Assembly (NCBI GenBank): GCA_024689485.1
Contig: JAILDK010000040.1
Location: forward strand, 1 to 37,558
Reading direction: 5' to 3'
Length of the DNA stretch: 37,558 nucleotides
DNA from: Fibrobacter sp.
Lineage (GTDB): Bacteria; Fibrobacterota; Fibrobacteria; Fibrobacterales; Fibrobacteraceae
Part shown: positions 1 through 37,558 of the stretch, piece after piece
Position numbering within the stretch: the stretch's first letter is position 1
How the letters are laid out: each line of letters starts with the position of its first letter
Program-made: the position numbers and the translations under genes
The notes under the pieces: model-generated
Databases searched by the model: none
What the model was told of the DNA's origin: nothing
The model's input: only the letters and a program-made list of their open reading frames with translations

Positions 1-31
1 TCCAAGCAGCAAACTTGGAATTCAGTACAAA

Positions 32-736
32 TTAAATATCGCGGTAGAAAATCTGTTTGCGTTTTGAAACGGCAAAGCGCGTCAAATTCAAAATACGCGT
101 TTCGCCAATCGCTTCAAAATCCACCGGGTGAAAGACGAGGCGAGGCGTTCCGACCGGAGAACGGAGCGCTAAACATGCCGAAGTCTGCGCCACGTTCAGC
201 GAAAGTTTCGGCAACCCGGCAAAGCTTAGCGCCGGAGAAAGAATCTTTTGCGACTTCTTGTAAACGGCAAAGCGGTCTTCGTAAAAATCGAACTTGCAGA
301 GCACCTGCTCTTTTAAATGGGCATTCCCATACCAAGCGGGCGGTACAAATCCCCGCGGAAGGTCCAATCCTAAAGTGCCCCAAAGAGCCATTCCCTGTTC
401 CAGCAAGCGGAAGGAATCGCAGTCATCAAGGCCCGCAAATTCCGCTTCGTTTCCCGTCAGCGCAAGAGCCTTTTTGCCCCAAAAGTTGCGATCTACAGAA
501 TCGACGGCCAAATGGCGGGTTCCGTGCAGCAAAAGTTCAAAGCCATCTTGCAAAAGACTTTGCAGCTCTCCCTTGAAAAAATCCAGGTCCGCTGCAGGAG
601 CTTGCCGAACATCGGGAATCACGGCGACCGTTATCGGGGAATTTGCCACCTGCGCAATACGCCGAATTTGCCCCACCGCCTGTTTTGCATTTTTGACCGA
701 AAGATCGTGATAGCAGAGAAAGAATTTAGAACCCAT
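32..736 (-). CDS. DUF2334-like polysaccharide deacetylase-family protein
   Basis: A 234-residue protein with no signal peptide. It opens with a strand ending in YHDLS, followed by a stretch reading VAVIPDV and, at about residues 65-75, a segment with the pattern LLLHGTRH. This resembles the DUF2334 branch of the NodB/polysaccharide deacetylase fold, where Asp and His residues in such motifs bind a metal. The substrate cannot be told from the sequence. I chose the ATG at 736; the open frame extends to a TTG at 754, but that lies inside the likely promoter. It is divergent from the HAD phosphatase with a 51-bp gap. The family call rests on motif look rather than a full alignment. Confidence 0.6.
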   Translation of the reverse strand: MGSKFFLCYHDLSVKNAKQAVGQIRRIAQVANSPITVAVIPDVRQAPAADLDFFKGELQSLLQDGFELLLHGTRHLAVDSVDRNFWGKKALALTGNEAEFAGLDDCDSFRLLEQGMALWGTLGLDLPRGFVPPAWYGNAHLKEQVLCKFDFYEDRFAVYKKSQKILSPALSFAGLPKLSLNVAQTSACLALRSPVGTPRLVFHPVDFEAIGETRILNLTRFAVSKRKQIFYRDI

Positions 737-737
737 A

Positions 738-787
738 TAAGATGAAGATAACAAAAAGACTTTGTGCGAATTACTAAATTTGGGGCG
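738..787. promoter_or_regulatory. Divergent promoter region, deacetylase / HAD phosphatase
   Basis: On the plus strand TAAATT at 775-780 predicts transcription start at 787, one base before the ATG at 788. On the minus strand TATCTT at 750-745 predicts a start at 738, two bases before the ATG at 736. No Shine-Dalgarno sequence is correctly spaced for either gene; the GGGG at 782-785 is too close to the ATG. This is inferred from motif position only. Confidence 0.55.
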
Positions 788-1429
788 ATGAAAACCAAAT
801 CCCTGTATATTTTCGACATGGACGGCACACTGTTCAACACGCTCGGCGATTTGAGCGTGGCTGTGAACTATGCACTCGCCGCTTTCGGGTTGAAAACTTT
901 ACCGACGGAAAAAGTGAAAAGCTACATCGGAAACGGTTCGTTGAAGCTGATCGAACGTTCTTTGGAAGGCGCAGACGCCCCTCTTCTCGAAGTGCACAAA
1001 TGCTATTCCGAATTTTACGCAAAGCACTGCTTGGAAAAGACCGAACCGTATCCGGGTGTTGTTGAATTTTTAAAGAACTTCCCGGCGAAAAAGGCGCTTG
1101 CGACGAACAAGCCGCACACGCCGGGTCTTGCCCTTTTAAAGCACTTTGGTTTGGAATCCTATTTTGAAGCCTTTGCCTTTGGCGACGAAGAAACGCCCCG
1201 GAAACCGGATGCGGCACCCTTCTTAAAAGTTTTGAACGCCGCCGGAGTTTCGAAAGAAGATGCCGTGATGATCGGCGATGACGCCCCGGATATTCTCGGT
1301 GCGAAAAACGCAGGCATCGACAGCGTCTTTATCGAAAACGGTTTTGGCAAACGCTCGAGTTTTGCGCCTGTAGAACCGACTTATTCTATTGCCCATTTTT
1401 CGGACCTTGTCCATTTACAGTTCCGCTAA
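788..1429 (+). CDS. HAD-family hydrolase, phosphoglycolate phosphatase-like
   Basis: A 213-residue cytoplasmic haloacid dehalogenase-fold phosphatase. Motif I is DMDGTLFNT near the N-terminus, with the nucleophile and acid/base aspartates. A helical cap follows, then the conserved ATNKP segment (motif II region) and motif IV, MIGDDAPDILGAKNAG, near residue 165. This layout is that of the Gph/PGP-like subfamily, but Gph-like proteins act on many small phosphoesters, so the substrate is not assigned. The ATG at 788 is preferred over a GTG at 764 because it sits one base after the predicted transcription start. miaB begins only 3 nt downstream, so the two are probably co-transcribed. Confidence 0.85.
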   Translation: MKTKSLYIFDMDGTLFNTLGDLSVAVNYALAAFGLKTLPTEKVKSYIGNGSLKLIERSLEGADAPLLEVHKCYSEFYAKHCLEKTEPYPGVVEFLKNFPAKKALATNKPHTPGLALLKHFGLESYFEAFAFGDEETPRKPDAAPFLKVLNAAGVSKEDAVMIGDDAPDILGAKNAGIDSVFIENGFGKRSSFAPVEPTYSIAHFSDLVHLQFR

Positions 1430-1432
1430 TCT

Positions 1433-2758
1433 ATGTCTTTGCATTATTTGATCGACACCTACGGCTGTCAGATGAATGAGTACGATTCCGCACTCATCGC
1501 TTCCATGCTCGAAAAGAACGGTTGCGAACCAACCGAAGATCCGAACGACGCCGACCTCTTTTTGTTCAACACGTGCTCCGTGCGCGAAAAAGCGGAAGAA
1601 AGTGCCAAGGCTCGAATTTCCAAAATGAAATTCTACAAGAAGCGCCGTCCGTGGATCAAGTTCATCGTCACCGGCTGCATGGCAGAACATTTGGGAACCC
1701 GCCTGATCGATCAGGTGGACTGCATCGACTACGTCATCGGTCCGGACAAGTACAATCAGATTCCGGAAATTCTCTTTAAGCATCCGGTGATCGTGAAAAA
1801 GCACAATGTGCAGGACCGCGTTCTGACTGGTTTCGACATCGAAGAAAATTACGTCGGCGAATATGCAAAGCTCGCCCATCCGTTTTCATCGTACGTGACG
1901 ATTCAGCGCGGTTGCAACTTCCGCTGCAGCTATTGCATTGTGCCGTTTGTCCGCGGACGTGAAAAGTACCGTGTCGCAGACGATGTGATTTACGAAGTGG
2001 AAAAGGCAAGCGAACGCGGCATTTCCGAAATTTGCCTGCTCGGTCAAACGGTCAACGCTTACCGCAATCACGGCACGGACTTTGCCGATTTGCTCGTCAA
2101 GATTTCCGAAGTTCCGGGCATTCGCCGTATCCGCTTTATGAGTCCGCATCCGCGCTTTTACACGGAAAAACTCATTGACGTTTTACAGAGCGTTCCGGAA
2201 ATTTGTCCGCACGCCCACATTCCTCTGCAAAGCGGAAGCGATGCCGTTCTCGAAAAAATGAAGCGCCGCTACAAAGTCGACGAATTCATGCGAATCCTTG
2301 AAAAGTTCCGTGGCAAAAATCCGGATTACGGCCTCACGACCGATATCATCGCAGGCTTTGTCGGCGAAACGGACGAAGACTTTGAACAGACGCTCGCTGC
2401 GGTGAAAGAAGCCCAGTTCGACGCCGCCTTCATGTTCGCCTACAGCCCGCGCGAAGGAACTGTGAGCGCCCAAGAAACCGAAGTGCTTTCGGAAGAGCAA
2501 AAGCAAGAACGTTTGGCGCGTCTCGTGGAACTGCAGAATTCCATCACGCTCGAACGCAACAAGCTGATGATCGGCAAGACCGAAGAAATTCTGGTCGAAA
2601 GACCGTCGTCTAAAGATCCGAATGAATGGGTGGGGAAAACGGGGAGTTTTAAAAAGGTCGTTTTCGCTTCGACAACGGCGAAGCCCGGCGACTATGTCAA
2701 ATGTCATATCGACGAAGTCCGCGGTTGGACACTCCGCGGCACGCCTGTTACAGAATAA
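1433..2758 (+). CDS. miaB: tRNA-2-methylthio-N6-dimethylallyladenosine synthase MiaB
   Basis: A 441-residue radical-SAM methylthiotransferase that adds the methylthio group to i6A37 of tRNAs reading UNN codons. The N-terminal UPF0004 domain has its three cluster cysteines at C12 (YGCQMNEYDS), C48 (FNTCSVREKAE) and about C82 (TGCMAEH). The radical SAM domain has C-x3-C-x2-C in GCNFRCSYCIVPFVRGRE near residue 160, followed by the LLGQTVNAY and HIPLQSGSD segments typical of MiaB rather than MtaB or RimO. A TRAM domain ends the protein. The length is normal for the family. It follows the HAD gene by 3 nt and is followed 9 nt later by the SPOR protein. Confidence 0.97.
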   Translation: MSLHYLIDTYGCQMNEYDSALIASMLEKNGCEPTEDPNDADLFLFNTCSVREKAEESAKARISKMKFYKKRRPWIKFIVTGCMAEHLGTRLIDQVDCIDYVIGPDKYNQIPEILFKHPVIVKKHNVQDRVLTGFDIEENYVGEYAKLAHPFSSYVTIQRGCNFRCSYCIVPFVRGREKYRVADDVIYEVEKASERGISEICLLGQTVNAYRNHGTDFADLLVKISEVPGIRRIRFMSPHPRFYTEKLIDVLQSVPEICPHAHIPLQSGSDAVLEKMKRRYKVDEFMRILEKFRGKNPDYGLTTDIIAGFVGETDEDFEQTLAAVKEAQFDAAFMFAYSPREGTVSAQETEVLSEEQKQERLARLVELQNSITLERNKLMIGKTEEILVERPSSKDPNEWVGKTGSFKKVVFASTTAKPGDYVKCHIDEVRGWTLRGTPVTE

Positions 2759-2767
2759 GAGGATAAA

Positions 2768-3667
2768 ATGCGTTTGTTCGCAAAAGTTCTTTTCGCTAGT
2801 CTGACGACCCTCGCCATCTCTGCCTCCGCAGCCACCTTAGAAGATGCGCAGAAGGCTTATGTTTCTGGAAATTGGAAAGGAGCCGCCGAAGCTTTTGAAG
2901 CGGTCTGCCCGACTCTCGATTTGTCCAAACGTTCGGAATGTGCTTTGTGGGGCGTGCTCGCCCGTTCGCAAACCGGAAATTCTAAAGATTTCTCTGCCGC
3001 CAAAAAACGTTTGGACAGTCTGATCTTTGCAACCCCGGATTCGCTGCCGGTGGTTTCCGACCTTTACATGACACGCGCCCAATTTGAACTTTACCTGAAA
3101 CGTCCAGACCTTTCGTACAAAAGTCTCAAGGCTTCTTTTGCCAAGGCGCGTCCGAATCAGCTTGCCGTCATCTATCAGGTTTGCCAGAGTTTGTACAAAG
3201 TAAGCACGATCGATTCTGTTCACAGCTTCTGCGCCGAAATTGAACGTACCAAAACCTCTCCGATTGCATCTAGCACTAGCACTGCCAGTTCGAGCTCTGC
3301 TCAAGCAGACTCCGTCATCGCTTCTAGTTCTTCGGCCCTTTCCAGCGCAGCAGAACCGATTTCGAGCGCAAGCGAAGTTCTTTCAAGCGCAGCCGAAGTC
3401 GCACCGGCACCGGTGGCCGAAGCAGCTCCTGCAGGCGACTGGTCCTTGCAGCTCGGCGCATTCAGCATCCAGGCCAACGCCGAAATGCTCGCCAACTCTC
3501 TCAAGGCAAAAAAGATCGACGCCCGCGTCATCGAAGCGAAGCACGACGACAGAACGCTCTACCTGGTGCAGACCGGAGCCTTTGCGAACCGCGACGAAGC
3601 CATGAAATATGGCGAAGAAGTGCTTTCCAAGCACCATTTGGAATATACGCCTGTAAAAAAGCTTTAA
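2768..3667 (+). CDS. Secreted SPOR-domain protein with serine-rich linker
   Basis: A 299-residue exported protein. A signal peptide (residues 1-21, ending ISASA) leads into a helical segment of about 140 residues with TPR-like character (ALWGVLARSQTGN). Residues 162-222 form a Ser/Ala-rich linker with repeated SSS and SSAAE units. A SPOR domain occupies about 224-299, beginning WSLQLGAFS and containing LVQTGAF. SPOR domains bind denuded septal peptidoglycan, so a periplasmic role at the division site is likely but inferred. Serine-rich linkers are common in Fibrobacter exported proteins. The start lies 9 nt after miaB, with AAGAGGAT as Shine-Dalgarno sequence. Confidence 0.85.
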   Translation: MRLFAKVLFASLTTLAISASAATLEDAQKAYVSGNWKGAAEAFEAVCPTLDLSKRSECALWGVLARSQTGNSKDFSAAKKRLDSLIFATPDSLPVVSDLYMTRAQFELYLKRPDLSYKSLKASFAKARPNQLAVIYQVCQSLYKVSTIDSVHSFCAEIERTKTSPIASSTSTASSSSAQADSVIASSSSALSSAAEPISSASEVLSSAAEVAPAPVAEAAPAGDWSLQLGAFSIQANAEMLANSLKAKKIDARVIEAKHDDRTLYLVQTGAFANRDEAMKYGEEVLSKHHLEYTPVKKL

Positions 3668-3705
3668 TCTTTTCATTTTTTCGCTCAAATTTTCGTAAAC
3701 AGTTC

Positions 3706-3718
3706 TATATTTGTGTTT
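3706..3718 (+). promoter_or_regulatory. -10 element of the tRNA-Leu promoter
   Basis: TATATT at 3706-3711 (extended TATATTTG) predicts a start near 3718, 8 nt before the tRNA. Because a tRNA needs no start codon, this occurrence supports reading the same TATATT motif as a -10 element elsewhere in the window. No convincing -35 box is seen. Confidence 0.55.
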
Positions 3719-3725
3719 ACCCCAA

Positions 3726-3809
3726 GCCGGGGTGGTGAAATTGGTAGACGCGCCGGACTCAAAATCCGGTACTCGCGAGAGTGTGAGGGTTCGATTCCCT
3801 CCCCCGGCA
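3726..3809 (+). tRNA. tRNA-Leu (anticodon CAA)
   Basis: A class II tRNA of 84 nt. The 7-bp acceptor stem pairs GCCGGGG (3726-3732) with CCCCGGC (3802-3808), with discriminator A at 3809. The D-loop contains TGGTAGAC, the anticodon loop is CTCAAAA (anticodon CAA, codon UUG), a long variable arm follows, and the T-loop is GGTTCGATTCC. The 3' CCA is not encoded; the next bases are CTA. It lies 23 nt upstream of the next coding sequence on the same strand. Confidence 0.97.
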
Positions 3810-3832
3810 CTATAGAGAACTGCTGAGGTTCA

Positions 3833-4603
3833 ATGAAAACTGCTTTCAAAATTCTTTGCGCTAGCATTTTTGCTGCCTCCGTCTCGTTCGCACAAGACGA
3901 TTTTGAAAATTATGATGCTGAGGGTGAGGGCACAACTTATTATGCTCCTGCAGCAGAAGATGATGGGGCAAATTACTACAGCGCAGATGATGAAAACGCT
4001 CCGGAAGAAACCGTTGCTGGTTCTGCAAATTCTTCGAGCGATGAATGGGCTGGTTTTGATTACGAAAACGCTGGTCTTACCCAGTGGGAATTCCAACAGG
4101 CTAAAGAAAGCGGCATGAGCCGCGATAAGCTCACTCAGCTTACCGAACTCGGCGTTCGCCCGTCTGAATACAATCAGGAACCTTGGAAGCGTCTCGGCGT
4201 TTCCGAAGAAGATTGGCTCTCCTCTCGCGCTAGAGGCTTGGAAGATTCCGACATCGACCGTACTTATAGAAATCACGCTGGAGAACAGGACGTTGCTTAC
4301 CTCTCCGCTGTGATTCCGTCCCTCTATCAATGGAAACACGACCAAACGGTGAAGGCAATCTGGATGGATGCCCTTTGGGTTGTCGGCGTTGGCGGTCTTA
4401 CTTATTTCGCAATCAATAACGACAAATACGATAACACTTGGGTTTACTGGTTGATTCCGGTTATCGGTGCTCACGTGTGGTCCTTTGCTGACGCGTTCTT
4501 CGATACCCAGTGGGCGAACAACCCCGATGCGAACCGCTTTAGTCTCGGCATTGGCCCGAGCTTCGAAGGTGGTCTCGCTGGCATTCTGCAAGTGCGCTTC
4601 TAA
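3833..4603 (+). CDS. Exported membrane protein of unknown function
   Basis: A 256-residue protein. A signal peptide (about 1-20, ending VSFAQ) is followed by a very acidic, Tyr/Asp/Glu-rich stretch to about residue 75, and then a helical region. Two hydrophobic segments near the C-terminus (around [15 protein letters not shown] and [19 protein letters not shown]) flank a short loop, and the end ([21 protein letters not shown], in part) resembles an outer-membrane strand. The arrangement of '[10 protein letters not shown]', two hydrophobic helices and a terminal GPS segment weakly recalls DUF5683-type proteins. Function is not recognised. TGAGG 8 nt upstream is the Shine-Dalgarno sequence. It may be co-transcribed with tRNA-Leu. 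Confidence 0.7.
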
Positions 4604-4608
4604 GCAAA

Positions 4609-4956
4609 ATGCAGATCGAACTTCTTAAATGCAAAATTCATCGCGCTACCGTTACGGACGCGAACTTGAACTATGAAGGATCCATTACGCTCGACAGAGC
4701 TTTGATGGACGCCGCAGGCATTCTTCCTTTCGAAAAAGTCGGTATTCTCGACATCAACAACGGCGCACGTTTTGATACGTACGTCATCGAAGGCGAACCG
4801 AATTCCGGCACGATCTGCTTGAACGGCGCAGCGGCCCGTATGGTTCAAAAAGGCGACCTCGTTATCATCGTCTCCTACATTTCCATGACTCCGGAAGAAG
4901 CGAAGACCTGGAAACCGACGGTTGTGAAGGTCGACGCACAGAACAAGCCGCGCTAA
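4609..4956 (+). CDS. panD: Aspartate 1-decarboxylase PanD (pro-enzyme)
   Basis: A 115-residue pyruvoyl enzyme that makes beta-alanine for pantothenate and coenzyme A. It shows the family opening [10 protein letters not shown] and the self-cleavage site Gly24-Ser25 within YEGSITLD; Ser25 becomes the pyruvoyl group. The downstream segments [24 protein letters not shown] and GDLVIIVSY are all characteristic. The start is 5 nt after the preceding stop codon. coaE, a later step of coenzyme A synthesis, is elsewhere in the window and not linked. Confidence 0.96.
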
Positions 4957-4961
4957 ATCGC

Positions 4962-4974
4962 TATATTTAAAGCG
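4962..4974 (+). promoter_or_regulatory. -10 element predicting a leaderless transcript
   Basis: TATATT at 4962-4967 predicts transcription start at exactly 4974, the first base of the GTG start codon. There is no Shine-Dalgarno sequence in the intergenic stretch. Confidence 0.5.
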
Positions 4975-5369
4975 TGAATCATTCCAAACCAACGATAATT
5001 CCTTTGCTTTTTCTTGCAGGGATGTTAATTTCCTGTCAGGACGAGCCTGAGGTCGTTCAAGAAATCCGCGAAACGCCGGGAGATATCCAGGTGTTGAATT
5101 CCAGCGGAATTCCGGGCGCCGCTTCCAAGATGCGCGACTACTTGCGCGCTCAAGGTTTTGACGTGGTGGAAATGAGCAACGACAATCTTTGGAATTACGA
5201 AGAAACCATTATCGCCTTGCGCAATCCACATTGGGCAGGGGCAGAAGCTCTTGCCAAAGCGCTTCACACGCAGAATGTAATCCCGCTTGAAAACAAGCGC
5301 AAACTCGTGGATGCGACCGTGTATGTTGGCAAGGACTTTGAAAAATTGACACAGGCAGGAACACCATGA
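4974..5369 (+). CDS. LytR_C-domain lipoprotein
   Basis: A 131-residue lipoprotein. The signal peptide ends in a lipobox LISC with the lipidated Cys at residue 21. The mature part, from IQVLNSSGIPGAASKMRDYL onward, matches the LytR_C domain (the C-terminal module of LytR-CpsA-Psr proteins, typically 'V.VLNgtg..G.A......L...G'), here standing alone without the catalytic LCP domain. It starts with GTG at 4974. The stop overlaps the rsfS start by 4 nt (ATGA), so the two are translationally coupled. In many bacteria rsfS neighbours lytR-type genes, and this may be a reduced version of that linkage. Confidence 0.75.
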   Translation: MNHSKPTIIPLLFLAGMLISCQDEPEVVQEIRETPGDIQVLNSSGIPGAASKMRDYLRAQGFDVVEMSNDNLWNYEETIIALRNPHWAGAEALAKALHTQNVIPLENKRKLVDATVYVGKDFEKLTQAGTP

Positions 5370-6019
5370 CAACAGCCAAAAAGACAACGACAAAAAAGAC
5401 AACCGCCGTGAAGAAGACCGCGGTTAAGACCACCGCCAAAAAGACGACTGCGACGAAGACCGCCGCAACAAAGAAAGTCGCCACCAAGGCAACTGCCGCC
5501 AAGAAGACTGCGGAAAAGAAGACCGCAGTGAAAAAGGCAACAGTCAAAAAGACTGTCGTCAAAAAGGCTGCTGCCGTCAAAAAAGCTCCCGTCAAGAAGG
5601 CCGCTCCGAAGAAAGAAGCCTACACGGAAGCCGTGAAGAACGCAGCGGAAATCCTTTTCCAGCTCCGCGCTCAGAACCTGCAGTTGATCGACCTTCGCGG
5701 TGTTTCGGACACCTCTGACTTCATGATCATCGCAACTTGCGAAAGCGAAGCCCAGATGCAGGCGATTCTCGATGAACTCAACAAGGAATTCAAGCACCAG
5801 GGTCTGCAGCACCGCACCGAATACAAGCCGGGCATCAATATGCGCTGGGCCGTGTTCGACGCAGGCTTTGACTTGATGATCCAGCTGTTTGAAGAAACCA
5901 AGCGCGAAGAGCTCGCCTTTGACAAGCTCTACAGCGACGCGAAGATTACCGACCTCGAAGAAAAGAACTTTGTGAAGACCAAGGCCAAGAAGGCAAAGGT
6001 TGAAGATGAACTCATTTAA
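5366..6019 (+). CDS. rsfS: Ribosomal silencing factor RsfS with histone-H1-like N-terminal extension
   Basis: A 217-residue protein. Residues 88-200 form the RsfS/Iojap domain: LIDLRGVSDTSDFMIIATC matches the conserved core, followed by the W161 segment and KLYSDA. RsfS binds uL14 (L14) of the large ribosomal subunit and blocks subunit joining in poor conditions. Residues 1-85 are an almost pure Lys/Thr/Ala/Val tract with repeated KKT and KKA units, unlike normal RsfS proteins of about 105-130 residues, and resemble the C-terminal tails of eukaryotic histone H1 and bacterial H1-like proteins. The tail is in frame and uninterrupted, and the ATG at 5366 overlaps the upstream stop codon. Confidence 0.9.
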   Translation: MTTAKKTTTKKTTAVKKTAVKTTAKKTTATKTAATKKVATKATAAKKTAEKKTAVKKATVKKTVVKKAAAVKKAPVKKAAPKKEAYTEAVKNAAEILFQLRAQNLQLIDLRGVSDTSDFMIIATCESEAQMQAILDELNKEFKHQGLQHRTEYKPGINMRWAVFDAGFDLMIQLFEETKREELAFDKLYSDAKITDLEEKNFVKTKAKKAKVEDELI

Positions 6020-7718
6020 TGACGCGATTGCCCAGGCTGTTGCCGCGACGGGCGCTTTTGAATTGGAACAGGCCAAGAAGCTGATCACCGTTCCGACAGA
6101 TACGGAACATGGCAACTTCACCCTTCCGTGCTTTGTCCTTGCGCGCTCCATGCACAAGGCTCCGAAGGTCATTGCGGAAGAACTCGCTCCGAAGATTGAA
6201 CTTCCGAACGGCATTTGCAAAGTGGAAGCGGTCGCCGGTTATTTGAACTTCTTCATCGATCGTAAGTTCCTCGCGAAGTCGATTCTTGAAGCCGTGTCTT
6301 CCCAGGGTCTTGATTACGGTCATGCGGAATCCAACGGTAAAGTGGTCTGCATGGACTACAGTTCCCCGAACATCGGTAAGGAACTCGCGTTCCACCATTT
6401 GCGTTCGACGATGATCGGAAACTCTCTCGCTCGCATTTACAAGGCAGCGGGTTACAAGGTGGTTCGCATCAATCACTTGGGAGACTGGGGCACAGCCTTC
6501 GGTAAGCTGATTGTGATGTACTTGCGCGAAAAGCGTCCGACGGACCAGGCGACTCTCGATTCGCTGACCGTGAAGGAATTGAACATTCTTTACGCGAGCT
6601 TCTCTAAGGCGGCGGAAGCAGAACCGGGTCTCGAAGACGAAGCCCGCGCCGCATTCTCGAAGCTTGAAAAGGGCGATGAATTCTACCATCAGCTCTGGCT
6701 CGCCTTCCGCGCGGCAACTCTCAAGGAACTGATGCGCATCTATAAGATGATGGGCGTCGACTTTGACTATTACACCGGCGAATCCTTCTACGAAGACAAG
6801 ATGCCGGCTGTGATCCAGGATTTGGAAGCCAAGGGCCTTTTGGAACGCAGTGAAGAACGCGACGTGGTGAAGCTCGACGAATACAAGCTGAACCCGTGCC
6901 TGATTCGCAAGAGCGACGGCAGTACGTTGTACGCAACGCGCGACCTCGCCGCCGCCATCTACCGCAAAAAGGAATACAACTTCGACAAGAGCCTTTACGT
7001 GGTGGACTTGGGCCAGGCTTTGCACTTTAAGCAGGTGAAGCTCGTGCTCAAGAAGATGGGCTACGACTGGCACGACACACTCGTTCACATTCCGTTCGGC
7101 GTGATTCTGAACTTGATCGACGGTAAATGGGAAAAGGGTAAGACCCGTACTGGCAAGGCAAAGCTTCTTCGCGACGTGATCGAAGCTGCCCAGCAGAAGA
7201 TTCTCGACTTCATCAATCAGAAGAATCCGGAACTCGAAAACAAGGAACTGATCGCGCAGCAGATTGGCATTAGCGCACTCACCTTCAACGACTTGAAGAA
7301 CCACCGTTTGATGGACGTCAAGTTCGACTGGGACAGCGCTCTGAGCTTTGAAGGCGCAACCGGTCCTTACGTGCAGAACGCACACGTGCGTCTTTGCAGC
7401 ATTATGCGCAAGGCGGGCTACGACGTGAATCTGCAGGACGTGGACTTTGACCAGCTCGCAGACGATGCCGCTTATGAATTGATCAAGCTGCTCGCTCAGA
7501 AGTCGGAAAAGATCCGCAAGGCTTGCGAATCCGACGAACCGTGCGAACTCGCCCAGTATTCTTTGGATATTGCAGGCGCCGCTCACAAGTTCATCCATGA
7601 CGACCGCGTTCTCGGCAGTGCCGAAGAAAAGTCCCGTCTCTTCTTGGTGAAGTGCACGCAGATCGTTCTCGAAGACGTTCTCGTGTTGCTCGGACTTTTC
7701 CCTGTTCGCAACATGTAA
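6006..7718 (+). CDS. argS: Arginine-tRNA ligase
   Basis: A 570-residue class I aminoacyl-tRNA synthetase. It has an N-terminal Arg-tRNA synthetase domain, the catalytic Rossmann fold, and a C-terminal DALR helical bundle ending FPVRNM. The HIGH region at residues 119-134 reads SSPNIGKELAFHHLRS, so the usual H-x-G-H is A-F-H-H with only the last His kept. The KMSKS region appears as GKTRTGKAK near residue 380. INHLGDWGTAFGKLI is typical. The ATG at 6006 overlaps the end of rsfS by 14 nt; a TTG at 6000 is less likely. mqnC follows after 17 nt. Confidence 0.95.
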   Translation: MNSFNDAIAQAVAATGAFELEQAKKLITVPTDTEHGNFTLPCFVLARSMHKAPKVIAEELAPKIELPNGICKVEAVAGYLNFFIDRKFLAKSILEAVSSQGLDYGHAESNGKVVCMDYSSPNIGKELAFHHLRSTMIGNSLARIYKAAGYKVVRINHLGDWGTAFGKLIVMYLREKRPTDQATLDSLTVKELNILYASFSKAAEAEPGLEDEARAAFSKLEKGDEFYHQLWLAFRAATLKELMRIYKMMGVDFDYYTGESFYEDKMPAVIQDLEAKGLLERSEERDVVKLDEYKLNPCLIRKSDGSTLYATRDLAAAIYRKKEYNFDKSLYVVDLGQALHFKQVKLVLKKMGYDWHDTLVHIPFGVILNLIDGKWEKGKTRTGKAKLLRDVIEAAQQKILDFINQKNPELENKELIAQQIGISALTFNDLKNHRLMDVKFDWDSALSFEGATGPYVQNAHVRLCSIMRKAGYDVNLQDVDFDQLADDAAYELIKLLAQKSEKIRKACESDEPCELAQYSLDIAGAAHKFIHDDRVLGSAEEKSRLFLVKCTQIVLEDVLVLLGLFPVRNM

Positions 7719-7735
7719 TCGAAAGCCAAAAGTCC

Positions 7736-8779
7736 ATGCATCCTTTACTTCAAAAGTCGCTCTCCTTTGAAAGGCTCTCGCCCGAGGAGGCGCTTTTGCT
7801 TTTAAAGGAAGCGGATTGGACGGAAGTCGCTCAGGCGGCGAATACGGTTCGCAAGGCAAAGCTCCCGGGCAACCGCGTCGGTTATACGGTTTACCGCATT
7901 ATCAACTACACGAACGTCTGTTCCGTGAACTGTAGCTTCTGTTCCTTCGCCAAAAAAGCGGGCGACCGCGGCACGTACGTGCTTTCCTTGGAACAGGTTC
8001 GAAGCAAGGCGGAAGAGGCGAAAAAGCTCGGCGCAGACCAGATCTTTTTGCAAGGCGGCGTCAACGAAGAATTGCCGATTGAATATTACACAAGCATTCT
8101 TCGCATGCTCACGCAGGAACTCGGCATGAGCGTTCGCGGATTTTCGCCCGTGGAACTGGTGCGAATTGCCAATGCGCACAACTTAACTCTCGTCGAACTG
8201 TTGAACATTTTGAAAGACGCAGGGCTTTCTTCGGTTCCTGGAGCGGGCGCAGAAATTCTGTCGGACCGCATTCGAAAGGAACTCAGCCCGCGAAAGCTTT
8301 CCGCCCGCGAATGGCGCGATACCCTCGCCGTCTGCCAAAAGAACGGCCTTCCGGGAAGTGCAAACATCGTCATCGGTACCAAGGAAACTCCGAAAGACAT
8401 CATCGCGCACCTGGACCTTGTCCGCGGATTGCAAGATGAAACCGGCGGAGTCAAAAGCTTTGTCGCCTGGACATTCCAACCGCAGACGCACGACTTCCCC
8501 ATTCGCCACGTGACGCCGATGGAGTACTTAAAGCTCCTGGGACTTTCGCGCCTTTACCTCGACAACATTCGCCATATCGAAGTTTCCGTGCTCGGCATGG
8601 GAAAGGCGGTCGGCGAATTGGGCCTCGCTTCGGGCGCAGACGACATCAACAGCATCGTCCTCGAAGAAAACGTTCTGGAGTCGCACGGCATTCGCGGCAT
8701 TGCGGAAGCGGAAAACTTTATCCGCGGAGCGGGCTTCACGCCTTACCGCCGCGATCTGAACTTTACCTGCGACCTTTGA
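7736..8779 (+). CDS. mqnC: Cyclic dehypoxanthinyl futalosine synthase MqnC
   Basis: A 347-residue radical SAM enzyme of the futalosine menaquinone pathway, cyclising dehypoxanthine futalosine. The cluster motif is NYTNVCSVNCSFCSF (C-x3-C-x2-C) near residue 65. The diagnostic blocks are LQGGVNEELPIEYY, PGAGAEILSDRIR, LQDETGGVKSFVAWTFQP and GADDINSIVLEENV. The LQDETGG block and WTFQP favour MqnC over the related MqnE and CofH. The ATG at 7736 lies 17 nt after argS. The enzyme is cytoplasmic. An SRPBCC-like gene and a UbiD-family decarboxylase follow on the same strand. Confidence 0.9.
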   Translation: MHPLLQKSLSFERLSPEEALLLLKEADWTEVAQAANTVRKAKLPGNRVGYTVYRIINYTNVCSVNCSFCSFAKKAGDRGTYVLSLEQVRSKAEEAKKLGADQIFLQGGVNEELPIEYYTSILRMLTQELGMSVRGFSPVELVRIANAHNLTLVELLNILKDAGLSSVPGAGAEILSDRIRKELSPRKLSAREWRDTLAVCQKNGLPGSANIVIGTKETPKDIIAHLDLVRGLQDETGGVKSFVAWTFQPQTHDFPIRHVTPMEYLKLLGLSRLYLDNIRHIEVSVLGMGKAVGELGLASGADDINSIVLEENVLESHGIRGIAEAENFIRGAGFTPYRRDLNFTCDL

Positions 8780-8792
8780 GGTAAGATTTTAT

Positions 8793-8805
8793 TATCTTTA
8801 GAGTA
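8793..8805 (+). promoter_or_regulatory. -10 element before the SRPBCC-like gene
   Basis: TATCTT at 8793-8798 predicts a start at 8805, three bases before the ATG at 8808. No Shine-Dalgarno sequence precedes the ATG. This would give the SRPBCC-UbiD pair its own promoter downstream of mqnC. Confidence 0.4.
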
Positions 8806-8807
8806 CA

Positions 8808-9290
8808 ATGGGAAACATGATTCAGACATCCGGTTTTGAAATTCAGGAAGGTGAGGCTTTTAAGCTTCTTCACGCCTTCCCGCTGATTTTCGACATGAGC
8901 GCTACGCCGTCGTTGCTGTACCGCTTAGACGAAGATTTGAAGGTCGGTTCGACCGTTTCTTACCGTCTTGTTTCCGGATTCCAGATTATCAACTGGAAAG
9001 GTTTCGTTTCTTCGATTCAGGGAAACTCCTGGACGGTGGAACTGAAGCAGGGACCGTTCTCCATGTTCCATGCAGAACATTCCATTCAAATGACCGATGG
9101 CCTTTTGGAATGCTCCGATGAAATCTCCTTCAACGGAGAACCGGTGGACATGACAAGCGTTTTGGAAAACGCCCAAATCGTTTATTCCTTCGGCGCCCGC
9201 AAAAAGCTTTTCCAGGCGAAAGACGCCTTTGAATCCCGTCGCCAGACGGAAACCTTCAGAGCTTTCACTTCCGGGTTCTCTGCGGGCTAA
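8808..9290 (+). CDS. SRPBCC-like (START/Bet v1 fold) protein, unknown function
   Basis: A 160-residue cytoplasmic protein. Residues 45-120 alternate short strands with landmarks VGSTVSYRL, WKGFVSSIQGNSWTVELKQGPFSMFHAEHSIQM and LLECSDEISFNG. The sequence W-x-G through GPF-x-x-x-x-x-x-H to a late D-x-I is the pattern of SRPBCC-family ligand-binding proteins. A second ATG lies at 8817. It ends 12 nt before the UbiD-family gene, suggesting co-transcription, and a hydrophobic-ligand role in menaquinone assembly is possible but inferred. The fold assignment is moderate. Confidence 0.6.
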   Translation: MGNMIQTSGFEIQEGEAFKLLHAFPLIFDMSATPSLLYRLDEDLKVGSTVSYRLVSGFQIINWKGFVSSIQGNSWTVELKQGPFSMFHAEHSIQMTDGLLECSDEISFNGEPVDMTSVLENAQIVYSFGARKKLFQAKDAFESRRQTETFRAFTSGFSAG

Positions 9291-9302
9291 CGGAGGCCCA
9301 CA

Positions 9303-11129
9303 ATGCCTTACAATTCCTTAGAAAGTGCGCTTTTAGATTTAGAAAAGCACGGAATGTTGCTGCGCATTCAGGAAGAGGTTTCCCCGGATCTCGTGATGCC
9401 GAAAATGGCGGAGATCGCGACGCGGGAATCCATGCCGGCCCTTCTTTTTGAGCACGTTCAAAATTCCCCGTTCCGCGCGGCGGCCAATATTTTTGGAACG
9501 CGGGAACGCGCCCGTTTTCTTTTTCGAAAGACTTTGAAAAAAGCGGAAACCGCGATTGCCTTCCACGGCGACCCGATGAAAATTCTCAAGAGCCCAAGCC
9601 TTTGGCCGTCGCTTCCGAGCATCGGCGTATCGGCGCTCCCGATTCCGAGTTTTAAAGCGCCTGTTCTTGCAAGTGAAACCGCACTTTCCAAGCTTCCGCA
9701 GATTCGCCTGCACAAGGACGACGGTGGCACCTTTTTGACGCTTCCGCAGGTCTTTTCGCAGATGCCTGGCGAACATAACATGATGAAGTCGAACCTCGGC
9801 ATGTACCGCATTCAGACTTCGGGAAACGATTACGTTCAGGATGCGGAATGCGGTTTGCATTACCAGATTGAGCGCGACATTGCACGGCACCACGAAGCGG
9901 CGATTGAACAGGGCGTTCCTTTGAAGGTGAGCATTTGGCTCGGCGGACCTCCGGCGCATACGATCGCCGCGGTGATGCCCATGCCGCAGGAACTTTCGGA
10001 GCTTCTCTTTGCCGGGCTTCTCGGCGGGCGCAGCTTCCGCTATACCGACTACGACGGTTGGAAGGTTTCTAGCGACGCGGACTTCTGCATTTTGGGAGAA
10101 CTTGCCCCGACGCTCAAACCGGAAGGCCCTTTCGGCGATCACATCGGTTACTATTCTGCGAAACACGACTTTCCCTATTTGAACGTCAAAAAAGTTTTTT
10201 GCAAAAAGAATGCGATTTACCCGTTCACAACCGTGGGCAGACCGCCTCAAGAAGATTCGATCTTCGGCGAACTGATCGGGGAACTGGTCAAGCCGATCGT
10301 GCCGCAGTCGGTGACGGGCATTTGCGAAATGAATTCCGTCGATGCGGCAGGCGTGCATCCTTTGCTGCTTGCGATTGGCAAGGAACGTTACCAGCCGTAT
10401 GTGAAAGAACGGGAACCGATGGAACTTTTGAAAGAAGCGAACGCGCTTCTCGGATTCAATCAGGTTTCGCTTTCCAAGTATGTTTTTATCGCCGCCCGCG
10501 AAGACGCTTTGAATTTGAGCACGCGGAATATCGTCGATTACTTTGTACACATTCTGGAACGTTTGCATTTAAATCGCGACGTGCACTTTCAAACCGAGAC
10601 GACGATCGACACTCTCGATTATTCGGGCAGAGCACTCAATCACGGTTCCAAGGTGATTTTTGCCGCCGCAGGTTCCCCCGTTCGAACGCTCGGACGTTCT
10701 GCAGAAGAACTGGCAAACCTGAATTTGCCCGATGGATTTTCAAATCCGCAGATCGCATTCCCAGGCGCCTTGGTGGTGGAAGCCTTCCCGAATGCAAACA
10801 TGGATGCTCTGACAACGGCGCTTTCGCATTGGGAAGCCCGTGAAAAATTCCCGCTCATAACGGTGACAGAAGACGCATCGTTTGCGGCAAAAAACATCGA
10901 CAACTGGCTTTGGGTCACCTTTACCCGCAGCGATCCTGCGCGTGACATCTACGGGGCAAATTCCCGTTTTGAAAATAAGCATTGGACATGCGAAGCGCCT
11001 CTTTGCATTGATGCGCGCATGAAGCCGCAGATGCAAGCCGCCGTAGAAGAAGATCCGAAGATCGAAGCCTTGGCACGCGACATTTTGCACCGCGCCCAAA
11101 AACAGCAAACCAAGCAGCAGACCAAGTAA
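9303..11129 (+). CDS. UbiD-family menaquinone biosynthesis decarboxylase
   Basis: A 608-residue protein of the UbiD decarboxylase family, which uses prenylated FMN. Blocks include WLGGPPAHTIAAVMPMPQ, the metal/prFMN region EGPFGDHIGYYS (about residue 275) and TVGRPPQEDSIFGEL. At this length, and next to mqnC, it fits the SCO4490-type decarboxylase proposed for late menaquinone synthesis in futalosine-pathway organisms; that specific role is inferred from context. A strong Shine-Dalgarno sequence (GGAGG) lies 7 nt before the ATG. The end carries repeated KQQ codons. The metalloprotease gene follows 8 nt later. Confidence 0.85.
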   Translation: MPYNSLESALLDLEKHGMLLRIQEEVSPDLVMPKMAEIATRESMPALLFEHVQNSPFRAAANIFGTRERARFLFRKTLKKAETAIAFHGDPMKILKSPSLWPSLPSIGVSALPIPSFKAPVLASETALSKLPQIRLHKDDGGTFLTLPQVFSQMPGEHNMMKSNLGMYRIQTSGNDYVQDAECGLHYQIERDIARHHEAAIEQGVPLKVSIWLGGPPAHTIAAVMPMPQELSELLFAGLLGGRSFRYTDYDGWKVSSDADFCILGELAPTLKPEGPFGDHIGYYSAKHDFPYLNVKKVFCKKNAIYPFTTVGRPPQEDSIFGELIGELVKPIVPQSVTGICEMNSVDAAGVHPLLLAIGKERYQPYVKEREPMELLKEANALLGFNQVSLSKYVFIAAREDALNLSTRNIVDYFVHILERLHLNRDVHFQTETTIDTLDYSGRALNHGSKVIFAAAGSPVRTLGRSAEELANLNLPDGFSNPQIAFPGALVVEAFPNANMDALTTALSHWEAREKFPLITVTEDASFAAKNIDNWLWVTFTRSDPARDIYGANSRFENKHWTCEAPLCIDARMKPQMQAAVEEDPKIEALARDILHRAQKQQTKQQTK

Positions 11130-11137
11130 GGTTCCCC

Positions 11138-12781
11138 GTGAAAGCGTTTCCGCTGTTCGGCAAGCTCCTTTTTTGCGCCACGTTCTGCTCGCTGCTGAGC
11201 GTTCCGTCAGCCGCACACGCCGGCCGTTGCGGAAACCCTCTGATTTGGCAGCAGCAGCGCCCAGCCGGCGAAAACGTTTTAGCGCGAAGCGCATACAAGC
11301 CCATCACCAACTGTGACGCGAGCGCCTATTACGACACCACGGCAGTCCAAGAAAAAACGACTTCGCACTTTCGCATTTACTACGTACTCGAAGGTCCCCA
11401 TGCGACGACCGAAACCTTTATCGACACGCTCGCCACGGATCTTGAAAAGGCTTGGGACTTTTACGTTTCAAAACTCCGCTACTTAAAGCCGATTGCGGCG
11501 GACACGACTTGGCATTATCAAAAGGCTTCGCATGTAGAGCTTTTCCCGGTCGAAGTTTTGGACCTTTCCCTGGTGCGGAACAATGAATCTCTCTTCCAAG
11601 GCTATTGCGAAGGCTGTATGGGATTTGTGTTTGCGCCGGGCGCAAATGCGCAAGCGACGCAGATTTTTATCGACAACGATTTTTACTACCCGACGTCTTC
11701 AAGTGCCATTCTCCAGAGCGAATTCGACGCAAGCTGCACCTACCCGGAAGCCGATGTTCCGCAGAGCAATTCCTTTAACGAAAAGCTGTACCCCGTGGAA
11801 TTTGGCGATGGAATTCGCGTGACCGTTTTTCACGAATTTTATCACACGCTCCAGTTCGCCTATACGGAAGTTTTTGATTCTTACTGGTTCGAAGCTTCGG
11901 CGACCGCGTTCGAAGAAATCACCGCGCCCGACATCAACGATTACTGGAGCTACCTGCCCTCGCTGTTTTCGGCGAACCTTAAAAGTTTTACCGAAATCGA
12001 ATCTTACCCGATCGCTCTTTGGGGGCTTTACAACGACAAGGAATTCGGCAGGGATTTTGACAAAAAAATCTGGGAACGTTTTAGCAAAGATTCCGACCGT
12101 TCCTTCGAAGACGTCTTTGCCGAAGAATTGAACAGCCGAAAGCTCAACCCGGATTCCGCCTTTCAAGATTTTATTTCTCGCCTGTTCTTTTCGGGGGACC
12201 GAGCCTCTTTTTTAGATACCGCAGACTGGATCACAGACGACGCCGCAGAATGGAGCGCTTCCCCGCAACTGCTTGCGGCGACGACAAAATCCGTAGAGTT
12301 AGAATTCCCCGCCTTTGCCTATTACCGCATCCGGCTTGATTCGCTGCCCGACCTTTCGAACTTTCAAGGCAAGGCGAGCGTCGCCTTTTACGGTAAAAAG
12401 CAAAAGGCGCAATTCGTTTCCCTGGATACCGCTTCCTTTACAAGCCTTGCTGCGGGCATCAGTTCCGCGGAGAACGCCGTGCTGATTCTTTCCCGCTTAA
12501 GGGATTCTTCTTCAACTGTCCCCGTGCAAGATTCCCTGCCGATGCGCAGCTACCCGAATCCGTGGCGCGGAGAATCGCCCCTTTGCTTTGCGGGGCTTCC
12601 CGATTCGAAAAAGTTTATCGAGATCCGAACCCGCGCAGGAAAATTGGTCAAGCGTTACAACTACACGTCTTCCCTTTTCTGCTTAGACGCGGATGAAGTC
12701 AAAAGCCGTTTAGCCCCGGGCCTCTATTACTTTAGAGCGGGTACGAGTCACAAGCTCAAGCCGTTTATTGTGCTTTATTGA
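11138..12781 (+). CDS. Secreted putative zinc metalloprotease with YPNP-type C-terminal sorting domain
   Basis: A 547-residue exported protein with a signal peptide at 1-28 (ending AAHAG). A zinc-protease motif HEFYH lies at residues 232-236, with a downstream glutamate E252 in WFEASATAFEE, giving the gluzincin layout HExxH...E. It resembles the MXAN_6640-type putative metalloproteases. The last 75 residues start at SYPNPWRGESP, continue through IEIRTRAGKLVKRY, and end LAPGLYYFRAG...KPFIVLY, matching the pattern of type IX secretion (type A) sorting domains. The GTG at 11138 has AAGG upstream. It converges with ribD, with 7 nt between the stops and no hairpin. Confidence 0.75.
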   Translation: MKAFPLFGKLLFCATFCSLLSVPSAAHAGRCGNPLIWQQQRPAGENVLARSAYKPITNCDASAYYDTTAVQEKTTSHFRIYYVLEGPHATTETFIDTLATDLEKAWDFYVSKLRYLKPIAADTTWHYQKASHVELFPVEVLDLSLVRNNESLFQGYCEGCMGFVFAPGANAQATQIFIDNDFYYPTSSSAILQSEFDASCTYPEADVPQSNSFNEKLYPVEFGDGIRVTVFHEFYHTLQFAYTEVFDSYWFEASATAFEEITAPDINDYWSYLPSLFSANLKSFTEIESYPIALWGLYNDKEFGRDFDKKIWERFSKDSDRSFEDVFAEELNSRKLNPDSAFQDFISRLFFSGDRASFLDTADWITDDAAEWSASPQLLAATTKSVELEFPAFAYYRIRLDSLPDLSNFQGKASVAFYGKKQKAQFVSLDTASFTSLAAGISSAENAVLILSRLRDSSSTVPVQDSLPMRSYPNPWRGESPLCFAGLPDSKKFIEIRTRAGKLVKRYNYTSSLFCLDADEVKSRLAPGLYYFRAGTSHKLKPFIVLY

Positions 12782-12788
12782 ACGAACT

Positions 12789-13820
12789 TTACTGGAGCGG
12801 ATTGAAAGCGGTCCAGAGCGAATCTTCGCCGAGGTCTTCGACCTTTTGAAATTCCGGTTCTTTTCCCGTTCTCCAGGCGAGACCTTTGCCGAGCTTTTTT
12901 CCGGATCGTAAAACGTAAAAGCGGTTCCAAAGGCCCGAACGTAAAATGCCCTGGGCAAGCGTCGCCCCGGTTTCTACGGTCAAGCGGTGAACGCCTAAAT
13001 CGGCGAAGGTATCAAGGACGCTCTTCCAGTTTTCGGTAAAATCTTTGGACGGTAGCAGGTGCACTTCTGCAATGCCTTCTAAGTTCGGCTGCGGAACCCG
13101 GCTAAAAACGAGCGTCTTTTTTTGCGAATCGTCCAAGAGGGAAAGCGTCGCCGGCAAAACCTGTGAGCCGCAAAAGACGGCGCGCCGCGGGCTGTTTCCA
13201 GAGACTCCGCGCACCGTCAAATGCGGATTATCCGCCAAGGCGGTTCCCCCGCCGACGAGAATGAATTCTGCGGTTCTGCGCCATTTGGCGGTCCAAGTGT
13301 TCGCGGTGTCTGCGGTAATGCGGACCGGGCTGCGGTCTTCCCGTGCAATGAATCCGTCTGCGGATTCCGCAATTTTGCATTCCACAAAAGGACGCTTGGT
13401 TTTCACAAAATGATCATACGCTTCAAAGTAGCGGGAAAATTCGGGCGAAGGTTCCACATACGTCGAAGGGATTCCCGCTTCGGCGAGAACTTTTTCGCTT
13501 TTTCCAAAGACCAACGGATTCGGATCGCGGTGGGCAAAATAGACCCTTTCGATTCCTGCGGCGATGATGGCGCTTGTACAGGGAGGCGTTCTGCCGTAAT
13601 GGCAGCAGGGTTCGAGTGTAACGTAAAGAGTTGCACCCTTAGCGGCTTCCCCCGCATCGCGGAGCGCCATCACTTCGGCATGGGGACCGTGAACAACCTG
13701 AGTATGACCTTTCCCCACAATCTTTCCATCTTTGACGACAATGGCTCCGACTGCAGGATTAGGAAAAGAGACTCCGACTGCGAGCAGAGCCTCTTCAAAA
13801 GCTTGATTAATGAAATCCAT
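12789..13820 (-). CDS. ribD: Bifunctional riboflavin biosynthesis protein RibD
   Basis: A 343-residue two-domain enzyme. The N-terminal deaminase (about 1-145) has the zinc site HAEVMALRDAG and PCCHYGRTPPC. The C-terminal reductase begins at KRPFVECKIAESADGFIA and includes KWRRTAEFILVGGGTALADNPHLTVR. Together they convert the pyrimidine product of GTP cyclohydrolase II to the ribityl-aminouracil phosphate. I chose the ATG at 13820 (MDFINQAFEEAL), which matches the usual RibD N-terminus; the frame is open to 13880. That start overlaps the end of the PAS gene by 14 nt, so the two are likely co-transcribed. Confidence 0.93.
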   Translation of the reverse strand: MDFINQAFEEALLAVGVSFPNPAVGAIVVKDGKIVGKGHTQVVHGPHAEVMALRDAGEAAKGATLYVTLEPCCHYGRTPPCTSAIIAAGIERVYFAHRDPNPLVFGKSEKVLAEAGIPSTYVEPSPEFSRYFEAYDHFVKTKRPFVECKIAESADGFIAREDRSPVRITADTANTWTAKWRRTAEFILVGGGTALADNPHLTVRGVSGNSPRRAVFCGSQVLPATLSLLDDSQKKTLVFSRVPQPNLEGIAEVHLLPSKDFTENWKSVLDTFADLGVHRLTVETGATLAQGILRSGLWNRFYVLRSGKKLGKGLAWRTGKEPEFQKVEDLGEDSLWTAFNPLQ

Positions 13821-14679
13821 TATTTTGAATCCGTTGGCTGACACCGTATAAAGTATACTGCCCAACGTCATCTTTTTCAAGAGTACTGCGCGTCAGCATT
13901 TCCACAACGGAACCATCGCGATTTTTCACATGAATCTTGTGAATCTGCGGTTCATCATTCATCTGCTCGCTATCCGCCAAAGCGGCGATGCGACGGTTCA
14001 ACATTTCACGGAAATAGCGGATATCTTCTTCCGGGAAAAAATCTTCATTCGAAAGAATCGGTCCAGCCTCTCGATCGTCTATTCCAAAGCGTTCGCGCGT
14101 AATGGGAGAAATCAAGACCAACTGACGGGTCAAGCAATTCATTTCCCAAACGATGTTGAACGAGTTGCTCAAAAGGATTCCCATTTTGCGGCGGATTTCA
14201 ACCACATTCGCCGACAAACGCATCTGTTCATTCACCGGGAAATAAGAGCAGCACAGCAAACGGCGAGAATTGTAATTGGTGAAGAAGCCGTAGAGTTCAT
14301 ACCATTGCCAGCCGTAATTCACATCGCGCAAACGAATGCGCAAGCTGTCAAAAGCATTTTCAATCGGATAACCTTTTCTTTCTTTTTCACGGGCTGCCGA
14401 CACCGAAGTATGCAAAAGCTTCATGTCATCCGGATGGATCATTTCGCGAATATCATGCTTGGAAATTTCTTCACGCGGAATACCCAACACATTCAGCAAA
14501 GCACTCGAAGCGGAAACCGCTTTCAACGCTTTCATATCGATAATGGCTAAAAGGCTTTTTGTATTGAGATCAATCAGTTTGATCAATGCCACTCGATCTT
14601 TCAATCGGGCATTTTGCACAAACAACACGATCGTTGCGATCGTCATCACAATCGTAAATACAACAACCACCATCAACAT
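13807..14679 (-). CDS. Membrane-anchored PAS-domain protein without output domain
   Basis: A 290-residue protein. One transmembrane helix (residues 1-23, very rich in Val/Ile/Met) is followed by two PAS-like regions, about 40-155 (with IREMIHPDDMKLL and YGWQWYELYG) and about 165-285 (with NEDFFPEEDIRYF and KNRDGSVVEMLTRS). The HPDD and late R-D-G patterns are those of PAS_3-type sensors. No kinase, GGDEF, EAL or HTH part follows, so any signal would have to pass to a partner. A leaderless-type promoter precedes it, and ribD overlaps its 3' end. Confidence 0.75.
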   Translation of the reverse strand: MLMVVVVFTIVMTIATIVLFVQNARLKDRVALIKLIDLNTKSLLAIIDMKALKAVSASSALLNVLGIPREEISKHDIREMIHPDDMKLLHTSVSAAREKERKGYPIENAFDSLRIRLRDVNYGWQWYELYGFFTNYNSRRLLCCSYFPVNEQMRLSANVVEIRRKMGILLSNSFNIVWEMNCLTRQLVLISPITRERFGIDDREAGPILSNEDFFPEEDIRYFREMLNRRIAALADSEQMNDEPQIHKIHVKNRDGSVVEMLTRSTLEKDDVGQYTLYGVSQRIQNNGFH

Positions 14680-14735
14680 GCCCCCAATTTACATTATTTG
14701 ACGTTAATTAAGAAGATTTACTTACAGGTATACCT
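14679..14735 (-). promoter_or_regulatory. Leaderless promoter and palindrome before the PAS gene
   Basis: On the minus strand TAAATT at 14691-14686 predicts transcription start at 14679, the first base of the ATG. A perfect 10-bp palindrome AGGTATACCT lies at 14726-14735, about 50 bp upstream of the start, just past the stop of the preceding gene. It could be an operator; no known regulator is recognised. Confidence 0.4.
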
Positions 14736-14739
14736 AAAT

Positions 14740-15483
14740 TTACTTTCTTTTTTGTGACTTTGAAAAATCCAATCCGACCATTTTGGAACTCATATAGTCG
14801 GAATCGCGGTGAACGCCCACTCCAGCGCCCCAATTTTTCAATTGGAAATGCAGTCCAATACCCACTTTGGGCCCCGGAAACGCCAAACTACCTTCCAAAG
14901 CAAGCGCTCCTAGCACAAAACGTTCTTGAAAAATCCACAACATCCCGGTCTTTTGCCGTATCGAAAATAATACTCCACTTTGGAAATTTTCGCCCGCATT
15001 CCAAAAGACATGTGCGGTCAAAGATTTTTCCCCTCCATTCCCCGGGTATGTTCCCCAAAATTCCCCGGTGAACCGTTCAAGTCTCCAAGCGTTTCCCGCC
15101 CGAACTTCCCACTGCCACCAAGAAGCTTCCCCGGGAACGATCTGCACTGCAGCGGAAGCTCCCGTTCCCAAAGTCCAGTGCGACGTTGAAAAGGAAAGGT
15201 CCAGTCCAAAGTTTTCACTGCGGTAAAGCGAATCCAAAAAGACGCTTTCAAACGTGACGCCCGAATAATAACGCGCATTTCCCCATTCCGCGGCAAAGCC
15301 CAGAACCTGATAATCCACCCCTTCCATCGGCTCTGTCCAAAGGAGTCCCATGCGAAAGCCTTCGACGCGTTCCGCCGGATTTTTGAGACCGTCAAAGAAT
15401 CCCGGATGCCAAGGTTTGGGTACGCGGACTTCGGCATAAAGCATTCCCAGTCCGAGCAAAAGACACAAAAAGATTTTTCGCAT
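14740..15483 (-). CDS. Exported protein of unknown function
   Basis: A 247-residue protein with a clear signal peptide (about 1-17, MRKIFLCLLLGLGMLYA). The mature part is rich in Trp, Gly and aromatic residues in alternating short strands (for example LDLSFSTSHWTLGTGAS, VGIGLHFQLKNWGAGVGVH), as expected for a beta-barrel or other beta-rich envelope protein. No family is recognised. It begins 6 nt after the lamin-tail gene, and its Shine-Dalgarno sequence (GAGGG) overlaps the stop region of that gene, so the two form one unit. Confidence 0.65.
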   Translation of the reverse strand: MRKIFLCLLLGLGMLYAEVRVPKPWHPGFFDGLKNPAERVEGFRMGLLWTEPMEGVDYQVLGFAAEWGNARYYSGVTFESVFLDSLYRSENFGLDLSFSTSHWTLGTGASAAVQIVPGEASWWQWEVRAGNAWRLERFTGEFWGTYPGNGGEKSLTAHVFWNAGENFQSGVLFSIRQKTGMLWIFQERFVLGALALEGSLAFPGPKVGIGLHFQLKNWGAGVGVHRDSDYMSSKMVGLDFSKSQKRK

Positions 15484-15489
15484 ATTCCC

Positions 15490-16950
15490 TCACGGCCGAA
15501 GCACAAGCCCGATGCGCTTTTCAAAAGTGCCTTGGGAAATGCGTAAAAAGTTCACCCCTAAAAATCCTTTTTGATGCAGAGGGACTTCGGTCCAAACATT
15601 TCCCGAAGGGTCTATCGAAAGTTTTTCACTCCACAGCAAATCGCCTTTGCCCGAAATCAGTTCCACGAGAACTTCCGAAGCTTCTGATTCCGAACGGACG
15701 CGGAGCATGAGCGGTTTGGAAGGGTTCCGTTTGGAGAACAGGCGCGCATTCCATTCCACGGAAAACGGCGGAGGTACATTTTTGGAATCCGCAGCGACAG
15801 CGAGGCTTCCCGGCGTTTGGAATCCGGGGCTGTTTTCCGCGCGACCGGTGGCGGTTGAAAATCCCTGCGGGCAGCGCGGAGAAAGGTGAGCGTTCTTTCC
15901 CCAAATAACGGAATCCACGGGAGAACTTCCTTGGCAAAGCAAGAGCGTATCCGCCGCATTTTTTAAGTATCCGAAATTCACCGGCAAAATTTTGACGTCG
16001 TCATTCCCGACAAAGGTGCGCATGAGAGCGGTATCTTTGGCAAGAACTGCACTTTCGTGCTTTTGCAGAACGGCGCCCGTCAGGAACGTTTTTTCGGTAC
16101 ACAGATTTATGGAGGAAAGGGATATTTCACGGGCGCCGGCGTTGTAAATTTCGATCCACTCCGGGGAACCTTCTTCGGGGCAGGGGTGCACTTCCGTGAT
16201 GCGGATCGGAAACGCTCCGGGTTTTGCTATCAACGTGTCCAAGGTGTCGTTTGCGGGAACGTCATCAGGCGGAAGAAAAACTTGGATTTGCAACGCGTCC
16301 GATGAGATGTGCGAGGTGAATTCGGTGCGACTGCCCCGTGTGAGCTCACCCTGCCAAGTGTTTTCCGTGAGAGACGCCGTGCTGCGAAACAGAGCTTTGA
16401 CCCACGCCGAATCGCATCCGGTAAGCGTCCAAAAGCCTTTCCAGCCCGAAGCGGAACTGAACAGCGTGTCGATTTTAAGACGGCAGTCTTGGACGTTTTC
16501 TTCGAGGTAGGCATTCGGAAGGCCGGGGCTCGGTTCGGCAAAGGTCCAGGCGTCAAAGGCGCTGTCCGTGCGCGCAAAGGATTTTCCGGGCTTCGGCTTT
16601 GGGAGGGCGGCGGAATCGTTACAGGCGCCGCTCCGCAGGGAAAATGCCGAGACGCGGGAATTGGGAAAGGCTTTTCCCGTAAGAGCTTCACAGGCGAGCG
16701 TTTTGGACTGCGGGCAAAGGCTCGTGTCGCGGATTAGGAGCAAGCGCTTTGCGGACTCTAAAGCGGTTCCCTTCCAAATCAGTTTCTGTTCAAAATAAAC
16801 GGAAAGCGTGTCGTGCCACGGCGCTTGCGGCAGGCGGATCTCGATGAATTCGCCACGGGAATCTTCCACGGTCTCCGGATCGGGAAGGATTTCCGCCAAA
16901 TACGGACACGCTCCCAAGGCGGCAGCGCCGACCCAGGTAAGCAAGTTCAT
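15490..16950 (-). CDS. Lamin-tail-domain envelope protein
   Basis: A 486-residue protein with a short hydrophobic N-terminus. The Cys at residue 15 follows ALGA and could be a lipobox, though the n-region lacks positive charge. Two lamin-tail-like domains are seen: a degenerate one from AEILPDPETVEDSRGEFIEI (about 19-125), and a clear one from ITEVHPCPEEGSPEWIEIYN (about 250-380). The C-terminal 100 residues form a beta domain ending LRISQGTFEKRIGLVLRP, reminiscent of surface sorting domains. Bacterial lamin-tail domains occur on exported nucleases and adhesins; no enzyme domain is present here. The gene starts 24 nt after the M23 gene. Confidence 0.7.
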   Translation of the reverse strand: MNLLTWVGAAALGACPYLAEILPDPETVEDSRGEFIEIRLPQAPWHDTLSVYFEQKLIWKGTALESAKRLLLIRDTSLCPQSKTLACEALTGKAFPNSRVSAFSLRSGACNDSAALPKPKPGKSFARTDSAFDAWTFAEPSPGLPNAYLEENVQDCRLKIDTLFSSASGWKGFWTLTGCDSAWVKALFRSTASLTENTWQGELTRGSRTEFTSHISSDALQIQVFLPPDDVPANDTLDTLIAKPGAFPIRITEVHPCPEEGSPEWIEIYNAGAREISLSSINLCTEKTFLTGAVLQKHESAVLAKDTALMRTFVGNDDVKILPVNFGYLKNAADTLLLCQGSSPVDSVIWGKNAHLSPRCPQGFSTATGRAENSPGFQTPGSLAVAADSKNVPPPFSVEWNARLFSKRNPSKPLMLRVRSESEASEVLVELISGKGDLLWSEKLSIDPSGNVWTEVPLHQKGFLGVNFLRISQGTFEKRIGLVLRP

Positions 16951-16974
16951 GAATGTGGTTAAACGCGGTTACGT

Positions 16975-17892
16975 TTACTGAATCGCGTATTCTCCAGGGA
17001 GGATATAGCGAAGCGGGTTGACGGCCTTCGAGTTGTACCAGACTTCATAATGCAAATGAGGTCCGGCAGAAAGACCGGTGTTACCCATGTAACCAATCAG
17101 CTGATAGCGCTTCACGAGCTGTCCCTGCTTCACGGAATTCAACTGCATGTGCGCGTACTTCGTCACATAGCCGTTTCCATGATCGACAGCGACGTAGTTG
17201 CCAAAAGATTCGCTGTAACGCGAAACCGTGACAACGCCGTCTGCGGAAGCGTAAATCGGAGTCCAGCGGCTGTTCGCAATGTCGATGCCGTTGTGCATAC
17301 GCGAAACGCCGGTAATCGGGTGAACGCGAGCGCCAAAAGCCGAAGCATAGCGACCGGTCGTCGGGGAAATCGAAGGGATATGCTGCCAGTGCGCATACTG
17401 CTGACCGACAAAGCCTGCGACTTCCGTAAAGCTTCTTTCGTTTTCGTAAGCCTTGGAGCGGAACTGTTCCGCCTTGGCACGCAAGGTCAAAGCCTGGTCC
17501 AGAATCGGATGCGCGGAACGGCTCAAGCGGACTTCCGGAGCTTCCGGTCCACCGATCGACATTTCTCGCGTCGAACGATCCGTCGGGTTCAGACCGAACT
17601 TGTAGTGGAGGAGATCCTCATTTTCGAAACGGGATTCCATTTCGACATTCAACGAATCCAAACGCGCCTGTTCCTTGTCGAGCTTCTTGGACAAGGAGAT
17701 GCGGCTGCCGATGGCACGATCCTTGAGGAAATCATAAGAGAAGAGAATACCGCCCTGCAACACCAAGAGAGCGATACCCGTACACACTAGACCCTTTCCC
17801 ACCCTGAGTACACGCTTAGAGAACTCTGGAAGGCGCAAAGCATGCGACTTGGAAGAGCCCTCGACGTGAAAGGAAAGTTTGAAAAATCTCAT
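16975..17892 (-). CDS. M23-family peptidoglycan endopeptidase, membrane anchored
   Basis: A 305-residue protein. One transmembrane segment (about 34-52) is followed by a coiled-coil-like region (about 65-160) and a C-terminal lysostaphin-type M23 domain. The zinc ligands are visible as H200 and D204 in MHNGIDIA and H281 in GPHLHYEV, with the catalytic histidines H248 (YAHMQ) and H279, so the enzyme looks intact and not an LytM-degenerate regulator. Such proteins cut peptide cross-links in the periplasm. It is the first gene of a minus-strand unit with the lamin-tail gene and the 247-residue exported protein. Confidence 0.9.
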   Translation of the reverse strand: MRFFKLSFHVEGSSKSHALRLPEFSKRVLRVGKGLVCTGIALLVLQGGILFSYDFLKDRAIGSRISLSKKLDKEQARLDSLNVEMESRFENEDLLHYKFGLNPTDRSTREMSIGGPEAPEVRLSRSAHPILDQALTLRAKAEQFRSKAYENERSFTEVAGFVGQQYAHWQHIPSISPTTGRYASAFGARVHPITGVSRMHNGIDIANSRWTPIYASADGVVTVSRYSESFGNYVAVDHGNGYVTKYAHMQLNSVKQGQLVKRYQLIGYMGNTGLSAGPHLHYEVWYNSKAVNPLRYILPGEYAIQ

Positions 17893-17895
17893 GAT

Positions 17896-17908
17896 AAACG
17901 CAAATTTA
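17896..17908 (-). promoter_or_regulatory. -10 element overlapping the upstream stop codon
   Basis: TAAATTTG on the minus strand at 17908-17901 predicts a start near 17896, four bases before the M23 ATG. Its first three bases are also the TAA stop codon of the choice-of-anchor-I gene. Confidence 0.4.
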
Positions 17909-19399
17909 ATAATTTACGCGGTAGATGGATAGCGTTGTACTATATTCGTAACCTACAACGAGGAATGGAACGCCCTTTTCGGGGCTGTTTTCTGCCGAAA
18001 TAAAGAGCACACCTTCTGGTCCACGATCGGTAGAACTCGCGAAATAATCCAAAATTTGCGGTTTTTGAGGGTTTTTGAGGTCAAAAACGGCGATTCCGCT
18101 CGAACGTTCCACGGCGACAAAGGCGTACAAGCCCGATTTTGTCTTTCCGACGGTCACGTTCTCCGGTTCCGGGCCTAAATTGTCGCTGCGGGAATCCGGT
18201 TTGACCTTGCCTTTTTTGGAATTCCAGTTGAAAAGCCCCGGATGATGCTCGGCGAGATACTTTTCCAAGGTGCTTCCGCTGTTCCAGACGCGTTTGCCCG
18301 TTTGAGCGTCAAAAATGCTCACGCTTCTGCCGCCATAGGTGTTCAGGTAGCGGCACGGTTCATTGCCGTCGCAGGGGTTCAACGCGTCGATCGGGAGTTC
18401 TCCCATCTTTTGAACCTGTTCGGCGGTAAAGACGCTTTCATTTAAGCGGCCTTGCGCCTTTAAGACTTGGGCGGTCGTGACGTCACTTGTCGCGGGGTCG
18501 TCGTCGCGCTTGGCGCCTTCGTCCGCGGTTATCAAGTAGAGCTTGCCGGCGACTTCAAAGGCTTTGACGCCATCCGGTTGCAGGTAGCCGCGGATCGGAG
18601 CGTTTTCGAGTTCGATCTTTTTGTTTTTGCGGTAGTCGAATTCGTTCCCCTTCTGGGCGTGATCGACCGTGCCGAGTCCCCAGACGTCTGTAATTTTCGC
18701 CTTTTTCACATCAATTTTTGCGACTGCATTGTTTTCTTGGAGAGACGCAAAGGCGAACTTGCTATCGGGAGAATACGAAATGTATTCCGGTTCGATGTTT
18801 TGCAGATAGCTGCCCGGGCCTACCAATCGAACGCCGGAATTCGCGAGCGAAAGACTGTCGAAAGAAGCAAAGTCCAATTCGCTGACGCGGGCCTTTTCGA
18901 CTCCATTCGAAATATCGATGAGGCTAATCGAGCCTTCGGGATCCACCTTCGCTTCGTAATCGGGTTCGCCTTCATTGGCGACGAGGAGCGTTTTGCCATC
19001 GGGCGCAAAGGCGACCATGTCGGGATGGGCGCCCACGGTAAAGCTTTTCAGCTTGTTCAGTTTACGGTTCTGGACCTTGTACAGGTGAACCGATCCCGGC
19101 GAAGTTTCCGGATCGTTCATTTCTGCAATTGCAAGAAAATCCTGGTACGTTGAAACGCAGGGAACTTCGCCCTTAAAATTCAGCGATTCCAAGATTTGGG
19201 GCTTGGACGGATTTTCGAGGGAAATCAGAAAAACTTCATGATCGCCCGATGTCGTCACGAGCATTTTTTGCGACGCGACATAGGTGGAAATTTCCGAGCC
19301 CGAAAGCCCATTCGCCTGAGTCAGGCGCCCGACTTCTTCAAGACCGGCGGCCAAAAGCGATGACGATAAAACGAGTGCAGCGAGGACTGTATTTTTCAT
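17906..19399 (-). CDS. Choice-of-anchor-I family beta-propeller protein, exported
   Basis: A 497-residue secreted protein with a signal peptide at about 1-18 (ending LLAAG). The rest is a propeller of repeated blades, with landmarks VGAHPDMVAFAPDGKTLLVANEGEPDY, IEPEYISYSPDSKFAFASLQENNAVAKID, DGVKAFEVAGKLYLITADEGAKRD and PENVTVG...YAFVAVERSSGIAVFD. This is the signature of the choice-of-anchor-I domain, found on surface or periplasmic proteins and often beside phosphatase domains; no catalytic domain is attached here. The specific role is unknown. It is divergent from the CDF transporter with only 31 bp between start codons. Confidence 0.8.
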   Translation of the reverse strand: MKNTVLAALVLSSSLLAAGLEEVGRLTQANGLSGSEISTYVASQKMLVTTSGDHEVFLISLENPSKPQILESLNFKGEVPCVSTYQDFLAIAEMNDPETSPGSVHLYKVQNRKLNKLKSFTVGAHPDMVAFAPDGKTLLVANEGEPDYEAKVDPEGSISLIDISNGVEKARVSELDFASFDSLSLANSGVRLVGPGSYLQNIEPEYISYSPDSKFAFASLQENNAVAKIDVKKAKITDVWGLGTVDHAQKGNEFDYRKNKKIELENAPIRGYLQPDGVKAFEVAGKLYLITADEGAKRDDDPATSDVTTAQVLKAQGRLNESVFTAEQVQKMGELPIDALNPCDGNEPCRYLNTYGGRSVSIFDAQTGKRVWNSGSTLEKYLAEHHPGLFNWNSKKGKVKPDSRSDNLGPEPENVTVGKTKSGLYAFVAVERSSGIAVFDLKNPQKPQILDYFASSTDRGPEGVLFISAENSPEKGVPFLVVGYEYSTTLSIYRVNY

Positions 19400-19430
19400 A
19401 TGATTTTAAATTATTAAATTACTCTATACG
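19400..19430. promoter_or_regulatory. Compact divergent promoter, propeller protein / CDF transporter
   Basis: The minus-strand hexamer TAATTT at 19413-19408 predicts a start at 19401, two bases before the propeller ATG. On the plus strand either TAAATT at 19415-19420 (start 19427, four bases before the ATG at 19431) or TATACG at 19425-19430 (start exactly at an in-frame ATG at 19437) can serve the CDF gene. Any -35 contacts must fall in the opposite gene's promoter or coding sequence. Confidence 0.4.
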
Positions 19431-20336
19431 ATGGAAATGAATCGAGTTAAAATTGCGCAACGGGTCACTTGGCACGGCTTCTTTGTGAACCTTCTTCTAA
19501 CAATCGGGAAGATTCTCGCCGGAATTTTCGGAAATTCCGCGGCCATGCTGGCAGACGGCATTCATTCCCTTTCAGATTTTGTGACGGATTTGATCGTCAT
19601 CGTCTTTGTGCGGATTTCGGGCGAAGACCGCGACAAGAGCCATCCCTATGGCCACGGTAAATTTGAAACGATGGCTTCGATGCTGATTAGCATTGCCCTT
19701 TTCGCTGTTGCGGTGGGCATTTGCGTGAACGCGGGCAAGCAGATTTTTGCGTTTTATCAAGGCAAAGTTCTGGAAGCGCCCGGTGGCATTGCCTTGATTG
19801 CAGCGGTCGTCTGCATTGCGTCAAAGGAAGCGCTTTACCAGTACACGGCTCGCATGGGCAAAAAAATCAGCAGTCCCGTTCTGATTGCGAACGCTTGGCA
19901 TCACCGTTCCGATGCCCTTTCGAGTATTGGAACCTTGCTCGGCATCGGTGGCGCCTTTTTGCTCGGCGGCAAGTATGCGGTTCTTGACCCGATTGCGGCA
20001 ATTCTCGTGAGCCTTTTCATTGGACGCGTCGCCTACCAGATCGGATTTCCGACCGTGCAGGAACTGCTCGAAGCCTCGCTCCCCGAAGACATCGAAAAAG
20101 AAATTACAACGCTCATCCGCAACACGGACAAGGTGCGTTTTTACCACCATCTGCAGACCCGAAAAATCGGAAACGCCTACGCGATCGACGTTCACATTAA
20201 ACTCGACCGCGACATTTCCCTTGTCGAAGCCCACGACGTCGCGACCGACATCGAAAAGCAGCTCCGCGAAAAATACGGCAAGCAGACGCAGATCAACGTT
20301 CACATGGAACCTCTTTGGGAGGACGGACATGCCTAA
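19431..20336 (+). CDS. Cation diffusion facilitator (CDF) transporter
   Basis: A 301-residue inner-membrane divalent-metal/proton antiporter of the cation efflux family. The first metal site is in ADGIHSLSDFVTD (helix 2), the second in WHHRSDALSS (helix 5). Between them is SHPYGHGKFET, the loop typical of the FieF/ZitB-type group. A cytoplasmic C-terminal domain follows, with ATDIEKQLREKYG and a His-containing end. Zn, Fe, Mn or Cd specificity cannot be told apart here. An in-frame ATG at 19437 is an alternative start. The 3' end overlaps the next gene by 8 nt. Confidence 0.93.
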   Translation: MEMNRVKIAQRVTWHGFFVNLLLTIGKILAGIFGNSAAMLADGIHSLSDFVTDLIVIVFVRISGEDRDKSHPYGHGKFETMASMLISIALFAVAVGICVNAGKQIFAFYQGKVLEAPGGIALIAAVVCIASKEALYQYTARMGKKISSPVLIANAWHHRSDALSSIGTLLGIGGAFLLGGKYAVLDPIAAILVSLFIGRVAYQIGFPTVQELLEASLPEDIEKEITTLIRNTDKVRFYHHLQTRKIGNAYAIDVHIKLDRDISLVEAHDVATDIEKQLREKYGKQTQINVHMEPLWEDGHA

Positions 20337-21228
20337 AATCGCTGCGCTTTTTACCCTGGCTTTCGCCGTCTTTTCTTTGACCGCCTGCGATGACATTCGC
20401 GAAGAAAAATACCCGAACGGAAAGGTGCGTTCCCGCGTCCAGTACGTTGAAAACGCAAAACAGGGCGTTGAAACGGAATACTACGAAAACGGCAACGTGA
20501 AACGCACCCGGAATTTTGAAAAGGGAAAAGAACAGGGCGAGTCCAAGGAATATTACGAATCCGGAAAGCTCAAGGCGGAACTCAGCTACACGAACGGCGC
20601 TGTCCACGGGACCGTAAAACGCTATTACGAAAACGGCAACGTCCAATCGGTTACTTTGTACGAAATGGGAACGGTCGCTGCCTTCCCCGAAACCTTTGAC
20701 ATGGAAGGCGACCCGGAAGTGCAAGGCTCTTACACGGACCCGCGCGACGGCAACAAGTACGAATGGGTTCGCATCGGAGACGCGGTTTGGACCGCGGAAA
20801 ATATCAAGTTCGCCCCGGTCAAAGGCTCTCTTTGCATGCAATGCAACGTCTGGGGAAGGCTTTACAACTGGGAAAGCGCCCAGAACGCCTGCCCGACCAG
20901 TTTCCGCATGCCGAAAATCGCCGATTTTGAAGCGCTCGCCAAGACTGTCGGCAAAAATCCGGCGAAAAAACTCAAAGCGACCTTCGGCTGGAACGATGGC
21001 GGCGACGGAACCGACGAATTCAGCTTTGGGCTGCGCGCAAGCGGTGCCCATTTTGCCAAGTCCGACGTTCCCGAAAAAGCCCGCAAATTTAAGGATGCAG
21101 GCGACAAGGCTTATTTTTGGACCGCCGACGGAAAAGTCGCCGTTTTCAAAAAGAATTCCTCGGAAATTTCTTACGAAAAGTTCCAGCCGGAATTTGGCGC
21201 AAGCCTGCGCTGTATCCTTGCCAAATAA
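20329..21228 (+). CDS. Lipoprotein with MORN_2-like repeats and a FISUMP domain
   Basis: A 299-residue lipoprotein with lipobox LTAC and the lipidated Cys at residue 20. Residues 24-115 hold four MORN_2-type repeats built on 'YYENGNVK' (YPNGKVRS, YYENGNVKR, YYESGKLKA, YYENGNVQS). From about residue 130 to the end is a FISUMP (Fib_succ_major) domain: GDAVWTAENIKF, GRLYNWESAQNACPTSFRMP, GWNDGGDGTDEFSFGLRASG and a final SLRCILAK. That domain is very abundant in Fibrobacter and its function is unknown. GGGAGG precedes the ATG, which overlaps the CDF stop by 8 nt. Confidence 0.88.
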   Translation: MPKIAALFTLAFAVFSLTACDDIREEKYPNGKVRSRVQYVENAKQGVETEYYENGNVKRTRNFEKGKEQGESKEYYESGKLKAELSYTNGAVHGTVKRYYENGNVQSVTLYEMGTVAAFPETFDMEGDPEVQGSYTDPRDGNKYEWVRIGDAVWTAENIKFAPVKGSLCMQCNVWGRLYNWESAQNACPTSFRMPKIADFEALAKTVGKNPAKKLKATFGWNDGGDGTDEFSFGLRASGAHFAKSDVPEKARKFKDAGDKAYFWTADGKVAVFKKNSSEISYEKFQPEFGASLRCILAK

Positions 21229-21250
21229 AGTTCGGCTAATTGCAAAATGC

Positions 21251-21263
21251 TATATTTAGGGCA
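21251..21263 (+). promoter_or_regulatory. -10 element predicting a leaderless purU transcript
   Basis: TATATT at 21251-21256 predicts transcription start at exactly 21263, the A of the purU ATG. The 22 bases between the preceding stop and this motif contain no Shine-Dalgarno sequence or terminator. Confidence 0.5.
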
Positions 21264-22108
21264 TGGCTATTACCCGTTACATTTTGCAAATTCATTGCCC
21301 AGACCAAAAAGGTCTCATCGCCGGTACAACGCAGGTTCTTGCGAAGGCCGGGGCAAACATCATCGATTTGACGCAGCATACCGCGAAGGACATCGAAACG
21401 TTCTTCCTCCGCGCGGTTTTTGAATGCGAACCGTCCGCTGCAGAAGAAATCAAGAACCATTTTGAATCCATCGGTCCGCACCTTTCGCTGACCTGGCAGC
21501 TGTACGACACTTCCAAGGTGAAGCGCCTTGCGATTTTCGTTTCGAAAACGGACCACTGCCTTTACGATCTTTTGCTGAAGCACCGCGACGGGGACCTCCC
21601 TTGCGAATTCAGCTGCATCGTGAGCAACCACACGGAACTCGGCCCGGTCGGCGGAACCTTCGGCGTTCCGTTCTACTATGTTCCGAGCAATCAGGATAAG
21701 GCGATTTCCGAAAACCGTTTCCGTGAAATCATCCAGGAGACGAATTCCGACGGGATCGTTCTCGCCCGCTACATGCAAATTCTTTCGGCAGAATTCACCG
21801 AAGAATTCAAGTACAAGGTCGTGAACATTCACCACGGCTTCCTCCCCGCCTTCAAGGGCGCAAAGCCTTATCACCAGGCATGGCACAAGGGTGTGAAGAT
21901 CATCGGCGCCACCGCTCACTTTGCAACGGAAGATTTGGACCAGGGTCCAATCATTTGCCAGGACGTGCAACGCGTTCCGGAAACCGCTTCGATCGATGAA
22001 CTGGTGGAACTCGGCAAGGACATTGAAAAGCGCACCCTTTCCACAGCCGTCAAGCTCTGGCTCGAACACCGCGTCTTCGTGTACGAAGGCCGTACATTCA
22101 TTTTGTAA
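21263..22108 (+). CDS. purU: Formyltetrahydrofolate deformylase PurU
   Basis: A 281-residue cytoplasmic enzyme hydrolysing 10-formyltetrahydrofolate to formate and tetrahydrofolate. An N-terminal ACT domain (about 5-85, HCPDQKGLIAGTTQVLAKAGANI) precedes a formyltransferase domain with VSKTDHCLYDLL, ARYMQILS and the catalytic-region motif HHGFLPAFKGAKPYHQAW. This two-domain order separates PurU from PurN and methionyl-tRNA formyltransferase. The length is normal. The next gene follows after 12 nt. Confidence 0.96.
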   Translation: MAITRYILQIHCPDQKGLIAGTTQVLAKAGANIIDLTQHTAKDIETFFLRAVFECEPSAAEEIKNHFESIGPHLSLTWQLYDTSKVKRLAIFVSKTDHCLYDLLLKHRDGDLPCEFSCIVSNHTELGPVGGTFGVPFYYVPSNQDKAISENRFREIIQETNSDGIVLARYMQILSAEFTEEFKYKVVNIHHGFLPAFKGAKPYHQAWHKGVKIIGATAHFATEDLDQGPIICQDVQRVPETASIDELVELGKDIEKRTLSTAVKLWLEHRVFVYEGRTFIL

Positions 22109-22120
22109 GGAAGAATTCCC

Positions 22121-22627
22121 ATGGCAGAAGAAAACGAAAACAAGATCCAGGAAGCCGAAATCATTTCGACGACCCCCGCTCCGGACGCTTCCAAAGAAGT
22201 CCAGCCGGAAGTTTTGACCGCAGAAGCTCCGAAGGCAGAAGCTTCCGCCGAACAGCCGAAGGAAGAAACGAAGCCGCAGGAACCGCAGGTCATCGTCAAA
22301 AAGGAACGCGACCTTTCGCACTATGTGGGCTTCGCCCTTTTGACCGTTCTTTCGATCATCTTCTTCTTTATTCCGGGCGTCGCTCTCGTTTACCTCGTGA
22401 GCTGCCTCGCGGCGATTACCGCTCCGGTCGCCTGGATCTTTGCCGCGATCCTTTCCGTGATCGTCTGGCTCATCTTTAAGCTCAAGATCAAGGGTTTCAA
22501 GAAGTCTTTCTTCTGGTACATCGGTCTTTGCGCTCTTATCTCTATCATTCTGGTGTCGCTTTCCGTGTTCACCAGCTATCAGGTCTTGAGCGGCATTTTC
22601 GCTTTGCTCATCGGAGGCTCGAACTAA
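22121..22627 (+). CDS. Small integral membrane protein with acidic N-terminal tail
   Basis: A 168-residue protein. The first 65 residues are an unstructured Glu/Ala/Pro/Lys-rich tail, with no signal peptide. Three to four transmembrane helices follow (about 68-105, 107-122, 132-150, 152-165), containing IIFFFIPGVALVYLVSC and WYIGLCALISIILVSLS. No family is recognised. AAGGAAG lies 7 nt before the ATG. It sits between purU and pyrE, one nucleotide short of the pyrE start, so it is co-transcribed with pyrE. Confidence 0.7.
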   Translation: MAEENENKIQEAEIISTTPAPDASKEVQPEVLTAEAPKAEASAEQPKEETKPQEPQVIVKKERDLSHYVGFALLTVLSIIFFFIPGVALVYLVSCLAAITAPVAWIFAAILSVIVWLIFKLKIKGFKKSFFWYIGLCALISIILVSLSVFTSYQVLSGIFALLIGGSN

Positions 22628-22628
22628 T

Positions 22629-23297
22629 ATGATCAAGAAGGATGAATTCGTTCACTTTCTCGTAGAAACCGGCGCTCTCAAGTTTGGCGCGTTTGTGACC
22701 AAGAGCGGCCGTCATACGCCGTACTTCATCAACACGGGTGAATTCCGCACGGGCAAGGCTCTCGCCCGCCTTTCGGAATTTTACGCCCAGGCTTTTGTCG
22801 AACATTTTAGCGGCAAGGCGACGAACCTTTTTGGACCGGCTTACAAGGGCATTCCTCTTTGCGCAGCGACTGCAATCGCACTCGCCGAAAAGCACAACCT
22901 GGACTTGAGCTTTACCTACAACCGTAAGGAAGCCAAGGACCACGGCGAAGGCGGAAACCTCGTCGGCGACACTTACAAGGAAGCGAAGGACGTCGTGATC
23001 ATTGAAGACGTGATTACCGCCGGCACTTCCGTGAACGAAACGATGCAGACCATGAAGAACTTCCCGAATGCGAAGATCAAAGGTCTCCTCATTTCCGTGG
23101 ACCGTCGCGAACGTCTTGAAAATGGAAAGTCCGCTCTCGAAACCGTTCAGGAAACCTACGGGATCGAAGCCCATTCCATCATCAACATCGACGACATCAT
23201 CTCGTTCCTCGAAAGCGAAGACAATCGCAAAAAGATCGGCGCTCCGGAAGATATTCTCGAACGCGTTCGCGCCTATCGCAAAGAATGGGGTGTGTAA
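22629..23297 (+). CDS. pyrE: Orotate phosphoribosyltransferase
   Basis: A 222-residue cytoplasmic enzyme of pyrimidine synthesis joining orotate and PRPP to give OMP. The N-terminal orotate-side segment is LKFGAFVTKSGRHTPYFINTG. The mobile catalytic loop contains NRKEAKDHGEGGNLVG. The PRPP-binding motif is VVIIEDVITAGTSVNE, near residue 121. The length fits the type common in proteobacteria. GGAGG lies 9 nt before the ATG, inside the end of the preceding gene. The following lipoprotein gene begins directly after its stop codon. Confidence 0.97.
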   Translation: MIKKDEFVHFLVETGALKFGAFVTKSGRHTPYFINTGEFRTGKALARLSEFYAQAFVEHFSGKATNLFGPAYKGIPLCAATAIALAEKHNLDLSFTYNRKEAKDHGEGGNLVGDTYKEAKDVVIIEDVITAGTSVNETMQTMKNFPNAKIKGLLISVDRRERLENGKSALETVQETYGIEAHSIINIDDIISFLESEDNRKKIGAPEDILERVRAYRKEWGV

Positions 23298-23984
23298 ATG
23301 AAGGCGGCGCTCCTTCTGCTATCGCTTATTTTAGCGTCATGCGCGAGCAAGCAATGGAGCGCGTCTCATCCCTATTATAATGAATCCCCGAGTGCGCAAG
23401 AAGAAATCGCCGTTCTCGGATTACATCACGCGGTTGTCGTGACTCGGGACAAATGGTTTGCCAAACATTTGCAAATCCCGCGCGATTCCGTGTACCTGTT
23501 GCTCGGAAAGCAGGTTGAAGAAGCCTTTACCCAAGAGCTTCAAAGCACCCGCTACCCGAGCCTTTCTATTTGGCCCGATTCCGCTTATACACAGCTCCCC
23601 GAAGAGACTCAAAAGCTCGATGAGAAGATTTACATCAAAGGCCGCTTCCCGGCCCAAGGCGTTTCGCTCCAAAGTCCAGACGGCAAAACGCCCGAGCATT
23701 TGATTTTGATTCACGAATGTACGCTCGGGCTCGATTTGAAAAAAGACAACTTCTTCGATTACACGCTCATCAACAACGAGGAAGAAGCCAAGCGCACTTC
23801 CGAAGCGCTGACGGTGATCCTTTCTTATACGCTCTGGGACAATTTGAAGCAGCGTGCGCTGTATTCCGCCGTCGCCGAAGTTCCGCTTTCGATTCCGCAC
23901 GACATTCAACCGGGTGACGTTTCCCAGGTTTCGACTTTTGCGGCAGATAGCCTTGTGGCGGGCATCGACGGAGGTATCCGATGA
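23298..23984 (+). CDS. Lipoprotein of unknown function
   Basis: A 228-residue lipoprotein with signal peptide MKAALLLLSLILASC and the lipidated Cys at residue 15. The mature part has alternating strands and helices (IAVLGLHHAVVVTRDKW, YLLLGKQVEEAFTQELQS, EHLILIHECTLGLDLKKDN, SEALTVILSYTLWDN), a layout seen in periplasmic lipoproteins that help assemble envelope structures, but no family is recognised. The ATG directly follows the pyrE stop codon. Its own stop overlaps the next start by 4 nt (ATGA), so it is tightly coupled to the outer-membrane-like protein and probably works with it. Confidence 0.75.
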   Translation: MKAALLLLSLILASCASKQWSASHPYYNESPSAQEEIAVLGLHHAVVVTRDKWFAKHLQIPRDSVYLLLGKQVEEAFTQELQSTRYPSLSIWPDSAYTQLPEETQKLDEKIYIKGRFPAQGVSLQSPDGKTPEHLILIHECTLGLDLKKDNFFDYTLINNEEEAKRTSEALTVILSYTLWDNLKQRALYSAVAEVPLSIPHDIQPGDVSQVSTFAADSLVAGIDGGIR

Positions 23985-25243
23985 AGCGCCTGTTCCAGAT
24001 TCTTGCGGCGACATGCCTTTTTGCAGGCGCCGTTTTTGCCGAAGACGTTTATTTTCGCGAACCCTTTACCCTGTGGCAGGATCCCGAAATTTTAGTGTGG
24101 ACTCCGGATTCCGCAGCACCGATCGACCCGCGTGAATTCGCCCTTTCGTTAAAGCGCAACAACAGCGGAATCGGAAGCCCGTCCGTGCGCATCGCGGGCG
24201 AACTGGAACGCGATTCAAGCGCCATCCTTTACGCCGCTTGGCTAAAGAACAATCTGCTCCCGGGAATCCCGGCAGAACTTTTGAAAGCCCGTGAAGCGAA
24301 AATGCAGTCCCGCCTTGCCGCCATCGAAGACAAGTACATTCTGTACATGACAAAGAACGGGAACACGCTCACACTCGCCCTTTTTGACGAAACAAGCTAT
24401 TCCCCCAAAGCGGCCGGTTCCTTACCGTTCCTCAGCGACAAGGTTGCCCTCGGCGACGCAATCGCCGAAATGTTCTTTGGCGGCAGCACAAACCGCCGTT
24501 TGACGAAAGAAGAACGGGCCAAAAAAGCGGTAGAGCCTAACGAATACTACTCCAAGATTCCGACTTTTAGAGGTTTCTTCGGCGTCGCGGGCGGTTACAC
24601 GCAGGCGCAAATTCCGCTCACTCCCGACAGCTGGTACAGGCGCAAGCTGAACAGCAAAATCAAGAATTACCGCAACACGCAGGATTCCCTTTCGCTGTGG
24701 AATTTTATTGAAGACTCTTCCCCGCTTTTGAACGTTTATGCGGGCGGCACTTGGTTTGACTTTATCGGTTCGGAAATCTTTTTGCGTTTTTCGGAACACG
24801 ATGCAAAGATCGATGAAAAGGATACGATTTACAACGAACTCGATTATTGGAAGTTCTACCGTTTTGAAATCGGGCTGAGCCTAATGCTTTCTTACCGCTT
24901 CCCGGTGCACAAGAACGTGACGCTTGTGCCGCACGGTTCCCTGGGATTTATTTACAGCTTCCTTTCGGAATCGATCGATACCAAGAGCGGTTACAAGGCT
25001 TCGGGCGCCTACAAGGCGCGTATCGAATTCAAGGACTTTTACAAAGGCGCGATTCTTGCCGTCGGCATGCGGACGATTCTCTTAGACCATTACGGCATCG
25101 ATCTGCGGGCGGGCATCGCCGGCCGCGGTCGCATTCTCGACAGAGAACCTTCCGTGGATGCGGTCGCCGAGCCTACGGTCATCGGCGGTTCTACGATTGA
25201 CTGCTTTATTCAGCTCGGTCTCGAATACCACTGGTCGCTTTAA
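23981..25243 (+). CDS. Exported outer-membrane-like protein of unknown function
   Basis: A 420-residue protein with signal peptide at about 1-20 (ending AVFAE). Residues 25-190 are a mixed periplasmic-type region. From about residue 195 (FRGFFGVAGGYTQAQIPL) to the end the sequence alternates amphipathic strands, such as LLNVYAGGTWFDFIGSEIFLRFSEHD, FEIGLSLMLSYRF, GAILAVGMRTILLDHYG and a final FIQLGLEYHWSL, as in an outer-membrane beta-barrel with an aromatic near the C-terminus. No named family is recognised. The start overlaps the lipoprotein stop (ATGA). It converges with the gene ending at 25255. Confidence 0.75.
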   Translation: MKRLFQILAATCLFAGAVFAEDVYFREPFTLWQDPEILVWTPDSAAPIDPREFALSLKRNNSGIGSPSVRIAGELERDSSAILYAAWLKNNLLPGIPAELLKAREAKMQSRLAAIEDKYILYMTKNGNTLTLALFDETSYSPKAAGSLPFLSDKVALGDAIAEMFFGGSTNRRLTKEERAKKAVEPNEYYSKIPTFRGFFGVAGGYTQAQIPLTPDSWYRRKLNSKIKNYRNTQDSLSLWNFIEDSSPLLNVYAGGTWFDFIGSEIFLRFSEHDAKIDEKDTIYNELDYWKFYRFEIGLSLMLSYRFPVHKNVTLVPHGSLGFIYSFLSESIDTKSGYKASGAYKARIEFKDFYKGAILAVGMRTILLDHYGIDLRAGIAGRGRILDREPSVDAVAEPTVIGGSTIDCFIQLGLEYHWSL

Positions 25244-25254
25244 AAAAAACGCCA

Positions 25255-26040
25255 TCAATAAAGCAAAACGGCCCCTGTACGTAACTTTCTCCAATCGCCG
25301 TTGTTCATCAATTTTCTAGGACTGTATTCAGCATAGAAGCCAATTGGATACTTCATTTTAATTAAAGCATTGAAGCCTAAGGTCATTACATCGACTCGTT
25401 TGGCATAAGCCGGTAAATTTTCCTTCCCATGTGTTTCGCTCATAATATCCAAGTAAATACCATATCCTTTTACAGTTGACCCACCACTATTCAACGCCAT
25501 CCGTTCATAGTTTGCATAGGCACCAAAGGCAAACTTCTCTCCGATATCAATCATGGCACCGCCACCAAAATTATAGAGAATAAATCCATCAAAGCGCCCA
25601 AAGGAATCATCAGCCTCCGGCTCATAGTCATCATCCTGTTCATTGGGGTAGAAGCCTCCCACAAACGAAACGCCTGCGCCAAAATAAACCGGTCCTACCC
25701 ACTGTACAAAGCTAGGGCGAATTCCTATATCCAACGGTATCGTCATTGGGACCGAAAGAAAGATACCTCCTTTTTGCCCTTGAAGAGAATAGTTTAACGA
25801 TATGAGACTTGCTCTCAAATTTAAGGAACCACCCTCATAGGATACATCATGATGAGGCGTGTGAATCATATCTTTGTTTGTTGAAGCATACATTATTCCG
25901 ACTTCAGCAATACGATACTTTTTTTCATCCGTCGAATACTTTACTGCGGTGGCTTCTCCCACCATATTTCCAGAGGAGGTTACGGCGCATCCTGTAAGAG
26001 CACAAGCAATCACAAATAAAAGTATTCTATCTTTGTACAT
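25255..26040 (-). CDS. AT-rich lipoprotein, beta-barrel-like
   Basis: A 261-residue lipoprotein with lipobox LTGC and the lipidated Cys at residue 18. The mature part is rich in Gly and aromatics in alternating strands (GPVYFGAGVSFVGGFY, FILYNFGGGAMIDIGEKFAFGAYANYERMAL, ending RTGAVLLY). No family is recognised. Codon use is clearly more AT-rich than in its neighbours, with many A/T third positions, which suggests recent acquisition or relaxed selection. A strong CAGGAG Shine-Dalgarno sequence precedes the ATG. A 62-residue ORF overlaps its 5' end. Confidence 0.75.
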   Translation of the reverse strand: MYKDRILLFVIACALTGCAVTSSGNMVGEATAVKYSTDEKKYRIAEVGIMYASTNKDMIHTPHHDVSYEGGSLNLRASLISLNYSLQGQKGGIFLSVPMTIPLDIGIRPSFVQWVGPVYFGAGVSFVGGFYPNEQDDDYEPEADDSFGRFDGFILYNFGGGAMIDIGEKFAFGAYANYERMALNSGGSTVKGYGIYLDIMSETHGKENLPAYAKRVDVMTLGFNALIKMKYPIGFYAEYSPRKLMNNGDWRKLRTGAVLLY

Positions 26041-26215
26041 TTGCGTACTCCTGATTTAAAACAACTCCTCTCCTCACGAAGACATCCCACCGTGCATTGC
26101 GAAGGCCCGCGCCCTGAAGCAATCTAAAACGCAGTTCCAAACTATAAACAGGAAACATACGGGTAACCTCCAAACCAAACAAGCCCAAAACAATGAATAC
26201 CCCAAAAAGATACAT
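26027..26215 (-). CDS. Possible small membrane protein (62 residues)
   Basis: An ORF with an N-terminal hydrophobic helix (MYLFGVFIVLGLFGLEV) and a basic tail. It shares the AT-rich composition of the lipoprotein gene and overlaps its start by 14 nt, an arrangement seen for coupled genes. There is no Shine-Dalgarno sequence; CTATAATG directly at the start is as easily a -10 element for the lipoprotein. It may therefore be only the lipoprotein's leader. Low confidence. Confidence 0.3.
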   Translation of the reverse strand: MYLFGVFIVLGLFGLEVTRMFPVYSLELRFRLLQGAGLRNARWDVFVRRGVVLNQEYANVQR

Positions 26216-26243
26216 TATAGCGGAACAAATATTCTCAAGTTAC

Positions 26244-26279
26244 AAAAAAAGAAGAACCCAGCAAGGATGCCGGGTTCTT
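26244..26279 (-). terminator. Rho-independent terminator after the Na/Pi symporter gene
   Basis: The inverted repeat AAGAACCC (26252-26259) / GGGTTCTT (26272-26279), with two further inner G-C pairs and a short loop, is followed on the minus strand by CTTTTTTTG. It lies about 45 nt past the stop codon of the Na/Pi symporter. Confidence 0.85.
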
Positions 26280-26324
26280 TTCAATTTGATGACTTAACCC
26301 TTTTCCGCCGAGCGGAGTTTTTCC

Positions 26325-28013
26325 TTAGCGGGAAACTTCGTCGACGATTTCGGAGCCGAGAGCCTGCGTTGCCGTGACCAAGTGTTCCTTGATCTTGCGG
26401 TACGTGCCAAGCAAGTCGGTAAAGGTTGTCGTGAGCAGCGGATCTTCGCTGACTTCGGCGACGTGGCCCCAGTGCTTTGCGCGGCAGTCACGGACCTGTT
26501 CCGTAATTTCATGTCCCTGGCGACGGACAGCGGCAAGCGTGCGAACGTCGTGGGAATCGTTCAAGACGACTGCGACGTCGTCGGAAAGTTCCGACACAGC
26601 ATCGTGCAGCGAAATCAAGCTTTCCTGGTGCAGCTTGTCGAATGCGACATTGTGATCGCGCAGGCGCAGGCAAAGCTTTAACGCCTGAGTCACGTAGTCG
26701 GATGCGGTTTCGAGATCGTCGCTCATGCGGAGCTGGCGTTCTGCATCGTTTGCAATGCTCTTGGAAACGCTCGTCGAAAGAAGACCCGTGAGGAAGCTGA
26801 TGACTTCGGTCTGAGCCATGTCGAGCTTTTCTTCGGCTTCAAAGATGCGTTCCACAACCTTCTTGTCTGCCTTGCCTTCCAAAACAAGGCGCAGATCCTT
26901 GAGCATGTCACGAACCGTATCGTTCATCATGTTCATTTCACGGGCAGACTGCGTAATCGCAGCGAACGGGGACTTGATGAGAGCCGGGTCGAGCTTCGTC
27001 ACCACAGCGTGCTTCGGCACCACCTTGTTCGGGAAGAGCTTGTCCAAGAGCGCCGGAATCTTGCTCGTAAACGGCAATACGACGAGGGTGTTCACAATAT
27101 TGAAAGTCGTGTGGTAAAGCGCAATTGCAAGAGTCACGTTCTTCGGATCGTCCGGATTCGCCATGCCGAAAGCCGTGTGCAAAAGCCAACGCATACCGGC
27201 CATCGTCGGTTCAAAGAGGAGCGTCACCCAAATCACACCGAAGATGTTGAAGAACAAATGGAAGAAAGCCGCACGACGAGCGTGGCGGGAAGTATTCGCC
27301 GCAATCATCAAAGCGGAGATCGTACAACCGATGTTCTGGCCGAGCACGAGAGCCGCAGCCGTATTGAAGCCGATCAAGCCCTGGGAAGCGAGCACAATCG
27401 TCACACCGAGAGAAGCGGAGCTCGACTGCATGATCGTCGCCATGAGGAAGCCCACCAAGATGCAGGCGCAAATGCTCAGAATATTGTTCGCATTAAAGAC
27501 CGCGAGAGCGTTCAAAAAGTCCTGGTTGTTCGAAACCGGGGCAAGCGAAACCTTCATCGCCGCAAGACCGACAAAAACAAGACCCACACCCAAAAGGGCG
27601 AGGGCCGAATACTTGATACGTTCTTTTTTAGCAAAGCAGTAAACCAGGGCACAGGCACCGGCGAGAGGCATCCCGTACTGGTCCATGTGAAGAACCAGGA
27701 CCCAGCCCGTGATCGTCGTACCGATATTTGCACCCATGATCACGCCGAGAGTCTGGGACAGCTGCATGATACCGGCGTTTACAAAACCGATGACCATCGC
27801 CATCGTCACGGCACTGGACTGTACAAGACAGGTCACGCCCATGCCGACTAGAACACCTAGAACGCAGTGGTTCGTGACCTTACTAATGAGTTTTTGGAGG
27901 GTCGGGCCAGCGATCGTTTGTAGGCCCATCGAAAGGAATCGTAAACCGAGGAGGAAAATACCCGCGCCACCGATGAGGAAGATGACGCACTGAGCAATTT
28001 GCGAGAACAACAT
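26325..28013 (-). CDS. Na/Pi-cotransporter family protein with PhoU-like C-terminus
   Basis: A 562-residue membrane protein. The N-terminal two thirds carry the paired Na/Pi cotransporter (PF02690-type) repeats, each with a QSS motif (LVQSSAVTMAMVIGF near residue 65 and MQSSSASLGVTIVLAS near 195). The opening GGAGIFLLGLRFLSMGLQ is typical. The last 210 residues are a long helical PhoU-like domain (MNDTVRDMLKDLRLVLEGKADKK, SDDLETASDYVTQALKL). It probably imports phosphate with sodium; the PhoU part suggests regulation. The ATG at 28013 has AAGGATG upstream, so unlike many neighbours this mRNA has a true leader. Confidence 0.92.
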   Translation of the reverse strand: MLFSQIAQCVIFLIGGAGIFLLGLRFLSMGLQTIAGPTLQKLISKVTNHCVLGVLVGMGVTCLVQSSAVTMAMVIGFVNAGIMQLSQTLGVIMGANIGTTITGWVLVLHMDQYGMPLAGACALVYCFAKKERIKYSALALLGVGLVFVGLAAMKVSLAPVSNNQDFLNALAVFNANNILSICACILVGFLMATIMQSSSASLGVTIVLASQGLIGFNTAAALVLGQNIGCTISALMIAANTSRHARRAAFFHLFFNIFGVIWVTLLFEPTMAGMRWLLHTAFGMANPDDPKNVTLAIALYHTTFNIVNTLVVLPFTSKIPALLDKLFPNKVVPKHAVVTKLDPALIKSPFAAITQSAREMNMMNDTVRDMLKDLRLVLEGKADKKVVERIFEAEEKLDMAQTEVISFLTGLLSTSVSKSIANDAERQLRMSDDLETASDYVTQALKLCLRLRDHNVAFDKLHQESLISLHDAVSELSDDVAVVLNDSHDVRTLAAVRRQGHEITEQVRDCRAKHWGHVAEVSEDPLLTTTFTDLLGTYRKIKEHLVTATQALGSEIVDEVSR

Positions 28014-28164
28014 TGTTAGTTCATCCTTATTGGAGATGCCAAACGCATCTGATGTGTTATTTGATCGTCCATTGTGGTTATTCCAAATTTAGAATTTCAA
28101 ATAACGCCTTCCGAGGGATTCTTTACAGATTTTTTACTTGCTCCACTTGTTTTTTACAAAAGAA
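28014..28164. other. Intergenic leader/promoter region of the Na/Pi symporter
   Basis: About 150 nt between the symporter start codon and the coaE terminator. It holds the Shine-Dalgarno sequence of the symporter and AT-rich DNA suitable for a promoter, but I cannot place a specific -10 box. No small ORF here looks genuine. Confidence 0.4.
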
Positions 28165-28184
28165 ATTCCGCCGCGAGGCGGAAT
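28165..28184 (-). terminator. Rho-independent terminator after coaE
   Basis: A perfect 8-bp stem, ATTCCGCC (28165-28172) with GGCGGAAT (28177-28184), encloses a GCGA loop. On the minus strand it is followed by TTTCTTTTG. It starts 3 nt past the coaE stop codon. Confidence 0.9.
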
Positions 28185-28187
28185 GTT

Positions 28188-28775
28188 TCAAATTTGGGCT
28201 TTTTTGAGAACAAGAGCCTGCAATTCGGTCAAGCTTCCCCAGTTATCGATATATTCATAGTGGTCGTTCGGCGGAAGCGGGTCCAGAGCCTGGATTTGCA
28301 TGCGGCGGAGGGCATCTTCCTTCGAAAGCCCGCGTTTTTGGAGCCTTTCGAGGCGAATGTTGTCCGGAGCCTGTACCACCCAAATTTCTGCCAAATTTTT
28401 GGAAAATTCGGGCCATTTGAAGAGCAAGGCCCCTTCCACGGCGGCGATTTTCGGCGGATTTTCGGAATTTTCAATCCATTTGAGCTTGTTTTCGGCGTCT
28501 TTTTGGAGTATTGGATAGACAATTCCTTCCAAATCCTTGAGGGATTTCGGGTCTTTGAAGACCTGGGAAGCGAGAGCGGCCCGGTCCACGACGCCGTTTT
28601 GGACGCAAATCGCCCCGAAGCGCTCGGAAATTTTCGTGCGCAGTTCCTCGGATTCCGCGTAGAGCCTGTGCATTTCCACGTCTAGATCCAGCACAAAGGC
28701 GCCCTTTTCTGCAAGCAGGACTCCGACGGCACTTTTGCCAGAACCGATTTTACCGCAAATTCCAATCTTTTTCAT
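28188..28775 (-). CDS. coaE: Dephospho-CoA kinase
   Basis: A 195-residue P-loop kinase for the last step of coenzyme A synthesis. The Walker A motif is GKIGSGKSAVG at residues 7-17, followed by DLDVEMHRLY. The family blocks VEGALLFKWPEFSKN and IWVVQAPDNIRLERLQKRGLSKEDALRRMQIQ are present, the latter holding the lid arginines. The length is typical. The predicted mRNA starts at the ATG itself. It is divergent from purC across a 29-bp symmetric promoter and ends at a strong hairpin terminator. Confidence 0.96.
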   Translation of the reverse strand: MKKIGICGKIGSGKSAVGVLLAEKGAFVLDLDVEMHRLYAESEELRTKISERFGAICVQNGVVDRAALASQVFKDPKSLKDLEGIVYPILQKDAENKLKWIENSENPPKIAAVEGALLFKWPEFSKNLAEIWVVQAPDNIRLERLQKRGLSKEDALRRMQIQALDPLPPNDHYEYIDNWGSLTELQALVLKKAQI

Positions 28776-28804
28776 GCCCGGAATTTAACTAAATTTTTAG
28801 CACT
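28776..28804. promoter_or_regulatory. Symmetric bidirectional promoter between coaE and purC
   Basis: The 29-bp gap holds the inverted repeat AATTTA-AC-TAAATT (28782-28795). Read leftward, TAAATT (28787-28782) predicts transcription start at 28775, the A of the coaE ATG. Read rightward, TAAATT (28790-28795) predicts a start at 28802, three bases before the purC ATG. Neither gene has a Shine-Dalgarno sequence. Confidence 0.5.
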
Positions 28805-29689
28805 ATGAGCTTAAAATTCGATACTCCGATTACTGATGTCCCACTGTTCCACCAGGGTAAAGTACGCGACATGTACGACCTGGGCGACAGCTTCCTGATG
28901 GTCGCAAGCGACCGCCTTTCCGCATTCGACGTGGTGCTCCCCACTCCGATTACGGGCAAGGGTAAAATTCTTAACCAGCTTTCGCTCTTCTGGTTCGAAC
29001 ATCTCGGCATGCCGAACCACCTGATTACGGCGAACGTGGACGAATATCCGGCTGTGCTCCAGAAGTACAAGGATTATCTCCGCGGTCGTTCGATGATCGT
29101 GAAGAAAGCCAAGCGTCACAGTGTGGAATGCATCGTGCGCGGTTACATCGTCGGTTCTGGTTGGAAGGACTACCAGAGAACGGGTAAGATCTGCGGTCAT
29201 ACCCTTCCGGAAGGACTTAAGCTTTGCCAGAAGCTCGAAAAGCCGCTCTACACGCCGAGCACCAAGCCGGACGTGGGCCACGACGAAAACATTTCCTTTG
29301 AACAGACCTTCGACATCGTCGGCGAAAAGGTGGCAACCGATCTTCGCAACCTGTCCCTCGACGTCTACACGAAGGCTCGCGACTATGCGGCTTCCAAGGG
29401 CATCATTCTCGCCGACACCAAGTTCGAATTTGGCGAAATCGACGGCAAGACCGTTTTGATCGACGAAGTCTTGACTCCGGACTCCAGCCGTTACTGGCCG
29501 GCAGACAAGTACCAGGTCGGTAAGAACCAGGAAAGCTTCGACAAGCAGTACGTGCGTGACTGGCTCGAAACTCTCGACTGGGGCAAGACCTACCCGGGTC
29601 CGCAGATTCCGGAAGAAGTCGTGAAGAACACGCTCGCCAAGTACGTGGAAATCTTCGTGCGCCTCACCGGCCGCGAACCGGAACTTTAA
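28805..29689 (+). CDS. purC: Phosphoribosylaminoimidazole-succinocarboxamide synthase PurC
   Basis: A 294-residue SAICAR synthase of purine synthesis, joining CAIR and aspartate with ATP. The N-terminal nucleotide-binding part reads HQGKVRDMYDLGDSFLMVASDRLSAFD. The segment ECIVRGYIVGSGWKDYQRTG and the later VLIDEVLTPDSSRYWPADKY are signature blocks. The length matches the longer family type found in many bacteria and in yeast. It stands alone, with its own promoter and a hairpin terminator 34 nt after the stop. Confidence 0.97.
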   Translation: MSLKFDTPITDVPLFHQGKVRDMYDLGDSFLMVASDRLSAFDVVLPTPITGKGKILNQLSLFWFEHLGMPNHLITANVDEYPAVLQKYKDYLRGRSMIVKKAKRHSVECIVRGYIVGSGWKDYQRTGKICGHTLPEGLKLCQKLEKPLYTPSTKPDVGHDENISFEQTFDIVGEKVATDLRNLSLDVYTKARDYAASKGIILADTKFEFGEIDGKTVLIDEVLTPDSSRYWPADKYQVGKNQESFDKQYVRDWLETLDWGKTYPGPQIPEEVVKNTLAKYVEIFVRLTGREPEL

Positions 29690-29722
29690 TTCCGAAACAA
29701 AACATCGAAAAGCTTCAATAGG

Positions 29723-29749
29723 AAAAGGACTCCAACCGGAGTCCTTTTT
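29723..29749. terminator. Bidirectional hairpin terminator between purC and putP
   Basis: The 11-bp stem AAAAGGACTCC (29723-29733) with GGAGTCCTTTT (29738-29748) encloses an AACC loop. T-runs flank it in both directions (TTTTT on the plus strand; the A-run gives TTTT on the minus strand). It should end purC from the left and putP from the right. Confidence 0.9.
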
Positions 29750-29779
29750 CATTGTACAGCCATCTGCGCCAAAGGAAGT

Positions 29780-31333
29780 TTAGCGAGCTTCCTTTTCGAG
29801 ATCCAAATCGCTCAAACGGGTCGCATCCACCATTTCGAATTCCTTCACGATTTCATCGGAAGGCTTCTTGGTGCAAAGGCTCACCACGACGGCAACCACA
29901 AAGTTCAACACAAAACCCGGCACCAGTTCGTACAGTCCAAAGATCGAGCAGTAGCCCGCAAATCCCGAAAGGTAGAACTTCCACACAAAGGCGACGACAC
30001 CGCCGACGAGCATACCGCTGATCGCCCCCGCAAGATTGATGCGCTTCCAGAAAAGGGCGAGCAGAACGATCGGGCCAAAGGTTGAACCAAAGCCCGCCCA
30101 GGCAAAGCTCACGAGGCTCATGACCACATCGAGGAATCCGCTCGAAGCCCCCGGACGTCCCTGGAACGCAAGATACCCCGCAACAAGAGCGATTACCACC
30201 ACAACGCCACGGCTCACTAGCATCAGTTCCTTGTTGCTTGCATTCTTGTGAATCAAACGCTTGTAAAGGTCATTGCTAAAAGCACTCGCCGAAACCAGAA
30301 GCTGAGAGTCCGCCGTGCTCATAATTGCCGCAAGCACCGCCGACATCATAATCGCCGCAATGACTGTCGGGAACAGGCTCTGGGTCACCACCATAAAAAC
30401 CTTTTCCGGATCATCCAACTGGATTCCATTCTGCATCAAATAATAACGTCCAAAAACAGCGATTAAAATGGAGGCGCCGAGAGAAAGCACGACCCACGTC
30501 ATGGCAATGCGGCGGGAATGCGTGATTTCATCCGGATTCTTGATCGACATAAAGCGCACAAGGATATGCGGCATGCCAAAGTAGCCAAGGCCCCAAGCCA
30601 ACGAGGAAACGATCGAAATCATCGTCACCGCTTTACCCGTCGAAGCATTCGTGAAAATGTTCATCAAGTAAGGATTCACCTTATTCATCGCATCGACCGT
30701 CGGCGCAAAGCCGTCATTCATTTCGCAAATAATCGTCGGCACAAGCAAAAGCGCGATGAGCATCAAAATGCCCTGCACAAAGTCCGTCCAACTCACCGCC
30801 AAAAAGCCGCCGAGGAACGTGTACCCCACGACCACAATCACGCCCACCCAAAGGGAGGTCGTATATTCCCAACCGAAAATCGTCGAGAACAGTTTACCAC
30901 AGCTGACAAATCCCGAAGTCGTGTAGAACAGGAAAAAGATCAAAATAAAAAGTGCGGAAACCACACGGATGATTCCACGCTTGTCCCGGAAGCGGTTCGC
31001 AAAAAAGTCCGGCAGCGTAATGGAATCGTTGCAGTAATACGTGTACTTGCGAAGTCTACGCCCGACGATTTTCCAGTTCACGTATGTCCCGATAACAAGA
31101 CCGATTCCAATCCATGCTTCCGAAAGCCCCGAAAGATAAATCGCGCCAGGAAGGCCCATCAAAAGCCAGCCGCTCATATCGGAGGCTTGAGCGGACATCG
31201 CCACGACCCATTTGTTCATGCCGCGATTGCCGAGATAATAAGAATTCAGGCTGTTCGCTCTGCGGGAGAAGTAAAATCCGATACCGAGCATCATCAACAG
31301 GTAAAGGATGAAAATAACCATCGTAGTCGTCAT
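29780..31333 (-). CDS. putP: Sodium/proline symporter, SSS family
   Basis: A 517-residue transporter of the sodium:solute symporter family with about 13 membrane segments. The PutP-type features are the early FYFSRRANSLNSYYLGNRGMNKW, MSAQASDMSGWLLMGLPGAIY, and VSWTDFVQGILMLIALL. The sodium-site region MSTADSQLLVSASAFSNDLYK is conserved. The best match by pattern is sodium/proline, though related solutes cannot be excluded. GAGGT lies 7 nt before the ATG. It lies 41 nt downstream of the SNF2 gene on the same strand with no terminator, so read-through is possible. Confidence 0.9.
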   Translation of the reverse strand: MTTTMVIFILYLLMMLGIGFYFSRRANSLNSYYLGNRGMNKWVVAMSAQASDMSGWLLMGLPGAIYLSGLSEAWIGIGLVIGTYVNWKIVGRRLRKYTYYCNDSITLPDFFANRFRDKRGIIRVVSALFILIFFLFYTTSGFVSCGKLFSTIFGWEYTTSLWVGVIVVVGYTFLGGFLAVSWTDFVQGILMLIALLLVPTIICEMNDGFAPTVDAMNKVNPYLMNIFTNASTGKAVTMISIVSSLAWGLGYFGMPHILVRFMSIKNPDEITHSRRIAMTWVVLSLGASILIAVFGRYYLMQNGIQLDDPEKVFMVVTQSLFPTVIAAIMMSAVLAAIMSTADSQLLVSASAFSNDLYKRLIHKNASNKELMLVSRGVVVVIALVAGYLAFQGRPGASSGFLDVVMSLVSFAWAGFGSTFGPIVLLALFWKRINLAGAISGMLVGGVVAFVWKFYLSGFAGYCSIFGLYELVPGFVLNFVVAVVVSLCTKKPSDEIVKEFEMVDATRLSDLDLEKEAR

Positions 31334-31374
31334 AGGGACACCTCGTCAAACAAACTTGTCTTCAATAATAGCTT

Positions 31375-34300
31375 TTAATTCTTGCCTAGCGTGAAAACTT
31401 CGCGAAGTTCGTCGTCCGACATTTTTGTAATCCAATTTTCGCCGGTCGCGACTGTCATCTCGGAAATTTTCTTTTTGCTTTCGAGGATGTCGTTGATTTT
31501 TTCTTCAAAGGTGTCTTTGGTGATCAAGCGGTGAACGATCACGCGACGGTTCTGGCCGATACGGTAAGCTCGGTCCGTCGCCTGGGCTTCCACGGCGGGA
31601 TTCCACCACAAATCATAATGGATGACCTGCGAAGCGGCGGTCAAATTGAGGCCCGTGCCGCCCGCCTTGAGCGAAAGAATCAACACGCGGCGATCCGGAT
31701 CCTTTTCGAATTCGTCAATCGCCTTTCCACGGGCACCGATCGACATTCCACCGTGATAAAAAAGCGCTTCCGTCTTGAGCTTGGAATGGAGAACCTTTTG
31801 CAAGATTTCGCCCATTTCCGTAAACTGCGTAAACACAAGAACCTTTTCGTCGGTATCGAGAATGGAACCTACGATGTCGAGGAACAGTTCCATTTTGCCG
31901 GAAAGCGCCGGATCCGTTTTGCCGTCCTTTAAGTATTGCGACGGATGGTTGCAAATCTGCTTTAAGGCGGTAATCAGGCGAAGCACGGCGGCACTGCGTT
32001 CGAATTTATCTTCCGCATTTTCCAGGTCGAATTCGCCGAGCTTTTGCATGATGCTGTTGAACGTATCGTTGTACAGCTTTTCCTGTTCGGGCGAAAGACT
32101 TGCCCACTCGTTCTGTTCGAGTTTTTCGGGAAGGTCCGCGATAATCGACTTGTCCGTTTTGAGGCGGCGCAGTAAAAAGGGTGCTGTGACCTTGCGGAAG
32201 AGTTCCGCGCAATGCTTGTTCGCGCGTTCTTGAATCGGCCTTTCGAATTCTTCGTGGAAAGATTTTGCACTGCCAAAGAAGCCGCGGTTGCAAAAGTCCA
32301 TGATGCTCCAGAATTCCATCAAACGGTTTTCCACCGGAGTTCCGCTCATCGCGATTTTCACATGGGCGTTCAAGGCTCTCACCGCGCGGCTCTGCGAAGT
32401 TCCCGCATTCTTGATGTTCTGCGCTTCATCGATGACCACGAGCTGCCAGTTCACATCGGTCAGCTTTTCCTGATCGGAACGGAGAACGCCATAGGTTGTC
32501 ACAAAGATATCCGCATTCACACCTTCAACGTTGCGGTTCGAACCGTGATAAATGCAAACCTTTAACCCCGGCGCAAACTTCGCGAGTTCCCTTTTCCAGT
32601 TTTGCAAAAGGCCCGTGGGAACGACAACGATCGCTTTGCGCTCGTCAAAGGCTCCATCGTTTTTCATCTGCTGCAAGAGCGTAATCACCTGGAGCGTTTT
32701 ACCAAGGCCCATGTCGTCGGCAATGATACTTCCAAATCCGAGCTTGGAATTGCCGAGCATCCACGCAAAGCCTCGGCGCTGATACGGGCGCAGGTTCGCC
32801 TGGATTTCTGCGGGCACCGGAATCGAAGATTCGTTTTCTTCTTTAAGCTTGTGAATTTCTTCGAGCGCTTCCGGCGCAATTTCCACCGAGAGCCCTTCGA
32901 ATTCGCCGGCGAGCGCGATCTGCAAAACTTTGATCGCAGGCACCTTGAAGCGGTCACGCAGACCGTCCTTCAACTGTTTTACATCGGACGGGGTGACGTA
33001 AAAATACTGGCCTTCAAAATAGAGCAGGTCTTTCGACTTTTCGTACAGCTCCATGAACTGTTTGCCGTCCATCACCTTTTCGCCGATGACCACGGACCAG
33101 TTCAAACGCAAAAGGTTTTCCAGTCGGCAGAATCCCGCCTGCGCCTTTTCTTCGGAACGCACAATCTGCGGATGCGGCACGCCGCGAACGACCCGTTCAA
33201 TTCCCGCCGGCAGGTTCATGCCGATGCACAAAGCGCGGAACAGCGGAACGGATTCATTCAAAAAGCGAATCAGGTTTTCACCGGAAAGATGGATGTTGTC
33301 GATTGCCTTCTGCGAAACGTATTCATCATAACCTGGCAAAAAGTTTTGCATCGGCTGCACAGACCGCAAAACGAGTCCGCGTTTTTCCGCCGGGAATTCC
33401 CGTGTCCATAGTTTGGAATAAGGATGCGCCTTGTTCAAATCGCGATCCAAAAAATCCAGATCGACATCGACCTTTCCAAAGCCCGCATCGGCGCCGTTCA
33501 CCACCGGCAAATATTTTGCATTTGAAAGTTCATAGCCGGCGAGCCATTTTTCGATTTCCAAAATATCGTCCGCGGCGTCGCCCGAATAATCGAGGGTCGC
33601 GTTTCCAAAAAAGGCGTACAGGCGGCTGTCTTTAAACTTTTTTTCGGGATCAATGCGGCGCATATAAATGGAAAGGATCGCGATCACGAGCATTTCCGCC
33701 GAATTCTGCGTCATCTGCTTCGGAGGTTCCATTTCGCTCCGCACAAATTTCGCCGGCATCCAAGCCTGCAAACGCGCGATCGCCCCGTGGACTTCGGGAA
33801 TGGACTTGAGCGGAAGCCAAAAGAATCGCGCCACCTTTTTATCGAGCGCAAAAAGCTTGGGATAAACCGATCCGCGGTTCAGAATTTCTAAAGCGGTCTG
33901 ACGGGCGTAATCCAAAAGCCTGAACGAAACATCTGCCTTGCTCATTCCCGTCGGCCCTTCCACGGACACCGCGTCCACGGCCCATTCGAGAGGAATCTTG
34001 CCGAACATCCAAAGGTCCGTTCCCGCGTAACGGACAAGTCCCCCTTCCGAAAGGTCCACCGATTTTTCCGGGTAACGTTCAAAACTTTCCGCAAACAGTT
34101 CGAGGCACGTTTCGCGATAAAGGTTCACAAATTCTTCAGGGAAAGCCGCATTCGGCGAAACGGCATTCACCAGCGCCTTGCGCGCGTCCACGATGTTCGC
34201 CGATTCATATTCCGGGACTTCGGAAAGTTCTTCCGAGCCTTCGAGGGGAACGTGGATAAACTTTTCCGCAAAGACGGGAAGGGTCGTTTTACCGCTTTCC

Positions 34301-34818
34301 ACGGGAAGCTCTTCTTCCCACGCAGCCTGCGTACACTGTTCCGCGAGCTGGCAAACATCCATGCCGCGGACAGTGAAAATCGTGAACGGATCCTTGTCGA
34401 TCTTTTTACCGACACCGTGCAAAGCCGCGTAAGCGTGATTGCACATGCCGCGCATTCCACAGCTGCATTTGACCGAAAATTTGACGCCCGCGCCGGGGAC
34501 CATTTTAAGACCCTGTTCCTTGGCAAAGTCGAGAGCCTCTTTCGGTTCCAGATGGTGCGCAAGGGATCCTGCGAGTTCCGGATTCTTTTTTAATCCGTCC
34601 ATCAGCAGGGTTTCTTCTTCCTCGGAAAAGCGCGACATCATGAGTTCCACATTCTGCGTGCTCCAGGAGCCGTCTACAATGCGAGCCTTAACAGTGCGCC
34701 CCGAAATCTTGACGTCGGCGGCACGGGCCGCGGAGTGCGAATAGACCGCAAAAGAACGCTCCACCGCGCTGCGCCATTCATCGCCCCAAGGGGTTCGTTT
34801 TACGGAATCCGTTGCCAT
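31375..34818 (-). CDS. SNF2-family helicase with N-terminal SWIM zinc finger
   Basis: An 1147-residue protein. The SWIM zinc finger at residues 118-128 reads CSCGMRGMCNH (C-x-C-x5-C-x-H). A long region of unknown fold spans about 150-640. The SNF2 ATPase then shows DDMGLGKTLQ (Walker A, about 700), the DEAQ box (about 795) and SGTPVENRLMEFWS. The helicase C-terminal domain contains LSLKAGGTGLNLTAAS and QATDRAYRIGQNRRVIVHRLI. Such proteins translocate on double-stranded DNA and remodel DNA-protein complexes. Bacterial versions are associated with transcription recycling (RapA-like) or defence; nothing next to this gene indicates which. The promoter is leaderless-type. Confidence 0.93.
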   Translation of the reverse strand: MATDSVKRTPWGDEWRSAVERSFAVYSHSAARAADVKISGRTVKARIVDGSWSTQNVELMMSRFSEEEETLLMDGLKKNPELAGSLAHHLEPKEALDFAKEQGLKMVPGAGVKFSVKCSCGMRGMCNHAYAALHGVGKKIDKDPFTIFTVRGMDVCQLAEQCTQAAWEEELPVESGKTTLPVFAEKFIHVPLEGSEELSEVPEYESANIVDARKALVNAVSPNAAFPEEFVNLYRETCLELFAESFERYPEKSVDLSEGGLVRYAGTDLWMFGKIPLEWAVDAVSVEGPTGMSKADVSFRLLDYARQTALEILNRGSVYPKLFALDKKVARFFWLPLKSIPEVHGAIARLQAWMPAKFVRSEMEPPKQMTQNSAEMLVIAILSIYMRRIDPEKKFKDSRLYAFFGNATLDYSGDAADDILEIEKWLAGYELSNAKYLPVVNGADAGFGKVDVDLDFLDRDLNKAHPYSKLWTREFPAEKRGLVLRSVQPMQNFLPGYDEYVSQKAIDNIHLSGENLIRFLNESVPLFRALCIGMNLPAGIERVVRGVPHPQIVRSEEKAQAGFCRLENLLRLNWSVVIGEKVMDGKQFMELYEKSKDLLYFEGQYFYVTPSDVKQLKDGLRDRFKVPAIKVLQIALAGEFEGLSVEIAPEALEEIHKLKEENESSIPVPAEIQANLRPYQRRGFAWMLGNSKLGFGSIIADDMGLGKTLQVITLLQQMKNDGAFDERKAIVVVPTGLLQNWKRELAKFAPGLKVCIYHGSNRNVEGVNADIFVTTYGVLRSDQEKLTDVNWQLVVIDEAQNIKNAGTSQSRAVRALNAHVKIAMSGTPVENRLMEFWSIMDFCNRGFFGSAKSFHEEFERPIQERANKHCAELFRKVTAPFLLRRLKTDKSIIADLPEKLEQNEWASLSPEQEKLYNDTFNSIMQKLGEFDLENAEDKFERSAAVLRLITALKQICNHPSQYLKDGKTDPALSGKMELFLDIVGSILDTDEKVLVFTQFTEMGEILQKVLHSKLKTEALFYHGGMSIGARGKAIDEFEKDPDRRVLILSLKAGGTGLNLTAASQVIHYDLWWNPAVEAQATDRAYRIGQNRRVIVHRLITKDTFEEKINDILESKKKISEMTVATGENWITKMSDDELREVFTLGKN

Positions 34819-34995
34819 CGCGCCAAAGATAGTAAATTAGTGCACGGATGTACATTGAAATTATTCAAGCAAATACTCCAAACTGAAATAAAATCCACAG
34901 CTCTAACGCGAGCCGCCCCATTGACCCCAAGTAAATTTTTTTTACATTCCATAATGTGGAGGAATGAAATTTTATTCCAACGGGAGGGTTTATAA
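34819..34995. promoter_or_regulatory. Divergent intergenic region, SNF2 helicase / FISUMP lipoprotein
   Basis: On the minus strand TATCTT at 34831-34826 predicts a start at 34819, one base before the SNF2 ATG. On the plus side the lipoprotein has a proper leader, with GGGAGG at about 34981-34986 before the ATG. Between them ATTCC and GGAAT alternate three times within 34947-34980, forming small nested inverted repeats that could be a hairpin or an operator. The plus-strand promoter cannot be fixed. Confidence 0.4.
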
Positions 34996-35715
34996 ATGTT
35001 CCATACTAGACTAAACCTGCTGATTTGCCTATTTGCTGTCATTCCTTTTTTGGCAGCCTGTGACGACGGGAAAAAAGAAGTCATCACGGGGATCGATGTA
35101 AGCGAATACGACGCCAGCGCCGAACTTTTGCTCGATTTGCGCGACAACAAAAGCTATAAAACGGTCACCATCGGAAAGCAGACCTGGATGGCGCAAAACA
35201 TGAATTTCGAAACGGCAAACAGTTTTTGCTTTTTTGAAACTCAGGAAAACTGCAACGCATACGGCAGGCTTTACACCTGGGCCGCTGTCATGGATTCCGC
35301 AGGCGTCTATTCGAGCAACAGCAAGGGCTGCGGCTACGCCAAATCCTGCAAGGCCAAGACTCCTATCCGCGGAATATGCCCTAGAGGCTGGCACGTTCCG
35401 ACCCGTGAAGAATTCGAAACGCTGATCAACACCGTGGGCGGCGACGCGATTGCCGGCAAGGTGCTCAAGGCGGCAAAGGGCTGGGACAACGGCGGTAACG
35501 GAACAGACGCATTCGGCTTTTCGGCACAAGCGGGCGGCGAACGTTACTACTTCGGCGACTTCAGCAACCAGGGCGTTGTATCCAGCCTTTGGAGCGTGAC
35601 CGAAGAAAACGACGCATTCGCCTACGACATGTATCTGAATGCGGACTTCAACAACGCCGTGATTGCAAACCTCAGCAAGTACAGCGCCCAATCCCTCCGC
35701 TGCGTCAAGAATTAA
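34996..35715 (+). CDS. FISUMP-domain lipoprotein
   Basis: A 239-residue lipoprotein with a signal peptide ending FLAAC and the lipidated Cys at residue 22. After a short linker, residues 48-239 are a FISUMP (Fib_succ_major) domain: YKTVTIGKQTWMAQNMNFE, YGRLYTWAAVMDSAG, CPRGWHVPTREEFETLI, GWDNGGNGTDAFGFSAQAGG and a final SAQSLRCVKN. Conserved cysteines suggest disulfides. The function of the domain is unknown; it is highly expanded in Fibrobacter. GGGAGG lies 9 nt upstream of the ATG. It converges with apt, with a single base between the stop codons. Confidence 0.9.
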   Translation: MFHTRLNLLICLFAVIPFLAACDDGKKEVITGIDVSEYDASAELLLDLRDNKSYKTVTIGKQTWMAQNMNFETANSFCFFETQENCNAYGRLYTWAAVMDSAGVYSSNSKGCGYAKSCKAKTPIRGICPRGWHVPTREEFETLINTVGGDAIAGKVLKAAKGWDNGGNGTDAFGFSAQAGGERYYFGDFSNQGVVSSLWSVTEENDAFAYDMYLNADFNNAVIANLSKYSAQSLRCVKN

Positions 35716-35716
35716 A

Positions 35717-36241
35717 TCAATGCCCGGGGAACTGCGTGAGCGACGAAATATCGTACTTGCGCAGGCGTTCCCTACCGTTCAAGTCTAAAAGCTCGATCAC
35801 GAAAAGGCATTTGACCACGACGCCGCCCAGGGATTCCACAAGTTTCACGGCTGCTTCCGCGGTACCACCCGTGGCGAGCAAATCGTCGACAATCACAATC
35901 TTTTGGCCAGGCTTGACCGCATCCTTGTGAATTTCAATCGTCGCCGTTCCATATTCTAAATCGTAAGACTGCTCCACCGTTTCCCGGGGGAGCTTTCCTT
36001 TTTTGCGGACCGGAATAAACGCCTTTCCAAAATGCGCGGCAATCGGAGTGCCAAACAAAAATCCGCGAGCTTCAAGCCCTGCGACCGCATCAAATTCAAC
36101 GCCTTCCAGCGCACGGTAAAGGGAGTCGAGCGTCAAGCGCAAGCCTTCCGCATTGTCCAAAATTCCCGTCACATCCCGAAACAAGACTCCCGGCTTAGGG
36201 AAGTCTGGAATACTCTTAATGTAGTCTTCGATCTTTTGCAT
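35717..36241 (-). CDS. apt: Adenine phosphoribosyltransferase
   Basis: A 174-residue purine-salvage enzyme forming AMP from adenine and PRPP. The family opening DYIKSIPDFPKPGVLFRDVTGIL, the segment GLEARGFLFGTPIA, and RKKGKLPRETVEQSYDLEYGT are all present. The PRPP motif is VIVDDLLATGGTA at about residues 119-131. The length is typical. TATATT at 36254-36249 predicts transcription starting one base before the ATG. Confidence 0.97.
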   Translation of the reverse strand: MQKIEDYIKSIPDFPKPGVLFRDVTGILDNAEGLRLTLDSLYRALEGVEFDAVAGLEARGFLFGTPIAAHFGKAFIPVRKKGKLPRETVEQSYDLEYGTATIEIHKDAVKPGQKIVIVDDLLATGGTAEAAVKLVESLGGVVVKCLFVIELLDLNGRERLRKYDISSLTQFPGH

Positions 36242-36254
36242 GGTTTACAATATA
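36242..36254 (-). promoter_or_regulatory. -10 element predicting a near-leaderless apt transcript
   Basis: TATATT on the minus strand (36254-36249) predicts transcription start at 36242, one base before the apt ATG. There is no Shine-Dalgarno sequence between the two. Confidence 0.5.
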
Positions 36255-36312
36255 AAAAACGTTCAGCGATCATCCAGATTTTGCACACGCTTAAGAAGCA
36301 AGCGACGAAAAT

Positions 36313-36829
36313 TTACCGACGGATTAAAAGCCGCTGGGATGCCCCGCAGAGAAACGACTTTTCGCCCAGCAAGCCGTAATCCAGGAATACGTAACGTCCG
36401 TGAAATTTGCGGTTCGACCGGTTAATTTTCAAGACCGCCAAATCGCCTTTCAACACGGTCATAAGCATATATTGACCTCAAGTTGTTTTTTGAACCAAAT
36501 TCGCTTGTTTCGGAGGCTTTTACTTGTATCGAGGTCAATTTTTCTGATCTCGATAACTTTACCATTTCTTCACTGTTTAATTGAAAACGGAAATCCTCGG
36601 CAAATTTTTCGATATTATTCTTAACTTGCCGATTGAATCTCTTGGTCGTATATCCATAAATTTCCGCCAACTCGGCGTCAAGCATCACCTTGACTCCGCG
36701 AATCGTACAAATTCGAGACTTGAGGAAAGCTTCGTCTATCAGGGAAAATTCAGGCTCTTCAGGCGGAACGGTTTCGAGAACCTTGTCCGGCACAATTCTT
36801 TGAAGAGTATAAAGAAAAAATTCGAGCAT
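36313..36829 (-). pseudogene. Decayed ORF6N-domain DNA-binding protein
   Basis: The open part (36829-36422, 135 residues) has an ORF6N domain: ICTIRGVKVMLDAELAEIYGYTTKRFNRQVKNNIEKFAEDFRFQL. It then degenerates and stops at 36422. In another minus-strand frame, 36477-36313, the sequence reads YMLMTVLKGDLAV, then NRKFHGRYVFLDYGLLGEKSFLCGAS, then a stop. These look like the middle and the extreme C-terminus of longer ORF6N proteins, which carry 'YMLMTVLKGDLA' and 'FHDRY..DY....E.I..CGASSKD' far apart. The gene seems to have lost most of its central part and its frame. ORF6N proteins are common on phages and accessory islands. Confidence 0.7.
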
Positions 36830-36978
36830 TAAAACTTTGTTATCAGTATTGTTCCGAGGTAACAGGGCATATTTTCTATCTGCCAGTATTGAAGGAGGAT
36901 AAATGGCAAATCACAAGATTTATCAATGGCGACGAAACGACACTTTCTGAGGAAGCCTTTTTGAAGAGCTTTGAGTAA
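36787..36978 (+). pseudogene. Coding-like gene fragment of unknown origin
   Basis: The plus-strand frame ending in TAA at 36976-36978 is open back to a TGA at 36721 and contains no methionine. Its last 60 residues look like real protein: FFEEYKEKIRALKLCYQYC, then GHIFYLPVLKEDKWQITRF, then NGDETTLSEEAFLKSFE. No start codon or Shine-Dalgarno sequence fits, and its left part overlaps the ORF6N remnant on the other strand. It is most easily read as the C-terminal remnant of a gene cut by rearrangement. No family is recognised. Confidence 0.35.
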
Positions 36979-37036
36979 ACCCAGAGCGTTGCGGGGCCGG
37001 CACCTGAGCCTCCCGCTCGAAAGGGTCGCAATTGCG
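36979..37036. other. GC-rich intergenic stretch with small inverted repeats
   Basis: Between the fragment and the DUF4143 gene stop. GCGGG (36991-36995) can pair with CCCGC (37012-37016), and CGCAATTGCG (37027-37036) is a perfect palindrome flanked by GGGT and ACCC. Neither is followed by a T-run, so they are not clear terminators. Confidence 0.35.
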
Positions 37037-37558
37037 TCACCCCAAAGAAATCAAACTATTCGGCTCCATCAAGAAATCAATGACATTCATGGTTAAAATT
37101 CCATTTTCGTCATAGAAGGCCGGCACAAAATCCTTTGTGACGACGATTTTCTTGAACGAATCCCGAACCGTCTTGAAGGGCCTAATTTCCTGGACCCTCT
37201 TTTCGTTGTCGGGCAATGAAAATGCCGACTGAATGTAGTAACGCTCCGACCCTAGATTACAGACAAAATCTATTTCAAGGTTCTTGCGGGAAACAGAACC
37301 GCTCTCATTCTTTTGCGCAAGTTCCACCACGCCAACATCTACGTTGAAACCGCGATACAGCAGTTCATTGTATATGGCGTTCTCCATCAGGTGCGTTTCC
37401 TCGAACTGTCTAAAATTCAGCCTCGCATTTCGCAGGCCCAAATCCGCAAAGTAGAACTTCTTCGGAGCTCCGATATACCGTTTGCCCTTGATGTCATAAC
37501 GCGAGGCCGAACTTATCAGGAAAGCATCTTCCAGATAATCGATAAATTTCGCTACGGT
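37037..37558 (-). CDS. DUF4143-containing ATPase, C-terminal part (runs off the window)
   Basis: The last 173 residues of a gene whose 5' end is beyond 37558. The visible part begins with a helix TVAKFIDYLEDAFLISSAS, followed by RYIGAPKKFYFADLGLRNAR, LMENAIYNELLYRGFNVDVG and NLEIDFVCNLGSERYYIQSAF. This is the DUF4143 (restriction-endonuclease-like) C-terminal domain that accompanies an N-terminal AAA+ ATPase in a large, often multicopy family of accessory proteins; the I-D-F and later Q residues fit the nuclease-like core. The ATPase half is not in view. The stop codon is the TGA at 37039-37037. Confidence 0.85.
   Translation of the reverse strand, partial: TVAKFIDYLEDAFLISSASRYDIKGKRYIGAPKKFYFADLGLRNARLNFRQFEETHLMENAIYNELLYRGFNVDVGVVELAQKNESGSVSRKNLEIDFVCNLGSERYYIQSAFSLPDNEKRVQEIRPFKTVRDSFKKIVVTKDFVPAFYDENGILTMNVIDFLMEPNSLISLG

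Follow-up and report, generated by a model that had tools for sequence, protein, structure and literature searches.

RsfS silences bacterial ribosomes when growth conditions turn poor. Nearly all bacteria encode it, and it is commonly regarded as a minimal clamp with a single domain. On the 50S subunit, RsfS binds uL14 beside 23S rRNA H95 and bL19 and blocks joining of the 30S subunit, and basic side chains of RsfS already contact the backbone of the rRNA (PMC7125091). Residues E70, W77, and D81 (S. aureus numbering) contact uL14 (PMC7125091, PMC9503621), and Tyr98 is the most critical side chain, with the Y98A mutant of S. aureus RsfS losing about 80% of its anti-association activity (PMC9503621).

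Tracts rich in lysine have been described on other bacterial proteins. Chlamydial Hc2 (PF07382) and the tails of Pseudomonas AlgP and PhaF are disordered, Lys/Ala-rich, Arg-poor, repeat-based, and variable in length. Polybasic low-complexity segments are likewise carried by translation or ribosome factors, including E. coli YihI, RNase R, and bacterial L21; the portions of these reports drawn on here do not list RsfS as such a case (PMC12345225, PMC6821194).

Long N-terminal extensions ahead of an RsfS domain are present in MALSU1 and other organellar RsfS homologues. Those extensions are organelle-targeting or assembly-specific segments and are not known to consist of Lys/Ala repeats.

Here we describe an RsfS protein with an H1-like tail, encoded within a 37,558-nucleotide stretch of DNA (the window) from a rumen-type bacterium of the Fibrobacteraceae. 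The protein is like described RsfS/YbeB/Iojap proteins (PF02410, TIGR00090; 6sj6, 4wcw, 2o5a) in its domain, its fold, its single copy, and its equivalents of E70, W77, and D81. It differs from them in an added 85-residue tail, in a leucine at the position of Tyr98, in a two-residue insertion private to its genus that precedes the conserved RW (EYKPGINMRW vs EYKxGVRW), and in the replacement of His88 by Gln, also seen across the genus. The tail in turn departs from those of Hc2, AlgP, and PhaF by its location on a ribosome factor, by its N-terminal placement, and by being rich in Thr and Val rather than Pro, and the protein is not homologous to YihI, RNase R, or L21. No description of a Lys-rich tail on RsfS was found in the open-access papers searched. 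The parts of the fusion are known, and the recurrent fusion itself seems to be undescribed in that literature.

Results

The tail and the RsfS domain share one reading frame

The gene and its surroundings comprise the following features, all on the forward strand.

4974 to 5369, +, LytR_C-domain gene, 131 aa, putative lipoprotein, 5′ of rsfS (PF13399, 54.5 bits)
5357 to 5360, +, Shine-Dalgarno-like AGGA, 5 nt upstream of the rsfS ATG (sequence; conserved in the six species of the genus)
5366 to 6019, +, tail-bearing rsfS gene, 217 aa, ending in TAA at 6017 to 6019 (open reading frame listing; PF02410 and TIGR00090 over cutoff)
5366 to 5620, +, Lys/Thr/Ala/Val tail, residues 1 to 85, putative disordered polycation (composition, selection on composition, AlphaFold2)
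5639 to 5932, +, RsfS domain, residues 92 to 189 (PF02410 match over 92 to 189; Foldseek to RsfS structures, E 1e-8)
5933 to 6016, +, C-terminal segment, residues 190 to 217, ending KTKAKKAKVEDELI (mixed charge; model confidence low from residue 206)
6006 to 7718, +, argS, 3′ of rsfS, with a 14-nt overlap between its start and the rsfS end (TIGR00456, 433.8 bits)

Several other features of this neighborhood were observed. The LytR_C-domain protein (4974 to 5369) is stand-alone with a lipobox-like N-terminus, and panD (4609 to 4956) adjoins its gene in the rsfS and argS neighborhood. Two frames that lie between known genes, 8808 to 9290 and 3833 to 4603, are without any Pfam or NCBIfam match.

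The start of rsfS at 5366 is firmly assigned from conserved sequence features. The TGA of the LytR_C-domain gene overlaps the rsfS ATG in an ATGA at 5366 to 5369, as the initial annotation had held in fixing the start there, and this overlap is kept by every one of the six species and, beyond the genus, by g5, g9, and g10 and by g7, which has no tail. The six species also share an AGGA(A) ahead of the ATG, and no in-frame ATG occurs in the window gene between codon 1 and codon 120, which lies inside the domain. Indels between the six tails of the genus are whole codons, and the frame stays open. An internal start after the tail was ruled out because no alternative start codon is conserved.

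The tail might nonetheless be missing from the mature protein, either because translation starts downstream or because the tail is cleaved. Highly basic N-termini are prone to proteolysis, and codon 90 of the window gene, just ahead of the domain, is an in-frame GTG. However, this GTG has no clear counterpart among the other five species, the ATG is conserved together with the AGGA ahead of it and the ATGA overlap, and selection appears to act on the tail at the amino acid level (see below). We therefore consider a tail-less mature protein very improbable.

The protein is a member of the RsfS family

Membership of the window protein in the RsfS family is firm. It scores 63.6 bits with PF02410 (cutoff 21.6) and 66.8 bits with TIGR00090 (cutoff 56.9), and its best Foldseek matches (E 1e-8) are the RsfS proteins of M. 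tuberculosis and S. aureus, Iojap-like proteins, and mitochondrial MALSU1, with TM (target) values of 0.79 to 0.84 for the top two. A search of the 2.5-Mb source genome, which is 98% complete, identified this gene as its sole RsfS copy. Thus, the claim that a tail and an intact RsfS domain are joined in one frame is borne out, and this frame has the look of one that is translated.

Counterparts of S. aureus E70, W77, and D81 occur in six of six species of the genus, and the partner uL14 encoded by the source genome retains its contact residues (GTR...K..S). The window RsfS may likewise bind the 50S subunit via uL14 and block 70S formation.

The equivalent of Tyr98 is Leu throughout the genus and Ile in most Fibrobacteraceae, and it is Tyr in genera g3 and g8, in family f4, and in most other families read. 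This tyrosine is a functional residue that lies outside the curated definition of the RsfS family, and its replacement by Leu leaves membership standing. The fact that Tyr98 is replaced while uL14 is conserved suggests that the silencing activity of Fibrobacteraceae RsfS may be weakened or rewired. The state of this residue does not track tail presence. No simple rule by which the tail compensates for Tyr98 loss can be drawn, since g3 has both a tail and Tyr and g6, g4, and g2 have neither.

The tail is predicted to be a disordered polycation

Residues 1 to 85 consist almost only of Lys, Thr, Ala, and Val, in agreement with the initial annotation; they lack Arg, have hardly any acidic residues, and carry about +0.33 charge per residue, or a net charge of about +27. 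When the 93 residues ahead of the matched domain are counted, 30 are Lys, none is Arg, three are Asp or Glu, and 94% are K, A, T, V, or P. The AlphaFold2 model is mostly confident over the RsfS domain, and only there. Over residues 1 to 80 its pLDDT is about 42 to 56 per ten-residue block, and the first secondary structure appears at residue 88 or later.

A tract that is Lys/Ala-rich, disordered in the model, and built from repeats has the character of HC2 and H1-like proteins. However, the window protein scores 35.2 bits with the HC2 model PF07382, which is below the 40-bit cutoff, and it is also below cutoff with NF038053 (32.7 vs 80) and NF038052 (21.8 vs 135). The tail is thus H1-like in character only: the description as histone-H1-like stands as a likeness, whereas membership in the HC2 family fails the threshold. 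The number of Thr residues varies among tails, from 22 in the window to 3 in a relative designated G057, and this variability does not seem to point to a Thr-based switch.

The repeat units of the window tail are diverged, with 69 to 82% matches. The tail of G057 (L065, 2573 to 3056), by comparison, is made of 12.4 near-identical copies of a 39-bp unit and is a recent in-frame repeat expansion.

Tails have been gained or lost repeatedly in the phylum

RsfS was detected in 160 of 168 Fibrobacterota genomes, including 89 of the 89 good ones, and tail presence was judged by reading the gene at more than 100 loci. Absence from all relatives had been named at the outset as an outcome that would speak against the tail. 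Instead, the tail occurs in each of the six species of the genus (72 to 93 aa ahead of the matched domain) and in four other genera of Fibrobacteraceae, namely g3 (about 176 aa), g5 (three of three, 86 to 191 aa), g9 (103 aa), and g10 (216 aa). In the distant family f4, long or short tails of 34 to 258 aa occur in all four species of genus g15, and weaker extensions that contain Lys were seen in three members of f7 g21. The longest RsfS extensions found in the phylum, N-terminal and about 255 aa, were observed at two f4 loci (L060 and L061, from G162 and G161). The tail was not seen in Fibrobacter proper (g6, sampled), in g2, g4, g7, g8, or g11, or in f4 g14.

The tail state changes at least six times on the RsfS-domain tree of the phylum, a minimum that rests on a tree of 125 columns with many unresolved forks. 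The untailed g7 sits inside tailed rows of the g5/g7/g9/g10 cluster, which points to tail loss in g7. This seeming loss, together with absence of the tail from g6 and five other Fibrobacteraceae genera, marks the tail as dispensable.

Tail composition and charge appear to be under selection

Across the genus, dS for the RsfS domain ranges from 0.27 to above 2, such that synonymous sites are near saturation. Despite this divergence, none of the six tails contains Arg, and all keep 89 to 98% K/A/T/V/P with a net charge per residue of 0.31 to 0.34. When the window tail was instead evolved neutrally in simulation to 0.8 changes per site, it ended with 45% K/A/T/V/P, a charge of 0.07, and 6% Arg, and the open frame survived in only 7.5% of runs. 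Most differences between aligned tails exchange A, T, V, P, S, and K for one another; as alignment of such repeats is uncertain, it is the composition result that carries weight in the selection argument. These findings point to selection as the force that keeps tail composition and charge within the genus, and they make the tail more than a chance feature. Repeat turnover could partly hold composition steady without selection.

An alternative is that the tail is tolerated and unused, a neutral or nearly neutral low-complexity stretch that arises by slippage at the gene start and is harmless to RsfS. Its wide range of lengths (about 70 to 215 aa), its absence from close genera, the six or more gains or losses, and the nearly identical repeats of G057 are all consistent with this explanation. 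Against it, charge, Arg absence, and composition hold despite near-saturated synonymous sites, none of the three survives neutral simulation, in which a stop codon usually arises, and the diverged repeats of the window tail leave recent homogenization as no explanation. A tail without function is thus unlikely.

Proteome-wide drift toward Lys and Ala was ruled out by counting KA-rich genes of the source genome by DNA pattern, since the KK[AT]xxKK pattern clusters in just three genes, rsfS and two more. The other two encode a protein of about 121 aa, from a 125-aa frame on contig 20, with an N-terminal KA tail and a short domain (G000:C20:18772, L125) and a stand-alone H1-like protein of about 108 aa (G000:C21:37216, L127). 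Fusion of rsfS to a pre-existing H1-like gene was not supported, as the tail matches the stand-alone protein only poorly (E 0.06), and it is also disfavored because the tail begins at the same ATGA overlap as in the untailed g7. Growth of the tail appears instead to take place between a start codon that stays fixed and the RsfS domain, in part through expansion of repeats.

Similar tails occur on RsfS proteins of Bacteroidia

A record assigned to Bacteroidetes (L054) carries an RsfS tail of the same kind as that of the window. Within its class, Bacteroidia, RsfS was found in 380 of 395 genomes, of which 45 RsfS were read. Lys/Ala-rich N-terminal tails were present in 12 of these 45 and Lys-rich C-terminal tails in 4 (L153, L175, L176, and L177), counts that come from a biased sample (15 were picked for long frames) and give no class-wide frequency. 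One further record, L050, has a Lys/Ala C-terminal tail. Judged from these sequences, recurrence of RsfS tails in Bacteroidia, at either end of the protein, appears plain. The fusion first noted in the window is real, but it is neither a one-off, given at least six changes in Fibrobacterota and its recurrence in Bacteroidia, nor a fusion to a known histone gene.

Discussion

We propose, with a probability of roughly 45%, that the tail is a disordered polycation giving RsfS a non-specific electrostatic anchor to RNA. In this view, an ordinary RsfS silencing domain carries an added, intrinsically disordered N-terminal polycation, which would most likely contact 23S rRNA exposed next to the uL14/H95 site, or a neighboring ribosome. 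On free 50S or pre-50S subunits, such anchoring would make RsfS locally more concentrated and longer-lived, and it would leave the specific RsfS-uL14 contact untouched. In-frame turnover of repeats would let the tail lengthen or shorten and so account for its variable length, its charge being held by selection.

Since a flexible tail of this charge is attached to a protein that docks on rRNA, we infer that rRNA is its simplest partner. Recurrence at the N- or the C-terminus is also what a non-specific charged anchor predicts. Bacterial Lys/Ala/Thr tails are best known from DNA-binding proteins, which counts against an RNA anchor. Prokaryotic Lys-rich low-complexity regions are reported as enriched in both DNA- and RNA-binding proteins (PMC6821194).

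The tail could instead bind DNA, as do AlgP, PhaF, and chlamydial Hc2, and so link silenced 50S subunits or stores of RsfS to the nucleoid. Its composition resembles that of H1-like tails, with the subthreshold HC2 match of 35.2 bits, and both KPAA peptides and the C-terminal domain of AlgP are able to bind DNA and to position granules (PMC9239181). The source genome also encodes the stand-alone H1-like protein noted above (G000:C21). Yet the RsfS domain brings the protein, which is without a DNA-binding domain, to the 50S subunit, where rRNA is by far the nearest polyanion, and we regard a tether to the nucleoid as rather improbable.

A further candidate partner is polyphosphate, which on starvation might bind the Lys tail and alter the release, localization, or turnover of RsfS. 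Lys-rich disordered regions of RNase R and of the ribosome-biogenesis factor YihI of E. coli bind polyphosphate (PMC12345225), and AlgP associates with polyphosphate granules (PMC9239181). The source genome has Ppk1, as do eight of ten tailed and three of nine untailed genomes tested. This association is weak (Fisher p 0.07, ignoring kinship; by genus four of six vs three of eight, p 0.59), and G057, which is 99% complete and has a 190-aa tail, is without a Ppk1 match. Co-occurrence of Ppk1 with the tail is thus suggestive only, and we think it quite unlikely that the tail serves as a polyphosphate sensor.

On the reading that the tail is an anchor, a broader proposal may tentatively be made, one that is possible and far from assured: at least two phyla may have repeatedly fused H1-like polycation tails, at either end, to RsfS, generating RNA- or polyphosphate-anchored hibernation factors whose action would depend on charge, salt, or polyanion level. 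A charge-conserved tail that has been gained and lost several times in Fibrobacterota, and is found again in Bacteroidia, provides natural pairs of RsfS proteins with and without it. Such pairs would allow a direct test of whether ribosome silencing is tuned by a disordered polycation, and they would also show whether bacterial H1-like tails serve RNA besides DNA.
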